Below are positions 1-64,000 of a stretch of 64,000 nt of DNA, in pieces (the first letter of the stretch is position 1; the number at the start of each line of letters is the position of its first letter). This DNA is from Candidatus Sphingomonas phytovorans. Its GTDB lineage: Bacteria > Pseudomonadota > Alphaproteobacteria > Sphingomonadales > Sphingomonadaceae. The position numbers and the translations under genes are program-made. The notes under the pieces are model-generated. The model did not search any database and was not told the origin of the DNA. It was given only the letters and a program-made list of their open reading frames with translations. Where the stretch lies: NCBI GenBank assembly GCA_029202385.1, contig CP119314.1, positions 188,501 through 252,500 of the forward strand, read 5' to 3'.

Positions 1-3
1 TCA

Positions 4-1323
4 TCATTTGCTCCAGACTAATTCATGAGCCAGCCGGGCCGCGGCGATGGCATTATGGTCGCGGTTGAGCCCGGCAATGACTTGCATGCCGATCGGCAGA
101 CCTTCCGCCGTGCGTCCGATCGGCACGGATGTGGCGGGGAGGCCGGGATAGGTGGCGAGGCCGGGCCAGGCGAATTGCAGGGCGAAGAAGGTCTGTTCGC
201 CATCGATGGGCAGCAAGCGCTGGCGCAGATCGGTGTCGTCATGCGCAAAGGCAGCGCTGCCCAGTGCCGGGGCGAAGACCACGTCGAAATCCTCGAACAG
301 CCGTGTCCAGGCGCGGGTGTTGCGTGCCTGGTCGTCGAGCATCGAGAACCATTGCGGCAGCGTCGCTGCGGTACCACCCTCGGGTGCGGCGCCACGCGCC
401 ATCGCGATGGCGAGCATGCGCATGTAATCGCCCTGCTGCCTGGCGAGATCGGGCAGGAGATCGGTGGAGCGCGATATTCGGGCCCCGGCGGTCTCCAGCT
501 TTATTGCGGCATGCTCGATCGCGGCGACGATCGCCGGATCGGCCCTGGCGAGCGGATGCTCGGTCAATAACAGGACGCGCAGGCCGCGCGGCCCTTCGAT
601 CGTCGCATGGGGCTGCGGGATATCGGCGACGAGATCGAACGCTAGCGCCAGGTCGGCCGCGTCGCGCGCCATCGGCCCGATCACCGAGAGGACGACGCGG
701 GCGCCGTCGGTGCCGGGAAAGAAATGCCCCTCGGTCGGCAGCACGCCGAAGGTCGGCTTGTGGCCCCATACGCCGCAGAAATGCGCGGGCACGCGGATCG
801 AGCCGCCGATATCGGAGCCATATTCGAGCGGCACCATCCCACTCGCCAGCGCCGCCGCCGATCCGCCGGAGGAGCCACCCGATACGCGGGCAAGGTCATG
901 CGGATTGTTAGTACGGCCGTAGATCGGGTTGACCGACTGAAGGTCGGCAAGGCCGACTGGCACGTTGGTCTTGCCGAGGAACACCGCGCCTGCCGCCTTC
1001 AATCGGGTGACCGCGACAGCATCCTTCTGCGCGATATGGTTGCGATGCGCCTCGAAGCCCCAGGTCGTCGGCAGGCCGGCGATATCGTAGCTTTCCTTGA
1101 TCGTCATCGGAACGCCGAGCAGCGGTGCCGTGTCGCCCGCGGCGAGGCGGCGATCCATCTCGGCCGCGTGCTGTCGTGCGCGATCGAAATCGCGCACGAC
1201 AACCGCGTTGATCAGCCCGTCGCGCGCCTCGATGCGAGCGATCGCCGCTTCGCATTCGAGGAGCGCGCTGGTTTCGCCGGCGCGGATCGCCGCGGCGGTT
1301 TCGAGGGCCGATTTCTCGGTCAT
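4..1323 (-). CDS. Amidase signature family protein
   Basis: Probable amide hydrolase of the amidase signature (AS) family, 439 aa, acting in the cytosol on an unknown carboxamide. The glycine/serine-rich AS signature is visible at about residues 149-180. The Ser-cisSer-Lys catalytic set fits K76 (TIKES), S151 (GGSSGGS) and S175 (GSDIGGSIR), with the 24-residue S-S spacing usual for the family. ATG start; the stop lies at the very left edge, so the gene is complete. It is a little shorter than many AS enzymes (about 460-500 aa). It is followed on the same strand by fatty-acid oxidation genes, but no substrate can be read from that. A GatA role is unlikely because gatB and gatC are not adjacent. 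Confidence 0.93.
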
Positions 1324-1331
1324 TCACCTAC

Positions 1332-1391
1332 TCCGTTCGCTTCGAGCGTGGTCGAGAAGCCATATATCTCGACTATGCTCGACACGAACGA
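1332..1391. repeat. Dispersed intergenic repeat, copy 1
   Basis: Intergenic sequence between the amidase and fadJ-like genes that ends in CTCGACACGAACGA and contains GTCGAGAAGC. The same elements recur in reverse orientation after gap (17199-17236) and in the birA-coaX gap (46951-47031). It is probably a small REP-like family of the genome; the edges are approximate. Confidence 0.5.
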
Positions 1392-1411
1392 CGAGGCAGC
1401 TTCCTGCGGCA

Positions 1412-3442
1412 TCAATTGAACCGCCCGCCGCTCTCCGCCTTCTCCTTCAGCAGCGGCGCAACCTTGAAGCCATGCTTCTCCAGGCCCGCGACGATCTTCT
1501 TCAGGCCTTCGGTATCGGCCCAGAACATCGGGCCGCCGCGATAGACCGGCCAGCCATAGCCATAGATCCACACCACATCGATGTCCGACGCGCGCTGTGC
1601 CATCTTCTCCTCCAGGATCAGCGCGCCTTCATTGACCATGGTGTAGAGCGTCTTCTCGATGATCTCCTCGTCGCTGATCTCGCGCTTCGCCAGGTTCGAC
1701 TTTGACCGGAACTCCTCGATGATCTCGGCTACCCGTGGGCTCGGCGTCGGGTTCCGCTTCTCGTCATAATCGTAGAAGCCCTTGCCGGTCTTCTGGCCCC
1801 AGCGGCCCTCCGCGGCGAGCGCGTCGCGGATATTCTCGATCCGAGTCGGGTCGCGGTGCCAGCCGATATCGACCCCGGCGAGATCGCTCATCTGGAACGG
1901 GCCCATCGGCATGCCGAATTCGACATGGACGCGGTCGATCTGTTCGGGCGTCGCGCCTTCCATCAGCAGCTTGTTGGCTTCGACCTGGCGCGGCATCAGC
2001 ATGCGGTTGCCGATGAAGCCGTGGCAGACGCCCGCGACTACGGCGACCTTCCTGATCGTCTTGGACAGCGCCATCACCGTGGCGAGGACATCGGGCGCGG
2101 TCTTCGCGCCGCGCACCACTTCCAGCAGCTTCATCACGTTCGCGGGCGAGAAGAAGTGCATGCCGAGTACGTCCGCGGGCCGGCTGGTGCTGGCCGCGAT
2201 CTCGTCGACATTGAGGTAGCTGGTGTTGGAAGCAAGGATCGCGCCCGGCTTGGCGATGGTGTCGAGCCGGCCGAAAATCTCCTTCTTCACGTCCATATTC
2301 TCATAGACCGCCTCGATGATCAGGTCGCAGTCCTTGAGCGCATCGAAATCGAGCGTCGGGTTCAGGGCGCCCATCGCAGCCTCGACCTGTTCCGGCTTCA
2401 TCCGGCCCTTGGCTGCGCTGGCTTCATAATTCTTGCGGATCACGCCCGTGCCGCGATCGAGCGCCTCCTGGGCCATTTCGACGATCGTCACGGGAATGCC
2501 GGCGCTCAGGAAGTTCATCGAGATGCCGCCGCCCATCGTGCCGGCGCCGATCACGCCGACACGCTTGATCGGGCGGAGCGCGATATCGGCCGGCACGCCG
2601 TCGATCTTCGCTGCCTGGCGCTCGGCGAAGAAGATATGGCGCTGCGCTGCCGACTGGACGCCCATGATCAGCTTCATGAACTCCTGCCGCTCGAACGCGA
2701 CGCCTTCTTCATACGTCGATCCGTCCGACGCCTTCTCGACACAGGCGATGTTGGCGGCGGGCGCGTCGAAGCCGCGGAAGCGCTTGGCGTTCTCCTTCTT
2801 GAACGCAGCGACCGCGTCAGGGTCCGGCGTCGCGGTCTTCTGGCTGGCGCGGGGCAGGGGAGTCTTGTCGGCTATGTCGCGTGCAAAGGTGATCGCGTCG
2901 GCTTCGAGGCTGTCCTCGCTGGCCAGCTTGTCGATCAGCCCCGCGTCGAGCGCGCGCTTGGCCGAGATCGGATCGCCCTTGGCGGTCATCTCCAGCGCGA
3001 GTGCAACGCCGGCGATGCGCGGGATGCGCTGCGTGCCGCCGGCACCCGGGAGCAGGCCCAGCTTCACCTCGGGCGTGCCGATCTTCGCGGAGGGAACCGC
3101 GATGCGGTAATGGCAGGCCAGGGTCACCTCGCAGCCGCCGCCCAGCGCCGTGCCGTGGATCGCGGCGACCACCGGCTTGTCCGATGCCTCGATCATGTCG
3201 ACCAGGGTCGGCAGGCCCGGCTCCTGCATCGGCTTGCCGAATTCGGTGATGTCGGCGCCGGCAAAGAAGGTGCGGCCGTCGCAGCGGATCACCATCGCCT
3301 TGATGCTGGCATCGGCGAGGCCTTCCTTCACGCCTGCCTCGAGGCCCTGGCGGACGGCGGCGCCCAGCGCGTTGACCGGTGGGTTGTCCGAGATGATGAC
3401 CAGTACGTCGTCATGGCGTTCGGTGCGAATGGGGGACGTCAT
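1412..3442 (-). CDS. 3-hydroxyacyl-CoA dehydrogenase / enoyl-CoA hydratase, FadJ/FadB-like
   Basis: Bifunctional beta-oxidation enzyme, about 676 aa from the chosen ATG, which has a GGAG ribosome site 7 bases upstream (an in-frame start 15 bases earlier is possible). The N-terminal crotonase domain (about residues 5-190) shows the oxyanion-hole region FAGADI and GTALGGGCE. The C-terminal NAD-binding Rossmann fold starts near residue 295 with [12 protein letters not shown], followed by the two 3HCDH C-terminal domains. It should hydrate enoyl-CoA and oxidise the 3-hydroxyacyl-CoA. No thiolase lies beside it, so its partner is elsewhere. The serine hydrolase upstream is on the same strand. Confidence 0.95.
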
Positions 3443-3502
3443 TTCACTCTCCTGCAATCTTCGGAATTCCGGGGCTCGCCCGGACGAGTAGGTCTGGGTT
3501 GA

Positions 3503-4738
3503 TCAGGTCAGGGCCGAATAGATCAGCGTCTTCAGCTCGCGGCGGATCGGATATACGTTGGACGGGCTCATCTGAGTCATGAATATCATGGTCAGGCGCT
3601 CGACGGGATCGATGAAGAAGGCGGTCGAAAACATGCCGCCCCAATAATATTCTCCCACCGATCCCGGGATCATGGATCGCGCCACGTCGATATTGACCGC
3701 GAAGCCAAGCCCGAATCCCGTCCCGGCGTTGGCCGCCTCGCTGAACAGCGATCTGGACATGCTCGACAGGTCCGAGCTGCCCGGGAGATGGTTCCGGGTC
3801 ATCAGGTCGATCGTCTTGCGTCCGACGATGCGGGCGCCGTCGAGCTCGCCGCCATTGAGGCACATGCGGCAGAAGCGGTGATAGTCGAGCGCGGTCGACA
3901 CCAGTCCGCCGCCGCCCGATACGAGCTTGGGCATCCGGCTCCACGCGCTTTCAGCGCCGCGATCGTACATCACGCGGCCCTTGCCGGGCACGAAGGTGTA
4001 GCAATCGGTCAGGCGATCGATCTTGTCCGCCGGCACCGCGAAGAAGGTGTCGTCCATCTTCAGCGGCGCGAAGATCCTTGCGCTGAAGAAGTCGGCCAGC
4101 GGCATGCCCGCGACGCGCTGGACGACCGCGCCGAGTACGTCGGTCGATACAGAATAATTCCAGGCCTCGCCCGGCGAGAATTCAAGCGGGATCTGGCCAA
4201 GCGCGGCGACGAAGGTGTCGAGGTCGAGATTGCCGTGCCAGTTCTCGATCTTCCCCTCGCGATACGCCGCATCGATGTTGGATCGGTTCTGGAAGCCGTA
4301 GGTCAGCCCCGAGGTATGGCGCAGCAGGTCGACCATGCGCATCGGCTCGGCGGTCGGCTTCGTCTGGAACGGAACGCCGGCCCCGCCGCCGTTATAGACT
4401 CCGAGGCCCTTCAACTCGGGCAGGACGTGATGGACCGGCGTATCGACGGCGACCTTGCCCTCCTCGACCAGCATCATGAAGGCGATCGAGGTGATCGGCT
4501 TGGTCATCGAGGCGATGCGGAACAGGGACGATTCGTCGATTGCCCCTTTTCCGGTCGTGGCGCCGCCTTCGCGCGCGGCGCCCAGATTCGCGAAATGCAC
4601 GATCTCGCCGTTACGGCCGACGAGCAATTGGGCGTTGGGAAGCTTGCCGGAATCGACATAGCGATCCTGCAGGAAGCTATCGATCCGGGCGAGCCGAGAT
4701 GCATCGAAACCGTGCGACTCGGGCTTGGCGATCTTCAT
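3503..4738 (-). CDS. Beta-lactamase family serine hydrolase (class C / EstB-like fold)
   Basis: About 411 aa from the ATG (MKIAKPESHG) chosen because the upstream in-frame extension has no homologous look and would overlap the divergent ligase gene. Serine beta-lactamase / penicillin-binding fold: the SxxK nucleophile motif is S77-M-T-K80, and a Tyr-containing second motif follows in WNYSVS. No signal peptide is visible, which suggests a cytosolic esterase or lactone hydrolase rather than a true beta-lactamase. It sits between fadJ-like and acyl-CoA ligase genes, so a role in degrading an ester or lactone with that set is plausible but is inference. Confidence 0.9.
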   Translation of the reverse strand: MKIAKPESHGFDASRLARIDSFLQDRYVDSGKLPNAQLLVGRNGEIVHFANLGAAREGGATTGKGAIDESSLFRIASMTKPITSIAFMMLVEEGKVAVDTPVHHVLPELKGLGVYNGGGAGVPFQTKPTAEPMRMVDLLRHTSGLTYGFQNRSNIDAAYREGKIENWHGNLDLDTFVAALGQIPLEFSPGEAWNYSVSTDVLGAVVQRVAGMPLADFFSARIFAPLKMDDTFFAVPADKIDRLTDCYTFVPGKGRVMYDRGAESAWSRMPKLVSGGGGLVSTALDYHRFCRMCLNGGELDGARIVGRKTIDLMTRNHLPGSSDLSSMSRSLFSEAANAGTGFGLGFAVNIDVARSMIPGSVGEYYWGGMFSTAFFIDPVERLTMIFMTQMSPSNVYPIRRELKTLIYSALT

Positions 4739-4820
4739 GTGTGGCCCATACCCCTCATTCGAAATGGTATCTTTCCTATTGCCTTGAGCGGCGCATGAAT
4801 CAACACTAACCTTGGAAAAA

Positions 4821-6647
4821 ATGGCTGATAAGCCAAACCCGACATTCAAGTCAGTTCGGCTGTCGCCGGCGGACAAAGTCATGGAGAGATGCGTCTTGGA
4901 TACCGAACCGCTCGTTGCGCTCGATCCGGCCTGGCCGAAAATGACCCTGCCGGAGGTCGAGGCCGTGCTCACCGCGCCGGGCGAGCGCTTCGAGATGGAG
5001 ACGATCACCGTAAACGGCATTCCCACCCGCGTATGGAAGAACGCGCCACCCTCGCTCGGCTGGCTGATCCAGGCGTCGCGCCTGCACGGTGCCCGGCTCT
5101 TCACCATCTATGAGGACGAGCGCGTCACCTATGACGCGAATTTTCGCGCGGTGGCGACTCTGGCCGGCAAGCTGCGGGAAATGGGTATCGCCAAGGGGGA
5201 TCGTGTCGGTCTGGCGATGCGCAACCTGCCCGAATGGCCGGTGATCTTCTTCGCCGCGGCGAGCATCGGGGCGATCGTCGTGCCGCTCAACGCCTGGTGG
5301 ACGGCGGGCGAACTCGAATATGGCATCGACGATTCGGGTGCCAGGCTGCTGTTCGTCGATGACGAGCGATACCAGCGCCTGCGCGCGCATGATGCGCCGC
5401 TGCCAGCGCTCGAGCGCATGATCGTTTCGCGGGCCTCCAGCGCGCTCGATGCACGGGCTTCGCGGCTTGAGGATCTGATCGGAACGCCGAACGATTATGC
5501 GACTCTGCCTGGCACGGCACTGCCGCCGAGCGAGATCGCGCCTGACGACGACGCCACGATCTTCTACACCAGCGGGACCACCGGAAACCCGAAGGGAGCG
5601 CTGGGCACCCATCGGAACATGATGAGCAACATCATGTCGGGCGGTTATAATGGAGCGCGTTCCCTGCTTCGACGTGGCGAGGAGATTCCGGCGCCGACCC
5701 CTCGCGTGACGCTTACCGTGATCCCGCTTTTCCACGTCACCGCATGCAGTGCGGGCATGATGGGTTCGATCGCCGCGGGAAGCTCGCTGATCTTCATGCG
5801 CAAATGGGACACGGTCCGCGCGATGGAGATCATCGAGCGCGAGAAGGTCAACATCACCGGCGGCGTGCCGACGATCGCGTGGCAATTGCTCGAGCATCCG
5901 GATCGCGCCAGATACGACCTCTCCTCGCTTGAGGCGATCGCCTATGGTGGCGCCCCGTCGGCGCCCGAACTGGTCAGGCGCATCCACACCGAGTTCGGCG
6001 CGCTGCCCGGCAATGGCTGGGGCATGACCGAGACGATGGCGACGGTCACCGGTCATTCCAGCGAGGACTATCTCAACCGCCCGACCAGCGCTGGTCCGCC
6101 TGTGCCGGTCGCCGACCTGAAGATCATGGACGAGGACGGCGCCAAAGAACTGGCGGTCGGCGAAGTCGGGGAGCTCTGGGCGCGCGGGCCGATGATCGTG
6201 AAGGGATATTGGAACAAGCCTGAAGCGACGGCGGCGACCTTCATCGACGGATGGGTGCGCACCGGCGATCTGGCGCGCCTCGACGAGGAAGGCTTCGTCT
6301 ATATCGTCGACCGGGCGAAGGACATGATCATCCGTGGCGGCGAGAACATCTATTCGAGCGAGGTAGAGAATGTTCTCTACGCTCATCCCGCCGTCACCGA
6401 TTGCGCGCTGATCGGCATCCCGCATCGGACTTTGGGCGAGGAGCCTGCGGCGGTAGTGCATCTCGCGCCGGGCATGGAGGTAAGCGAGGTCGAACTCCAA
6501 GCCTGGGTGCGCGAGCGGCTGGCGATCTTCAAGACGCCAGTCGCGATCCGCTTCGTGAAGGAGACCTTGCCGCGGAACGCGAACGGCAAGATCCTGAAGA
6601 AGGACCTGAAGGTCCTGTTCGAGGACCGGATCGGCCAGGCGGCCTGA
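4821..6647 (+). CDS. Class I adenylate-forming acyl-CoA ligase
   Basis: ATP-dependent acid:CoA ligase of the AMP-binding superfamily, 608 aa. The phosphate loop YTSGTTGNPKG and the adenylation motifs GWGMTE, TGD and the lysine near PRNANGKILKKDL are all present, so it should be active. The start is taken at ATG 4821; a TTG nine bases upstream is in frame. The gene is divergent from the serine hydrolase, with about 80 bp between starts holding both promoters. With the fadJ-like gene it suggests activation of a fatty or aryl-alkanoic acid followed by beta-oxidation; the substrate is unknown. Confidence 0.94.
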   Translation: MADKPNPTFKSVRLSPADKVMERCVLDTEPLVALDPAWPKMTLPEVEAVLTAPGERFEMETITVNGIPTRVWKNAPPSLGWLIQASRLHGARLFTIYEDERVTYDANFRAVATLAGKLREMGIAKGDRVGLAMRNLPEWPVIFFAAASIGAIVVPLNAWWTAGELEYGIDDSGARLLFVDDERYQRLRAHDAPLPALERMIVSRASSALDARASRLEDLIGTPNDYATLPGTALPPSEIAPDDDATIFYTSGTTGNPKGALGTHRNMMSNIMSGGYNGARSLLRRGEEIPAPTPRVTLTVIPLFHVTACSAGMMGSIAAGSSLIFMRKWDTVRAMEIIEREKVNITGGVPTIAWQLLEHPDRARYDLSSLEAIAYGGAPSAPELVRRIHTEFGALPGNGWGMTETMATVTGHSSEDYLNRPTSAGPPVPVADLKIMDEDGAKELAVGEVGELWARGPMIVKGYWNKPEATAATFIDGWVRTGDLARLDEEGFVYIVDRAKDMIIRGGENIYSSEVENVLYAHPAVTDCALIGIPHRTLGEEPAAVVHLAPGMEVSEVELQAWVRERLAIFKTPVAIRFVKETLPRNANGKILKKDLKVLFEDRIGQAA

Positions 6648-6649
6648 CC

Positions 6650-6683
6650 CGAAGCCTATGCTTCCCTTCGGAGGGGGCTTTAA
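6650..6683. terminator. Possible convergent terminator
   Basis: Between two convergent genes. CCGAAG (6650-6655) can pair with CTTCGG (6667-6672), or AAGCC with GGCTT just before TTTAA. The stems compete and the T tract is short, so this is only a weak candidate. Confidence 0.3.
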
Positions 6684-7144
6684 CGCGTGGCCGTGACGCG
6701 CTCTTTCATTGACGCGACGAAGCTTGCTTGTGCGGCCGGCGTGTCGAATGCCCTGGGCGGGATGATGAAGGCATTCCCGCTACTCCCCTCGACGACGACA
6801 TAGCCTCGTTCAGTCGTGACCGATCGAATATTCTTCCACGAAATCCGGCCGCTTTTGCGTCCGACGATCGTGGTGATGCCCGATGTACCGAGGGTGATGG
6901 TCCGTGCCTGCGGCTTGAAGCGGAATTGCGGATATAGCACGAGCAGCAGGATCGGGATCGCACCAATCGCCAGGGGGGCGGCCAGCGTCGAAAGGGACGG
7001 CGGCGCTGGGTAGGACATTAGCAGATAGGCCGGAACCGCAAAGATCGCGAAGATCCCCAGATGGGACCTCCACAGCCGCTGACGCCAGGCACGCCAATAC
7101 CAGGTCCAGATTTCTCCACGGCGGGAGGCATATTCAATCGTCAC
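6680..7144 (-). CDS. YcxB-like membrane protein
   Basis: About 154 aa from a GTG start with GAGAAAGAT upstream; a TTG 51 bases earlier is an alternative. Two hydrophobic segments around residues 28-75 (GIFAIFAVP and the APLAIGAIPILLLVLYP stretch) are followed by a beta-rich soluble tail with GRKSGRISWKNIRSV, the pattern of YcxB-like C-terminal domains. Function is unknown. It is convergent with the acyl-CoA ligase and stands alone. Confidence 0.72.
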   Translation of the reverse strand: MTIEYASRRGEIWTWYWRAWRQRLWRSHLGIFAIFAVPAYLLMSYPAPPSLSTLAAPLAIGAIPILLLVLYPQFRFKPQARTITLGTSGITTIVGRKSGRISWKNIRSVTTERGYVVVEGSSGNAFIIPPRAFDTPAAQASFVASMKERVTATR

Positions 7145-7352
7145 GGGCGTATCTTTCTCGTGCGGGACGGCGGGCTTTAGGCATTTCGCGCGCAATGTCT
7201 CAAGCGCGTTGACCGGTCAGGCGAAAAAGGCGCGGTAGCAACACTCGGGCAATACTCTAGCGTTTGCCGGACCCTCTGGCTGCACGCTATGGTTCGTGCC
7301 GACACGCCAGATGTCAATCGCGAGACGATGATCTCGCCTAGGGAGAGTCATC

Positions 7353-8174
7353 ATGCGCCTGCCGTTCATCGTCCTTTCGTTCGCCTGCCTTTCGGTAGCG
7401 GGCATTGCCGTCTCCATGCCGCTCGCGCCGACCGAACCGATATTGGCCGCGGCCGTGAAATCCTCGACACGCACGCCTGCCAATATCGCACGTGACCAGT
7501 ATCGCCATCCGGCCGAGACGCTGGCGTTCTTCGACGTGAAGCCGACCGATTCGGTGGTGGAGATCTGGCCGGGTGGTGGATGGTACACCGAGATTCTTGC
7601 GCCGTATCTCGCGGCGGGCGGCAAGTTGACCATCGTATCCCCGCCGGGGCGTCCTTCGGTGGGGATCGGCGCGAAGCTCGACAAGGATGTCGCGACCTAT
7701 GGCAAGGTCGCCCGTGCGAACTTCCCGAGCGCGCTTGGCGGGACCGGCGTTGCTCCCGGTACTGCTGACAAGGTGTTGACCTTCCGCAACGTCCATAACT
7801 GGCGGATGGGGTATCTGCGTCCCGACAAGATGGATTATAGCGCGGCTGCCTTCCGCGAGATCTATGCGATGCTGAAGCCGGGCGGCGTGCTCGGCATCGA
7901 GGATCACCGCCTGCCCGAGAACGCCGACAATGAGCGGGAGCGGACCAGCGGCTACATCAAGGTCTCGACCATCCGGAAGCTCGCCGAGGATGCCGGTTTC
8001 CAGTTCGCGGGGGCGAGCGAGGTTAACGCCAATCCAAAGGACACGCACAACTGGCCCGAGGGCGTCTGGACACTGCCGCCGAGCCTGCAACTGGGCGACA
8101 AGGATCGCGAGAAATATGTCTCGATCGGCGAGAGCGACAGGATGACGCTCAAGTTCGTCAAGCCGGCGAAGTAG
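7353..8174 (+). CDS. Exported class I SAM-dependent methyltransferase-like protein
   Basis: 273 aa with an N-terminal signal sequence (hydrophobic core in residues 3-22, SLPA-like small residues after it) and then a Rossmann methyltransferase fold. Motif I is VVEIWPGGGWYTEIL near residue 70, and a later acidic strand reads GVLGIEDHR. The family is a predicted methyltransferase found with signal peptides in many proteobacteria; its substrate is unknown, and it is unclear how SAM would be available outside the cytoplasm. Ribosome site GGAGAG lies 6 bases before the ATG. No operon partner. Confidence 0.85.
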   Translation: MRLPFIVLSFACLSVAGIAVSMPLAPTEPILAAAVKSSTRTPANIARDQYRHPAETLAFFDVKPTDSVVEIWPGGGWYTEILAPYLAAGGKLTIVSPPGRPSVGIGAKLDKDVATYGKVARANFPSALGGTGVAPGTADKVLTFRNVHNWRMGYLRPDKMDYSAAAFREIYAMLKPGGVLGIEDHRLPENADNERERTSGYIKVSTIRKLAEDAGFQFAGASEVNANPKDTHNWPEGVWTLPPSLQLGDKDREKYVSIGESDRMTLKFVKPAK

Positions 8175-8186
8175 AGCGCACGGCTC

Positions 8187-8906
8187 CTATTTGGGGGCCA
8201 GGGCGAAATCGACGCTGACGGTCACCTGGCTGGTATTGGTGCCGGCCATCACTGGCGGCGCCGCGACGGCTTGTGGCGCAACCTTGTCCATCGCCATCAC
8301 CTCATAGGCGATCGGTGCGCTTGAGGCGCCGCCGTCCCGGATGGTGAGAATCCGCACGACCTTGAGATTGGCCGCCTGGGCGTAGGTTTCCGCCCGTGCC
8401 CGCGCGGCCTTGTAGGCATTGGCATAGGCCGACCGGCTCGCGGCTTCGGGATCGCCGACGCGCAAATCCGGTCCGGACAGGACATTGGCGCCGGCCTGGG
8501 TCACCGCGGAGATCGCCGCGCCAGCCTTGTCCACGGCGCGCATGCGCACCGAGACGACGTTGCTCGCTTCGAACTTGTTCTTGTTCGGGCCCCAGTCGAG
8601 CCGGGAGACGGTCAGCCTCTGGGTCTGCATGTCAGCCTTGGCGACGCCGAAACCCTGCAGTGCCGACACGACCTTGTTCATGATATCGTTGTTGGCGGTC
8701 GTCGCCGCGTCTGCCGTCGCGGCAATCGAGGAGACGCCGGCGGAGAATCTCGCTTCGTTCGGCGCCGTTTCCGCTTCCCCGCTCGCGGTGACCTGGAGCA
8801 GCACTTCGTCGTGCCCGACGCCGCGCGGATCGCGGGTGCCGGGAGAGCAGGCGCCCAGCGCGAGCGCGCCACCCGTGGCTATCCATCCGATCGTCGATCC
8901 GCGCAT
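8187..8906 (-). CDS. SIMPL domain lipoprotein
   Basis: 239 aa from the ATG with an AGGAGA ribosome site; the longer upstream reading frame runs toward glpK and is not needed. The signal peptide ends in a lipobox-like LALGAC, so it is probably lipid-anchored and periplasmic. The rest matches the SIMPL (DUF541, YggE-like) fold: VTASGEAETAPNEARF at the start of the domain and a repeated beta/alpha pattern. YggE-type proteins are linked to oxidative stress, but the molecular role is unknown. The gene lies 23 bp downstream of glpK on the same strand. Confidence 0.86.
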   Translation of the reverse strand: MRGSTIGWIATGGALALGACSPGTRDPRGVGHDEVLLQVTASGEAETAPNEARFSAGVSSIAATADAATTANNDIMNKVVSALQGFGVAKADMQTQRLTVSRLDWGPNKNKFEASNVVSVRMRAVDKAGAAISAVTQAGANVLSGPDLRVGDPEAASRSAYANAYKAARARAETYAQAANLKVVRILTIRDGGASSAPIAYEVMAMDKVAPQAVAAPPVMAGTNTSQVTVSVDFALAPK

Positions 8907-8929
8907 ATCAGTCTCCTGTCGTTCCCGCG

Positions 8930-10396
8930 TCACTCCCGGGCAATGACGCCGCGTACCGCCTTGTTCCAACCCGTCAGACGTTGCTTCCGCATGTCGACGG
9001 CCATCCCGGGCTCGAACATCTCGACGTCGCCGCGCATCACGCTTGCCTCTTCGAGGTCCCTGAACAGCCCTGACCCAACCCCGGCCAGCATCGCGGCGCC
9101 AAGCGCGGTGGTCTCCGCGAACTTCGGCCGCTCGACACTCACGCCCAGGATGTCGGCCAGATCCTGCGCCATCCAGTCATTGGCCACCATGCCGCCGTCG
9201 ATGCGCAAGGTCTTCCAGTCGACGCCGTCAGCCGCAAAGGCGGTTTTCAGGTCATGCGCCTGGTGCGCCATCGATTCGAGCGCGGCACGGACGATATGCG
9301 CGCGCTCGCTGGAGAAGCTGAGGCCGGAGATCGTTCCGCGCGCATCGGGTTCCCACCATGGCGCACCCAACCCGGACAGCGCCGGCACGAAATAAACGCC
9401 GCCATTGTCCGACACGCTGCGCGCCAGCTTCTCGGTTTCCGCGGCGTTGCCGATCAGATTGAGTGTATCGCGCAGCCATTTCACCAGGCTGCCCGCCACG
9501 AACACCGACCCCTCCAGCGCATAAGCACGCCTGCCATCCAGCTGCCATGCGATCGTGGAGAGCAGCCGGTTTCGCGAGGTCGGCGGGGTCGGCCCGGCCT
9601 GGGTCAGCACGAAGGCGCCGGTGCCGAAGGTCGCCTTGGTCTCGCCGAGTTCAAGGCATGACTGGCCGATCGTCGCTGCCTGCTGGTCCCCGGCGATGCC
9701 GCAGATCGGGATGGCGGGACCGAACAGGGTGGTCTCGCCGAACCGCCCGGCGCAATCGACGATCTCCGGCAGCGCAGCGCGTGGCGCGCCGAACAGGTCG
9801 ATCAGCCCGTCGTCCCACTGGCCGCTGCCGATCGCCATCAGCGCGGTACGGCTCGCGTTGGTCGCGTCGGTGATGTGCAGCCCGCCGGTCAGCTTCCAGA
9901 TCAGCCAGCTTTCGATCGTGCCGATGGCAAGCCGATCCCCGGCTTCCTTGAGCTGCGGCCAATGGGCCATCGCCCAGCCGATCTTCGAGCCCGAGAAATA
10001 GGGATCGAGTAGCAGACCGGTCTTGGCCTGAACCACGGGCTCGTGTCCGGCATCCCGCAAATCGCGACAGACCGCGGCGGTGCGGCGATCCTGCCAGACG
10101 ATCGCGGGAGCGAGCGGCTCGCCGGTCTGGCGATCCCAGAACACCACCGTCTCGCGCTGGTTGGTGATGCCGATCGCCGCAATCCGCTCGGCGCCCCCGC
10201 ATCGTTCGATCACCTTGCGCGATAGGGCGAGCGTCTTGTCCCAGATCTCGGTCGCGTCATGTTCGACCCGCCCACTTTCCGGATAATGTTGGATCAATTC
10301 GGCGGATTCGCTCGTAAGGCACTTGCCGTCGGGTGCGAACAGCATCGCCCGTGTCGAGGTGGTGCCTTCGTCGATGACCAGGATGAGATCGCGCAT
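8930..10396 (-). CDS. glpK: Glycerol kinase
   Basis: FGGY-family carbohydrate kinase, 488 aa, close to the usual 495-500. The N-terminal phosphate motif DEGTTSTRAMLF, the WQDRRT region, the GIAGDQQAA phosphate-2 motif and the ALEGSVFVAG segment are those of glycerol kinase rather than xylulose or gluconate kinases. It converts glycerol and ATP to glycerol 3-phosphate in the cytosol. No glpD or glpF is in the window, so it is an isolated gene here. The promoter region contains a long perfect hairpin. Confidence 0.95.
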   Translation of the reverse strand: MRDLILVIDEGTTSTRAMLFAPDGKCLTSESAELIQHYPESGRVEHDATEIWDKTLALSRKVIERCGGAERIAAIGITNQRETVVFWDRQTGEPLAPAIVWQDRRTAAVCRDLRDAGHEPVVQAKTGLLLDPYFSGSKIGWAMAHWPQLKEAGDRLAIGTIESWLIWKLTGGLHITDATNASRTALMAIGSGQWDDGLIDLFGAPRAALPEIVDCAGRFGETTLFGPAIPICGIAGDQQAATIGQSCLELGETKATFGTGAFVLTQAGPTPPTSRNRLLSTIAWQLDGRRAYALEGSVFVAGSLVKWLRDTLNLIGNAAETEKLARSVSDNGGVYFVPALSGLGAPWWEPDARGTISGLSFSSERAHIVRAALESMAHQAHDLKTAFAADGVDWKTLRIDGGMVANDWMAQDLADILGVSVERPKFAETTALGAAMLAGVGSGLFRDLEEASVMRGDVEMFEPGMAVDMRKQRLTGWNKAVRGVIARE

Positions 10397-10414
10397 CGGG
10401 CGAGGTTAGGGGCC

Positions 10415-10456
10415 GAACCCGGCGGCCGCAACAGGCGTTGCGGCCGCCGGGTTCGC
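10415..10456. repeat. 19-bp perfect inverted repeat between divergent genes
   Basis: CGAACCCGGCGGCCGCAAC at 10415-10433 is exactly mirrored at 10438-10456 with a 4-base loop AGGC. It lies 18 bp upstream of the glpK start and 73 bp upstream of the permease start, so it cannot terminate either gene. There is no T tract on either strand. Confidence 0.7.
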
Positions 10457-10529
10457 CCCCTTATCGGGATTACAAGCGAGGGGAATGCGGCTAGGTTGCC
10501 GTGGTAATTGTTGCGTAGAGGGGGAACGA

Positions 10530-11747
10530 GTGGCGGACGGTTCCGGGCAGGGCATGAAACAGGCCCCGGGCGAAGGTGCGTTCGGCTTGCCGATCGACGG
10601 TGACGACACCGTCGATGAGGCGCGGGTGGGGCAGCGGCGCGACCGATTGCTTGCCGCGCTCACGCTGATTGCAGGAATCGGGCTGGCGCTGGGCACACCC
10701 TTCGCGCTCAAGGCGGGCGCCGAATTCTTCCTGCCGACCACCGCGGCGCTCGTCATCGCGATCGCTCTCGTGCCGGTCCTCGAATGGCTTGAGCGGCACC
10801 GCGTGCCCTCCGCGCTCGCCTCGCTCACCTGCGTGCTGCTGTTCCTTGTCGCGGCCAATATCGCCCTGGCGGCGATCGTCATCCCGGCGACCGAGTTCTT
10901 CCGCAAGCTGCCTGACCGGATCGACCGGATCCAGATGAACATCGCCCCGCTGCTCGATCTTTATTCGAGCCTGGAAAAATACGTCAACCGCACGGTACGC
11001 CATCTGGCCGCATCGGGCCCGGTGAATCCAGCGCAGACGGCCGCCGTCGCGCCGCCGAGCTCGATCCTCGAACTGGCGGCAACCTCCGCGCCGACGGCGA
11101 TCGTGCAGGTGTTTTTCGGTATCCTGGTCGTCTATTTCTTCCTCTCGGGCTGGACCCGGCTCAGGCGCCGGACGATCACCAGCCGTTCGAGCTTCGGCGG
11201 CGCGATGGCGACGGCGCGGGTCATCCAGGACGTGGTCGACGACACCTCGGCCTATCTGGGTACGATCACGATCATCAACCTCTCGCTCGGCCTGGTCATC
11301 GCCTTTGCGCTGTGGTTGCTCGGCATGCCCTATCCGTTGATGTGGGGCGGCATCGTCGCCCTGTTCAACTACATCCCCTATTTCGGGCCGATCGTCGCGG
11401 CGATCCTGCTGGCGCTCGGCGGGCTGATGACCTTTCCCGACATCTGGGTGGCGTTGCTGCCTGCGGTGATCATGATCGGCGCGCATCTGCTCGAGGCGAA
11501 CGCGGTGACGCCGTTCATCGTCGGCCACCGGCTGACGATCAACCCGATCATGATCCTTATCTCGTTGAGCTTCTGGGGATGGGTGTGGGGTACGCCGGGC
11601 GCGTTGCTCGCGGTGCCGCTGCTGATCATCATCCAGACGATCATCGGCGCGGCCGGCAAGCCAGATATCGCCGGTTTCCTGTTCGAGCATGGCACGCTGA
11701 CTCAGCAGCGGCGTGCCCGTGCGAGATCGCGCGATGTGGAGGACTGA
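10530..11747 (+). CDS. AI-2E family transporter (PerM/TqsA-like)
   Basis: About 405 aa. The GTG at 10530 is preferred over the ATG at 10485 because GAGGGGGAA sits just ahead of it. A hydrophilic N-terminus is followed by paired helices (about residues 45-110), a soluble stretch, then further helices with the conserved NYIPYFGP motif and a C-terminal PLLIIIQT helix, which is the standard AI-2E permease layout. Members export or exchange small molecules or ions; the substrate here is unknown. Confidence 0.9.
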   Translation: MADGSGQGMKQAPGEGAFGLPIDGDDTVDEARVGQRRDRLLAALTLIAGIGLALGTPFALKAGAEFFLPTTAALVIAIALVPVLEWLERHRVPSALASLTCVLLFLVAANIALAAIVIPATEFFRKLPDRIDRIQMNIAPLLDLYSSLEKYVNRTVRHLAASGPVNPAQTAAVAPPSSILELAATSAPTAIVQVFFGILVVYFFLSGWTRLRRRTITSRSSFGGAMATARVIQDVVDDTSAYLGTITIINLSLGLVIAFALWLLGMPYPLMWGGIVALFNYIPYFGPIVAAILLALGGLMTFPDIWVALLPAVIMIGAHLLEANAVTPFIVGHRLTINPIMILISLSFWGWVWGTPGALLAVPLLIIIQTIIGAAGKPDIAGFLFEHGTLTQQRRARARSRDVED

Positions 11748-11839
11748 CGGGGTGGGCAAGCGGGAGCGAGGCACCTGGACATTGATGTAAATGTGTTGAT
11801 CCTTAGACTCCCGCTGCGCCATAGTGGGGAGCCGCATCG

Positions 11840-12481
11840 ATGCGCGGCCATGATGGGGGCATCATATTGAAGGATTTAGTGGCGCCTGCCCGCAAGAAAC
11901 GGCGGAAGCGCAACGCCGCCGAGGCGCGTGAGGAGGGGCTCGCCGCCGCGCGGGAGCTGTTGCTTGAAGGCGGGCCGGGCGCGGTCACTCTGGCCAATGT
12001 CGGCAACCGCATCGGCATGTCGCACACCAACCTGATCCATCATTTCGGGTCAGCGGCTGAGATGCAGACTGCCCTGATGGGATCGATGATCCGCGATCTC
12101 GCCGCCGCGCTGGACGACGCGGTCACGCATTTGCAGACCGACGCCGCGGCACCGTCCATCCTGATCGAGAAGGTGTTCGACGCGTTCGGCAAGGGTGGGG
12201 CGGGGCAACTTGCAGCCTGGCTGGTACTCACGCGCGCGTTCGATCATCTCGAGCCGATCCGCCAGGCGGTGCTCGACCTGGTCGGCGCGGTGGCCGAGAA
12301 GCTCGCGGACGATCCGGGGACTGACGGACGGATTCGCTCGATCGTCCTGCTGATCGCCATCACGGCATTCGGCGATGCCGTGATCGGCCCGAATTTGCGC
12401 GAGATGCTCGGACTGGAGGACGCCGCCGCTCGCAAGGCGATGGCGCAACTCCTGCCCATCCTGATCCTGCCGGGTCACTGA
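11840..12481 (+). CDS. TetR/AcrR family transcriptional regulator
   Basis: 213 aa with GGGGAG 8 bases before the ATG. The N-terminal helix-turn-helix reads VTLANVGNRIGMSHTNLIHHFG (about residues 47-68), preceded by a basic stretch KKRRKRN. The C-terminal ligand/dimer domain is divergent. It probably represses a nearby or own promoter; the neighbours are an AI-2E permease upstream and a convergent DUF2147 gene, so the target is not evident. It might act on the palindromes at 13.86-14.11 kb, but nothing proves this. Confidence 0.88.
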   Translation: MRGHDGGIILKDLVAPARKKRRKRNAAEAREEGLAAARELLLEGGPGAVTLANVGNRIGMSHTNLIHHFGSAAEMQTALMGSMIRDLAAALDDAVTHLQTDAAAPSILIEKVFDAFGKGGAGQLAAWLVLTRAFDHLEPIRQAVLDLVGAVAEKLADDPGTDGRIRSIVLLIAITAFGDAVIGPNLREMLGLEDAAARKAMAQLLPILILPGH

Positions 12482-12566
12482 CCGAGCTCGTAACCATACG
12501 CCACGCGTGCTGGCGACATGTCATCAGCACCGTGCGCAATCCAAACGCCGGGTACATGCCCTATCT

Positions 12567-13007
12567 CTAGCGCAGCCGTGTCCAGGTCTGGGTGCGGCAG
12601 AGGAATACCGCGATGCATCCCTTCACCTTCAGCGTGTCCCGGTCGGCCAGCGTCAGATAGCCCGATTTCGCGCCGTCGCCGCTATTGGGATCATAGAGCG
12701 GGCCGCCCTTCCATTCGCGCGGCCCGCCTGTGAAACCGTCGAGAATGCGCAGGCCCATCAGCCGGCGCGATCGCAGGGCCTCGTCGCCGTTGCGGATGTC
12801 GCGCTGGTCGGGATTGGCACGCAGCGGCGTGCCGTCGACCACGCGCCCGCACAATGCCGGGCCGCAGCGGTGGATTTCCACCACGCCGCCGCGCTCCTGT
12901 GTCCGCCAGCGGCCGATCAGCGCGTCGTCGGAAGCTCCCGCTGCGCTCGCGCTGGTCGCCAGTACTACTGCGGCCAGCGGAGCCCAGATCAGGTGTCGTC
13001 CGCTCAT
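12567..13007 (-). CDS. DUF2147 domain exported protein
   Basis: 146 aa with a Sec signal peptide (residues 1-24, cleavage near SASA/AGA). The mature part has the DUF2147 pattern: GRWRTQERGGVVEIHRC, LCGRVVDG, and the terminal CRTQTWTR. Probably periplasmic; function unknown. Its start overlaps the stop of the upstream PF10118 gene by 4 bp (ATGA), so the two are co-translated. Confidence 0.88.
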   Translation of the reverse strand: MSGRHLIWAPLAAVVLATSASAAGASDDALIGRWRTQERGGVVEIHRCGPALCGRVVDGTPLRANPDQRDIRNGDEALRSRRLMGLRILDGFTGGPREWKGGPLYDPNSGDGAKSGYLTLADRDTLKVKGCIAVFLCRTQTWTRLR

Positions 13008-13846
13008 GCGACTGCCTCGATGCCGAGCCGCTTCTGCGCGCGAACCAGGGCCGTGCGGTCGTCATGCTGCCAGGGGTGGAAACCTGGCCGGAAATAGCTC
13101 AGCCAGGGCAGCGTGACCCGGCGCAGGATGCCGGGACGTCCGAACAGGAAGCCCATCGTCCGCAGCCAGACCCGTGGCCCGCGCAGGCCATCCTCGCGGA
13201 ACAGGTCGCGCATGTTCGCGCCCATCGTCGTCATCAGGATGATCGTCGCCAGGATCATCGCCCGCACGCGCAGCGCGTAGCGCCGCGGCGCGGACCAATG
13301 GGCAGTGACCGCGAGAAAGGTGTCGAATGCCACTGCCTTGTGCTCGACCTCCTCGATCGCGTGCCAGCTCCAGAGTCGGGCAGCTTCCGCCGGCGCGGCG
13401 TCGAAATCGCGGCCGTCGGTCGCCAGCAGCTCCTGAGCGAGAATGGCGGTGAAATGCTCAAGCGCGCAGGTTGCCGCGAGCTGATGCTCCCTTGCCCGGG
13501 TGCGGGCGAAATCGAGCACGCGCTTCGTCCGCGATTCAAGCTTTGCGATATTATAGCCGCTGTCGGCCGCCAGCTTGTTGAAAGTGGCATGTTCCCGGCT
13601 GTGCACCGCTTCCTGAGCAATGAAGCCGCCGATCTGTGCCTGGAGCGCCGGATCGACCGAGCGGCGATAATGCCGGACGCTGTCCATGAAGAACTTCTCG
13701 CCCGCTGGGAAAGTGCAGGACAGCGCGTTGAAGAAGGCGGTGGGGACTGGATCCCCACCATGCCACCAGCGCGGATGGTCCGCGCCGTCGCGATGGAAGC
13801 GCAGGTCGCGCAGGGGAATGGCGATGTCGGGTGGGGTGGTTGTCAC
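13004..13846 (-). CDS. Predicted metal-dependent hydrolase (PF10118 family)
   Basis: 280 aa, GTG start with GAGGCAG upstream. Many His/Glu residues in helices (FIAQEAVHSREH, ALEHFTAILAQELL, WSWHAIEEVEHKAVAFD) form the ferritin-like metal site typical of PF10118; a long hydrophobic helix follows near residue 190. The activity of the family is not settled. It forms a two-gene operon with the DUF2147 gene, and the promoter carries a palindrome with a perfect TTGACA -35. Confidence 0.87.
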   Translation of the reverse strand: MTTTPPDIAIPLRDLRFHRDGADHPRWWHGGDPVPTAFFNALSCTFPAGEKFFMDSVRHYRRSVDPALQAQIGGFIAQEAVHSREHATFNKLAADSGYNIAKLESRTKRVLDFARTRAREHQLAATCALEHFTAILAQELLATDGRDFDAAPAEAARLWSWHAIEEVEHKAVAFDTFLAVTAHWSAPRRYALRVRAMILATIILMTTMGANMRDLFREDGLRGPRVWLRTMGFLFGRPGILRRVTLPWLSYFRPGFHPWQHDDRTALVRAQKRLGIEAVA

Positions 13847-13858
13847 ATCTGCCTCGCT

Positions 13859-13904
13859 ATATTGACATTGTTGTTCATATCAATTTGGACATCAATGTCA
13901 ATAT
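13859..13904 (-). promoter_or_regulatory. Promoter/operator of the PF10118 gene
   Basis: A perfect 12-bp inverted repeat, ATATTGACATTG (13859-13870) and CAATGTCAATAT (13893-13904), flanks 22 bp. Read on the minus strand, TTGACA followed 16 bp later by TATGAA forms a sigma-70-like promoter, so a protein on the palindrome would cover it. Most of this element (13874-13905) recurs inverted at 14079-14110. Confidence 0.55.
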
Positions 13905-13935
13905 AAAAAGCCGCCCGCGACCCGGGGAGGGCGGC
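13905..13935 (-). terminator. Rho-independent terminator, minus strand
   Basis: GCCGCCC and GGGCGGC (13910-13916 / 13929-13935) form a GC stem followed on the minus strand by TTTTT. It would end a minus-strand transcript coming from about 14.08 kb, where no convincing long gene exists. A 35-codon reading frame (ATG near 14013, GGAAGG before it) or a small RNA is possible. Confidence 0.55.
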
Positions 13936-14078
13936 GCGGGCGGCAGGTGGCCTGCCCGTTCGGGCGAGGTTGGGGGAATTCTTCGGCGATCTCGGGCGCC
14001 TGCATCGTCCTTCCCGCAGGGCCTTCGAAAGCGGGTTGAACAGCACTTTCTGTTCGGATCGCAGGGCGGCTGTCAATA

Positions 14079-14110
14079 TATAATGACATTAATGTCCATG
14101 TTGATATCAA
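14079..14110 (+). promoter_or_regulatory. Second, inverted copy of the operator-like element
   Basis: 27 of 32 bases match the reverse complement of 13874-13905. It contains two perfect palindromes, GACATTAATGTC (14085-14096) and TTGATATCAA (14101-14110), and starts with TATAAT. No gene starts just after it. It could be a second binding site of one regulator or the far end of a small element with terminal inverted repeats. Confidence 0.5.
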
Positions 14111-14256
14111 TCTGTCGCACGCGTTGCCGAACGAGCTGCGCCGTCATGTCCGCGAATCCTGCGAATATGGCGTGGCCGGCGGCGGTTGAATTGAGGTCTC
14201 GAGGGTTCAGATGACGCGGCTTTTGGGCGTCGTTCGATTATTGCGTGAAAGGGCTG

Positions 14257-14285
14257 TTGACAGGGTTGGGCACCTCGCCTAGTTG
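14257..14285 (+). promoter_or_regulatory. tRNA-Asp promoter
   Basis: A perfect -35 TTGACA (14257-14262), a 17-bp spacer and a -10-like TAGTTG (14280-14285) lie 20 bp upstream of the tRNA. Confidence 0.6.
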
Positions 14286-14305
14286 CGCCGCCTCACGCTT
14301 TCCAA

Positions 14306-14382
<77 letters not shown>

Positions 14383-14416
14383 TTCCCCTGTTTCGAGAGG
14401 GGAAGGCGCAGCAAAA

Positions 14417-14629
14417 TCAGCGCCAGCGTCCGGTCTCCATCCAGAGCAGCATGCGGCGCATTGGCAGCAGCCAGAGCCAGACGATTCCGGTCACGAGATA
14501 GAAGGCGAGTTGCAGCAGCGCGTGCCACCGGCCGATCATACCGGACAGGCTGGCGACCAGAATCACCCAGACGACGATCATCCCGAGGATCGCGAGCACG
14601 CCGACGGGTTTGCGCCAGGAAGGGGTCAT
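14417..14629 (-). CDS. DUF2842 small membrane protein
   Basis: 70 aa from the ATG that overlaps the stop of the upstream fau gene by 4 bp (ATGA). Two transmembrane helices are clear (VLAILGMIVVWVILVASL and LAFYLVTGIVWLWLLPM), ending in a basic tail, the DUF2842 pattern known from alphaproteobacteria. Function is unknown; tight coupling to the cyclo-ligase gene is the only context. A longer frame upstream of this ATG is a shadow of fau. Confidence 0.88.
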   Translation of the reverse strand: MTPSWRKPVGVLAILGMIVVWVILVASLSGMIGRWHALLQLAFYLVTGIVWLWLLPMRRMLLWMETGRWR

Positions 14630-15174
14630 TTGGGGGTAATCCAGTCTCGTTCGGTGATAATGGCGTGGAGCGGTACGTCCCACGGGTCGTGCGGCAGGCT
14701 TTCGACCTGTTGCACCGACCAGGCAACCCCGACCCGCCACGCGTCCGGGAATTGCGTGAAGGCCCGATCGTAATAGCCGGCGCCCTGGCCGAGTCGGTTG
14801 AGGGTCGAATCGAAGGCGAGCAGCGGAGTCAGGATGATGTCCGGCGCCATCGCGGCTGCTTCGTGGTGTGGCTGCGACAGGCCGAACGGGCCCGGGATCA
14901 GCGCGGCTTCGCTGTCCCAGGCGAGGAAGCGCATTGGCTCGGAGCGAAGGGTGACGTGCGGCAGCACGATGGCGCAGCCACGCTCGACGGCGGCGTGGGC
15001 GAGCGGCGATGGGTCCGCCTCGCTGCCCATCGGTACATAGGACGCGACAGTCAGGCCATGTTCGAGCCGCGCCAGAAGGGCAGGGGTCAGCTCTATCGGA
15101 GATGGCCCGCCGGCGAAGAAGCGGTCACGGTCGGCGCGGATACTGGCGCGAAGAGCGGATTTCTCGGAATTCAT
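14626..15174 (-). CDS. fau: 5-formyltetrahydrofolate cyclo-ligase
   Basis: 182 aa, the usual family length. It converts 5-formyl-THF to 5,10-methenyl-THF with ATP. Visible features are the N-terminal basic helix (LRASIRADRDRFF), the central TVASYVPMGSEADPSPL strand, and the family signature LNRLGQGAGYYDR. It lies downstream of 6S RNA and zapA, the classic proteobacterial order. Start is ATG; the DUF2842 gene is translationally coupled behind it. Confidence 0.94.
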   Translation of the reverse strand: MNSEKSALRASIRADRDRFFAGGPSPIELTPALLARLEHGLTVASYVPMGSEADPSPLAHAAVERGCAIVLPHVTLRSEPMRFLAWDSEAALIPGPFGLSQPHHEAAAMAPDIILTPLLAFDSTLNRLGQGAGYYDRAFTQFPDAWRVGVAWSVQQVESLPHDPWDVPLHAIITERDWITPK

Positions 15175-15204
15175 CGGAAGGGAATCAAGGGTCTGCCCCT
15201 TCTC

Positions 15205-15300
15205 TCATCGTCATGCCGGACTTGTTCCGGCATCCACTGTTCCGCAAGTGTGCCTGCCGGTCTGTGCGGCAGGGCCGAATCCGGAGCAAGTCGGGGTAAA
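15205..15300. repeat. Compound palindromic repeat
   Basis: Contains ATGCCGGA-CTTGT-TCCGGCAT (15213-15233, perfect 8-bp stem), then CTGCCG/CGGCAG, and ends with a diverged reverse copy of the first half (CCGGAGCAAGTCGGGG). It is a REP-like unit of the kind scattered in sphingomonad genomes, lying between the 6S RNA and fau. Confidence 0.55.
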
Positions 15301-15324
15301 CAACCCTTTGCCTGCGTCGAAAAG

Positions 15325-15470
15325 CGGTGGCGGGACCGCCATGGCCGTTTGCCTGAATATCCTCTGACGCCGTTAGCATCAGGTGGGGATCGTGTACGAC
15401 AGGCCAGGGCCAGCGCAGGGACAACCCCCTAGGAAGAATAATCGCCTCAGGGATAATCGGTAAGGCTCGT
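15325..15470 (-). ncRNA. ssrS: 6S RNA
   Basis: There is no gene between zapA and fau, the conserved position of 6S RNA. The minus-strand sequence can fold into the 6S shape: a closing stem ATCCCTGA (15447-15454) with TCAGAGGAT (15359-15367, one bulged A), a near-symmetrical open bubble of about 17 nt per side, and a terminal arm GGGGGTTGT (15421-15429) with ACGATCCCC (15385-15393). It would bind RNA polymerase holoenzyme as a promoter mimic. The ends are estimates; position and fold are the evidence, not a database match. Confidence 0.68.
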
Positions 15471-15496
15471 ACCGGGCAGTGCCCGCCACGCCCTAT

Positions 15497-15799
15497 TTAG
15501 GCTTTCGGGGCCGTTTTCTCAAGGGTCGCCGCCAGCTTTTCCAGTCGCTCGGCAACCTCGTCGAGCAATGCCGCGCCAGCGCCCTCCGGTGGGCGCCGCT
15601 GCGCCTCGTCCAGTTCGTCGGCGAGCATCAATGCGACGAACAACATGGTCCGCTCGCCGTTGAGGCCGCCCGAGGCGCGCGATGCCGTCGACCAGTGCCG
15701 GTCGAGCATGTCGCCGAGCTTGCGCAATTGCGGTTCCTCGCCGTCACGGCAGGCAACGGTGTGGCGGCGGTCGCCGATGGTGAGGGTGACATCGGCCAT
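15497..15799 (-). CDS. zapA: Cell division protein ZapA
   Basis: 100 aa, typical ZapA length. The N-terminal globular part begins ADVTLTIGDRRHTVACRDGEE, followed by the LRKLGDMLD and ERTMLFVALMLADEL helices and a C-terminal coiled coil (LLDEVAERLEKLAATLE). It stabilises FtsZ protofilaments at midcell. The ATG overlaps the stop of the upstream small coiled-coil gene by one base (TGATG), so the two are coupled. 6S RNA follows downstream. Confidence 0.93.
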   Translation of the reverse strand: MADVTLTIGDRRHTVACRDGEEPQLRKLGDMLDRHWSTASRASGGLNGERTMLFVALMLADELDEAQRRPPEGAGAALLDEVAERLEKLAATLEKTAPKA

Positions 15800-15999
15800 C
15801 AGCCGGCCCCATCCTCGCCTTCGCTACGAGCGATCACGTCGTCCAGCGTCGACACCGCCTGCTCGATCCGGGCGCGGAGCACCGCGTGGCGTCGCACCGC
15901 CGCGTCGGCCGCACGGTCCCGCTCAGCTATCGCTGCTTCGATTCTCGCGATCGCGCGATCGATCCGGTCGAGCGCGGGCGGAGGCGTCTCGTCTGCCAT
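15799..15999 (-). CDS. Small coiled-coil protein upstream of zapA
   Basis: 66 aa from ATG 15999 (an ATG three bases upstream gives 67). The sequence is almost all helix with regular hydrophobic spacing: LDRIDRAIARIEAAIAERD, then RRHAVLRARIEQAVSTLDDVI, rich in Ala, Arg and acidic residues. No enzyme motif. Its coupling to zapA and coiled-coil form suggest a division-linked accessory factor (ZapB-like or DUF4164-like); that is inference. Confidence 0.75.
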   Translation of the reverse strand: MADETPPPALDRIDRAIARIEAAIAERDRAADAAVRRHAVLRARIEQAVSTLDDVIARSEGEDGAG

Positions 16000-16165
16000 C
16001 ATCCCGGGATAGCATGGCTTTACGGGCGGGCAAGATCGATTTGGTCTCCTGCGGTTGACGGGCGCGTCCGCCCACCGCAAAGACCGCGCGGCTTATCAGA
16101 CTCGCCGGTCGCCCTTTTCGCGCATGTCAGCGCTGCGCCCGGTATTCGCGACGGAGGAAATTGCG

Positions 16166-17176
16166 ATGACGGTGAAGGTTGCGATCAATGGTTTTGGACG
16201 GATCGGCCGTCTCGTTGCACGCGCGGTACTGGAGCGCGGCGATACTGGACTTGAGCTCGTCGCGATCAACGACCTCGCCGACGCCAAGTCGAACGCCTGG
16301 CTGTTCTCGCGCGATTCGGTGCATGGCAAATACCCGGGCGAGGTCTCGGCCGAGGGCAATGAACTGGTCATCGACGGCAAGCGTATCCGCGTCACCGCGG
16401 AACGCGATCCTGCCAACCTGCCGCATGCCGAACTGGGCGTCGACATCGTGCTCGAATGCACCGGCTTCTTCACTGATCGCGAGAGCGTGCAGAAGCATAT
16501 CGATGCCGGCGCGAAGAAGGTCCTGATCTCGGCCCCCGGCAAGGGCGTCGACCTGACCGTCGTGTTCGGCGTGAACAACGACAAGCTCGAGGCAGGCCAC
16601 AATATCGTGTCGAACGCGTCGTGCACCACCAACTGCCTGGCGCCGGTCGCCAAGGTGCTGAACGATTCGATCGGCATCGAGCGCGGCCTTATGACGACGA
16701 TCCACGCCTATACCAACGACCAGAAGATCCTCGACCAGATACATCCGGATCTGCGCCGCGCCCGCGCCGCCGCCATGTCGATGATCCCGACCACCACCGG
16801 CGCAGCGCGCGCCGTCGGCGAGGTGCTGCCGGAACTGAAGGGCCGGCTCGACGGCTCGGCGATCCGCGTGCCGACCCCGGATGTCTCGCTGATCGACCTG
16901 ACCTTCACGCCGAAGCGCGACACCACCCGGGAGGAGGTCAACGCCATCCTCAAGGCGGCGTCGGAAAGCGGCCCGCTCAAGGGCATCCTCGACTACACTG
17001 ACGAACCGCTCGTCTCGATCGACCTGATGCACACGCCCGCCAGCTCGACGGTCGACAGCCTCGAAACCGCGGTGCTCGACGGCAAGCTCGTCCGCGTCGT
17101 CAGCTGGTACGACAATGAATGGGGTTTCTCGAACCGCATGGTCGACACCGCCGGCGCGATGGCGGCGTTCCTCTAA
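16166..17176 (+). CDS. gap: Glyceraldehyde-3-phosphate dehydrogenase, type I
   Basis: 336 aa from the ATG 9 bases after GGAGG; the longer upstream frame is rejected because the family starts at [16 protein letters not shown]-binding Rossmann fold at the N-terminus. The catalytic cysteine is C153 in SNASCTTNC, and the C-terminal [13 protein letters not shown] is conserved. It oxidises GAP to 1,3-bisphosphoglycerate. pgk follows 167 bp later, the usual glycolytic pair. Confidence 0.97.
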
Positions 17177-17198
17177 CGACGTATGACGATATCTTTTT

Positions 17199-17236
17199 CG
17201 TTCGTGTCGGGCGAGGTCGGGATACTGCTTCTCGAC
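17199..17236 (-). repeat. Dispersed intergenic repeat, copy 2
   Basis: The reverse complement reads GTCGAGAAGC...CTCG..CCCGACACGAACG, aligning with 1351-1390. It lies in the gap-pgk spacer. Confidence 0.5.
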
Positions 17237-17343
17237 GGCGCCCGATGCAGACGGGGAAGGAGCGTGATTGGTCTCCGTGCTTGCATCGCTCGTCGCGGTG
17301 GACCTGTCGGGGGCGGCATCGGCGATATTTTCAGGGTGGAAGA

Positions 17344-18546
17344 ATGACCGCGAAAAGCTTCAAGACGCTCGACGACATGGGCGATGTCTCCGGCAAGCGC
17401 GTGCTGGTCCGTGAGGATCTGAATGTGCCCATGGCCGATGGCGCCGTCACTGATGCCACCCGCTTCCGCGCCACCCTGCCAACCGTGACCGAACTGGCGG
17501 ATCGCGGTGCGATCGTCCTGATCCTCGCTCACTACGGCCGCCCGAAGGGCAAGCGCGATCCGGAGATGTCGCTCGCGCTGGTGACCGGGCCCTATAGCCA
17601 GGTGCTTGGTCGCTCGGTGCGCTTCATCGAGGATTGCGTGGGTGAGGGTGCCGCCGAAGCGATCGCCACGCTTCAAGCGGGTGACATCGCGGTGCTGGAG
17701 AATGCACGTTTCCACGCCGGTGAGGAAAAGAACGATCCCGAACTCGCTGCCGAGATGGCCAGGCTTGGCGACCTTTACGTCAACGATGCCTTCTCCGCCG
17801 CGCATCGCGCGCACGCCTCGACCGAGGGACTGGCACACATCCTTCCCGCTTTTGCCGGGCGTGCGATGGAGGCCGAGCTCGATGCGCTCGACAAGGCGTT
17901 GGGCAATCCTGAACATCCCGTCGCGGCGGTGGTCGGCGGTGCCAAGGTGTCGACCAAGCTCGACGTGCTCAAGCATCTCGTCGCGAAGGTCGATCACCTG
18001 ATCATCGGTGGCGGCATGGCCAACACCTTCCTCGCCGCGCGCGGTGTCGATGTCGGCAAATCCCTGTGCGAGCATGACCTGACCGGCACCGCCGAGGAGA
18101 TATTCGAGGCGGCGGAGCGGGCCAGTTGCACTATCCATCTGCCTTATGATGTCGTGGTGGCGAAGGAATTCCGTGCCAACCCGCCGGTGCGCACTGTCAA
18201 CGTCCACGAGGTCGCGGCCGACGAGATGATTCTCGACGTTGGCCCCGCCGCGGTCGAGGCGCTGGCCGATGTGCTCAAGAACTGTCGCACCCTGGTATGG
18301 AACGGGCCGCTCGGCGCCTTCGAGACGCCGCCCTTCGACACGGCGACGGTGGCGCTGGCGCGCACGGCGGCGGCGCTGACGCGCGACGGTTCGCTGGTTT
18401 CCGTCGCGGGCGGTGGCGATACCGTCGCCGCGCTCAACCAGGCCGGGGCAGGGGACGATTTCACCTTCGTCTCCACCGCCGGCGGGGCGTTTCTGGAATG
18501 GATGGAGGGCAAGGAATTGCCCGGCGTCGCGGCGCTTTTGGCGTAG
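17344..18546 (+). CDS. pgk: Phosphoglycerate kinase
   Basis: 400 aa from ATG 17344 (GGTGGAAG just ahead); the reading frame extends 225 bp upstream but the family begins at the [10 protein letters not shown] motif. Other conserved parts are [14 protein letters not shown] ([13 protein letters not shown]), [10 protein letters not shown] and the C-terminal nucleotide site [11 protein letters not shown] with [16 protein letters not shown]. It makes ATP from 1,3-BPG. The 167-bp gap to gap carries a repeat and probably does not break the operon. Confidence 0.96.
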
Positions 18547-18590
18547 GGCACGGGGCTTCCCGTCCATACGCTTCACGCCTACGGTTCTGA

Positions 18591-19301
18591 ATGCCCGCCC
18601 GATCCCAACGCACCGCTTTGCGCCACTTGCTCCTGGCCTTGCCGCTTGCTCTGGTTGCGACACCGGCGAGCGCGCAGCGACAGGACGGGCAGCTATGGTT
18701 GCAGATCAACACCAATGTCCCCCTCGCGGATCGCGTGCGTATTACGCTTGAGCAGATTGCGCGCTTCAGCGACCGGCAGAATGGATTGTACCAGACCGAA
18801 TTCGGGGGCTTGCTCGGCTTTCGCGCCACCAAGAATATCGAGCTGGGTTTCGGGTATCGCTGGGTCGGGGCGCATAACGGCAATACGGGCGCTGACGAGG
18901 ATCGCTTGCGCCAGCAGGTGGTGGCGACATTCGGACCGGTCACCACCCGTTTCCGGGTCGACGAGCGCTTCAACCCTCGCGGCAGCGAGGTGGGTTTCCG
19001 CATCCGTCCGCTCATCCGCTACAATCACCGGCTCGGGACCAAGGGGGTCGCGCTCTTCGCCAGCCACGAAAGCTTCTTCCTGCCCAACAGCACGAGCTGG
19101 GGGCAGCGCAGCGGATACGAACGGATGCGCAACATCGTCGGCGTCACGCTTCCGCTAGGGCGTGAAGTTGCGACGGACGTTGGCTATCTCAATCAATATC
19201 GTCCGGGCCGCGATGGCGCTCAGGCGCAGATGGACCACGCGCTGCACCTCCAGCTCACGATCAATCTACGCGCTTTCGCTGCGTCGGAAGTCCCCGACTG
19301 A
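18591..19301 (+). CDS. DUF2490 exported protein
   Basis: 236 aa with a signal peptide (LLLALPLALVATPASAQ, cleavage after ASA). The mature part is beta-rich with alternating patterns (GQLWLQINTNVPL, VRITLEQIARFSD, IELGFGYRWVG, FRIRPLIRYNHRL), the DUF2490 form, probably an outer-membrane beta-barrel or barrel-like protein. Function is unknown. It starts 44 bp after pgk on the same strand and could be read through from it. Confidence 0.85.
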   Translation: MPARSQRTALRHLLLALPLALVATPASAQRQDGQLWLQINTNVPLADRVRITLEQIARFSDRQNGLYQTEFGGLLGFRATKNIELGFGYRWVGAHNGNTGADEDRLRQQVVATFGPVTTRFRVDERFNPRGSEVGFRIRPLIRYNHRLGTKGVALFASHESFFLPNSTSWGQRSGYERMRNIVGVTLPLGREVATDVGYLNQYRPGRDGAQAQMDHALHLQLTINLRAFAASEVPD

Positions 19302-19339
19302 AGGCGACGTCTCGTATTGCGCGGACTTCGTCAGGGTAA

Positions 19340-20149
19340 TCATCGGCGCGAGTACCGTTCAGCCATATAGCGCCCTGGCGAGACACCGGTCGTCTTGCGA
19401 AACATCGTCGCGAAGCTGGGAATGCTTTCATAGCCGAGATCGTTCGCTACTTTCTGGATCGAAGCGCCCCCGGCCAACCATTTTACGGCGAACATGACGC
19501 CGAGCTGCTGGCGCCAACGGCTGAAATTCATGCCCGTTTCGCGAGCGATGAGTCGTGCCAAGGTACGTTCGCTCAGCCCCGCACGCCGCGCCCAGACGGC
19601 CATCGTTCTCCGATCTGCCGGAGAATCGATCATCAGTTCGACGATCCTGCGGAGGCGCTTGTCGGAAGGCATCGGGAGGTGGAGATCCTCGACCCGTGCC
19701 GACGCGATCTCATCGAGAAGCACCGCTACCAGGCGCGACTCCGCGCCGCCTTCCGCATAAAGCGCGGGCAGGCTCGCCGAGCGGATCAGGAGCTCGCGCA
19801 GCAGCGGTGTCACGGAGACAGCGCAACAGGCCGCGGGCAAGCGCGTGTCGAGATCCGGCTCGACGAAGGCGTTATAGCCTTCCAGCCCGCCGGTCGCCTT
19901 GACGGCGTGGAGCGCGCCCCCGGGGATCCAGACAGCGCTGCGTGGCGGCACGATCCACAATCCTCCTTCGACTTCGCAACTGAGCGCTCCCCGCTGCACC
20001 AGCAGGAACTGGCCCTTTCTGTGGCGGTGAAAGTCGATTTCGATCTTGCCGACTTCCGCGATCGCGATGCCGACCGTTACGATCGGCCGACATACTTCAT
20101 CCGGATCGAGGCGTTCGGACTCGGTGGGTGGATCGCTCAAAATCGGCAT
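19340..20149 (-). CDS. AraC family transcriptional regulator with N-terminal cupin
   Basis: About 269 aa from ATG 20149 (MPILSDPPTE); the longer frame overlaps the divergent monooxygenase promoter. Residues about 20-110 are a cupin sensor (IEIDFHRHRKGQFLLVQRG, WIPGGALHAV). The C-terminal 100 residues hold two helix-turn-helix units (MAVWARRAGLSERTLARLI and IQKVANDLGYESIPSFATMF), the NimR/YdhH-like arrangement. It is divergent from the flavin monooxygenase with about 160 bp between starts, so that gene is its likely target. Confidence 0.92.
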   Translation of the reverse strand: MPILSDPPTESERLDPDEVCRPIVTVGIAIAEVGKIEIDFHRHRKGQFLLVQRGALSCEVEGGLWIVPPRSAVWIPGGALHAVKATGGLEGYNAFVEPDLDTRLPAACCAVSVTPLLRELLIRSASLPALYAEGGAESRLVAVLLDEIASARVEDLHLPMPSDKRLRRIVELMIDSPADRRTMAVWARRAGLSERTLARLIARETGMNFSRWRQQLGVMFAVKWLAGGASIQKVANDLGYESIPSFATMFRKTTGVSPGRYMAERYSRR

Positions 20150-20310
20150 GGCTCGGTCAAGCCTTGCAACTCTGCCCTGGCAGAAATGAATAACATTCTG
20201 TCTTGCCTTCGGAATGACGCCAGGATGGGCTGCCATTATCCCTGTTGCGCGAGCCAGTCGAGGCAGTTTGGATTCGGTATCCAATGGCCACCGGGCGCGA
20301 GGAGTCTGTC

Positions 20311-21855
20311 GTGATCTATGATGTCGTCATTGCCGGTGCCGGCCCCGTTGGATTGTTTCTCGCCTGTGAGTTGCGTCTCGCGGACGTCTCGGTGCTGGTG
20401 CTGGAGCAGGCAGAGGATCCCCGTTCCGCCCTGAAGCGGCTTCCGTTCGGGATGCGCGGCCTTTCGGCGCCGACCATCGAAGCCTTTTACCGGCGCGGCA
20501 TCCTGGACGACATCACGGCGCCGCAGCGCGCGAAAGAGGAGCCGGGTGGCCGCGTGTCGAGTGCCGCGCACTGGATGCAACAGCCGCGGCGCCCGGGTGG
20601 CCATTTCGCCGGCATCCAGTTTCATCTCGACAATATCGACACGACCAAGTGGCAATATCGCCTGCCAGGGCCGGCCGGCACAAGCATGGCGGTCGAGATG
20701 GAGAATCTCGAATCCGTCCTCGCTGCACGCGCAAGCGCGATGGGCGTCGAGATCAGGCGTGGTTTCGGCGTCGAAGACTTCGACCAGTCGGATGAAGGCG
20801 TGACCATTCGCGCCGGTGGTGAAATTTTTCGCGGGGGCTGGCTCGTCGGATGCGATGGCGGTCGTAGCACGGTTCGCAAGGCGGGCGGCTTCGCCTTCAT
20901 CGGCACCGATCCGGAGTTCACCGGCTATTCCGTTGACGTCGAGATGGCCGATCCGGACAAGCTCAGCCCAGGCCGACACTACACGACGACCGGCATGTAT
21001 ACCTACGCGCAGCCCGGGACGATCGCGATGGTCGAGTTCGACGGAGGGGCATTCCACCGGACCCGGCAGATCACGCTCGACCATGTGCAGGCGGTGTTGC
21101 GCCGCGTCACCGATACCGACGTCACCGTGACCGCGCTCCGCCTTGCTACCACATGGACTGATCGCGCTTACCAGGCGACGGCATATCGCAACGGGCGGGC
21201 GCTGCTCGCCGGTGACGCGGCGCACATCCATTCCCCCCTGGGTGGCCAAGGGCTCAACCTTGGGTTCGGCGATGCAATGAATCTTGGATGGAAGCTTGCC
21301 GCGACCATCCGGGGTGATGCGCCGACCGCTCTGCTCGACAGTTACGTGAGTGAACGGCATCCGGTGGGAGCACAGGTTCTCGACTGGTCGCGCGCGCAGG
21401 TCGCGCTCATGCGGCCGAGTCGGAGTTCACGCGCGCTCGAAGCCATCATCCGAGATCTTATCGATACGCGCGATGGCGCGACATATTTCGCCGAGCGGAT
21501 CTGGGCCGTTTCTCTCCGCTACGATCTTGGCAGCAACCAACCATTGGTCGGTCGCAGCGCTCCTGACTTCGCGCTGGTCGACGGGACGAGGCTTGGCGAT
21601 CACCTTGGGAAGGGGAGGGGCCTGTTGCTGGACTTCGACTCCCGGGCGCCGCTTCAAGCGCTTGCAAGTCGCTGGAGCGATAGGATCACTTATATGGCAA
21701 GAAATGCCGAGGATCGGCTCGGCTTGAGCGCGGTGCTGGTACGCCCTGATGGCATTGTCGCCTGGGCTGGCGAGGCCGCGGATGACTATGAGGAAGCTGC
21801 CGAGGCTGCGCTGCGTTGGTTCGGCGAACCGGGAGATATCCCTGGGGTTTCTTGA
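20311..21855 (+). CDS. FAD-dependent aromatic monooxygenase (PheA/TfdB, MhpA-like)
   Basis: About 514 aa from GTG 20311 with GAGGAG 7 bases ahead; an ATG at 20284 is an alternative. The dinucleotide fold VVIAGAGPVGLFLACEL opens the protein, the second FAD motif is WLVGCDGGRSTVRK, and the third is LLAGDAAHIHSPLGGQG, as in class A flavoprotein hydroxylases. A thioredoxin-like C-terminal domain is suggested from about residue 420. It should hydroxylate an aromatic or polyketide-like compound with NAD(P)H and O2; rifampicin-type detoxification is also possible. Control by the divergent AraC gene is likely. Confidence 0.9.
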   Translation: MIYDVVIAGAGPVGLFLACELRLADVSVLVLEQAEDPRSALKRLPFGMRGLSAPTIEAFYRRGILDDITAPQRAKEEPGGRVSSAAHWMQQPRRPGGHFAGIQFHLDNIDTTKWQYRLPGPAGTSMAVEMENLESVLAARASAMGVEIRRGFGVEDFDQSDEGVTIRAGGEIFRGGWLVGCDGGRSTVRKAGGFAFIGTDPEFTGYSVDVEMADPDKLSPGRHYTTTGMYTYAQPGTIAMVEFDGGAFHRTRQITLDHVQAVLRRVTDTDVTVTALRLATTWTDRAYQATAYRNGRALLAGDAAHIHSPLGGQGLNLGFGDAMNLGWKLAATIRGDAPTALLDSYVSERHPVGAQVLDWSRAQVALMRPSRSSRALEAIIRDLIDTRDGATYFAERIWAVSLRYDLGSNQPLVGRSAPDFALVDGTRLGDHLGKGRGLLLDFDSRAPLQALASRWSDRITYMARNAEDRLGLSAVLVRPDGIVAWAGEAADDYEEAAEAALRWFGEPGDIPGVS

Positions 21856-21904
21856 GCCGCCCTCTGGCAGCGATTTATGCCTCGTTGCCGCAATCCGGGA
21901 ACAA

Positions 21905-22426
21905 TCAATTCGCGGCGGTCGCTGGCGCGGGGGTCGGTTCCTTGAGCAGCGGTATGATCGTCCGATTGAGCGCTTCGAGATCGAACGCCGCCGCTTTGGC
22001 GTAACGGATACGCCCCGACCGGTCGATGATATAGTTGGTCGGGACGCCCTCGAGGATGGAATATGGTCCCTTGATCTTTTTCGCCGAGGGCATGTGCATC
22101 ACCTCGAAGAGCTTCTTCATTTTGTATAGTGGTATCGAATCCTCGGTCGCGATCGCGAAGACTCTCAGGCCCGCTTTCTGCTGGAGTTCATAATATCGGT
22201 CCAGCAACGGAAGCTCTTCGCGGCAGGGTACGCACCAGGTCGCCCAGAAGTTGAGCACCACCACCTGACCGCGAAGCTGGTCGAGCGACACTTTCGATCC
22301 GTCGACCAGCGTCAGTTCGAAATCGGGTGCGGGCTCGCCGACTCTCGGGACCTTGGCGGCGGTCAGGAAGAAAGCGAATGCTCCGACCCCGAGAAGCTTC
22401 AACCCGCGCGACAATAGCGATCCCAT
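21905..22426 (-). CDS. TlpA-like thiol-disulfide oxidoreductase
   Basis: 173 aa from the ATG with GGGGAAAGC upstream. The N-terminal hydrophobic segment (LLGVGAFAFFLTAA) is a signal or anchor placing the domain in the periplasm. Redoxin/thioredoxin fold with the active site WCVPC (C65, C68) and the cis-proline region GVPTNYIIDRSGRI. A TlpA-type reductase or peroxiredoxin-like role is expected. It converges on the monooxygenase and has no cytochrome-maturation neighbours here. Confidence 0.9.
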   Translation of the reverse strand: MGSLLSRGLKLLGVGAFAFFLTAAKVPRVGEPAPDFELTLVDGSKVSLDQLRGQVVVLNFWATWCVPCREELPLLDRYYELQQKAGLRVFAIATEDSIPLYKMKKLFEVMHMPSAKKIKGPYSILEGVPTNYIIDRSGRIRYAKAAAFDLEALNRTIIPLLKEPTPAPATAAN

Positions 22427-22825
22427 GACAGCTTTCCCCTTTGTCCTGAACCTGATGCAGGAGCGGGCGTGCGTCAATAACCGAGACTGCTCGCATCCAT
22501 AGATGCGGCGTGCGCGGAAGGGTTCTGTCATTATGTACGCAGGTCTGGCTTACTGTCTATGAAGCGCGAAAATCGTATTCGATTCTTGTTTTGCGTAGCG
22601 ACTGCTCACCTTGATCCTTTCGCCGTCGCGCGGCGAAATCTGTTTTCGCCTGAAAGGGGGCGGGCATAATGTAGCATTATCGCGCAGCCATTCCGTTGCG
22701 ATTCAACTCGCCGGACGTCACACGCGGGCAGCAATGAGCCCGTTCCATCGGGCCGCACGCCCGTTGCCCCTGGCGCAATCGCGAGCTAACAGCCGCGCAA
22801 CATCAGCAGCAGCAAAGGGATCGCG
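22427..22825. other. Intergenic region upstream of fba
   Basis: About 400 bp between the divergent tlpA-like gene and fba. It contains a 7-bp stem TTTCGCC/GGCGAAA (22618-22638) and an AT-richer patch around 22530-22600 that may hold promoters. No ORF, RNA or riboswitch is recognised. Confidence 0.5.
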
Positions 22826-23734
22826 ATGACGCCGACCGTGAAGGCAATTCTCGACAAGTACGAGTCCGACAATGCCGGCGTGAAGGCGAACCTCGCTCGC
22901 ATCCTGATGCAGGGCAAGCTCGGCGGGACCGGCAAGCTGATCATTCTGCCGGTCGACCAGGGCTTTGAACATGGCCCGGCGCGCAGCTTCGCCATCAACC
23001 CTCCCGCTTATGATCCCCACTACCATTATCAGATCGCGATCGACGCTGGCCTGTCGGCCTATGCCGCGCCGCTTGGCATGATCGAGGCGGGCGCTGAGAC
23101 CTTTGCCGGCCAGATCCCGACGATCCTCAAGGTCAACAGTTCGAACAGCTGGGCGACCGGTGCGAACCAGGCGGTTACCGCCAGCGTCGAGGACGCGGTG
23201 CGGCTCGGCTGCTCGGCGATCGGCTTCACCATCTATCCCGGGTCGGACGACCTCTTCTCGATGATCGGTCAGATCCGCGAGCTGTCCGCCGAGGCCAAGT
23301 CGGTCGGCATCGCCACGGTCATCTGGTCTTATCCGCGTGGCGGTGCGCTACCCAAGTCGGGCGAACTCGCGCTCGATGTCGGCGCCTATGCCGCACACAT
23401 GGCGGCTTTGCTCGGTGCGCACATCATCAAGGTGAAGCTGCCGAGCGACCATATCGAGCAGAAGGAAGCCAAGCCGATGTACGAGGGCACCGACTGGTCG
23501 AAGCAGTCGGACCGCGTTCGCCACGTCGTGCAGTCGAGCTTTGCCGGGCGCCGTATCGTGGTGTTCTCGGGCGGTGCGGCCAAGGGGGCCGATGCGGTCT
23601 ATCAGGACGCGCGCGACATTCGCGACGGCGGCGGCAACGGTTCGATCATCGGCCGCAACACCTTCCAGCGCCCGCGCGACGAGGCGCTGGCGATGCTCGA
23701 CAAGCTGGTGCGTATCTACAAGAACGAGGAGTGA
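22826..23734 (+). CDS. Fructose-bisphosphate aldolase class I (DhnA-type)
   Basis: 302 aa. Archaeal-type/DhnA class I aldolase: PVDQGFEHGPARSF near residue 43, ATVIWSYPRGG, and the IIKVKLPSDH strand carrying the expected Schiff-base lysine. No zinc-binding pattern of class II is present. It cleaves fructose 1,6-bisphosphate to DHAP and GAP, matching the nearby gap-pgk pair, although four unrelated genes separate them. A small ORF overlaps its stop by 4 bp (GTGA). Confidence 0.93.
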   Translation: MTPTVKAILDKYESDNAGVKANLARILMQGKLGGTGKLIILPVDQGFEHGPARSFAINPPAYDPHYHYQIAIDAGLSAYAAPLGMIEAGAETFAGQIPTILKVNSSNSWATGANQAVTASVEDAVRLGCSAIGFTIYPGSDDLFSMIGQIRELSAEAKSVGIATVIWSYPRGGALPKSGELALDVGAYAAHMAALLGAHIIKVKLPSDHIEQKEAKPMYEGTDWSKQSDRVRHVVQSSFAGRRIVVFSGGAAKGADAVYQDARDIRDGGGNGSIIGRNTFQRPRDEALAMLDKLVRIYKNEE

Positions 23735-23952
23735 CCGAAGCGCCGGTCATCGGACGGCGTGGATTTTCCGGCGGCGGCGTTGCGATCTCGATGATCGGTG
23801 CCGCCGCTCCCCAATGGGCACAGGAGGGCGCGATGTTCGGATTGATCGGAAAGTCGAAGGTCGGACGGGGTTGGCACGCCGCGTTGATCGCCAGGTTCGA
23901 GAACAGGGCTGAGATTTGGCCGATCGGCGACGTGCGCGGAGCGGAAATATGA
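23731..23952 (+). CDS. Possible small protein coupled between fba and an O-methyltransferase
   Basis: 73 codons. The GTG start overlaps the fba stop (GTGA) and its own TGA overlaps the next ATG (ATGA), which is the coupling pattern of real genes here. The product is Gly/Ala-rich (RRGFSGGGVAISMIGAAA, MFGLIGKSKVGRGW) with no recognised domain. It could still be chance read-through of a short spacer. Not recognised. Confidence 0.4.
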   Translation: MTEAPVIGRRGFSGGGVAISMIGAAAPQWAQEGAMFGLIGKSKVGRGWHAALIARFENRAEIWPIGDVRGAEI

Positions 23953-24623
23953 GCGACGCCGCCTGGACCGCGGTGGACGACTATATCGTCGGCCATCTGA
24001 TTGGGGCCGATGCGGCGCTCGACGCCGCACTGGTTGCGAACGAGGCGGGCGGCCTGCCCCCGATCGATGTCTCGGCAGCGCAGGGCAAGATGCTTCACCT
24101 GCTTGCGCGAAGTGCCGGCGCGCGACGCATCCTCGAGGTCGGGACGCTCGGTGGCTATTCGACGATCTGGCTGGCGCGGGCACTTCCCGAGGACGGCCGG
24201 CTGGTGACGCTCGAACTTGAATCGCACCATGCCGATGTCGCGCGTGGCAACGTCGCGGTGGCTGGGTTGGCCGGCAAGGTGGATATCCGGGTTGGACCCG
24301 CGATCGAGTCGCTGGACGCGATGATCGCTGCGAGCGAGGGGCCGTTCGATTTCATCTTCATCGATGCCGATAAGCCGAGCAACGTTGCCTATCTGCGCGC
24401 GGCACTCGCCCTCGGGCGACCGGGGACGACGATCATCGTCGATAATGTCATCCGCGAGGGTGGGGTGCTCGATGCGGCAAGCGACGACGACCGCATCCGG
24501 GGCACGCGCGCGCTGTTCGAGGCGGTCGCTGCCGAACCGAGGCTCAGCGCGACGGCAGTCCAGACCGTCGGCGCGAAGAAATGGGACGGGTTCCTGCTCG
24601 CGATGGTGAACGGCCCAGCGTGA
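23949..24623 (+). CDS. Class I SAM-dependent O-methyltransferase (family 3)
   Basis: 224 aa from the ATG at the ATGA overlap. SAM motif I ILEVGTLGGYSTIWLAR (about residue 61), the acidic VTLELE, and FIFIDADKPSNVAYL follow the catechol/caffeoyl-CoA O-methyltransferase pattern. The metal-binding residues expected near DADK and NVIR are present. The substrate is a catechol-like small molecule by family; no pathway is indicated by neighbours. The next gene starts on its stop (GTGA). Confidence 0.9.
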   Translation: MSDAAWTAVDDYIVGHLIGADAALDAALVANEAGGLPPIDVSAAQGKMLHLLARSAGARRILEVGTLGGYSTIWLARALPEDGRLVTLELESHHADVARGNVAVAGLAGKVDIRVGPAIESLDAMIAASEGPFDFIFIDADKPSNVAYLRAALALGRPGTTIIVDNVIREGGVLDAASDDDRIRGTRALFEAVAAEPRLSATAVQTVGAKKWDGFLLAMVNGPA

Positions 24624-25096
24624 CCTTCGCCTATCACCGCAGCTTGTCGCCAATGCTGGCGGTCCTGCTCGGACTTGCGGTGATGGAGATGCTCGTCGTC
24701 CATCTCGTCGTCGTCGCGGCCTGGGGCTGGCTCGCAGCGTTCGTCTTCGGGATCATCGATCTGTCGCTGGTCGTTGCACTGGTGGGATTGATCCGTTCCT
24801 TCCGCCGGCTACCCGTTCTGATCCGGGATGGCAGGCTGACGATGCGCGCAGGCTGGTTGAAAATGGTCACGATCGAGATCGACCAGATTGCCAGTTTTCG
24901 CCCGCAATGGGATGCAGCGGCGATCAAGCAGCGCGATCTTCTCAATCTCGCGCTGCTGGCCTGGCCCAATGTGGTGCTCGATCTGACACAGCCAATCCTG
25001 CTAGGCCGCCGTCGCATCTCCGCGATTGCCCACAAGCTCGATGAGCCGGCGACTTTCCATGCCGCCATAGCGGCGCTACGGCAGGGCGATGACTGA
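24620..25096 (+). CDS. Small membrane protein with bacterial PH-like tail
   Basis: 158 aa from GTG 24620, which overlaps the methyltransferase stop. Two transmembrane helices (MLAVLLGLAVMEMLVVHLVV, AFVFGIIDLSLVVALVGLI) are followed by a soluble beta-rich domain (VLIRDGRLTMRAGWLKMVTIEIDQI) resembling bacterial PH domains. Function is unknown. Its end overlaps thiE by 8 bp. Confidence 0.72.
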   Translation: MTFAYHRSLSPMLAVLLGLAVMEMLVVHLVVVAAWGWLAAFVFGIIDLSLVVALVGLIRSFRRLPVLIRDGRLTMRAGWLKMVTIEIDQIASFRPQWDAAAIKQRDLLNLALLAWPNVVLDLTQPILLGRRRISAIAHKLDEPATFHAAIAALRQGDD

Positions 25097-25790
25097 AGAA
25101 GATCCGTTGGGCCCGCTCGATCCCGATTTTGCCGCGCAGTTCACGCGAGACGTCCGGCGGCCTCCGTGCCAGCTCTACCTCGTGTCGCCGCTCGATGTCG
25201 GTGGCGCCTTTCCCGACCGGCTGGCGCGAGCGCTCGATGCCGGGCCGGTCGCGGCATTCCAGTTCCGCGTGAAGGACATCGACCAGCACGAGGCGGCTCG
25301 GCTGGGTGAACCCATCCGCGCGATCTGCGCCGAGCGAGATGTGGCGTTCATCGTCAACGACAGCATCTCGCTTGCGAAGAGGCTGGATGCCGACGGCGTG
25401 CATCTCGGGCAGGAAGACGGCGATCCGCGCGAGGCGCGCTCCGTGCTCGGTCCGACGGCACAGATCGGCGTCACCTGCCATGACAGCCGCCATCTCGCGA
25501 TGGAGGCCGGGGAGGCCGGGGCCGATTATGTCGCGTTCGGCAGCTTCTACCCAACCACGACCAAGCAGGTCAGCCACCACCCGGATCCTTCGATCCTGAG
25601 CTGGTGGTCAACGGTGTTCGAAATCCCCTGTGTGGCGATCGGCGGGATCACGCCGGTCAATGCTCCGCCGCTGGTCAAGGCCGGTGCGGACTTCATCGCC
25701 GTGTCAAATGCGGTATGGGGTGGGGACGAGGTCGCGGCGATCAAGGCTTTCGCTGGGTTGCTTGCCCGGAGCACCTCCGGGGCGACTTGA
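25089..25790 (+). CDS. thiE: Thiamine-phosphate synthase
   Basis: 233 aa. ThiE TIM barrel: FQFRVKDIDQ (first phosphate/pyrimidine strand), FIVNDSISLAKRLDADGVHLGQED, IGVTCHD, DYVAFGSFYPTTTK and AIGGITPVNAPPLVKAGADFIAVSNAVW, which match the conserved order for HMP-PP and thiazole phosphate binding. It makes thiamine phosphate in the cytosol. It overlaps the upstream membrane-protein gene, so it is in the fba-led operon. No TPP riboswitch is visible nearby. Confidence 0.93.
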   Translation: MTEEDPLGPLDPDFAAQFTRDVRRPPCQLYLVSPLDVGGAFPDRLARALDAGPVAAFQFRVKDIDQHEAARLGEPIRAICAERDVAFIVNDSISLAKRLDADGVHLGQEDGDPREARSVLGPTAQIGVTCHDSRHLAMEAGEAGADYVAFGSFYPTTTKQVSHHPDPSILSWWSTVFEIPCVAIGGITPVNAPPLVKAGADFIAVSNAVWGGDEVAAIKAFAGLLARSTSGAT

Positions 25791-25816
25791 TATCGCTTCT
25801 CGGTCGAGCGGGATAA

Positions 25817-26608
25817 TCATCCCGTGTGACCCGTGGTTTCGCCTGGGGCCATTATGGGGCTGGCAAAATACCAGGACATGCGTTCCGGTCGCATTTCGCT
25901 GACCGCGTCGTCGATATAACTGCCCGGCAGCAGGCTCGTCAGCATGGTACGCCAGGGGAAATCGTCCCGGCTGCGGTTTTCAGCCCAGATCAGTCGCAGG
26001 TCATGCGTCTTCTCGAACCGGCGCGCGATGGTCTCGCTGATACCCGGCACGACGAATTCGTGCAGTTCCAGCAGGAAGGGCACCGTGGCGAGCGCCGGGA
26101 TCTGCACTGGGTCAAGCAGCGTTTCTTCATAACCCTCGACATCCATGATTACGACCGCGCCACTTGCTCCGTCGAGCGCTGCCTTCAGGCCATCGGCTTC
26201 GCAGGTTGCCAGGATGGTCACACGGTCAGCGACGTTGTTGGAAGCCGCCATCTCGGCGATCGCAGCCCGCCCATCGGCCTCCATCTCGAACGCGATCACT
26301 CGGGCATCCGGCAGGCGTGAGGCCAGGCCGATGGCATAATAACCCTCGGCCGCGCCAACATCGACGATGAGCGAGGGTTTCGATGCAATGATCTGCTCGA
26401 TAACGGTGGCGAGTTCGCGTTCGTAGATGCCGAGCAGTTTCGGTACATAAGCACTGCCGACTGAGTGATCGACATACCGCATGCCCTTGAACGGGCCGTC
26501 CGTCACCCGCTGACCGGTGCGATTGCGAGCCAGCGCGACAAAATATCGGTGAGGCCTGACAAAGTCGGGAGCGAGTTTCCGGACGAGCGTTTTGACGAGT
26601 CGTAGCAT
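25817..26608 (-). CDS. FkbM-like methyltransferase
   Basis: 263 aa. The SAM-binding motif is LIVDVGAAEGYYAIGLA (about residue 80), then VIAFEMEADGRAAIAEMAASN and the FkbM-type VVIMDVEGYEETLL. The N-terminal part (residues 1-60) is basic and family-variable. FkbM members methylate hydroxyls of polyketides, sugars or lipids; the target is unknown and no carbohydrate cluster adjoins. A 6-bp stem (CGGGAT/ATCCCG, 25809-25824) overlaps its 3' end and may stop transcription between the convergent genes. Confidence 0.87.
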   Translation of the reverse strand: MLRLVKTLVRKLAPDFVRPHRYFVALARNRTGQRVTDGPFKGMRYVDHSVGSAYVPKLLGIYERELATVIEQIIASKPSLIVDVGAAEGYYAIGLASRLPDARVIAFEMEADGRAAIAEMAASNNVADRVTILATCEADGLKAALDGASGAVVIMDVEGYEETLLDPVQIPALATVPFLLELHEFVVPGISETIARRFEKTHDLRLIWAENRSRDDFPWRTMLTSLLPGSYIDDAVSEMRPERMSWYFASPIMAPGETTGHTG

Positions 26609-26679
26609 AAGCGGACTCCTGTGATCGCAGTCGTGATCGCGTCCGCCCGACTATAGAGCGTTTTCTTATGTTGTACCCG

Positions 26680-27279
26680 CTACCAGCGGCGCACGGGGCC
26701 GGTATCGACGTGAACGAAGCCATCCCGGGGGTAATAGCCGACACCGCCACCACCCAGTGCAAGCGCCGCGCCGCGAAGCCGTTCAAGCGAGACGCCGGGG
26801 ATCATGATGTCCGTCGCCTTGCCGACCATGTGCTGACTCTGGCTCGCGACGCCGGTGTGTTCGCCGCCGCGGGCGCGCAACGACGCGTTGGTCCGGGGTG
26901 AGCGATAGCCCGAGATGAGGTCGATCTTGCGGCTGCCGCTGATGTCCAGCTTCTCGCGAAGCTGCACCAGCAGGGCGAGAAGCTTGCGGTCCATCGGGAA
27001 TATCTGCCCGGTGCGCCAGTCGCGAAGACCATGATTCAGCTCGGCAAGGCCATCGGCTACGAACTCGCCGCTACGTGCGAAGACGGCATCGACACTCTCG
27101 TTATTGTGCACGTTGCGGATCGCGAGCCGCCACTCGGCGCCGGCCGCCATCGCGGGCAGGGGAAGCGCAAGCGCTGCACCTGCCGCCACCGCACGACCGA
27201 TCAGCGCGCGTCGCGAAAGGATGGGGCCATCGACTTGTTCCGGGCCGGAAACAAGCCGGCTGTCCATCGTTGATTGCAT
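26680..27279 (-). CDS. DUF882 / YcbK (MepK-like) murein endopeptidase
   Basis: 199 aa from ATG 27279 (ATG 27267 also fits; the longest frame begins with TTG). Twin-arginine signal peptide SRRALIGRAVAAGAALALP. The mature domain is peptidase M15-like/DUF882: HNNESVDAVF, ISGYRSP, SQHMVGKATDI and GYYPRDGFVHVDTG, with the zinc ligands expected in H..D and HVD. It should cleave peptidoglycan cross-links in the periplasm. It is divergent from the L,D-transpeptidase with starts only about 26 bp apart. Confidence 0.9.
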   Translation of the reverse strand: MQSTMDSRLVSGPEQVDGPILSRRALIGRAVAAGAALALPLPAMAAGAEWRLAIRNVHNNESVDAVFARSGEFVADGLAELNHGLRDWRTGQIFPMDRKLLALLVQLREKLDISGSRKIDLISGYRSPRTNASLRARGGEHTGVASQSQHMVGKATDIMIPGVSLERLRGAALALGGGGVGYYPRDGFVHVDTGPVRRW

Positions 27280-27305
27280 GACGGGCAATCTAGGAGATTG
27301 AAACT

Positions 27306-28319
27306 ATGAGAAAAATAACGATCGCTGCAGTCTGTCTCGCTTTTGCCTCTCTTGGCCCCGTTGTTGCTGCTGATCCGGGAACAAATACCACGGAGGCGCA
27401 AATGATCGATCGTTCGATCCTTCACGTGCAGGTGATTCTCGATCACCTCGGTTTCTCCCCAGGTGTCCTCGATGGACGTCCCGGCAAGTCGCTGACGGCC
27501 GCGCTGAAGGGTTTCCAGGAATCGCGCGGACTGAAGATCACTGGCGAAATCGATCGCGCGACCTTGCAGGCACTTCATCCCTATCGCGCATGGCGACCGA
27601 CCCGCATCCTTTCGCTCACCCCGGACATGCTGGCCGGGCCCTATACCAATCCGCTTCCCAAGGACCCGCAGGAACAGGCGAAGCTCCCTGCGCTCGGCTA
27701 CCGTTCTCCGATGGAGAAGCTGGCTGAAATGTTCCATACCACGCCGCAGGTGTTGCTCGCGATGAACAGCCCCCGGACCAGGCTAGAGCCCGGATCGAAG
27801 GTCACCTTCCCCAACGCGCTCCCGGTATCGCGCGCGTATGACGCGAAGCTGCCGGCTGACTGGCGCAAGACCTTGAACGACCTGAACGTCTCCGCCGATC
27901 AGCCGCAGGGGGCGAAGGTGGTGGTGGACAAGTCTGACGAGGTGCTGCGTGTGCTCGACAAACAGGGCAGGCTGGTCGCCCAGTTCCAGGCGACGATGGG
28001 CAGCAGGCACGATCCGCTGCCGATCGGCACCTGGAAGATCAAGGGAGCGTCATACAATCCGCCCTTCCATTATAATCCGGACCTGTTCTGGGACGCGAAG
28101 GCCAATGCAAAGGCCGCGACGTTGCCGCCGGGTCCGAATGGCCCGGTAGGGGTGATCTGGCTCGACCTCTCGAAGCCGCATTACGGTATCCACGGTACGC
28201 CCGAGCCCAGCACGATCGGCCGCGCGGAGAGCCATGGCTGCATCCGCCTGAGCAACTGGGACGCGGCGCGCCTGTCGCTCATGGTGAGGCCGGGCACGCC
28301 GGCCGTGTTCCAGGAATGA
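27306..28319 (+). CDS. L,D-transpeptidase (YkuD) with peptidoglycan-binding domain
   Basis: 337 aa. A signal peptide (ITIAAVCLAFASLGPVVAA) is followed by a PG-binding-1 domain at residues 35-92 (LDHLGFSPGVLDGRPGKSL), then a LysM-like short region and the YkuD domain from about 203. Catalytic set: H296 (GIHGTPEP), H310 and C312 (SHGCIRLSN). It forms 3-3 cross-links or anchors lipoproteins in the periplasm. AGGAG precedes the ATG. The M23 peptidase gene follows 4 bp later, so they form one operon. Confidence 0.94.
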   Translation: MRKITIAAVCLAFASLGPVVAADPGTNTTEAQMIDRSILHVQVILDHLGFSPGVLDGRPGKSLTAALKGFQESRGLKITGEIDRATLQALHPYRAWRPTRILSLTPDMLAGPYTNPLPKDPQEQAKLPALGYRSPMEKLAEMFHTTPQVLLAMNSPRTRLEPGSKVTFPNALPVSRAYDAKLPADWRKTLNDLNVSADQPQGAKVVVDKSDEVLRVLDKQGRLVAQFQATMGSRHDPLPIGTWKIKGASYNPPFHYNPDLFWDAKANAKAATLPPGPNGPVGVIWLDLSKPHYGIHGTPEPSTIGRAESHGCIRLSNWDAARLSLMVRPGTPAVFQE

Positions 28320-28323
28320 TGTC

Positions 28324-28944
28324 GTGAGGAAGCTGGGCCGCGGTTTCCTGATGCTGATCTGCGGCATCATCGGGGTGTTCATCGCGCTGGTACTGTTTGG
28401 GCAAACGCTGCCCGATGCGAAACAGGAGCGACGAGTGACGATGGACGCGGCCAAGTTTTCCGTATCGTCGGTGCGGGTTCAGGCCGCCAGCGATCCGCAT
28501 GGGCTGCTCGCAATACCGGTAGCGGGCGTGGCGCGAGGCGCCATCGCCGATAGCTGGGAAGATCCCCGCGATGGCGGTGCACGTGAGCATCATGGCACCG
28601 ACATCCTGGCGGCCGGCGGAACGCCGGTGACCGCGGCTGCCCCCGGCACGATCGAGAAGCTGTTCAAGAGCACAGCGGGTGGGACGACGCTCTATGTTCG
28701 TTCGCCTGATCGCCTCTGGGTCTATTATTACGCCCATCTCTCCGGTTACGCACCAGGCGTGCACGAAGGGCAGGTGGTGAAGGTCGGAGATTCGCTGGGC
28801 TATGTTGGCGATACCGGCAATGCCGGAGCCGGCAATTTCCATCTCCATTTCGGTCTGGGCCGCGCCACGCCGGAACAGCATTGGTATCAGGCGCAGGACG
28901 TCAATCCCTACCCCTACCTTGCCGGAAAGCCGTCCTCTCGCTAA
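28324..28944 (+). CDS. M23 family metallopeptidase
   Basis: 206 aa, GTG start right after the transpeptidase stop. One N-terminal membrane helix ([19 protein letters not shown]) anchors it. The LytM/M23 domain spans about residues 60-200: HxGxD at H89-D93, the YYYAHLSGY stretch with H138, and HLH at H173-H175 supply the zinc and catalytic histidines. It should cut peptide cross-bridges of murein. Paired with the transpeptidase it makes a cell-wall remodelling unit. Confidence 0.92.
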
Positions 28945-28981
28945 AGGCCGCGCCTTCGCTCTTTCCATCACAGGCATCCCC

Positions 28982-29545
28982 ATGAAGATCAACGCGGTCG
29001 AGATTCGTCCCGGTAACATCCTCGAATATGAAGGCGGCATCTGGCGCGCGGTGAAAATCCAGCACACGCAGCCCGGTAAGGGCGGTGCCTATATGCAGGT
29101 CGAGATGAAGAACCTGATCGACGGCCGGAAGAACAATGTCCGTTTCCGTTCGGCCGAATCGCTCGAGAAGGTGCGGCTGGAGACGACCGATTTCCAGTTC
29201 CTGTTCCGTGAGGGCGACCAGCTGACCTTCATGGACAAGATCAATTACGAACAGATCACGCTCGACGCGGGAATCCTCGGCGATGCCGCGGCCTTCCTGC
29301 AGGACGGCATGGACGTAGTGATGGAGCTCTGGGAGGAACGCCCGATCTCGGTGCAGCTCCCCGACACGATCGAGGCGCTGATCGTCGAGGCCGATGCCGT
29401 GGTGAAGGGCCAGACCGCTTCGTCAAGCTACAAGCCTGCGATCCTTGAGAATGGCGTCCGCGTGATGGTGCCGCCGCATATCGGCGCCGGCACGCGCATC
29501 GTGGTCGATGTGTATGAGCAGACTTACGTCCGCCGCGCGGACTGA
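28982..29545 (+). CDS. efp: Elongation factor P
   Basis: 187 aa from ATG 28982; the frame extends upstream through the M23 gene but the family begins [15 protein letters not shown]. Three beta-barrel domains; the tip loop is QPGKGGAY, with the lysine that can be modified in some bacteria. It relieves ribosome stalling at polyproline. No epmA-like (genX) gene is seen here. A large inverted repeat follows immediately downstream. Confidence 0.96.
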
Positions 29546-29550
29546 TATTT

Positions 29551-29668
29551 TCCTCCCCTCCCGCGAGCGGGAGGGGATTGAGGGGTGGGCACGCGCGCCC
29601 CTCGAACGAGCCGCTCGCGGATAGCGCGAGCCCACCCCCAACCCCTCCCGCTCGCGGGAGGGGAGGAG
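29551..29668. repeat. Long inverted repeat between efp and the inositol phosphatase gene
   Basis: TCCTCCCCTCCCGCGAGCGG... is mirrored by ...CTCGCGGGAGGGGAGGA; each arm is about 35 bp and nearly perfect, with a smaller internal palindrome in the middle. The right arm carries the GGAGGAG that serves as ribosome site for the next gene. It may also act as a terminator-like structure for efp. Confidence 0.75.
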
Positions 29669-29675
29669 ATTTGAA

Positions 29676-30488
29676 TTGGTTTCCCACTCAGGCCTCATCA
29701 CCGTCATGGATCGCGCCGCGCGCAAGGCCGCGCCGCGCCTGCGTCGTGACTTCAACGAGGTCCAGCACCTGCAGGTAAGCCGCAAGGGGCCCGCCGACTT
29801 CGTCTCCATGGCTGACCAGCGCGCCGAACAGACGATCTTCGAGGAACTGTCCAAGGCGCGCCCGGACTGGGGGTTCCTGATGGAGGAGCGCGGCGAGGTT
29901 GCCGGCGATCCCAACAAGCCGCGCTGGGTCGTCGACCCCATCGACGGGACCACCAATTTCCTCCACGGCATTCCCCACTTCGCTGTCTCGATCGCGGTCG
30001 AGGAGCCGCTGGCCAATGGCAAGCGTGAGATCACCACAGGTCTGATCTACAACCCGATCACGGATGACAGCTTCTGGGCCGAAAAGGGCCGGGGCGCCTG
30101 GATGCAGGAACAGCGGCTTCGGGTGTCTGCCCGTCGCGAGCTGCCCGATGCTCTCATCGCGACCGGCATTCCGTTTCTGGGTCATGGCAATTTCGCCGAG
30201 TGGAGCCGCATTTTCGGGGCGATCGCGCCGGAAGTTGCGGGCATCCGCCGGTTCGGCGCCGCGGCGCTGGATCTGGCCTGGGTCGCGGCAGGCCGGTTCG
30301 ACGGCTTCTGGGAATCGGGCCTCAAGCCGTGGGACGTCGCTGCCGGCATCCTGCTGGTGCGCGAGGCCGGCGGCTTCGTGACCGATTTCCGCGGCGGCGA
30401 CCGCATGATCGAGCGTGGCGAATTCCTGGCCGCGAACGACGCGCTGCAATCGAAGCTGCACAAGCTGCTGGCGAACGCACTCCGCTGA
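29676..30488 (+). CDS. Inositol monophosphatase family protein (SuhB-like)
   Basis: 270 aa, TTG start 7 bases after GGAGGAG. Metal-binding motifs of the IMPase family: MEERGE, WVVDPIDGTTNFLHGIP (the DPIDGT core) and WESGLKPWDVAAG near the C-terminus. It should hydrolyse inositol phosphate or a similar sugar phosphate with Mg2+; SuhB proteins also affect rRNA antitermination in enterobacteria. The TTG is the only start that keeps the usual N-terminal length. Next comes the nuo operon. Confidence 0.92.
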   Translation: MVSHSGLITVMDRAARKAAPRLRRDFNEVQHLQVSRKGPADFVSMADQRAEQTIFEELSKARPDWGFLMEERGEVAGDPNKPRWVVDPIDGTTNFLHGIPHFAVSIAVEEPLANGKREITTGLIYNPITDDSFWAEKGRGAWMQEQRLRVSARRELPDALIATGIPFLGHGNFAEWSRIFGAIAPEVAGIRRFGAAALDLAWVAAGRFDGFWESGLKPWDVAAGILLVREAGGFVTDFRGGDRMIERGEFLAANDALQSKLHKLLANALR

Positions 30489-30498
30489 TCTGATTCTT

Positions 30499-30529
30499 CC
30501 CCGGGTCGAGCTCGGGAGGGATTGTTTTT
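30499..30529 (+). terminator. Terminator-like hairpin after the inositol phosphatase gene
   Basis: A short GC palindrome (CCCG/CGGG with an imperfect outer CC/GG extension) is followed by TTGTTTTT. Plausible rho-independent terminator separating the phosphatase gene from nuo; the stem is short. Confidence 0.4.
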
Positions 30530-30531
30530 GC

Positions 30532-30546
30532 GAGTGATTCTCACTC
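30532..30546. promoter_or_regulatory. 15-bp palindrome upstream of nuoA
   Basis: GAGTGA-TTC-TCACTC is a perfect hyphenated palindrome 70 bp before the nuoA start. It looks like a protein-binding site, and the size and TTC centre vaguely recall Fur/Irr-type boxes, but no regulator can be named. Confidence 0.35.
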
Positions 30547-30616
30547 CTCGCGGCCTTGCCCAACAGGGGGCATCGTCCTAAAGCCGCGCCATCCATTCGC
30601 ACCTGCGAGAAGCTCA

Positions 30617-30991
30617 TTGGTCGACCTGTCGCAATATCTGCCGATCCTGCTGTTTCTGGGCATCGCGATCGTGCTGTCCAGCGCCTTCGTGTTCTTGCCT
30701 ATCATCGCCGCGCGCTTCACCGGCGCGCACAAGCCGACGCCCGAGAAGCTGACCGAATATGAATGCGGCTTTCCCGCGTTCGAAGATTCGCGCAGCCAGT
30801 TCGACGTGCGCTTCTATCTGGTCGCGATCCTGTTCATCATCTTCGATCTCGAAGCAGCGTTCCTCTATCCCTGGGCGGTCAGCGTTTTCTCGCTCGGCTG
30901 GACGGCATGGTTCGCGATGATGGGCTTCATCGCCGAACTCGCGCTCGGCCTCGTCTATGCATGGAAGAAGGGAGCGCTCGAGTGGGAGTAG
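30617..30991 (+). CDS. nuoA: NADH-quinone oxidoreductase subunit A
   Basis: 124 aa, first gene of the complex I operon; TTG start with GAGAAG upstream. Three transmembrane helices; the conserved loop [41 protein letters not shown] between helices 1 and 2 (residues about 46-88) holds the quinone-site cysteine and Glu/Asp. It anchors the peripheral arm next to NuoH. nuoB starts inside its last ten bases. Confidence 0.96.
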
Positions 30992-31527
30992 AACTTACCC
31001 CCGCCGCCTCCGGTGGCGCAATCATCCAGCCGGACCAGACGTTCTTCAACGATCTGAACGGCGAACTGACCGACAAGGGTTTCCTGGTCACCTCGACCGA
31101 GGACCTGTTCCAATGGGCCCGCACCGGCTCGCTGTGGTGGATGACCTTCGGTCTCGCCTGCTGCGCGGTCGAGATGATCCATGTGAACATGCCACGCTAC
31201 GATCTGGAACGCTTCGGCGCCGCGCCTCGGGCTTCGCCGCGCCAGTCGGACGTGATGATCGTCGCGGGCACACTCTGTAACAAGATGGCCCCGGCATTGC
31301 GCCGCGTTTACGACCAGATGTCCGAGCCGAAATATGTGATCTCGATGGGGTCCTGCGCCAATGGCGGCGGCTATTATCACTATAGCTACAGCGTCGTGCG
31401 CGGCTGCGACCGGATTGTCCCGGTCGACATCTATGTCCCGGGTTGCCCGCCCACCGCGGAAGCGCTGCTGTATGGCATCATGCAGTTGCAGCGGAAGATC
31501 CGCCGTATCGGAACCATTGAACGGTGA
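30982..31527 (+). CDS. nuoB: NADH-quinone oxidoreductase subunit B
   Basis: 181 aa from GTG 30982 (GGGAG upstream), overlapping nuoA by 10 bp; the much longer open frame upstream is only the nuoA shadow. It carries the N2 4Fe-4S cluster: the double cysteine in [10 protein letters not shown], the cysteine in GSCANGGG and the last in [10 protein letters not shown]. It hands electrons to ubiquinone at the membrane junction. nuoC begins on its stop codon (GTGA). Confidence 0.96.
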
Positions 31528-32408
31528 GGGCGCCGGCGCCGGCCTACACGGCCAATGACGGGGTGATTGATCGCGCGGGCGAAGTGCTCGGCGCGAACCT
31601 CCTGTCGTCGCTCGATGCGGTCGGCGAGATCGCGCTGACGGTTGACCGCGCCTCGCTGGTCGAGAGCATGATCGCCCTGCGCGATACGCCCGGCCTCGAA
31701 TATCAGCAGCTGATGGAAGTCGCCGGCGTCGACTATCCCGAGCGGCCTGACCGTTTCGAGGTGGTCTATTGCCTGCTCTCGCTGACCCGCAATCACCGCA
31801 TCCGCGTGCATGTGCAGACGGACGAGGAAAAGCCGGTGCCGTCGGTCACGGGCATCTGGCCGGTCGCCGGCTGGCTGGAGCGCGAAGTGTACGACATGTA
31901 CGGCGTGCTCTTCTCCGGCAACGCCGATCTGCGCCGCATCCTGACCGATTATGGGTTCCGTGGACATCCGCAGCGCAAGGACTTCCCGCTGACCGGCTTT
32001 GTCGAGCTGCGCTATTCCGAGGAAGCGAAGCGGGTGGTCTATGAGCCCGTCGAGCTGGCCCAGGATTTCCGCACCTTCGATTTCATGAGCCCGTGGGAAG
32101 GCGCCGAGTACATCCTGCCCGGCGACGAGAAGGCGAGGCTCCCTGAGGCCAAGGGTGCGCCGACTCCGCTCAAGGCTGATGAGATCGTGAAAGCGGATGC
32201 GGCCAAGACCGCCGCCGCCGCGCCTGCGGCGACACCCAAGACCACCGACAGTACGGCGCAGACCGGTGCCGGCAAGGCATCGCCCGACGCGGCGCCCAAG
32301 CCTGCCGAGCCGGATGTGGTGAAGAAGCCGCGTGCCAAGCCCGCCGCCTCGGGCGATGCGCCGACCACACCCAAGCCGCGCGCGCCGCGCAAGCCGAAGG
32401 CGTCGTGA
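31524..32408 (+). CDS. nuoC: NADH-quinone oxidoreductase subunit C with long C-terminal tail
   Basis: 294 aa, GTG start. The NuoC core (30-kDa family) ends near residue 205: [29 protein letters not shown] and the signature [17 protein letters not shown]. Behind it is an extra tail of about 85 residues, almost entirely Ala, Pro, Lys, Thr and Asp, with no fold. Family members are usually around 200 aa, so the tail is an addition; similar tails occur in some alphaproteobacterial NuoC. It sits in the peripheral arm beside NuoD. Confidence 0.95.
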
Positions 32409-32427
32409 CGATGACTTCTTCCTATCC

Positions 32428-32531
32428 CTTCCCCGACGAAGGCCGGGGCCCAGTTGGGGGACTCCCATTGGCTCGCGTTGCGCTTCGTTACTTCAACCTT
32501 CCCAACTGGGCCCCGGCCTTCGCCGGGGAAG
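32428..32531. repeat. Inverted repeat between nuoC and nuoD
   Basis: Two 31-bp arms (32428-32458 and 32501-32531) are mirror images with one mismatch; the core is GAAGGCCGGGGCCCAGTTGG. The same family occurs inside the birA reading frame (46446-46515). It separates nuoC from nuoD but leaves the nuoD ribosome site intact; operon read-through is expected. Confidence 0.75.
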
Positions 32532-32552
32532 CGCAGGGTAAGGAGCGCTCTG

Positions 32553-33788
32553 ATGGCTGATCATCTCGAAGCGATCGAAGGCAGGCTCGACGCCGCCGAC
32601 CCGGAAGTCGGCGATATCGCGATCCAGAACTACACGATCAATTTCGGCCCGCAGCATCCGGCCGCGCACGGGGTGCTTCGCCTCGTCATGGAACTCGACG
32701 GCGAGATCGTCGAGCGCGTTGATCCGCATGTCGGCCTGCTCCATCGCGGCACCGAAAAGCTGATCGAGCACAAGACCTATATCCAGGCACTGCCCTATTT
32801 CGATCGTCTCGATTATTGCTCGCCGCTCTGCATGGAGCACAGCTTCGTGCTGGCGATCGAGAAGCTCCTCGATCTCGAAGTGCCGGTCCGCGCCCAATAT
32901 CTCCGCGTGTTCTTCGCCGAGCTGACCCGAATCTCCAACCACATGCTCAACCTCGGCAGCCATGTGATGGACGTCGGCGCGATGACGCCGAACCTGTGGC
33001 TGTTCGAGATCCGCGAGGATTGTCTCAACTTCTTCGAGCGCGTCTCGGGCGCGCGCATGCACTCGGCTTATTTTCGGCCGGGCGGCGTGCACCAGGATAC
33101 CCCGCTCAAGCTGCTGGCCGACATTGCCGACTGGCTGGACGGGCGCCTGCCGCGCCTGTTCGAGGATGCGATCAGCCTGGTCGCGGACAACCGCATCTTC
33201 AAGCAGCGTAACGTGGACATCGCCACGGTCAGCCGCGACGACGCGATCCGCTGGGGCTTTTCCGGCCCTATGATCCGCGGCTCGGGCATCCCCTGGGATA
33301 TCCGCCGGTCGCAGCCCTATGACGTCTATGCGAAGATGGACTTCGACGTGCCGGTCGGCACGCGCGGCGATTGCTATGACCGGTTCATGGTGCGTGTGGA
33401 GGAGGTCCGCCAGTCGGTGCGGATCATGAAGCAGTGCCTGAACGAGATGCCGGAAGGGCCGATCGCGAGCCTCGACCGCAAGGTCGTGCCGCCCAAGCGT
33501 GGCGAGATGAAGCGCTCGATGGAGGCGCTGATCCACCACTTCAAGCTCTACACCGAGGGTTTCCACGTTCCTGCGGGCGACGTCTATGTCGCGACCGAGA
33601 GCCCCAAGGGCGAGTTTGGCGTCTATCTCGTCGCTGACGGCAGCAACAAGCCGTATCGCTGCAAGATCCGCCCGACGGCTTTCTCGCATCTCCAGGCGAT
33701 GGACTTCATGGCCAAGGGCCACATGCTCGCCGATACGACCGCGATCCTTGGCGCGATGGATATCGTGTTCGGGGAGTGCGACCGGTGA
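32553..33788 (+). CDS. nuoD: NADH-quinone oxidoreductase subunit D
   Basis: 411 aa from ATG 32553, 7 bases after AAGGAG; the upstream frame through the repeat is rejected. 49-kDa subunit family, related to hydrogenase large subunits: [23 protein letters not shown] at the N-terminus, [12 protein letters not shown], the quinone-site [14 protein letters not shown] and the C-terminal [10 protein letters not shown]. It forms the quinone pocket with NuoB. Not fused to NuoC, unlike in E. coli. Confidence 0.97.
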
Positions 33789-33818
33789 GGGCGATCGACA
33801 TATTGAGCGGTAAGCAGA

Positions 33819-34487
33819 ATGGCTGAAGCACCCAAGATCCCTGACGAGACCGAGACACGCGCACGCTGGGGTGCGTTTGTGTGGACCCCCGAGAACCGCA
33901 AGAAGGCGACCGAGATACTCGGCCGCTATCCCAAGGGCCGTGAACAGTCCGCTTCGCTCCCGTTGCTCGATCTCGCCCAACGCCAGGTCGGCGCGGAGAC
34001 TCAGACTCAGGGCTGGCTCCCGGTTCCGGTGATCGAATTCGTTTCCCGCGAGATCGGCGTGCCGTACATGCGCGTCTATGAGGTCGCGACCTTCTACACC
34101 ATGTTCAACATGGCGCCGGTCGGCCGCTATCACGTCCAGGTTTGCGGCACGACGCCGTGCATGCTCGGCGGGTCGGACGATGTGCTGGCCGCCTGCAAGA
34201 ACCGCGGCCTGGTCAAGGGCGCGACCACGCCTGATGGCCTGTTCACGCTGACCGAGGTCGAGTGTCTCGGCGCCTGCGCCAACGCGCCGATGGTGCAGAT
34301 CAACGACGACAATTATGAGGATCTGGATTACGATCGTACCGCAGCGATCCTCGATGCGCTCGCCGAAGGCAGGACGCCGACCGCCGGGTCGCAGACCGGC
34401 CGGCGGGACAGCTGCCCCGCGGGCGGTCCGACGTCGCTGAAGGAAATGGTCGACGAGAACCACGATTACCGGGGGGAATGGGCATGA
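33819..34487 (+). CDS. nuoE: NADH-quinone oxidoreductase subunit E
   Basis: 222 aa. Thioredoxin-like 24-kDa subunit with the N1a 2Fe-2S ligands C109, C114, C149 and C153 (VCGTTPC and ECLGACANAP). The C-terminal 45 residues after the domain are a loose extension. It is part of the NADH module with NuoF and NuoG. Its stop overlaps the start of a 53-codon membrane-peptide gene (ATGA) instead of nuoF directly. Confidence 0.96.
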   Translation: MAEAPKIPDETETRARWGAFVWTPENRKKATEILGRYPKGREQSASLPLLDLAQRQVGAETQTQGWLPVPVIEFVSREIGVPYMRVYEVATFYTMFNMAPVGRYHVQVCGTTPCMLGGSDDVLAACKNRGLVKGATTPDGLFTLTEVECLGACANAPMVQINDDNYEDLDYDRTAAILDALAEGRTPTAGSQTGRRDSCPAGGPTSLKEMVDENHDYRGEWA

Positions 34488-34645
34488 AGAACACGCTCGT
34501 CACCATCCTCGCCATTATCGGCGGCCTGGTCGTGCTCGGCTTCGTGCTGAAGGTCACCTTCAAGCTGCTCGGCCTGCTGATCCTCATCGGCGTCGGCCTC
34601 GTCATTTACTTCGCGGTACAGAGCGCGACGGGGAAGGGCCGCTAG
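34484..34645 (+). CDS. 53-residue hydrophobic membrane peptide between nuoE and nuoF
   Basis: ATG at the ATGA overlap with nuoE; stop TAG directly abuts the nuoF ATG. The product is nearly all hydrophobic, with two helices (about residues 5-22 and 27-46: LVTILAIIGGLVVLGFVL and LLGLLILIGVGLVIYFAV) joined by a short KVTFK turn and ended by a basic GKGR tail. No known family recognised. The exact fit between two nuo genes makes chance unlikely; it may be a small inner-membrane accessory protein of complex I. Confidence 0.75.
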   Translation: MKNTLVTILAIIGGLVVLGFVLKVTFKLLGLLILIGVGLVIYFAVQSATGKGR

Positions 34646-35943
<1,298 letters not shown>

Positions 35944-35947
<4 letters not shown>

Positions 35948-36609
35948 AGATTCTTGCTATCGCGGCGGCATGTCTGGTGCCGCTGGCCGCAAGCGCTGCG
36001 GCGGGGGCCGACGAAGCAGCCGCATTGCGCGAAGTACGAGCCACGGCCGAATGCGTCGTGGAGCAGAAGGCAAACCTGGTCGCGGACCTGCTTGGCACTC
36101 TCCCTGGATCGGACGAAGAGAACCGGGCGGCAGCACGTCTCAAGACGATCTATGCTACGTGCAGTGGCGACAAGTTTGCGCTTGCGATCAGCAAATCGTC
36201 GCAGGGTCTGTTCAACGGCAGGTCCGGGCTGGCGGCGGCGGCCGTCGTTTCGGCCGGGATGGACGGACGGGGCGTCAATACGTCCCGCGTCCAGGGCGCG
36301 CAGGCCTGGTATGCCCATGCGATCGCCGGGAAGACCGCGGGCAGGGGTTATGACGCGGTGGCTATCAATACGCAGGAATTCGGAACCTGTGTGGTCAGGG
36401 CCGCTCCGGAAGGCGCAGTCCAGCTCGTCCGCTCCAGGACAGGCAGCGCTGAGGAGGAGCAGGCACTCGCCGCCATCACGCCGGTACTTTCGGGCTGTGT
36501 TTTCCAGGGCAAACCGATCAGCATGAACCGCAATCATCTGCGTCTGATGATCGCTGAGCCGCTCTATCACGCCATTGTCGACGGCCCTTCGGCCGGCCGG
36601 CGCAGCTAG
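35944..36609 (+). CDS. Exported hypothetical protein inserted between nuoF and nuoG
   Basis: 221 aa with a signal peptide ([19 protein letters not shown]). The mature part is helical and hydrophilic with three or more cysteines ([28 protein letters not shown]), suggesting disulfides in the periplasm. No family recognised. It begins at an ATGA overlap with nuoF and ends 14 bp before nuoG, so it is transcribed with complex I. A periplasmic protein has no known place in the NADH module; the location may be an insertion or a hitch-hiking gene. Confidence 0.82.
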
Positions 36610-36623
36610 CAAGTACGAACCGC

Positions 36624-38624
36624 ATGCCAAAGCTCAAAGTCGACGGAATTGAGATCGAGGTGCCCGCTGGCGCCACGGTGCTTCAGGCGTGTGAAATCGC
36701 CGGCAAGGAGATTCCGCGCTTCTGCTATCACGAACGCCTGTCGATCGCCGGCAATTGCCGGATGTGCCTGGTCGAGGTGAAGCCCGGGCCGCCCAAGCCC
36801 CAGGCCTCCTGCGCGCTGCCCGCCGCGGAGAACCAGGAGGTCTTCACCAACACTCCCATGGTGAAGAATGCGCGCGAAGGCGTGATGGAATTCCTGCTGA
36901 TCAACCATCCGCTCGATTGCCCGATCTGCGATCAGGGCGGCGAATGCGACCTGCAGGACCAAAGCCTGGCCTATGGTCGCGGCCATTCCCGCTATGACGA
37001 GAACAAGCGGGCGGTGACCGAGAAGTACATGGGTCCCATCGTGAAGACGGTGATGACTCGGTGCATTCAGTGCACCCGTTGCATCCGCTTCGCCGAGGAA
37101 GTCGCCGGCGTCGAAGAGATCGGCGCGATCTATCGCGGCGAGGACATGCAGATCACCTCCTATCTCGAAGGCGCGGTGACCAGCGAATTGTCGGGCAATG
37201 TCGTAGATCTCTGCCCGGTCGGCGCGCTGACCTCCAAGCCGTACGCGTTCGAAGCGCGGCCATGGGAGCTCAAGAAGACGCTGACCATCGACGTGATGGA
37301 CGCGGTCGGCACCAACATTCGCCTCGACAGCCGTGGCCGCCAGGTCCTCCGCGCGCTCCCCGTGATCAACGAGGACGTCAACGAGGAATGGGCCAGCGAC
37401 AAGACCCGCCACGCCGTTGATGGTCTGGTCCGCCGCCGGCTCGACCGCCCGTTCATCCGCAAGGACGGCAAGCTGACCGAGGCAAGTTGGGACGAGGCGT
37501 TCGCTGCCATTGCCGCGGTGAACGCCGGCTCCAGCGTCGCGGCGATCCATGGCGATCTGCTCGATTGCGAGACGCTCTACGCCGCCAAGGCGCTGCTCGG
37601 TGCGATGGGCTCGACGCTGCTCGAAGGGCGGCAGACGGGCATGGATTATGACGCGACGTCGCTCGCCGCGGTCAATTTCAATAGCACGATCGCCGGAGCC
37701 GAAACCGCCGATGCGATCCTGCTAGTCGGCACCAATTTGCGCTGGGAAGCGCCGCTGGTGAACACCCGTATCCGCAAGGCGATCAAGAAGGGGGCGAAGG
37801 TCTTCGCGATCGGCGAAGAGACCGACCTGACCTACAAGGTCGAATGGCTCGGCAACGACCTGTCGCTGCTTGGCAAGCTGCCCAAGCCTGCGGCCGAGGC
37901 GTTCAAGAACGCCCAGCGCCCGATGGTCATCGTCGGCGGTGCGGCACTGAAGGGCGGTCATGGTGCCGCGCTCGCGCTCGCCAAGTCGCTCGATCTGGTG
38001 CGTGACGGGTGGAACGGCTTCAACGTGCTTCACATGGCTGCCTCGCGCATGGGCGGCCTGATGCTCGGGCTTGCGCAGAAGGGCGGCATCGCCGATATCG
38101 CCGCCGCCAGGCCGAAGCTCGCTTTCTTCCTCGGCGCGGACGAAGTCGATTTCTCGGCCTTCGCCGACAGCTTCAAGGTCTATATCGGCCATCACGGCGA
38201 CAAGGGCGCCGCCGCGGCCGACGTCGTGCTGCCTGGCGCGAGCTATGCCGAGAAATCGGGCACCTGGGTTAATCTCGAAGGCCGGGTCCAGCGCGGCGAG
38301 CGCGCAGTGTTCCCGCCGGGCGACGCCCGCGAGGACTGGACTATCCTGCGCGCGCTGTCCGCGGTGCTGGGAAAGACTCTGCCGTTCGACACGCTCGAGG
38401 AACTGCGCGCGGCCATGGGCGTCGACACGCCCGATCTCGCCACGCTTGGCCTGCGCCGCTTCGCCTGGAATGCGCCGGCACTCGACGCGAAGGGAGAGGG
38501 TCCGGTCGGCTATCCGATCAAGGATTTCTATCTCACCAACGCCATCTGCCGCGCGTCCCCGACGATGCAGCGCTGCTCGGCCGAGCTGATCCACGGCGAA
38601 GAGTTTGCGGAGGCCGCGGAGTGA
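36624..38624 (+). CDS. nuoG: NADH-quinone oxidoreductase subunit G
   Basis: 666 aa. The N-terminal 2Fe-2S domain has C34, C45, C48 and C63 ([15 protein letters not shown]), then the His/Cys 4Fe-4S region around [18 protein letters not shown] and the [10 protein letters not shown] second cluster. The molybdopterin-like domain (about 220-640) is present but inactive, as in the family. It belongs to the NADH module. Its stop overlaps nuoH (GTGA). Confidence 0.96.
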
Positions 38625-39691
38625 CCAACTTCTTCCAATCCGTTGTCGGCCTGCCTTTTGAATGGGCCTGGTTCGTCGCCACGATCGTCGGCATCCTCGT
38701 CATCGCGCTGCCGCTGATGCTGGCGGTGGCCATGATCATTTATGCCGATCGCAAGATCTGGGCTGCCATGGCGCTCCGCCGTGGTCCCAACGTGGTCGGC
38801 CCGTTCGGCCTGTTGCAGAGCTTCGCCGATGGTTTGAAGGTTTTCCTCCAGGAAACCATCATTCCGACCAGCGCGAACAAGACCCTGTTCCTGCTCGCGC
38901 CGATCATCACCTTCACGGTGGCGCTGATCGTCTGGGCGGTCATCCCGTTCCAGGCGGGCGTGGTCCTCGCGGACATCAATGTCGGCCTGCTCTACGTGCT
39001 CGCGGCCTCATCGCTCGGTGTCTACGGCATCATCCTGGCAGGCTGGTCGTCCAACTCGAAATACCCCTTCTATTCGGCGATCCGCGCCGCGGCGCAGATG
39101 GTCTCCTACGAAGTCGCGATCGGCTTCGTGCTCATCTCGGTCGTGCTGTGGGCCGGCAGCTTCAACCTGTCGGATATCGTGATGGCGCAGCAGGGCAACG
39201 CTTGGGGCTGGGTCAATGGCAACTTCATCAACCCGCTGCTGTTCCCGATGGCGATCGTGTTCTTCATCTCGTCGCTGGCCGAGACCCAGCGCGCGCCGTT
39301 CGACCTGACCGAGGCGGAAAGCGAACTCGTCGCCGGGTACCAGACCGAATATAGTTCGATGAGCTTCGCGCTCTTCTGGCTCGGCGAATATGCCAACGTT
39401 ATCCTGATGTGCGCGCTCAACGCCACGCTCTTCTGGGGCGGCTGGCTTGCGCCGCTCAACATTCCGTTCCTTTTCTTTTTCCCGAATATCGTTGTCCCGG
39501 GCATCATCTGGCTGTTCGCCAAGATGCTGTTCTTCTTCTTCGTGTTCAGCTGGGTGAAGGCGACCGTCCCGCGCTACCGCTACGACCAGCTGATGCGGCT
39601 GGGCTGGAAGATTTTCCTCCCGCTGTCGCTGTTCTGGGTGTTCCTGGTGTCGGGCTTCCTGATGCTGACGCGTTTTGGAGTTTCGTCATGA
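38621..39691 (+). CDS. nuoH: NADH-quinone oxidoreductase subunit H
   Basis: 356 aa, GTG start overlapping nuoG. Eight transmembrane helices; conserved loops [23 protein letters not shown] and [24 protein letters not shown] line the quinone tunnel. It connects the peripheral and membrane arms. nuoI follows at an ATGA overlap. Confidence 0.97.
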
Positions 39692-40173
39692 ACGTCGGCC
39701 AGATCATCAAATCCTACACCCTGTGGGAATTCGTGAAGGCGCACGCGCTGACGCTTCGCTATTTCTTCAAGGCGAAGGCGACGATCAACTATCCGTTCGA
39801 GAAGAACCCGATCTCCCCGCGCTTTCGCGGCGAGCATGCGTTGCGCCGCTATCCCAACGGCGAGGAACGCTGCATCGCGTGCAAGCTGTGCGAGGCAGTG
39901 TGCCCGGCCCAGGCGATCACGATCGAGGCCGAGCCGCGCGAGGACGGCAGCCGCCGCACCACGCGCTACGACATCGACATGACCAAGTGCATCTATTGCG
40001 GCCTGTGCCAGGAAGCCTGCCCGGTCGATGCCGTGGTCGAGGGGCCGAATTTCGAATTCGCCACCGAAACCCGCGAGGAGCTTATCTACGACAAGGCAAA
40101 GCTGCTCGACAATGGCGATCGCTGGGAACGTGCGATTGCCGCGAACCTTGCCGCCGATGCACCGTACCGTTAA
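39688..40173 (+). CDS. nuoI: NADH-quinone oxidoreductase subunit I
   Basis: 161 aa from the ATG overlapping nuoH; the long frame upstream is nuoH's shadow. Two 4Fe-4S ferredoxin motifs, [12 protein letters not shown] and [12 protein letters not shown], carry clusters N6a and N6b. The N-terminal amphipathic segment ([19 protein letters not shown]) contacts the membrane. Confidence 0.97.
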
Positions 40174-40206
40174 GCGCCAGCCGAATCCGAGGGGCCTCCT
40201 GATTCC

Positions 40207-40818
40207 GTGATCCAGACACTCGCCTTTTACCTGTTCGCCGCGATGGTGCTGCTGTCGGCAGCGCTGACCATCTCCGCGCGCAATCCGGTCCATGCCGTGC
40301 TGTGGCTGATCCTCGCCTTTTTCAACGCGGCGGGGCTGATGGTGCTGGTCGGCGCCGAGTTCATCGCGATGCTGCTGGTGATCGTCTATGTCGGCGCCGT
40401 CGCGGTACTGTTCCTGTTCGTCGTGATGATGCTCAACATCGATTTCGCTGAACTGCGTAGCGGCTTCGCCCGTTACCTGCCGATCGGGCTGGTGCTCGCG
40501 GTCGGGCTGGCGGCTGAGATCGTCGTCGGCATCGGGGCCTATGGCGCCGGCGCGATCGAACTGAGCCGTCGCGCCGCACCGATTGCCGCGGACGTTCCCA
40601 ACATCCAGGCGATCGGCAACCTGCTCTACACGCGCTACCTGTTCGTGTTCGAAGGGGCCGGCCTCGTCCTGCTCGTCGCCATGATCGGTGCGATCGTGCT
40701 GACTCACCGCGAGCGTGGCGGTACCCGTCCGCAGAACATCAACCGCCAGGTCTCGCGGCGCCCGAAGGACGCAACGCGCAATACCCAGCCCGGCGTCGGC
40801 AAGGGGATCGAGCTGTGA
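40207..40818 (+). CDS. nuoJ: NADH-quinone oxidoreductase subunit J
   Basis: 203 aa, GTG start 33 bp after nuoI. Five transmembrane helices with the family stretch [24 protein letters not shown] (pi-bulge helix). Hydrophilic C-terminal tail. It is part of the proton-translocating arm; nuoK overlaps its stop (GTGA). Confidence 0.95.
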
Positions 40819-41120
40819 TCGGCCTGACGCACTATCTCGTCGTCGCGGCGATCCTGTTCGCCCTCGGCGTGCTCGGCATCGTCATCAACCGCAAGAACTT
40901 GATCGTCATGCTCATGGCGATCGAACTGATCCTGCTCGCGGTGAACCTGAACCTCGTCGCCTTCTCCGCCTATCTCCACGATCTGGTCGGGCAGGTGTTC
41001 GCGATGTTCGTGCTGACCGTCGCCGCCGGCGAGGCCGCGATCGGGCTCGCCATTCTCGTTATCTATTTCCGCGGACGCGGCACGATTTCGGTCGACGACG
41101 TCAACCGGATGAAGGGGTAA
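40815..41120 (+). CDS. nuoK: NADH-quinone oxidoreductase subunit K
   Basis: 101 aa, GTG start. Three transmembrane helices with two buried glutamates ([11 protein letters not shown] and [14 protein letters not shown]), typical of the MrpC-like subunit. It passes protons in the membrane arm. nuoL starts 4 bp after it. Confidence 0.96.
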
Positions 41121-41124
41121 TTCG

Positions 41125-43191
41125 TTGATCCTCCTCATCGTCTTCCTGCCGCTCCTCGCGGCCATCGTCGCAGGCCTTGGCAACCGGGCTCTCGGCAACA
41201 CCGTCGCCAAGGTGCTCACCACCGGCGCGCTGTTTGTGTCGTGCGTGCTCAGCTGGCTGGTCTTCATCCCTTATCTTGGCGGTGCCGGACCCAGCATCAC
41301 GCATGTGCTGAACTTTATCCACTCGGGTGACCTCGACGTTGCCTGGGCGCTCCGCGTCGATGCGTTGACGGCGGTCATGTTGGTGGTGATCACCTCGGTG
41401 TCGGCACTCGTCCACCTGTATAGCTGGGGCTATATGGCGGAAGATCCGGATCAGCCGCGCTTCTTCGCCTATCTGTCGCTGTTCACCTTCGCGATGCTGA
41501 TGCTGGTGACCGCGAACAATCTGGTCCAGATGTTCTTCGGCTGGGAAGGCGTTGGCCTCGCTTCCTACCTGCTGATCGGTTTCTGGTTCAAGAAACCAAG
41601 CGCCAATGCCGCCGCGATCAAGGCATTCGTCGTCAACCGCGTCGGCGACCTCGGCTTCATGCTCGGCATCTTCGGCACCTTCCTGGTGTTCGGTACCGTC
41701 TCGATCCCCGACATCCTCGCCGCCGCGCCCGGCATGGCCGGATCGACCATCGGCTTCCTCGGCCAGCGCTTCGACACGATGACGGTGCTCTGTCTGCTGC
41801 TCTTCGTCGGCGCGATGGGCAAGTCGGCACAGCTTGGCCTGCACACCTGGTTGCCGGACGCGATGGAAGGCCCGACCCCGGTGTCGGCGCTGATCCACGC
41901 CGCGACGATGGTCACCGCCGGCGTGTTCATGGTCTGCCGCCTGTCACCGATGTTCGAGACGAGCCCGTTCGCGCTCCACGTAGTGATGACCATTGGCGCC
42001 GCGACCTGCTTCTTCGCCGCGACCGTTGGTCTCGTGCAGACCGACATCAAGCGAGTCATCGCCTATTCGACCTGCTCGCAGCTCGGCTACATGTTCTTCG
42101 CCGCCGGCGTCGGCGCATACAATGTGGCGATGTTCCACCTGTTCACGCACGCCTTCTTCAAGGCGCTGCTGTTCCTTGGCGCCGGCTCGGTGATCCATGC
42201 GATGCACCATGAGCAGGACATGCGCTATTATGGCGGCTTGCGGAAACACATCCCGATCACCTTTTGGGGCATGATGGCGGGCACGCTCGCGATCACCGGC
42301 GTCGGTATCCCCGCCGTGTTCGGCAATCCGCTCGCGATCGGTTTCGCAGGCTTCCATTCGAAGGACGCGATCATCGAGGCAGCCTGGGCGGCCGGGCAGG
42401 GCGGCGCGTCGATCGTCGGCATGATCGTGGCGTTGCTGACCAGCTTCTATTCGTGGCGCCTGATGTTCCTGACCTTCTGGGGCAAGCCGCGCTGGATCCA
42501 GTCGGAACATATCCAGCATGCGGTGCATGACGCGCACGGCCATGATGATCAAGGCCATGATCACGCGCACGCCCATGATGCCCATCATCACGACCACGGC
42601 CACGCGCACGATCATGGCGACGGCACCGGCGGCTATCATCCGCATGAGAGTCCGCTCCCGATCCTGATCCCGCTGATCTTGTTGTCGATCGGCGCGGTTG
42701 TCGCCGGCTTCGTCTTCCACGGCTATTTCATCGAGCCGGACGCGGGCGAGCGTTATTGGAAGGGCAGCGTCGCGTTTAGCGAACATCTGATGCACGAAAT
42801 GCACAACGTGCCACTGGGCGTGAAGCTATCCGCGACCATCGCTATGCTGCTCGGGCTATGGGGCGCCTGGATGGCCTATATCCGCAACCCGGGTTTCCCG
42901 GCGAAGCTCGCGGGGCAGTTCAGCCTGCTCTACGATTTCCTGCTCAACAAATGGTATTTCGACGAGCTCTATAACATCCTGTTCGTCCGCCCCGCCTTCG
43001 CCCTTGGTCGCCTCTTCTGGCACCGCGGCGACGAGAAGACGATCGACCGCTTCGGGCCAAACGGCTCGGCCTGGGTCGTCGCGCTCGGCTCGCGGGTCGC
43101 CGGCAGGGTCCAGACCGGATATGTGTACACCTATGCCTTCGTCATGCTGATCGGCCTGACTGCCGCCGTTACCTGGGCGATCACACGATGA
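41125..43191 (+). CDS. nuoL: NADH-quinone oxidoreductase subunit L with His-rich loop
   Basis: 688 aa, TTG start. Antiporter-like subunit, about 16 transmembrane helices; typical motifs [44 protein letters not shown] and [23 protein letters not shown] cytoplasm- or periplasm-facing loop at about residues 464-509 is extremely rich in His, Asp, Gly and Ala ([20 protein letters not shown]). Shorter His-rich loops occur here in other alphaproteobacteria; this one is long. The C-terminal lateral helix region is retained. Confidence 0.96.
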
Positions 43192-44744
43192 GCGGTTTCC
43201 CCATCCTGTCCGTGATGCTCGCGATCCCGGCGATCGCCGCCGTCGCGTGCCTGTTCGTCAGCGCGAACACCGCGCGCTGGGTCGCGCTGATCGCGACCCT
43301 GGTCGATCTGGTGCTCGGCATCGGCCTCTGGGCGCAGTTCGATATCGGCGGGCCGCAATGGCAGTTCGTCGAGGCGCATGAGAATCTGTTCGGCCCGATC
43401 GGCTGGAAGCTCGGCATCGATGGCTTCGCGCTGATGCTGATCATGCTCAGCGTCTTCCTCATGCCGATCTGCATCGGGGCGAGCTGGGTCGCGATCGAGA
43501 AGCGCGTCCAGGAATATATGTGTGCGTTCCTCGTCACCGAACTGCTGATGATCGGCACCTTCGCGGCGCAGGACCTGTTCCTGTTCTACATCTTCTTCGA
43601 AGCCGGCCTGATCCCGATGTACCTGATCATCGGCATCTGGGGTGGTGCGAACCGGATCTACGCGTCGTACAAATTCTTCCTCTACACGCTGCTCGGCTCG
43701 GTGCTGATGTTCATCGCGATGTTGTGGATGGTGCAGTTTGCCGGCACCGCCGACATCCCGACCCTGCTCAACACCGATTTCCCGCTTCACGCTCAGACGT
43801 GGCTGTGGCTCGCCTTCTTCGCATCTTTCGCGGTGAAGATGCCGATGTGGCCGGTCCATACCTGGTTGCCTGACGCTCACGTTCAGGCGCCGACCGCAGG
43901 TTCGGTCATCCTGGCCGGCGTGCTGTTGAAACTTGGCGGTTACGGCTTCCTGCGCTTCTCGCTGCCGATGTTCCCGGAGGCTTCGGCCGAGTTCGTCTGG
44001 CTGATCTTCGGCCTCTCGGCGATCGCGGTGATCTATACCTCGCTCGTCGCGCTGGTGCAGTCCGACATGAAGAAACTGATCGCTTATTCCTCGGTCGCCC
44101 ATATGGCGATCGTGACGATCGGCCTGTTCGCCTTCAACCGCCAGGGCATCGAAGGCGCGATGATCGTCATGCTCAGCCATGGCCTGGTCTCGGGTGCGCT
44201 CTTCCTGTGCGTCGGGGTCATCTACGATCGCCTGCACACCCGTGAGATCGACCGCTACGGCGGCCTTGCGATCAACATGCCGAAATACGCGCTGTTCTTC
44301 ATGCTCTTCACCATGGCATCGGTCGGCCTGCCGGGTACCAGCGGTTTCGTCGGCGAATTCCTGTCGCTGGCCGGCACCTACAAGGTGTCGACGACGATCA
44401 CCCTGCTGTGCACGACCGGTATCATCCTCGGTGCCGCTTACATGCTCTATCTCTACCGCCGCGTCGTGTTCGGCGATCTGACCAAGGATGACGTCCGCGC
44501 GATGCCCGATCTCTCCCTCCGCGAAATCGCGCTGCTCGCCCCGATCGCGGCGGTGGTGCTGTGGATGGGCGTCTACCCTGAAAGCTTCCTTGCCCCGATG
44601 CGTGGTGATGTCGCCACGCTGGAGGCTCGCATCGCACGCGCCGCGCCGGCCAGCGATTCTCTGCCGACCGCAGGCAAGCCCGTCGCGCCTGCGGCTCACC
44701 ACGGCGCCGTTGCACCGGAAGCGCATCACGGGGAGGCACACTGA
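43188..44744 (+). CDS. nuoM: NADH-quinone oxidoreductase subunit M
   Basis: 518 aa, starting on the nuoL stop (ATGA). Antiporter-like, 14 helices: [48 protein letters not shown] and [14 protein letters not shown] are the usual motifs. The last 20 residues end in [17 protein letters not shown], a His-containing tail not normally part of the fold. Confidence 0.96.
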
Positions 44745-46183
44745 TGAACTCCTCGCTGCTCATGGTGCTGCCGGAACTGGTGCTGACCGCCGGCGCGCTG
44801 GTCCTGATGCTCGCCGCTGCCTGGGGCGGGCAGGCTTCGACCAGGGCCATTTCCTGGACTTCCGTTGCCGTTCTGCTCGGGGCCGGCATCGCGCTTTGCG
44901 GCCCGGCCTCGTCGGGCGGGGACGCCTTTGACGGTCTCTATCGCGCCGATGCCTTCGCCGCCTTCGCCAAGGTACTGATCTATATCGCCGCTGCCGTGGC
45001 GATCATCATCGCGCCGCACTTCTTCCAGCAGAGTTCGGGCGACGATCTGCGCCCCGAATATCCCGTCCTGATCCTGCTTTCGGCGATCGGCATGGGCATG
45101 ATGGTGTCGGCGGGCGATCTCCTGACCCTTTATGTCGGCCTCGAGTTGCAGAGCCTTGCCGCTTACGTGTTGGCGAGCTTCATGCGCCGTGACACGCGCT
45201 CGGCCGAAGCCGGTCTCAAATATTTCGTGCTTGGCGCGCTGGCGAGCGGCATCCTGCTCTATGGTATCAGCCTGGTCTATGGCTTCAGCGGCACGACGCT
45301 CTTCTCGCTTATCTCCGATGCCTATGAGGCGGGGCATTCGTATGGCCTGACTTTCGGCCTGGTGTTCGTCTTCGCCGGTCTCGCTTTCAAGATCAGCGCG
45401 GTGCCGTTCCACATGTGGACGCCCGACGTGTATGAAGGCGCGCCGACCCCGGTGACGACCTTCTTCGCCTCGGCGCCGAAGGTCGCGGCGATGGCCCTTG
45501 CCGTCCGCGTCGCGGTCGAGGCGATGGGCCCGGCAACCGACCAGTGGCGCCAGATCGTCATCTTCGCATCGCTTGCGTCGATCATCTTCGGTGCGGTCGC
45601 CGCGATCGGCCAGAGCAACATCAAGCGTCTGCTCGCGTACAGCTCGATCAACAATGTCGGCTTCGCGCTGGTCGGTCTGGCGGCCGGCTCGGCTGAGGGC
45701 GTGTCGTCAGTGCTGGTCTATCTGACCATCTATGTTGCGATGACGCTGGGCAGCTTCCTGGTCGTGCTCCAGATGCGCGGCGAGGACGGCCAGCCGGTTG
45801 AGAGCATCGCCAGCCTGTCGGGTATGTCCAAGACCCGTCCGGCCCTGGCCCTGGCCCTGGGGCTCTTCATGTTCAGCCTGGCCGGCATTCCGCCCCTGTT
45901 CGGCTTCTACGCCAAGTTCGCTGTGTTCCAGGCGGCCGTCGCGGCGGGGCTCTTCCCGCTCGCCGTGGTCGGTATCGCCGCCTCGGTGATCGGTGCCTAT
46001 TATTATCTGCGCGTGGTGAAGACGATGTACTTCGACGATCCTGCGCCTGCCTTCGCGCCGGCCGGCAGCCGGGTCGAGGGCGGCCTGATCTTCGTCACCG
46101 CGGCGTTCATTTCGCCGCTCGGCTATCTCGCCATTCCGTGCCTCGGCGCGTGGAGCATGGCTGCCGCCAAGGCGCTGTTCTGA
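44744..46183 (+). CDS. nuoN: NADH-quinone oxidoreductase subunit N
   Basis: 479 aa, overlapping nuoM by one base (TGATG). Third antiporter-like subunit; LYVGLELQSLAAYVLASF, AGLAFKISAVPFHMWTPDVYEGAPTPVT and LLAYSSINNVGFALVG are characteristic. Last nuo gene; birA follows without a gap. Confidence 0.95.
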   Translation: MNSSLLMVLPELVLTAGALVLMLAAAWGGQASTRAISWTSVAVLLGAGIALCGPASSGGDAFDGLYRADAFAAFAKVLIYIAAAVAIIIAPHFFQQSSGDDLRPEYPVLILLSAIGMGMMVSAGDLLTLYVGLELQSLAAYVLASFMRRDTRSAEAGLKYFVLGALASGILLYGISLVYGFSGTTLFSLISDAYEAGHSYGLTFGLVFVFAGLAFKISAVPFHMWTPDVYEGAPTPVTTFFASAPKVAAMALAVRVAVEAMGPATDQWRQIVIFASLASIIFGAVAAIGQSNIKRLLAYSSINNVGFALVGLAAGSAEGVSSVLVYLTIYVAMTLGSFLVVLQMRGEDGQPVESIASLSGMSKTRPALALALGLFMFSLAGIPPLFGFYAKFAVFQAAVAAGLFPLAVVGIAASVIGAYYYLRVVKTMYFDDPAPAFAPAGSRVEGGLIFVTAAFISPLGYLAIPCLGAWSMAAAKALF

Positions 46184-46944
46184 CGCACACGATCCGTACG
46201 GTCGCGGAGACGGGGTCGACCAACGCCGACATGCTGATGCTTGCCGGCCGCGGCGCAGGCGAGGGGCTATGGCTCCGCGCGGAGCGGCAGACCGGCGGGC
46301 GCGGGCGGCAGGGCAGGCCCTGGTCGTCGCCCGAGGGCAATCTCTATGCGAGTACGCTGGTGCGGCTGCGGCCGGTCGACCCCCAGGCGGCGACGCTCGC
46401 ACTCGTGGCGGCGGTGGCGCTGGAAGAAGTCGTCTCTGCCTATCTCTTCCCCGGCGAGGGCCGGGGTCCAGCAACGAGCGGCGCGATACCGGGCGCCGGC
46501 CTTCACCGGGGAGGGCTTATAAAGTGGCCGAACGATCTGTTGCTGGACGGGGCCAAGCTTTCCGGCATCCTGCTTGAGCGTACTGACGACGCCGTGGTGA
46601 TCGGTATGGGCGTCAACCTCGCCTATCATCCCACTGATCTCGAACGTCCCGCCACCAGCCTCGCAGCCCATGGCGCCGCCCCCGATCCAGCCGACTTTCT
46701 CGAAACCCTCGCCGACGCCTTCGAGCGTTGGCTCGGCATCTGGCGTGTTGAAGGTCTTGCTCCGGTCCGCGCCCGGTGGCTCGAACGGGCGCATCCACTC
46801 GGGACCGCACTCACCGCCCGTTTGCCTGACGGCAGCAGCATGGACGGTCTGTTCCAGGGGCTGGATAGCGAAGGTGCGCTCATCCTGCGCTTGGCGGATG
46901 GATCGAGCCGTGTCATTCACGCCGCCGACATCTTCCTGATCTGA
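46138..46944 (+). CDS. birA: Biotin-[acetyl-CoA-carboxylase] ligase
   Basis: Biotin protein ligase without the N-terminal DNA-binding domain. The catalytic fold begins at IRTVAETGSTNADM and includes the biotin loop GGRGRQGRPWSSPEGNLYAS and IKWPNDLLLDGAKLSGILLE. The start is unclear: the listed GTG gives 46 bp overlap with nuoN; a CTG at 46180 would fit the CTGA overlap style, and the true N-terminus is probably near there. About 23 residues (around 104-126, FPGEGRGP...GLHRGG) come from a palindromic intergenic-type repeat inserted in frame just before KWPND. Confidence 0.9.
   Translation: MPRRVEHGCRQGAVLTHTIRTVAETGSTNADMLMLAGRGAGEGLWLRAERQTGGRGRQGRPWSSPEGNLYASTLVRLRPVDPQAATLALVAAVALEEVVSAYLFPGEGRGPATSGAIPGAGLHRGGLIKWPNDLLLDGAKLSGILLERTDDAVVIGMGVNLAYHPTDLERPATSLAAHGAAPDPADFLETLADAFERWLGIWRVEGLAPVRARWLERAHPLGTALTARLPDGSSMDGLFQGLDSEGALILRLADGSSRVIHAADIFLI
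46446..46515. repeat. Palindromic repeat inside birA
   Basis: CTTCCCCGGCGAGGGCCGGG... and ...GCCGGCCTTCACCGGGGAGG form imperfect inverted arms and match the nuoC-nuoD repeat (about 25 of 28 bases over the left arm). It is a multiple of three in effect, keeping birA open. Confidence 0.65.
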
Positions 46945-46950
46945 TATGGC

Positions 46951-47031
46951 TCCGTTCGTTTCGAGCGATGCGGAGAAACAGGGGCCGGCGGCGATGCGAA
47001 TGTGTCTCGACGTCGCCCGACACGAACGGAA
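46951..47031. repeat. Dispersed intergenic repeat, copy 3
   Basis: Begins TCCGTTCGTTTCGAGCG (as at 1332) and ends CTCGACGTCGCCCGACACGAACGGA. Lies between birA and coaX. Confidence 0.5.
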
Positions 47032-47046
47032 GGGATAGGGGTTCGC

Positions 47047-47829
47047 ATGCTGCTCGCAATCGATGCCGGCAATACCAACGTGGTCTTCGCGCTCGTCGAG
47101 AACGGCACGATCAAGGCGCGGTGGCGCATCGCGACCGATCCGCGCCGGACAGCCGACGAATATGCCGTCTGGCTCAGCCAGCTCCTGACGCTCGAAGGCT
47201 ATGATCGCGGCGCGGTCACCGGCGTGATCATTGCAACGGTCGTTCCGCGCGCGCTCCACAATCTCCAGACGCTCGCGCGCAAATATTTCGGCGGCGAGCC
47301 GCTGATCGCCGGGCAGCCGCCGGTCGAATGGGGCATGCAGCTCGACGTGGAAGAGCCGCATGCGGTGGGTGCGGATCGCGCGGTCAACATGATCGCCGCG
47401 CACGCCCTCCACGCCGGCGACCTGATCACGATCGATTTCGGCACCGCCACCACCTTCGATTTCTCCGACTTCAACGGTGCCTATAAGGGCGGCATCATCG
47501 CACCGGGCATCAACCTGTCGCTCGATGCTCTCGTCACCGCCGCGGCCAAGCTGCCGCGCATCGCGATCGAGGCGCCCGCCAATACCAGCGTCATCGGCCG
47601 CGATACGGTCAGCCAGATGCATATCGGCATCTATTGGGGCTATATCGCGATGATCGAGGGGCTGGTCGCCCGCATCAAGGCCGAGGTCGGTCGTCCCGTG
47701 AAGGTGATCGCGACCGGCGGGCTCGCCACGCTTTTCGAGAAGCAGACCGATGTTTTTGACGTGATCGAACCCGACCTGACCATTCAGGGGCTGGCGATGT
47801 TGTGGGATCGCGCCCATATAAGGACCTGA
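47047..47829 (+). CDS. coaX: Type III pantothenate kinase
   Basis: 260 aa from ATG 47047 with AAGGGA upstream. ASKHA-fold kinase: [15 protein letters not shown] (phosphate 1), [27 protein letters not shown] and VIATGGLA. First step of CoA synthesis; insensitive to CoA feedback in this class. Between birA and rnj, the common alphaproteobacterial order. Confidence 0.95.
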
Positions 47830-47956
47830 ACAATCATTCTCGCCAGCGCGGGAACATCATTCCTCCCCCCTCACCACGGTGTCGATACGCCGATGACGCA
47901 TGAGCCGGGAGCCCCCATTTCCGGGGATGACGAACCAAGAAAGAACAGAAACCTAC

Positions 47957-49594
47957 GTGACTCCCAACAAAGAACTCCTTTTCCTTGCGCTTGGCGGCTC
48001 GGGCGAGATCGGCATGAACGTCAATCTCTATGGCTGCCATGGCAAGTGGCTGATGGTCGATTGCGGCATCACCTTCGCTGATCCCCAATATCCGGGGATC
48101 GATGTGATCCTGCCCGATCTCGCCTTCATCGAGGAGCAGATCGACAATCTCGTCGGCATCGTGCTGACTCATGGTCATGAGGACCATATCGGCGCGCTGC
48201 CCTACCTCGCTGAGGATCTTGGCGTGCCGCTTTACGCGACGCCCTTCACCGCCGGCCTCATCAGCGGCAAGCTCGAGGAAGAGGGCAATGCCGACCGCGT
48301 GCGCCTCAACGTCGTGAAGCCGGGCCAGCGGGTCGATATCGGCCCGTTCGGCGTGAATTTCGTGCCACTGTCGCACTCGATCCCGGAAGCGAACGCGCTG
48401 CTGATCGACACGCCCTATGGCCGCGTGTTCCACACCGGCGACTGGAAGCTCGATACCGCGCCGGTGCTCGGCAAGCCTGCGACGCCGGAACAGCTCGAAG
48501 CGATCGGCGACTCCGGCGTGCTCGCGCTGGTCTGCGATTCGACGAACGTGTTCAACCCCGAGCCTTCGGGTTCGGAAGCGGAAGTGCGTGTCGGCCTGGC
48601 CGAGGTGATCGCCAAGGCCAAGGGCCGGGTGCTGGTCACTACTTTCGCCTCCAATGCGGCGCGGCTGCACACACTCGGCCAAGTCGCCCGTGAGACAGGG
48701 CGAAAGCTCTGCGTACAGGGCCGTTCGCTCGATCGCATCATGAAGGTCGCGCGCGCGACCGGGTATCTCAAGGATTTCCCGGAAACCGTCGAACCCGATG
48801 CAGCCATGCGCCTGCCGCGCAACAAGGTCCTGATCGTCGCGACCGGCGGGCAGGGCGAGGAACGCGCCGCGCTCGGGCGTGTCGCGGCGGGCTCGCACCC
48901 GATCAGCCTCGATGCCGGCGACACGGTCGTCTTCTCGTCGAAGCAGATCCCGGGCAACGAGGTCGCGATCGGACGGATCCAGAATCAGCTCGCGGCCAGG
49001 GGCGTCGAAATGATCACCGAGCGCCAGGCGCATGTCCATGTCTCCGGCCATCCGGGCCGCCCGGAACTCGCGGCGATGTACCGCTGGATCCGGCCCGAGA
49101 TACTGATGCCGGTGCATGGCGAGATGCGCCATCTGATGGAGCAGGCACGTTTCGGCCTGTCCGAAGGCATTCCGCGGGCGCTGTTGCAGACCAATGGCGA
49201 GATCGTTCGGCTTGCCCCCGGCGCACCCGAGAAGCTCGGCCATGCCCATGTCGGCCGGCTGGTGCTCGATGGCGACGTGATCCTGCCGGGCGACGGCGCG
49301 ACGATCAACGAGCGTCGCAAGCTCGGCCTGTTCGGCCAGATGTCGGTGGCGGTGGCGATCGATCGCGGCGGCAAGATGATCGGCACGCCGCAGATCAGGC
49401 TGCAAGGCATCCCGGTCGAGGAGGATCGCGATCCCTTCCTCGAAGAGGCGGTCGGCGCCGTTATCGAGGCGACCCGCAAGGGCGGCCGCGACCGCGACAA
49501 GCTGCGCGAGGATATCCGCCTCTCCGCCCGTCGCGTGGCGACGCGCTGGACGGGTAAGAAGCCGATCGTCGATGTATTGCTGATCGAGGCCTGA
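47957..49594 (+). CDS. rnj: Ribonuclease J
   Basis: 545 aa from GTG 47957 (family starts near ELLFLALGGSGEIGMNVNLYG); an ATG at 47927 is the alternative. Metallo-beta-lactamase plus beta-CASP: LTHGHEDHIGALPYL supplies the HxHxDH zinc set, PLSHSIPEA and HTGDWKLD follow, and beta-CASP motifs are CDSTNVF, GSHP and VHVSGHPGRPE. 5'-3' exo/endoribonuclease for mRNA decay and rRNA processing. The C-terminal third is the family domain. Confidence 0.95.
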   Translation: MTPNKELLFLALGGSGEIGMNVNLYGCHGKWLMVDCGITFADPQYPGIDVILPDLAFIEEQIDNLVGIVLTHGHEDHIGALPYLAEDLGVPLYATPFTAGLISGKLEEEGNADRVRLNVVKPGQRVDIGPFGVNFVPLSHSIPEANALLIDTPYGRVFHTGDWKLDTAPVLGKPATPEQLEAIGDSGVLALVCDSTNVFNPEPSGSEAEVRVGLAEVIAKAKGRVLVTTFASNAARLHTLGQVARETGRKLCVQGRSLDRIMKVARATGYLKDFPETVEPDAAMRLPRNKVLIVATGGQGEERAALGRVAAGSHPISLDAGDTVVFSSKQIPGNEVAIGRIQNQLAARGVEMITERQAHVHVSGHPGRPELAAMYRWIRPEILMPVHGEMRHLMEQARFGLSEGIPRALLQTNGEIVRLAPGAPEKLGHAHVGRLVLDGDVILPGDGATINERRKLGLFGQMSVAVAIDRGGKMIGTPQIRLQGIPVEEDRDPFLEEAVGAVIEATRKGGRDRDKLREDIRLSARRVATRWTGKKPIVDVLLIEA

Positions 49595-49597
49595 TCC

Positions 49598-49882
49598 ATG
49601 CGCTGGCCGTCGATGCTCGCGATCTACTTCCTGTTCTGGGCCTTTTCGGTCTTCCTCGTCCTGCCCTTCGGGGTCAGGACGGCGGAGGAGGCGGGGACTG
49701 AACGGGTGCCCGGCCAGGCCGAAAGCGCCCCGCACGAGTTCCGCGTGGGCCGGACGGCGCTTCGCGTAACGATCGTCGCGACGATCCTCTTCGGCATCTT
49801 CGTGGCCAATTATCACTATGGCTGGGTCACGCCGCAGACGCTGGACTTCTACGGTCTGTCGAACGAGGCGGCTCAGGACTGA
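49598..49882 (+). CDS. DUF1467 family membrane protein
   Basis: 94 aa, 4 bp after rnj. Two helices (LAIYFLFWAFSVFLVLPFGV and VTIVATILFGIFVANYHYGW) flank a charged loop RTAEEAG, the DUF1467 layout; often found behind RNase J in alphaproteobacteria. Function unknown. Confidence 0.9.
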   Translation: MRWPSMLAIYFLFWAFSVFLVLPFGVRTAEEAGTERVPGQAESAPHEFRVGRTALRVTIVATILFGIFVANYHYGWVTPQTLDFYGLSNEAAQD

Positions 49883-49883
49883 G

Positions 49884-49918
49884 CGAAAAAAAAGCCCCTT
49901 CCCGAAAGGAAGGGGCTT
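49884..49918 (-). terminator. Strong terminator of bfr
   Basis: AAGCCCCTTCC-CGAAA-GGAAGGGGCTT is an 11-bp perfect stem (49892-49902 / 49908-49918). On the minus strand it is followed by TTTTTTT, so it terminates bfr; on the plus strand it may also help stop the rnj-DUF1467 transcript. Confidence 0.85.
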
Positions 49919-49927
49919 AGAAATCGC

Positions 49928-50413
49928 TCAGCCTTCGTCGTCGGCCGATTTGCTCTGCAACTGGACGTAGTTGGCAATGCCCATGCGCTCGATCATCTCG
50001 AACTGGCGCTCAAGCGTGTCGACATGCTCTTCCTCGCTGTCGAGGATCCGGCGGAACAGGTCGCGGCTGATATAGTCGCGGACCTTTTCGCAATGCTCGA
50101 TCGCGTCGCGGAGCAGGGGCAGTGCCTCCATCTCAAGCGCGAGATCGGCCTTCAGCACTTCCTCGACCGTCTCGCCGATGCGCAGGCGCCCGAGGAGCTG
50201 GAAATTGGGCAGGCCGTCGAGGAACAGGATTCGCTCCGACAGCATGTCGGCATGCTTCATCTCGTCGATCGATTCGTGCTTCTCGAACTCGGCCAGCTTG
50301 CGCACGCCCCAGTGATCGAACAGCCGATAGTGAAGCCAATACTGGTTGATCGCGGTCAGCTCGTTCTTGAGCGCCTCGTTCAGATAGTCGATGACCTTGG
50401 GGTCGCCCTTCAT
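49928..50413 (-). CDS. bfr: Bacterioferritin
   Basis: 161 aa from ATG 50413 (the longer frame is rejected; the family begins MKGDPKVIDYLNEALKNELTAINQY). Four-helix ferritin with the ferroxidase ligands in NELTAINQY, HESIDEMKHAD and SEEEHVDTLE, and the heme Met in the KHADMLSERI helix. Stores iron as a 24-mer. Lies 98 bp downstream of bfd on the same strand. Confidence 0.95.
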   Translation of the reverse strand: MKGDPKVIDYLNEALKNELTAINQYWLHYRLFDHWGVRKLAEFEKHESIDEMKHADMLSERILFLDGLPNFQLLGRLRIGETVEEVLKADLALEMEALPLLRDAIEHCEKVRDYISRDLFRRILDSEEEHVDTLERQFEMIERMGIANYVQLQSKSADDEG

Positions 50414-50511
50414 TGTCGTGTCTCCGTAATGCCCGCGCAATCTAGCGCAGAACACGGACTCCGAACAGGCAAAAAATGGCGGAAATCTGCGGTTTTTTGG
50501 CCCTGCGAACG

Positions 50512-50682
50512 CTACGCAGCCGCACATTCCTCATCGATAATGGCTCGCGCGAACGGCACGCATTGGCCACATTTCGGCTGCCGGCCGAGCGTCCGATAGG
50601 CCTGGCACGCGCTTTTCGCGCCGCTGCGCGCAGCCTCGCGGACATCCTGCTCACGAATCGCATTACAGATACAAACGACCAT
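50512..50682 (-). CDS. bfd: Bacterioferritin-associated ferredoxin
   Basis: 56 aa from ATG 50682 with GGGAG upstream; the longer frame is spurious. The 2Fe-2S motif is C-I-C at the start (VVCICNAI) and CGQC later (QPKCGQCVPFAR). It reduces bacterioferritin to release iron. Tandem iron-box-like palindromes lie just upstream. Confidence 0.93.
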   Translation of the reverse strand: MVVCICNAIREQDVREAARSGAKSACQAYRTLGRQPKCGQCVPFARAIIDEECAAA

Positions 50683-50718
50683 GGGTGCTCCCTCGCCTGA
50701 CCCCTGATCTAGGGCTAA

Positions 50719-50757
50719 TGCGAACCAGTCGCAAGGTCTTTTGCGGATTGATCGCAA
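50719..50757 (-). promoter_or_regulatory. Tandem iron-box-like palindromes upstream of bfd
   Basis: TGCGAACCAGTCGCAA (50719-50734) and TTGCGGATTGATCGCAA (50741-50757) both show TTGCG(A)...(T)CGCAA symmetry, resembling alphaproteobacterial Fur/Irr-type sites. They lie 37 and 59 bp before the bfd start, where they could control bfd-bfr by iron. Confidence 0.5.
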
Positions 50758-50762
50758 GAAGC

Positions 50763-52058
50763 TCAATCGGTCATGGCGGGCCCGCGCATCGGCTGGAGCC
50801 GCATTCGCGCGAGCGATCGCCATAGCCATTCGAGCGGGCCGAATCGGAAGCGTTCAAGCCATGGCTTCGACCAGAGCAGCATCAGCGCCCAGACCGCGAA
50901 GACGATCGGATAGAGTTGGGCCCGTGACAGATGACCGTACAGGCCGAGGCCGTAGCCGTAGAAGATAGTGGAGCAGAGGATGCTGGTGCCGAGATAGTTG
51001 GAAAAGGCCATGCGTCCCGTCGCTGCCAGTCGCGCGGCGATCGCGCCGCCTGAGCGTGACAGCAGGACGATCAGGCACGCCCAGCCGACGATCATCAATA
51101 GCCGGAACACCGTTGGCAGCATCAGCGTGCCGAGCACCAGCGGGAACATAGCGAAACCCTGCGACGCGACATACCAGGCAAGCGCGGCGGAGATGGGGAT
51201 TCCGATCCCGAAGCCGATGAGAATCCAGCGCAGATATCGCCTTCGATCCCATTCGCCGGTGAGCATCCCCGATTTGAGGCATGCCATGCCGAGCAGCATA
51301 TAGCCCAGCGTTTCGGCTCCGACGAAGATCAGCGTGCGAAGCGTCGTCGAGATCGCCTCATCCAGCCGGTGCGCGGCCAGCGCTGGATAAGGCCCGCGAT
51401 GGAGCGCCAGATCCTTCGCCAGTTGACCTGCGGTCGGTACGCCGAATCCGCTACGGAATTCCTGAAACTGGCGAATGGTGTCCGCGCTCGGCTTCGGTGT
51501 TTGCATCGCGATCTCGCTCGCCTGCACGCTCATCGTCACTGAAGAGACCATCAGGAATTCAGTCAGCAACAGGATGATCGCCATCGCGACCAGCTTGTGC
51601 GGCTCCGTCTTGCGGAACAGGTAGGCGATACAGCCGATCAGCGCATAATGGTGGAGGATGTCGCCCCACCACAGCAGGATCATATGGGCTTCGCCGAACA
51701 GGAACAGCCAGAACATCCGGGCAAAATGCACCCTGGCCGGACTTTCCTCCTTGGCGATCGCCCGGTCGATGACCAGCAGCGTCGACGCGCCGAACAGGAA
51801 GGAGAACAGCCCCCGCATCTTGCCGTCGACCAGGATGAAGTTGAATGCCCACACCGTCAGGTCGATGCCCTTGTGTCCGCCAAAGGCAGCGGGGTTGATA
51901 TAGGCCACCTCCGGCATCGCGAAGGCGACGATATTCATGATCAGGATACCCATCACCGCGACCCCGCGGATCACGTCGAGCGTCGCGATCCTGCGCGGCC
52001 CGATGGCAGGCGCCGGCATTCCCTGATTCGTCGTCACGCAATTCCCTTGCCGCATCAT
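50763..52058 (-). CDS. DUF418 domain membrane protein
   Basis: 431 aa. About ten transmembrane helices; starts RIATLDVIRGVAVMGILIMNIVAFAMPE, the DUF418 N-terminal pattern, and ends with the GPLEWLWRSLARMR motif of this family. Acyltransferase-like membrane topology, function unknown. It lies about 50 bp downstream of the asparagine-synthetase-like gene on the same strand, so it may belong to that transcript. Confidence 0.9.
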   Translation of the reverse strand: MMRQGNCVTTNQGMPAPAIGPRRIATLDVIRGVAVMGILIMNIVAFAMPEVAYINPAAFGGHKGIDLTVWAFNFILVDGKMRGLFSFLFGASTLLVIDRAIAKEESPARVHFARMFWLFLFGEAHMILLWWGDILHHYALIGCIAYLFRKTEPHKLVAMAIILLLTEFLMVSSVTMSVQASEIAMQTPKPSADTIRQFQEFRSGFGVPTAGQLAKDLALHRGPYPALAAHRLDEAISTTLRTLIFVGAETLGYMLLGMACLKSGMLTGEWDRRRYLRWILIGFGIGIPISAALAWYVASQGFAMFPLVLGTLMLPTVFRLLMIVGWACLIVLLSRSGGAIAARLAATGRMAFSNYLGTSILCSTIFYGYGLGLYGHLSRAQLYPIVFAVWALMLLWSKPWLERFRFGPLEWLWRSLARMRLQPMRGPAMTD

Positions 52059-52110
52059 ATTTACGCTGTGCCTATGGGCCTGTCGGATCGCCGTTCCGAC
52101 GGCAAGGGGA

Positions 52111-53670
52111 TCATTCGGCTTCGCGACCGTCGAAGAAACAGCCTGTCGTCAGTATCAGGAACAGGAAACCGAAATCGGCACTCGGGAGGGCCTCGATATC
52201 GCCGGCAAGCGCGGCCAGCAGGCGGTCGCGGTGGATCATCTCCGGGTCGAAGATGGGTGATCGCAGGAGCATCGCCTGCAGGTAGTCGCGGTGCTCGATG
52301 ATGCCCCGCAGTGCGACATCGCGAAAGCTTTCCTTCACATAGCGGTTCTCGAAGACCGGGTTGCCAAGGCGTTGGCTCAGCAGGCGCCGCAGTACCGTTC
52401 GGTCGCGGCGATATTCCCACGGCAGGCTTGCGGCGAAGCGCGCCAGCACCGGGTTGATATAGGGGTAGATCGGCCAGATCCCCCGTCGCAGCAGGCGCTG
52501 CGATCGACCCGCGGCCGATAGCCAGCTCGTATCGGCCACCAGACCCCGCAGCCCCGCACCCGCTCCTTCTCGCGCGACCTCGCGCCCATGTTCGGTGAGG
52601 TAGGCATGTCCTCCCGGCGGTGACTCGCCCTCGTCGTCCGATTCTTCTCCCAGATACACCGCATAAAGTTCGTCTCCGCCAAACCCGCTGACGAGTGTAT
52701 CGATGCCGGCGCGGTAGAGCAGGTCGAAGATGGTTTCGAAAATCTCCGGATAGCTTTCATCCTGCGGCCAGACGCCGAACTGGCCGCGCCGCGCGCCGCG
52801 CGGGCTGAACGGGAGGAAACGGCTCGCCGGCAAGGCGATATCCTCGAACCCGCAATGATCGCACAGCAACTGTCGCCGCTCGCGTTGTGCGTCGCCCATC
52901 GCGCCGTCGAATTGCGCACCGTAGCTGAGCAACCCTGTCCCCCATATGTCGGCCGCGGCCAGCCCGACCAGCGCCGAATCCATGCCGCCGCTGAGTTCCA
53001 CCGCCAGCTGTCGCGGGTCGACGTCGCGCGCCGCCAGCAGTGCCTTGACCGTATCGAACAGGAGGTTTTCGGCCGATGCTCCTTGGGACAGGGCCTGCGC
53101 GCCCGGCATTTCCGCCGGGGCGGGCAGGTGAGCTTCGATGCTCTGGCCCCGTGCAACGAGACGCGCGCCCGCGAGGGAGCGATACAGTCCCGTGACGAGC
53201 GTTTCCGGAGTATAGGGTGCCAGCCCGGCGACATGGGCCATCAACCCGGGCCAATCGATCGGGGCTTGGGTATCGCGCAGGAGCCGCGTGCAATCCCAGT
53301 CGATCGCGAGACGCCCCGAAGCGGCGCGGAGATAGACTGGCGCGGAATGTATCTGCGACGTTTCATAGGATATGGTGCCGTCGACCCTGTCGAGGGTCAG
53401 GAGCGCCCAGTCCAGCAGGTGGGACCGGACATCGTCCAGCCGCTCGGCAATCGCGCGCCCGTCATTGGGGCGGATATGGTCGAGACCCTGAGGATCGTCG
53501 CGAAACCGCTCCATGCAGGCAACGGAGATCGTCATATCGGTCTCGATCACGAGACTGCGCAACATCCTGTGCGCGAACGGGGTGATGCGGGAACTGCCTA
53601 ACAAAAGGCTCCCACCGATGATGTCGACGGGAGCCTTCAGGTCTGAAAACGCGATGTCGGCCGCGAACAT
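52111..53670 (-). CDS. Asparagine-synthetase-like ATP-dependent amide ligase without glutaminase cysteine
   Basis: 519 aa. The synthetase half is intact: the PP-loop ELSGGMDSALVGLAAADIWG (about residue 225) and the SGFGGDELYAVYL motif. The N-terminal 200 residues are shaped like a class II glutaminase but begin MFAADIAFSD instead of MCGI, so the nucleophilic cysteine at position 2 is missing. That combination is the one seen in lasso-peptide cyclases (McjC-like). The gene directly follows a 51-codon peptide gene. No transglutaminase-like peptidase, RRE or ABC exporter is near. Cyclisation of the peptide by an amide or ester bond is a possibility, not shown. Confidence 0.88.
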   Translation of the reverse strand: MFAADIAFSDLKAPVDIIGGSLLLGSSRITPFAHRMLRSLVIETDMTISVACMERFRDDPQGLDHIRPNDGRAIAERLDDVRSHLLDWALLTLDRVDGTISYETSQIHSAPVYLRAASGRLAIDWDCTRLLRDTQAPIDWPGLMAHVAGLAPYTPETLVTGLYRSLAGARLVARGQSIEAHLPAPAEMPGAQALSQGASAENLLFDTVKALLAARDVDPRQLAVELSGGMDSALVGLAAADIWGTGLLSYGAQFDGAMGDAQRERRQLLCDHCGFEDIALPASRFLPFSPRGARRGQFGVWPQDESYPEIFETIFDLLYRAGIDTLVSGFGGDELYAVYLGEESDDEGESPPGGHAYLTEHGREVAREGAGAGLRGLVADTSWLSAAGRSQRLLRRGIWPIYPYINPVLARFAASLPWEYRRDRTVLRRLLSQRLGNPVFENRYVKESFRDVALRGIIEHRDYLQAMLLRSPIFDPEMIHRDRLLAALAGDIEALPSADFGFLFLILTTGCFFDGREAE

Positions 53671-53694
53671 GGTCGAACGGCCGTTCTTTCGGGA

Positions 53695-53850
53695 TCAGCC
53701 GCCGCTGCCGCGTCCTGTGAAAATCGCGTCATAGGGTTCATAAGGAGTCTTGCGGGCGACCGTTGTGTTCTCGCGCGCCGTTTCCCGGACGATCGCCTTG
53801 CCGAGCATGTCAAATTGCATCCGTAAGGCTTTCGAATCGACAGACTTCAT
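53695..53850 (-). CDS. 51-residue precursor-like peptide
   Basis: ATG 53850 preceded by AAGGAGAG; stop TGA at 53695, 24 bp before the asparagine-synthetase-like gene. The peptide is basic and helical in its first 28 residues (KALRMQFDMLGKAIVRETA), then TTVARK, and ends in a C-terminal part PYEPYDAIFTGRGSGG rich in Glu, Asp, Tyr and Gly. No known lasso precursor family was recognised. Leader-like front and small-residue acidic tail fit a RiPP precursor. Below the usual ORF length cut-off. Confidence 0.7.
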   Translation of the reverse strand: MKSVDSKALRMQFDMLGKAIVRETARENTTVARKTPYEPYDAIFTGRGSGG

Positions 53851-53985
53851 GGCTTCTCTCCTTGAAGGGTGCCGAATGCTACGGCCGGGTCATGTCGTCC
53901 GCAATGCGATCTGGGTCCATTTTGGGGTAGCCAGGTCACGGCAGATCCCGCCTTCCGGCTAACGCTCGCCAAAGGCTGTACCCGC

Positions 53986-56202
53986 TTATACCAGGGTCTC
54001 GCCCATCAATGTCGGGAAGAAGCCCTCGTGCGCGGCGCGGAGATCCGCCAGCGTCACGACATGATCGTCGTCGGGCAGTTCGAAGATCAGGCGTCCGGCA
54101 ATGGTCCGTCCGATCCGTTCCACCTCGATCCCGGCCGCGCCGGCGCCCGCCAAGGTGTCGAGCAGGGCATGGTCGGCGACCGTCACGACATAGAGCCCCT
54201 GGTCCTCGCCGAACAGCGAGCAGGCGACGCCGCAGGGCAGGGGGGCATGCAGCATCGCGCCGATGCCGCTCGCCAGTGCCATCTCCGCGATCGTCACCGC
54301 GACGCCGCCGTCGGAGACGTCGTGCACAGCGGTGAAGGCGCCCGAGGCGATGTGCGCGCGCACGAATTCGCCGGTCTTGCGCTCGGCGGCGAGGTCCACC
54401 GGCGGGGGCGGTCCTTCCTCGCGGCCATGAACTTCGCGCAGCCACAGGGACTGGCCGAGATGGCCCGAACGGGTTCCGATCAGCAGGATGACGTCGCCAG
54501 TGCCCTTGAAGGCGATCGTCGCTGATTTCGACCAGTCGTCCAGCAACCCGACGCCGCCGATCGCCGGGGTCGGCAGGATGGCTGACCCGGTCCCGTCGTC
54601 ATTCTTGGTCTCGTTGTAGAGCGACACGTTGCCGCTCACGATCGGGAAGTCGAGCGCCGCGCACGCCTCGGCCATGCCCTCGATGCAGCCGACGAACTGG
54701 CCCATGATCTCGGGCCGTTGCGGGTTGCCGAAATTCATGCAGTCGGTCGTGGCCAGCGGCTTCGCGCCGACCGCGGAAAGGTTGCGATAGGCCTCGGCGA
54801 TCGCCTGCTTGCCGCCCTCATAGGGATCGGCATAGCAATAGCGCGGGGTACAATCGGTGGTGATCGCCAGGCCCTTGCTGGTACCGTGGACGCGAACCAC
54901 CGCGGCGTCGCCGCCCGGCCGCTGCACCGTGTCCGCGCCGACCATGTGGTCATATTGCTCCCAGATCCAGCGGCGGCTGGCGATATCGGGCGATGCCATC
55001 AGCGTCAGCAGGTCAGCCGCGATGTTGGTCGTATCGGGAACGTTGGTCAGCGGTGCCGGCGGCGGCGTCTTCACCCAGGGACGGTCATAGGCCGGCGCCT
55101 CGTCTGCCAGTGGGCCGAGTGGAATGTCCGCCACCGTCTCGCCCTGCCATTTCAGCACCATGCGCCCGTTGTCGGTGACATGGCCGATAACGGCGAAATC
55201 CAGTTCCCATTTGTGGAAGATCGCCTCGGCGAAAGCCTCGCGGCCGGGCTTGAGCACCATCAGCATGCGCTCCTGGCTCTCGCTGAGCATCATCTCGTAT
55301 GGCGTCATGCCGGCCTCGCGCTGCGGCACCGCGTCCATCACCAGTTCGATGCCGACGCCGCCCTTTGATGCCATCTCGACCGAGGAGGAGGTGAGGCCTG
55401 CAGCGCCCATGTCCTGGATCGCGACGATCGCGTCCGACGCCATCAATTCGAGGCAAGCCTCGATCAGCAGCTTCTCGGTGAAGGGATCGCCCACCTGAAC
55501 GGTCGGGCGCTTCTCCTCCGAATCCTCGGAGAAATCGGCCGAGGCCATGGTCGCGCCGTGAATGCCGTCGCGCCCGGTCTTCGACCCGACATAGACGATG
55601 GGATTGCCCACGCCCGACGCGGCCGAATAGAAGATCTTGTTCGTCTCCGCGACGCCCACCGTCATCGCGTTGACCAGGATGTTGCCGTCATAGGCGCGAT
55701 GGAAATTCACCTCGCCGCCGACTGTCGGCACGCCCACGCAATTGCCATAGCCGCCGATGCCATGGACGACGCCCGCGATCAGGTGGCGCATCTTGGGATG
55801 GTCGGGCCGCCCGAAGCGCAACGCGTTGAGATTCGCCACCGGCCGCGCGCCCATGGTGAACACGTCGCGCAGGATGCCGCCGACTCCGGTCGCCGCACCC
55901 TGATAGGGCTCGATGTAGGACGGGTGGTTGTGGCTTTCCATCTTGAAGATCGCCGCCTGGCCATCGCCGATGTCGATCACGCCGGCATTCTCGCCCGGGC
56001 CGCAGATCACCTGTGGGCCGCTAGTCGGAAGCTTTTTCAGATGGATACGACTGGATTTGTACGAGCAATGCTCGGACCACATCACTGAAAAGATCCCAAG
56101 TTCGGTCAGGTTTGGCTCTCGCCCCATGGCGTGCAGCACGCGCTCATATTCTTCTGGGGAAAGCCCGTGCTGGGCGACGATCTCGGGGGTGATCTGGCTC
56201 AT
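53986..56202 (-). CDS. purL: Phosphoribosylformylglycinamidine synthase subunit II
   Basis: 738 aa, the size of small-type PurL that works with PurQ and PurS. Two PurM-like halves: [18 protein letters not shown] near residue 43, [32 protein letters not shown], and a second ATP region [14 protein letters not shown]. It forms FGAM from FGAR, glutamine and ATP in purine synthesis. purQ/purS are not in the window. Confidence 0.96.
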
Positions 56203-56484
56203 GCCCGCGGGCTTTAGCGAGGGAGGCGCGCAGGGGCTAGTGGCGGCGTCGATCTAAACGAACTGCCATGCTGAACCCGATCGAGCGAACGGCAGAATCG
56301 TTACATCGGGCAAAGTTCAGGTGGCTGGCACAATCTTCCACTTGCATCGCTGCTGGGAAAAAAGAATAGAAGCCTTAATGAAAATGCGCCAAATCCTTGC
56401 ATAATTAGTCATGCTGGAAATAATATAGCGCGTCGACAATGAATTGCAATATCGCTACAATTTCTGTTTGGTATAGGGGGATTC
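56203..56484. other. Intergenic transition into an AT-rich island
   Basis: The first half is GC-rich like the neighbours; from about 56330 the sequence becomes strongly AT-rich (AAAAAAGAATAGAAGCCTTAA...). No gene, repeat or attachment site is seen. It marks the left edge of likely foreign DNA. Confidence 0.5.
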
Positions 56485-57054
56485 GTGAAGTACATTGGAT
56501 GGGGAGTGATCTTTATCGCCGTTGCGAGTGCGAGCGTCTATCTGATGGAAAGCGCGCCGCCGCAACCAAAGTCGGATACCATACAGGTAGTACAAGGGCG
56601 CGCTGTGCAGCCACGGGCGCTTCCGACCTTAGGCTACGCGCCATCGCAGAGTTATCTTCTTTCGAGTGTATCTCCGCAAGTGGCGCGCAATATGATATCC
56701 TCGGCTTTGGAAATGTCTCGGGGTGAGGTCATAAATGAACCAGATGTCAAGCATGAGCGACGCGATATTATATGGGCAGTGCCTACGGAAATCGCTGTCC
56801 GAGATATGATGGCGCGCATTCCCTATGTCGACACGACAACAATCACGGTCTTGTGTGGCGCGACGGTCTGCCGGGCGACAGGCAGCATCCAAGCTAGGGT
56901 TTCTGATAGCAATCGACAGATCGCCAATCTCGCTATTATTAATGAAGATTTCTACACGCCAAAGCCTGATATCAATTTTATTCCAAAGCGATCTGTTGCT
57001 AATGCTGGATTGGAGGGGGCCTTTTGGGTGGAATTATCGAGAATCAGTAAATGA
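56485..57054 (+). CDS. AT-rich hypothetical protein with N-terminal membrane anchor
   Basis: 189 aa, GTG start. One N-terminal hydrophobic segment (YIGWGVIFIAVASASVYLM) then a soluble domain with one CGATVCR cysteine pair. No family recognised. Codon use is AT-rich and unlike the surrounding genes, indicating transfer. It stands alone, with no gene before or after on this strand for 1 kb. Confidence 0.65.
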   Translation: MKYIGWGVIFIAVASASVYLMESAPPQPKSDTIQVVQGRAVQPRALPTLGYAPSQSYLLSSVSPQVARNMISSALEMSRGEVINEPDVKHERRDIIWAVPTEIAVRDMMARIPYVDTTTITVLCGATVCRATGSIQARVSDSNRQIANLAIINEDFYTPKPDINFIPKRSVANAGLEGAFWVELSRISK

Positions 57055-57162
57055 AAATATTAAAAATTTATAATTAATTTGCAAGGTTGGTGCGATTTGT
57101 GATTATGGGCTGCAATCAGAACTATATTCCGATTGCAGCTTTTATATTAACGGTGTGTTATT

Positions 57163-57696
57163 TTAGTGGCAGCAGGTATTGGTTGTCCAAATGACAGCTC
57201 CTGCTGAGTTTCTAATTACAACATTGCCATCGTTTTGAACGGTTAGTTTTGCTCCTGGGTTTCCGTATGTCTTAGATGACCAGATTGCAGAATTTGTGTT
57301 GTTCTCGTACGCGACCAGATTTCCATCAGTTTGAAAGGCCAGGCGCATCGCATAAAGATAGTTTTTATTGGTTCTAGAAGTCCAGAGAATGCTGGATGAG
57401 CCGCCATTTTCGAGTCCCCCAGGATAATAGCGCAAGATGACATTCTCATCATCTTGAACATAAAGGTGGAATCTATGATCTGGAGATAAAAATCCACCTG
57501 GAGCAGAATTTACTTCAATCAGGGCTTGTGCAGTCGTTTCGCATTGCAGGCGAGGGCTGGTTCCGAGAACGGCGGAGCAGCCAGCTGTTTGCTCTGGTAT
57601 TGGAGATCCAATGACTTGAGCTTCAGATTCTGATCCAAATACTGCTAGAGATAGAGAAATTATTGACAGTGAAGTTATAAAATTTTTTTTCATCAT
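57163..57696 (-). CDS. Exported bulb-type (monocot mannose-binding) lectin protein
   Basis: 177 aa, GGAG 6 bases before the ATG. Signal peptide ([21 protein letters not shown]). One B-lectin domain with the three expected sites: [18 protein letters not shown] (exact QxDxNxVxY) and QNDGNVVIR, with W-containing strands between. Four Cys. Lectin-like bacteriocins (LlpA) and carbohydrate-binding adhesins share this fold, but LlpA has two domains. AT-rich gene in a foreign-looking island; the role may be sugar binding or antibacterial. Confidence 0.85.
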
Positions 57697-57762
57697 GAAA
57701 TTCTCCAGATTATTTGCAACTGCAACAGGCAGCGCATTGTGGTATCATGTGAAATAATAATA

Positions 57763-57978
57763 TCAAATTTTATTGCAACAAATTTGGCTGTATTTGGAAG
57801 GTTGATTCATATTGAATGGTACGGATTGTGCTGCTCGCAGCGGTATTTTTAGAGCGCGAGGCCCTGCTGTCCACGTAAGACTTCCATCGACAATGAGGTC
57901 GTAGTATCCTGCAATGGATATTAAATTATTTATATCATCAACGAAATTTATTTCAATAATACTACGAGAAAATTGCAT
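57763..57978 (-). CDS. Possible small AT-rich ORF
   Basis: 71 codons; its ATG overlaps the stop of another short minus-strand frame (57978 to about 58145) as TAATG. The product (IIEINFVDDINNLISIAGYYDLIVDG) has no recognised domain. It may be the decayed end of a gene next to the lectin. No ribosome site. Low support. Confidence 0.3.
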   Translation of the reverse strand: MQFSRSIIEINFVDDINNLISIAGYYDLIVDGSLTWTAGPRALKIPLRAAQSVPFNMNQPSKYSQICCNKI

Positions 57979-58139
57979 TATTTGCAGATTTCCGGTTCTT
58001 CGTGGTTGTGAAAATATTGCTGAAAGGTAATGTCAATTTGGTTTGGATGTATTTGGTGGAGGTAAAATTTCTGGAATTTTCGTTGATTTTTATGCCGATA
58101 TAAGGTGGCTAGCGATGGCAGCCGGATAATCAGGTTGCC

Positions 58140-58989
58140 CTTCATGATTCCGCAGCGGCGCCGCTCACCGGCACCTGATCCGATTTTGTTTGTCCTCGGT
58201 GGGCCGGGCGTGAGCAATATCGATGGACGGACGACAGGAAAGGGCATCCGTTCCTGGAGGAGCGAGACTTCATTTTGCTCGAAACGCGCGGTACGCAGCA
58301 TGCGCACGCGCGCTCGAATGCCCGGGCATCAAGCGCGTCAGGGAGCAGGACATGCTGGGAAGAAGGGGCGGCCATGGTGCCCCGGCAATGATGCGAGTTG
58401 TTGTGGAATGCTGGAAGGCTCTGATCGCTTCCGGCATCGATCTCAACGGCTACGGGTCTTTCGAAGCTGCCTGGGAGCATCGTCGAGGCTGCCGTTGGTG
58501 GCATGCTCGCCTTCTGCAATTGATGGCCTCTGCGCAGTCGTTACCGGGTTTCGCCCGGCGCATGCGGTTGTCGATACGGTGCAGCGAGGAAATGCTGTTC
58601 GAGAATCCGGCGCGGATGATGGCACAGATTTCGCCAAGCGCGGTCTGGGGAGCGTAGATGGTCGAGCTGCGACGCCAGCCATGTGTCAGCTCTGAAACGT
58701 CGCTGCCGCTGATCGATCCGAGAACCAGTCGGTCGAGAGTAATGTGCCTGCGCTCGTTCTTGCGGGAGAGGTCGATCCCAGTACGTCGCTCGCCTGGGGC
58801 GACCAACTTCTGAGGACAATGCCCAATGCGCGCTTCGTGGTTATGCCGGCCGGAGTCATGGTGCGATGTCCCATCGGTGGGCAATTGACGCTTGCTTTCC
58901 TCCGTGATCCGAACGCGCCGCTGCCGATCGACTGTGTTGCGAAAATGCTAGGCGCCAATTTCGGCGCGGATATTGAAAGGGGGCATTAG
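58140..58989 (+). pseudogene. Decayed alpha/beta hydrolase (TAP-like aminopeptidase) pseudogene
   Basis: Fragments in three frames line up as one alpha/beta hydrolase: an N-terminal piece with ILFVLGGPGVSNIDGRTTG, a middle piece with RVVVECWKALIASGIDLNGY and then FARRMRLSIRCSEEMLFENPA, and the C-terminal TAP-like domain VPALVLAGEVDPSTSLAWGDQLL...ARFVVMPAG (58744-58989). Frames are broken several times and the catalytic GxSxG region is missing, so it is not functional. It sits at the right edge of the AT-rich island. Confidence 0.7.
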
Positions 58990-59164
58990 GGTGCTTTCGC
59001 GCTGGCTGGAGCAGCCAGCGGCTTGGAGAACGTGGCAATCCGAAGCATCGGCTCCGCATGGCGTAATTTGGCCAAACCTTCATCCAACGATTCCCGATCC
59101 ATCCCTACTCGCGACTGCAACCTCCCTTCGCTACGGTTCTGCGGGGATATAGGGGGCAATCCAG

Positions 59165-61159
59165 ATGCGCGTGCCATTCAACCCGCTGCAGGCGGCGATC
59201 CTGAAGGCGCTGGCCGAGGCGCTGTTTCACGGCGTCGACATGAAGATCACCTCCAGCCAGGTCGTCGCCAACCTGCAGCACCAGTTCGGCATGGTCGAAG
59301 GCGGCAAGCCGAAGGAGATCGGCCTTACCCTCTATCTGATCTGCTTCTTCATGGGCGGCCCCTTCTTCCTCCTGATGGGGCCGGCGTGGCGGGCGCGGCG
59401 CGTGGCGAAACGGCTTGAGCGCAGCAAGAACAACCTGATGCAGGACCTCGCCCGTATCCGGGGCATCGTCTATGCCGGCTATTACGGCCACTGGGAGGGC
59501 GCGGCGGAGGCCGGCAACGACGACAACCCGGTGCTCCGGGCGATCGGCTTCGAGCTACCGCATCAGCGCGTGCGCGGCCCTGGCGAAGTGAAGATCGAGC
59601 CCTTTCCAGGTCGCGACCTTGCTCATGACGATGTGCTCGATCCAGGCGAGGCGCCGGCCTCGGCCGACATCATCGTCATCGGCTCGGGCGCAGGCGGCGC
59701 CGTCGCGGCAGCCAACCTTGCGCGCCATCACGACGTGCTGGTGATCGAGGCGGGGCCGCATTTCCCGTCGGGGGCGCTCACGCATGAGGAGCGCCGCATG
59801 ACCGCGCGGCTGTTCGTCGATGGCGGCGTGCAGACCAGCCGCGACCATGACATCGTCATCTTTCAGGGGCATTGCGTCGGCGGCTCGACGGTCATCAACA
59901 ACGGTATCGCGCTGCGCGTTCAGCAACCCGGCCTGACCCACCCGCTCGCGAACGATGTGTTCGCCACCTGGGCCGCGCTCGGCGCGCCGGTGGATGGGAC
60001 TCGGTTCGACGCCGCCTATCGCGCCGTCGAGACTCGACTCGGCATCGAGCCGATCGACCCGAAGAGCGCCCGCAACAACGGCACGCACCTGCTGAACGGC
60101 TGGGCCGCGCACGCCGCCGCCTCGGGAGACCCGATGGACGCGGAGGCGCCAGCACTCTGGTTCAGCAAGAATTACGGACCGCGCTCGATCAAGGCCGACT
60201 GCGCCTATTGCGGCTATTGTAATACCGGCTGCCCCTATGGCCGCAAGCAGGGCATGGCCCAGTCCTTCCTGATCGACGCACGCCGTTCGGGTGCGCGCAT
60301 CCTCGCCGAGACGAGGGTCGAGCGGATCGTCTGGGGCGAGCCCGATCTCGACGGGAAACGCGTCGCCACCGGCGTGGAAGTTCTCCTGCCCGACGGCAGC
60401 CGCCGGACGATCGGGGCAACCAGGGGCGTGGTCGTTGCCGCGGGCACGATGGCGTCGAGCCGAATCCTCGACAAGAGCGGTATCCGCGGCACGGGGGAGG
60501 GCATCTCGCTCAACATCGCCTGCCCGGTGGTCGCGCTGATGCCGGGACAAGTGCGCGCCTGGGACGAAGACCAGATGGCCACCTATGTCGATCGCGGCGA
60601 TTTCCTGCTCGAATCGCACTTCCAGCCGCCGATGAGCATGTCGACCCTGATGCCCGGCTGGTTCGGCCATCATGCCGACCGCATGCTCAACTATAACCGG
60701 CTCGCTTCCGCCGGCATCCTGTTCCCGGCCGACCGGCAGGGCCGGCTGATCGGCGGCAGCCTTCACTTCAAGCTGCGCGCCGATGTCGAGCTGCCGCTGC
60801 TGCGCCGCGCGCTGGCGACGCTCGCCCGCGTGCATTTCGCCGCCGGTGCCAGCGAGGTCTATCCGGCGATCGCGCGCGGGCTGACACTGCACAAGGGCGA
60901 GGATGTGGATGCCTTTTTCGCGCGGCACATCGGCGAGGCGGACGACGTCACCCTCTCGAGCTCGCATCCCCAGGGCGGGAACGCACGCAATGCCGATCCG
61001 GACAAGGGTGTCGTCGATCTCGATTGCCGCGTGCACGGCACGGCCAACGTGCTCGTCACCGACGCCAGCACTTTCACCAGCTGCATCCGGGTGAATGCAC
61101 AGCTCACCACCATGGCGATGGCGCATTATGCAACGGCGGTCAGTCCTTTTGCAATGTGA
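59165..61159 (+). CDS. GMC-family FAD oxidoreductase with cysteine cluster
   Basis: 664 aa, GGGGG just before the ATG. An N-terminal region with a hydrophobic segment (LYLICFFMGGPFFLLMGP) precedes the FAD-binding motif IIVIGSGAGGAVAAANLA (about 170) and the C-terminal GMC motif HPQGGNARNAD. A CxxCxxCxxxCP pattern (C346, C349, C352, C356) interrupts the middle. Relatives act on alcohols, sterols or sugars, probably at the membrane; substrate unknown. Convergent with a sterol-desaturase family gene. Confidence 0.92.
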   Translation: MRVPFNPLQAAILKALAEALFHGVDMKITSSQVVANLQHQFGMVEGGKPKEIGLTLYLICFFMGGPFFLLMGPAWRARRVAKRLERSKNNLMQDLARIRGIVYAGYYGHWEGAAEAGNDDNPVLRAIGFELPHQRVRGPGEVKIEPFPGRDLAHDDVLDPGEAPASADIIVIGSGAGGAVAAANLARHHDVLVIEAGPHFPSGALTHEERRMTARLFVDGGVQTSRDHDIVIFQGHCVGGSTVINNGIALRVQQPGLTHPLANDVFATWAALGAPVDGTRFDAAYRAVETRLGIEPIDPKSARNNGTHLLNGWAAHAAASGDPMDAEAPALWFSKNYGPRSIKADCAYCGYCNTGCPYGRKQGMAQSFLIDARRSGARILAETRVERIVWGEPDLDGKRVATGVEVLLPDGSRRTIGATRGVVVAAGTMASSRILDKSGIRGTGEGISLNIACPVVALMPGQVRAWDEDQMATYVDRGDFLLESHFQPPMSMSTLMPGWFGHHADRMLNYNRLASAGILFPADRQGRLIGGSLHFKLRADVELPLLRRALATLARVHFAAGASEVYPAIARGLTLHKGEDVDAFFARHIGEADDVTLSSSHPQGGNARNADPDKGVVDLDCRVHGTANVLVTDASTFTSCIRVNAQLTTMAMAHYATAVSPFAM

Positions 61160-61189
61160 CGCCGGGGGCGACCTTCACGCTGAACAAGT

Positions 61190-62002
61190 TCAGCGTGGCG
61201 GGGGTTTCGGCGCCGGGACCAGCGGCCACAACAACTGCGCCGCCGCCGTCGTCGGCGGCAGATTCTCCACCCCGATCTTGTCCGGATAGCGCCGGGTGAT
61301 CTTCGCCGTGCCGAACAACACGTCCCAGAAGAACAGCAGATTGCCGAAATTGCCCTTGTAGTGGGTCACCCCGTCATCGGCATGCTTGCCGTGATGCGCG
61401 GCATGCGTTGCCGGCGTTGAGATGGTGCGTTCGACCAGCCACATCATTGGCGAAAGCCAGGGCATCCGGTACAGCGGGGCATCCCAGCGGCGGTCCGAAT
61501 GCGCGGCGATGATCACGGTCATCTTGACCACGACATAGCCGGCATAAACCCAGCCCAGTCCGAGATAGACCAGCACGCCCGAAAGCCAGAGCGAGGGCAT
61601 CAGCAGATAATAGAAGATATTGTTCCGGTAGACGATCCGGACGGACATATATTCGGCATTATGGTGCGGGCGGTGCAGATTGTAGAGCCATGGCACGGTG
61701 TGCGAGAGCCGGTGCCACCAATATTGCATCATGTCGTCGCAGAGCAGCAGCAGGGCGATCTGGGCGAGGATCGGCCAACCCGAGAGCGCGCCCTGAGCCC
61801 CCGGGGCGGCGAGTTGGGCAATGAAGATTCCGCCCGCCAGCGCGAGCGGCTGTGTCACCACCAGCAGCACGGTCGTCCCGATCAGTTCGACCACCGTATC
61901 CTGCCGTGTCGCGCCCGATTTGCGAAAGAAGCCGGTGGAGATCGCTTCCGCGAGCGCGAACCCGGCATAGATGGCGACGATCGCGATCACCTCGAACTTC
62001 AT
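61190..62002 (-). CDS. Sterol desaturase / fatty acid hydroxylase family membrane protein
   Basis: 270 aa from ATG 62002 with GGGAGAG upstream. Four or more helices and the di-iron histidine clusters: HRLSH, HRPHHN and HAAHHGKH, giving the eight-His pattern of the family. It should hydroxylate or desaturate a lipid carbon in the membrane. Beside the convergent GMC oxidoreductase, so both may act on lipids (inference). Confidence 0.92.
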   Translation of the reverse strand: MKFEVIAIVAIYAGFALAEAISTGFFRKSGATRQDTVVELIGTTVLLVVTQPLALAGGIFIAQLAAPGAQGALSGWPILAQIALLLLCDDMMQYWWHRLSHTVPWLYNLHRPHHNAEYMSVRIVYRNNIFYYLLMPSLWLSGVLVYLGLGWVYAGYVVVKMTVIIAAHSDRRWDAPLYRMPWLSPMMWLVERTISTPATHAAHHGKHADDGVTHYKGNFGNLLFFWDVLFGTAKITRRYPDKIGVENLPPTTAAAQLLWPLVPAPKPPPR

Positions 62003-62117
62003 GGCGCTCTCCCCCGGACGCTCCCGTGGAGCGTTCCTGAGCTTGTGGTAGCAGAGCCGTGAGCTTAAGAATGATAAGTTCTTGTCAATTACGAACCCGT
62101 TGGCGGGGGGCTTTTCG

Positions 62118-62249
62118 ATGATCGAAACCCAAAGGCAGCTTGATAGCTTCAAGGAAGTCGCGAGCGACCTTGAAGCGGACGACGACTCGGAGCGCTTCGA
62201 GAAGCTGGCGAAGGTGGTGAAGCATAAACCTGTGGAGAAGCCCGAGTGA
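62118..62249 (+). CDS. Small acidic/basic helical protein, coupled
   Basis: 43 aa (IETQRQLDSFKEVASDLEADDDSERF..., charged and helical). Its stop overlaps the next start (GTGA). Similar short charged proteins are found in sphingomonads; no function known. Starts at ATG 62118. Confidence 0.65.
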   Translation: MIETQRQLDSFKEVASDLEADDDSERFEKLAKVVKHKPVEKPE

Positions 62250-62440
62250 GCGTCAGGGCGATATATTCGCTAGCCGGCGCAGTCCTTGGGGCATATCTGG
62301 CAGCCAAGAATGTCCACCATTTGAGCGATCCATCGGTCGGCTGGATCATACGGTACCGTAGCATCGTGTGTGGCCTGCTCGGGATCGTTGCCGGACTGAA
62401 TTTCGTCGAAGAGATGCGTAAGCGGCGCTCGGATTTGTAA
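62246..62440 (+). CDS. Small membrane protein
   Basis: 64 aa, GTG start on the stop of the 43-aa gene. One or two short hydrophobic helices (AIYSLAGAVLGAYLAA and YRSIVCGLLGIVAGLNF). No family recognised. Translational coupling with its neighbour supports both being real. Confidence 0.6.
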   Translation: MSVRAIYSLAGAVLGAYLAAKNVHHLSDPSVGWIIRYRSIVCGLLGIVAGLNFVEEMRKRRSDL

Positions 62441-62478
62441 ACTACGTAATCGCCGAGTTCGTTGAATTTGAGTACAGC

Positions 62479-63153
62479 ATGGTCGGTCTGGTTTTCCTGG
62501 AGGCACCTAGCCTCGCCTCGATGCTACCGCCGGAGATGTTCGATCGCCTGTGCGCAGCCGGCACGCGCATGTCCTATGCTAGCGGCGCGTTGGTCCAGAC
62601 CCGGGGCGATCCTTGGCCGGGCCTGTCGATTGTTCGCGACGGTGCGGTGCAGATCGGTAACGCGGGACTCGATGGGTCGTTCGTGATCACCTCGATTCTC
62701 GGATCGGGTCATTGCTTCGGCGAGATGACGCTGTTCGGCGATCTCCCGCGCACTCACGACGCAGTCGCGAAGGGTGCGACGCTGATCGATCATGTCTCGC
62801 CGGCCGCTTATGAGCGCTGCGCCGAGGCGGATCCGGCACTCACCCGGGCGATCATGACGATGATGGCGCGGCGCCTCTATGCGATGCTTGAATTCGCCGA
62901 CGATCTCCGGCGCCTGCCGCTCAAAGTCCAACTGGCCAAATTGCTGCTGGCGATAGTGCGGGAGGGGCGGGCGTGCGCGACGCATGAGGAACTGGGGGCG
63001 AGGTTCGGCGTCACCCGCGTCGCGATCGGGACGGCGCTTGCCGCGCTGGAGGGGGAAGGGCTGGTGAAGCGGTCCTATGGCGGTATCGAGGTGCCGGATC
63101 GCGAACGGCTTCGCGCCTGGGTCGAAGACCGCACGATGTTGGCGAAATTCTGA
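62479..63153 (+). CDS. Crp/Fnr family transcriptional regulator
   Basis: 224 aa. The N-terminal cyclic-nucleotide-like beta barrel (residues 10-120, VQTRGDPWPGLSIVRDGAVQIG, GSGHCFGEMTLFGDLPRTHDAVA) is followed by a dimer helix and a winged helix-turn-helix (THEELGARFGVTRVAIGTALAALEGEGLVKRSYGGIEV). No FNR-type cysteine cluster is visible. It may sense a nucleotide or redox state. Confidence 0.92.
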   Translation: MVGLVFLEAPSLASMLPPEMFDRLCAAGTRMSYASGALVQTRGDPWPGLSIVRDGAVQIGNAGLDGSFVITSILGSGHCFGEMTLFGDLPRTHDAVAKGATLIDHVSPAAYERCAEADPALTRAIMTMMARRLYAMLEFADDLRRLPLKVQLAKLLLAIVREGRACATHEELGARFGVTRVAIGTALAALEGEGLVKRSYGGIEVPDRERLRAWVEDRTMLAKF

Positions 63154-63464
63154 CTCGCACGCCTTGGAGTGGGCGATGCAGCCCGCATCAAGCGCTCGTT
63201 CTCCGGTCAGCACTTCGCATTGTAGATATGGTCAGGCCAGACGGCGACTAGCCGCGTACGGGAATTCCATCGCGAGAACTCGTTGCTGCCGGTCGACTTT
63301 TCTTGGGATGAATTCGGTCAGATACGGCGGATGCATTGAACCAAAGTGGATGTACTTCGACAATCCGATAAAAATGCTCGAATTGGCGGAATTCCATTCC
63401 GACCATTTTCATGTCTCAAATGTCATTTGTACTTCGTTAGTTAAATTTCTGTAGAAACGGCGGC
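63154..63464. other. Intergenic region, no gene
   Basis: About 310 bp between the Crp/Fnr gene and the MHYT gene. An AT-richer stretch near 63360-63440 could contain the promoter of the following gene. No RNA, repeat or ORF recognised. Confidence 0.5.
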
Positions 63465-64000
63465 GTGGGGGGAATGATGCTTTCTGTCCTTGCCTGTATT
63501 CATGATCGCCATGATTGGCGGCTGATTGTTGTCGCGGCGCTGATCTGCGTGATCGGCAGTTTCACGAGCATGCTGTCGTTTCAGCGCGTGCAGGAATGTG
63601 AACGCGCCCATCGTTATCGCTGGATGGCAATGGCTGCGGTTACCTGCGGCACGGGAATATGGGCGACCCATTTCATCGCGATGCTCGCTTATGAGGGTGG
63701 CTTCCCCATTAGCTACGCGCCGATGCCGACGATCATGTCGATCATCGTCGCCATCACTATTGCCGGGGGTCGCGAACCTCGTGGCGCATGGGCGGGGCAC
63801 TGCCGTGTCATTCGCCGGCGGCGGTGCCATCCTTGGACTAGGTCTTTCCGCCATGCACTACACCGGCATGGCGGCGATCGAAGCGCCGGCACGGCTCATC
63901 TATGATATACCGGTAAACATATGGGCCGTGCTGGTCGGCACCATCCTTTCCTCTCTCTCCCTGCTCGCCTTTCATGTCTTTCGTGACAACCGGCGTTTTG
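63465..64000 (+). pseudogene. MHYT-domain sensor gene, frameshifted, cut by window end
   Basis: First frame codes for an N-terminal MHYT membrane domain: WRLIVVAALICVIGSF, TGIWATHFIAML and PMPTIMSIIVAITIAG. After GCCGGGGGTC (five G at 63765-63769) the domain continues in another frame: VANLVAHGRGTAVSF, GLGLSAMHYTGMAAI and LVGTILSSLSLLAF to the edge. Removing one G restores a single frame. Such sensors usually carry GGDEF/EAL domains behind. Frameshift, variable tract or sequencing error; the gene start is within the first ten codons. Confidence 0.75.

Follow-up and report, generated by a model that had tools for sequence, protein, structure and literature searches.

A short peptide gene paired with a cysteine-less asparagine-synthetase-like gene in Sphingomonas: a candidate minimal RiPP unit with a proposed Lys–Asp macrolactam

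What does a 51-codon gene do when it is placed directly ahead of a gene for an asparagine-synthetase-like (AS-like) enzyme? The question is raised by a locus of Candidatus Sphingomonas phytovorans. It lies in what is here called the window, the whole stretch of 64,000 nucleotides that was analyzed (positions 188501–252500 of a 5.45-Mb contig). The initial annotation of this DNA took the two genes for a RiPP-like unit, either stripped-down or novel. Both RiPPs and peptide cyclases of the AS-like type are already known. AS-like enzymes adenylate a carboxylate and pass it to an amine, and beta-lactam synthetase and CarA form a lactam from the amine and the carboxylate of one substrate. The reading that we favor, at a probability of roughly 0.6, is that the window enzyme adenylates an Asp residue of the peptide and joins it to a Lys side chain, the two genes being a complete minimal RiPP unit. 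The features on which the argument rests are the following.

53695–53850 (−): precursor peptide gene, 51 aa (ORF, translation, family profile matches, synonymous excess)
53752–53850 (−): leader region, residues 1–33, with conserved Leu16, a conserved N-terminal pattern and a predicted helix over residues 6–27
53698–53751 (−): putative core KTPYEPYDAIFTGRGSGG, residues 34–51, with an inferred boundary and the K-x5/6-D pattern
53749–53751 (−): codon of Lys34, proposed amine donor, invariant in a 9-row alignment
53728–53730 (−): codon of Asp41, proposed acyl donor, invariant in the 9-row and a 29-row alignment
53857–53863 (−): Shine-Dalgarno-like AAGGAGA, 5′ of the peptide ATG, read in the sequence
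52111–53670 (−): AS-like enzyme, 519 aa, lacking Cys2, proposed Lys–Asp macrolactam synthetase (PF00733, structure model, fold matches, tree)
52975–52992 (−): PP-loop SGGMDS, residues 227–232, with residues invariant in a 25-row family alignment

The strong ribosome site and the 24-bp distance that had been claimed for the 51-codon gene are both confirmed, AAGGAGA preceding the ATG and the gap between the two ORFs spanning 53671–53694. Comparison with Sphingomonas QA11, which belongs to the same species, revealed 8 synonymous and 3 non-synonymous codon differences in the peptide ORF, and 9 of the 11 base changes fall at third positions. Hence, the ORF behaves like coding sequence. The interval at 53671–53694, from the peptide stop to the enzyme start, is occupied by a palindrome, GAACGGCCGTTC. 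The palindrome also occurs in QA11, is absent from the other peptide–enzyme gaps that were read, and could reduce expression of the enzyme. Near both genes, no match to a sigma-70 promoter or to a terminator was obtained. Elsewhere in the window, positions 57163–57696 (−) encode a 177-aa protein with a sub-threshold match to NF033557 (lectin-like bacteriocin; 63.9 bits against a cut-off of 275).

The enzyme belongs to the asparagine synthetase superfamily, on the basis of PF00733 (28.9 bits by hmmscan, cut-off 21; only PF00733 matches), the PP-loop SGGxDS and the family fold. As first annotated, it keeps SGGMDS together with GFGGDE and lacks the N-terminal Cys. Residue 2 is Phe, and Cys occupies this column in 0/25 rows of the family alignment (22 letters, 3 gaps); the glutaminase nucleophile is therefore missing. 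Residues that are invariant in the same 25 rows include Ser227, Gly228, Gly229, Asp231, Ser232, Gln262, Gly329, Gly331, Gly332, Asp333, and Trp399. The enzyme is divergent, since the 12 matches listed when its genome was searched with PF00733 do not include it, despite its score by hmmscan. It passes no NCBIfam cut-off and has no match to the lasso cyclase model NF033535 at E ≤ 1. The eight other AS-like proteins of the genome served as a control for that model: six score 114–310 bits, one 39, and the XrtA-type protein 248, all below the cut-off of 525. For seven of the eight, the best NCBIfam model is a lasso or an ikarugamycin/albusnodin macrolactam cyclase, below cut-off, and the window enzyme is approximately 90–160 aa shorter than these seven (ORF starts as predicted). 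The eighth passes the XrtA amidotransferase cut-off and carries Cys2. Among seven distant family enzymes, NF033535 matches four (24–36 bits) and the ikarugamycin/albusnodin model five, the two cyclase models giving 23–37 bits, far below cut-off.

The structure model of the window enzyme has a pLDDT of 89.9. Its best Foldseek match is beta-lactam synthetase (E 5e-15), followed by TsnB9 (6e-15), while VIA-align places TsnB9, AsnB, and beta-lactam synthetase nearly equal. No lasso cyclase of the PDB is among the VIA-align matches listed, an absence that is uninformative as evidence. A profile compared with sequences of solved structures gave beta-lactam synthetase (E 8e-6), CarA (carbapenam synthetase; 0.003), and AsnB (0.005). 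In an unrooted tree, in which three long branches were flagged (G1049 among them), one 100/100 branch splits 24 family enzymes from 32 other AS-like proteins. The 32 include the eight of the window genome. The initial annotation had considered that the enzyme might have a normal housekeeping role as AsnB. This candidate is ruled out by the lack of Cys2, by the NCBIfam cut-offs, none of which is passed, and by the 100/100 split from all eight other AS-like proteins of the genome, its Cys2 enzyme included.

Is the peptide gene a regular companion of this enzyme? With the enzyme profile, intact members of the window subfamily (E < 1e-200) were found in 8 of 295 Sphingomonas genomes; the same search returned G088, where the gene is in two pieces, and G061, where the copy is decayed. 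In a collection of named genomes, the members were those of Sphingomonas QA11, Sphingomonas ERG5, and Myxococcus dinghuensis. In 10/10 subfamily loci read, nine from Sphingomonas and one from Myxococcus (the window locus, QA11, ERG5, G033, G047, G219, G176, G155, the split G088, and Myxococcus), the enzyme gene has a related small ORF of 48–51 codons on its 5′ side. The decayed copy (G061:C9:249524-250260) is in pieces with stops; some lineages are thus losing the enzyme gene.

The surroundings of the pair are not conserved to the same degree. Ten neighbourhoods, covering eleven records and eight lineages, were compared by their predicted genes of at least 80 aa. At E 1e-8, the enzyme is the only gene common across lineages, barring three weak pairs at 26–28% identity. 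Within this size range, a leader peptidase is thus not among the shared genes. A DUF418 gene downstream and purL upstream had been candidates for further parts of the unit and were rejected; neither is shared beyond the window's own species, and both are probably bystanders, because the ten neighbourhoods share almost only the enzyme.

Beyond the genus, a profile built on the first enzyme alignment added only G472 among 396 genomes of the order (E 1e-20) and, at the same threshold, nothing beyond the window's own genome among 398 genomes of the phylum. With a broader profile (1e-15), 136 of 385 class genomes and 94 of 339 from the phylum gave matches. Leaving aside the window genome, G1049 alone was conspicuous (E 3e-81). 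The others were mostly partial matches to longer proteins, which were treated as outside the family without each being inspected, and some of those fetched served as controls. A wider protein search with the 25-row enzyme profile returned 50 proteins, none of them new relative to an earlier protein search.

The peptides constitute a family of their own. Among 5.8 billion proteins searched with the peptide-family profile at E ≤ 10, 25 match, including the window peptide, all with E ≤ 2e-5. Together with four peptides taken from loci, they form the 29-row alignment, in which 28 rows are distinct (one locus peptide is identical to the C-terminal part of a database protein whose start is placed farther upstream) and which holds 22 distinct last-18 segments. 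Leu16 and Asp41 are kept throughout, and MAFFT moves Lys34 by one column. A K-x5/6-D pattern within the last 22 residues is present in 29/29 rows, whereas 2000 shuffles gave 3.0 rows on average and 10 at most, and the conserved core residues that the initial annotation had proposed to look for are thus in place. Variants around Lys and Asp include KTPYEPYD, KVFEGDD, KVNYGED, KINEGND, and KWTEGGD, while the C-terminus differs in both length and sequence. The AlphaFold2 model of the window peptide (mean pLDDT 65.9) has a helix at residues 6–27, with means of 77 for residues 1–10 and 88 for residues 11–20, and a poorly ordered remainder. Collectively, a gene-encoded precursor beside a modifying enzyme, with a conserved leader and a shorter core that carries fixed residues, has the features of a RiPP system.

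The spacing of Lys and Asp was tested in 24 representative loci, using the last 28 residues of same-strand ORFs of 20–299 aa that end no more than 300 nt before the enzyme. The set contains close relatives, and approximately 17 of its loci had been inspected by the time the pattern was formulated. K-x5-D was found in 19 of the 24. K-x6-D was found in three (window, ERG5, and G047), and other spacings in 1–9 of 24. By subtraction, the two remaining loci are Mesorhizobium L-2-11, where the motif is farther from the end and in an overlapping ORF, and G1049, which has K-x5-E. For the seven loci unseen beforehand, six have K-x5-D and the seventh is G1049. At random places in the same loci, K-x5-D occurred at a mean of 1.0 and a maximum of 3 of 24 (200 draws), and in shuffled tails at a mean of 2.9 and a maximum of 9. 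Upstream of other PP-loop AS-like genes from this and other genomes, it was present in 3 of 74 (81 loci entered, 7 without a usable ORF). This version replaced a looser first test of whole ORFs, long upstream genes included, which had given K-x5-D in 21/24, other spacings in 6–14/24, and shuffles with a mean of 9.9 and a maximum of 18. The test and tree sets differ: G088 and Rhizobium 3841 are in the former, G227 and R. hidalgonense in the latter. G227 showed no upstream precursor, and since its downstream one was found via the motif together with a GG site, this locus is outside the test. Both the pairing and the core pattern exceed chance.

How far does the arrangement extend? With tblastn, distant relatives turned up in 46 plasmid records (26 Rhizobium, 13 Bradyrhizobium, 3 Streptomyces, 2 Mesorhizobium, 1 Xanthomonas, and 1 Aminobacter), a repeat with a Gluconacetobacter query found 47, and 21 records from both lists were fetched. 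Five of the first six plasmid loci have a small upstream ORF with K-x5-D, as KPYLGDD in Xanthomonas, KPAGTED in Streptomyces, KRRLPGD in Mesorhizobium, KGPFPSD in Bradyrhizobium, and KGGKPGD in Rhizobium; in the sixth, KMPGGGD is in a nearer, unannotated ORF. After the pattern had been fixed, an ORF close by, whether annotated or unannotated, carried it in 8/8 of the next plasmid loci and then in 7/7. In L084, one of the eight, the annotated small ORF is without the pattern, which is in another ORF. Many plasmid loci are close relatives, yet KAPFPND in B. elkanii differs from KGPFPSD in B. septentrionale. Distant enzymes accompanied by a small ORF with K-x5-D are also present in other Sphingomonadaceae. 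Every distant locus examined that has a whole family enzyme has a candidate peptide upstream or, in G227, downstream. Together with the 10/10 pairing in the subfamily, this result supports the initial view of a stripped-down or novel RiPP-like unit.

Multi-core RiPP precursors repeat their core elements in tandem, and two units of this family likewise carry tandem copies of an element of the K-x-x-x-G-x-D type. The window genome itself holds a second unit, with a distant AS-like enzyme (L062:7721-9939; G000:C1 ~2131.7-2133.9 kb) and a precursor that carries the tandem cores KGTAGQD, KRISGTD, and KGTAGQD. In G341 (L060:7430-10009), a 296-aa precursor ending in six KGxAGQDAQNRRN repeats precedes the enzyme. 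This precursor has no Pfam or NCBIfam match and no match in the plasmid search, and it is perhaps a protein with a crosslinked tail. GG-type leaders are found in the precursors of G472 (KNLGGVD) and G227 (KGTRGYD), where C39-peptidase ABC exporters and HlyD proteins are encoded beside the enzymes. The statement that no exporter lies nearby hence holds for the window locus, where none was found, but not for the whole family.

In rhizobia, further genes accompany some units. In Rhizobium johnstonii 3841 (pRL10), where the annotated enzyme is short (366 aa), and in Rhizobium sp. WSM4643 (L076:4176-7482 and L080:2769-6082), the pair is located between an acyl-homoserine-lactone synthase gene and nifH. 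A phosphotransferase gene is 3′ of four rhizobial units (L074:6063-7486, APH-type by Pfam; L078:4707-5525; L084:4253-5140; L085:4473-5833), and L074 and L085 have a GNAT acetyltransferase gene in addition. Tailoring and self-protection are possible functions for these genes.

These data establish that peptide and enzyme genes are paired, that the peptides keep a pattern with Lys and Asp, which fold is predicted, and how the enzymes group; from them we infer a Lys–Asp bond, an order of steps, and a biological role. The helical leader would bind the enzyme, which, by analogy with its family, would use ATP to adenylate the side-chain carboxylate of Asp41. PesC provides a precedent, as carboxylate adenylation followed by transfer to an amine is described for it (PMC13060819). 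In the window enzyme, with no glutamine-derived ammonia, the Lys34 side chain of the same peptide would attack. The product would be a Lys–Asp isopeptide ring of 29 atoms in the window peptide (K-x6-D) and of 26 in most relatives (K-x5-D). This isopeptide is the simplest product, because Cys2 is gone, the core has one conserved amine and one conserved carboxylate, and the C-terminus is unconserved. Moreover, no leader peptidase would be needed before cyclization, because the amine would come from a side chain and the N-terminus would take no part. If the product is exported and trimmed, this would fall to unlinked genes here; in some relatives, ABC exporters of the C39 type or of other types, encoded next to the unit, would serve. 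By atom count, the K-x5-D ring (26) equals the Gly1–Glu8 lasso ring and the K-x6-D ring (29) the Gly1–Glu9 ring. The ring size of the family may therefore equal that of a lasso cyclase, with the amine coming from a side chain. The initial guess of a macrolactam or other amide is sharpened accordingly, in that the residue pattern suggests a side-chain link between Lys and Asp.

The ring size raises the question of whether the product is a lasso peptide whose first residue is Lys. In this case, an unlinked B-type peptidase would cut before Lys34 and the enzyme would join the alpha-amine to Asp at position 7 or 8, within the range of 7–9 described for the Asp or Glu that forms the isopeptide in gene-encoded lasso precursors (PMC10368454). 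The initial annotation had proposed a search for distant B proteins, and its outcome points both ways: 10 of the 13 genomes that carry a unit encode a PF13471 (B-type) match at one place or another, in G155 on the same contig and approximately 13 kb from the unit, but none was found in G341 (99% complete), G472 (100%), or G019 (86%). Neither a B-type gene nor an RRE (B1) protein common to the subfamily neighbourhoods was detected among genes of at least 80 aa, the size range compared. The residue at −2 of Lys is Ala in 27 of 29 rows and Thr in 0/29 and 0/16; the lasso leader Thr(−2) has reported exceptions, namely Ile, Val, and Ala, the last in some putative precursors (PMC10368454). Cleavage at the GG site of the G227 and G472 precursors would leave residues ahead of Lys, and tandem cores are hard to reconcile with this reading. 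The enzyme shares with McjC-type cyclases (NF033535) an AS-like nature (for lasso cyclases, see PMC13060819) and, as proposed, the ring size (26 atoms in most relatives), but it has approximately 520 aa, is on the other side of the 100/100 split from the longer cyclase-like proteins of its genome, lacks a shared B-type partner, and would use a Lys side chain, in relatives on tandem cores. We therefore consider a lasso peptide rather unlikely, and the unit lacks defining features of that class.

It is likewise unlikely that the amine donor is free ammonia, with the enzyme converting a carboxylate, that of Asp41 or of the C-terminus, into an amide or nitrile and Lys34 being just a recognition residue. 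Its closest folds include TsnB9 and AsnB, and non-lasso roles of this kind are described for AS-like enzymes that act on RiPP precursors, as TsrC, ScdTA, and PesC modify the C-terminal carboxylate, the first two by amidation and PesC by nitrile formation, with nitrogen from glutamine or ammonia and with an MNIO and an HExxH enzyme in the PesC cluster (PMC13060819). However, the glutaminase Cys is missing, C-terminal amidation is disfavoured because the C-termini vary in length and sequence, and a Lys at fixed spacing from Asp would be left unexplained across the family. TsrC, ScdTA, and PesC thus differ in their target from the Lys–Asp link proposed here. Attachment of another small carboxylic acid to Lys34, or of Asp41 to another amine, giving a toxin or signal of a new type, is more improbable still: the phosphotransferase and GNAT genes of the rhizobial units would suit it, but Lys and Asp are both fixed, and no further gene is common to the loci of the window subfamily. 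Finally, the pair might not serve maturation at all, the small ORF encoding a peptide with a regulatory function and the gene behind it an ordinary amidotransferase. No product is known, which is in keeping with such a role, but the conserved leader and core, the residues conserved at the far end of the peptide, the tandem cores, and the exporters linked in some relatives make it highly improbable.

Other known systems resemble the unit in part. Graspetides, some of whose precursors have repeated cores, are made by an ATP-grasp ligase. The window family has repeated cores as well, and its side-chain ring, here predicted from K-x5-D, would resemble the side-chain macrolactone and macrolactam rings of graspetides (PMC13097080), but the enzyme is PP-loop/AS-like (adenylating) and not ATP-grasp; the unit hence lacks defining features of graspetides. 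Beta-lactam synthetase (1JGT) and carbapenam synthetase (1Q15), which act on small-molecule substrates, are the nearest solved sequences by profile and are among the nearest folds, with 14–17% identity to the window enzyme in the Foldseek alignments.

Papers with an open licence in PMC yielded no description of the pair or of an AS-like synthetase that forms side-chain macrolactams. The closest account is a 2026 preprint on nitrilobacillins, which mentions lasso cyclases, TsrC, ScdTA, and PesC, and which leaves approximately 300 AS-like RiPP-enzyme candidates uncharacterized (PMC13060819). We judge the chances slightly better than even that the family is a new RiPP class, in which one PP-loop synthetase would staple the side chain of Lys to an Asp located six or seven positions farther along, closing a lasso-size ring with the N-terminus unexposed. 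Such a class would span Pseudomonadota, Myxococcota, and Actinomycetota; its precursors would have one core or several in tandem, and some of its versions, on symbiosis plasmids of rhizobia that nodulate pea, would lie immediately ahead of nifH. If the chemistry were proven, it would probably be a RiPP class of its own. If the reading is true, the enzyme would form macrolactams of lasso size with peptide and ATP alone, inside chains and on repeats, which would aid peptide engineering and add a further reaction to those of AS-like RiPP enzymes. Orphan "asparagine synthase-related" genes, some of them on symbiosis plasmids, would then become directly testable.
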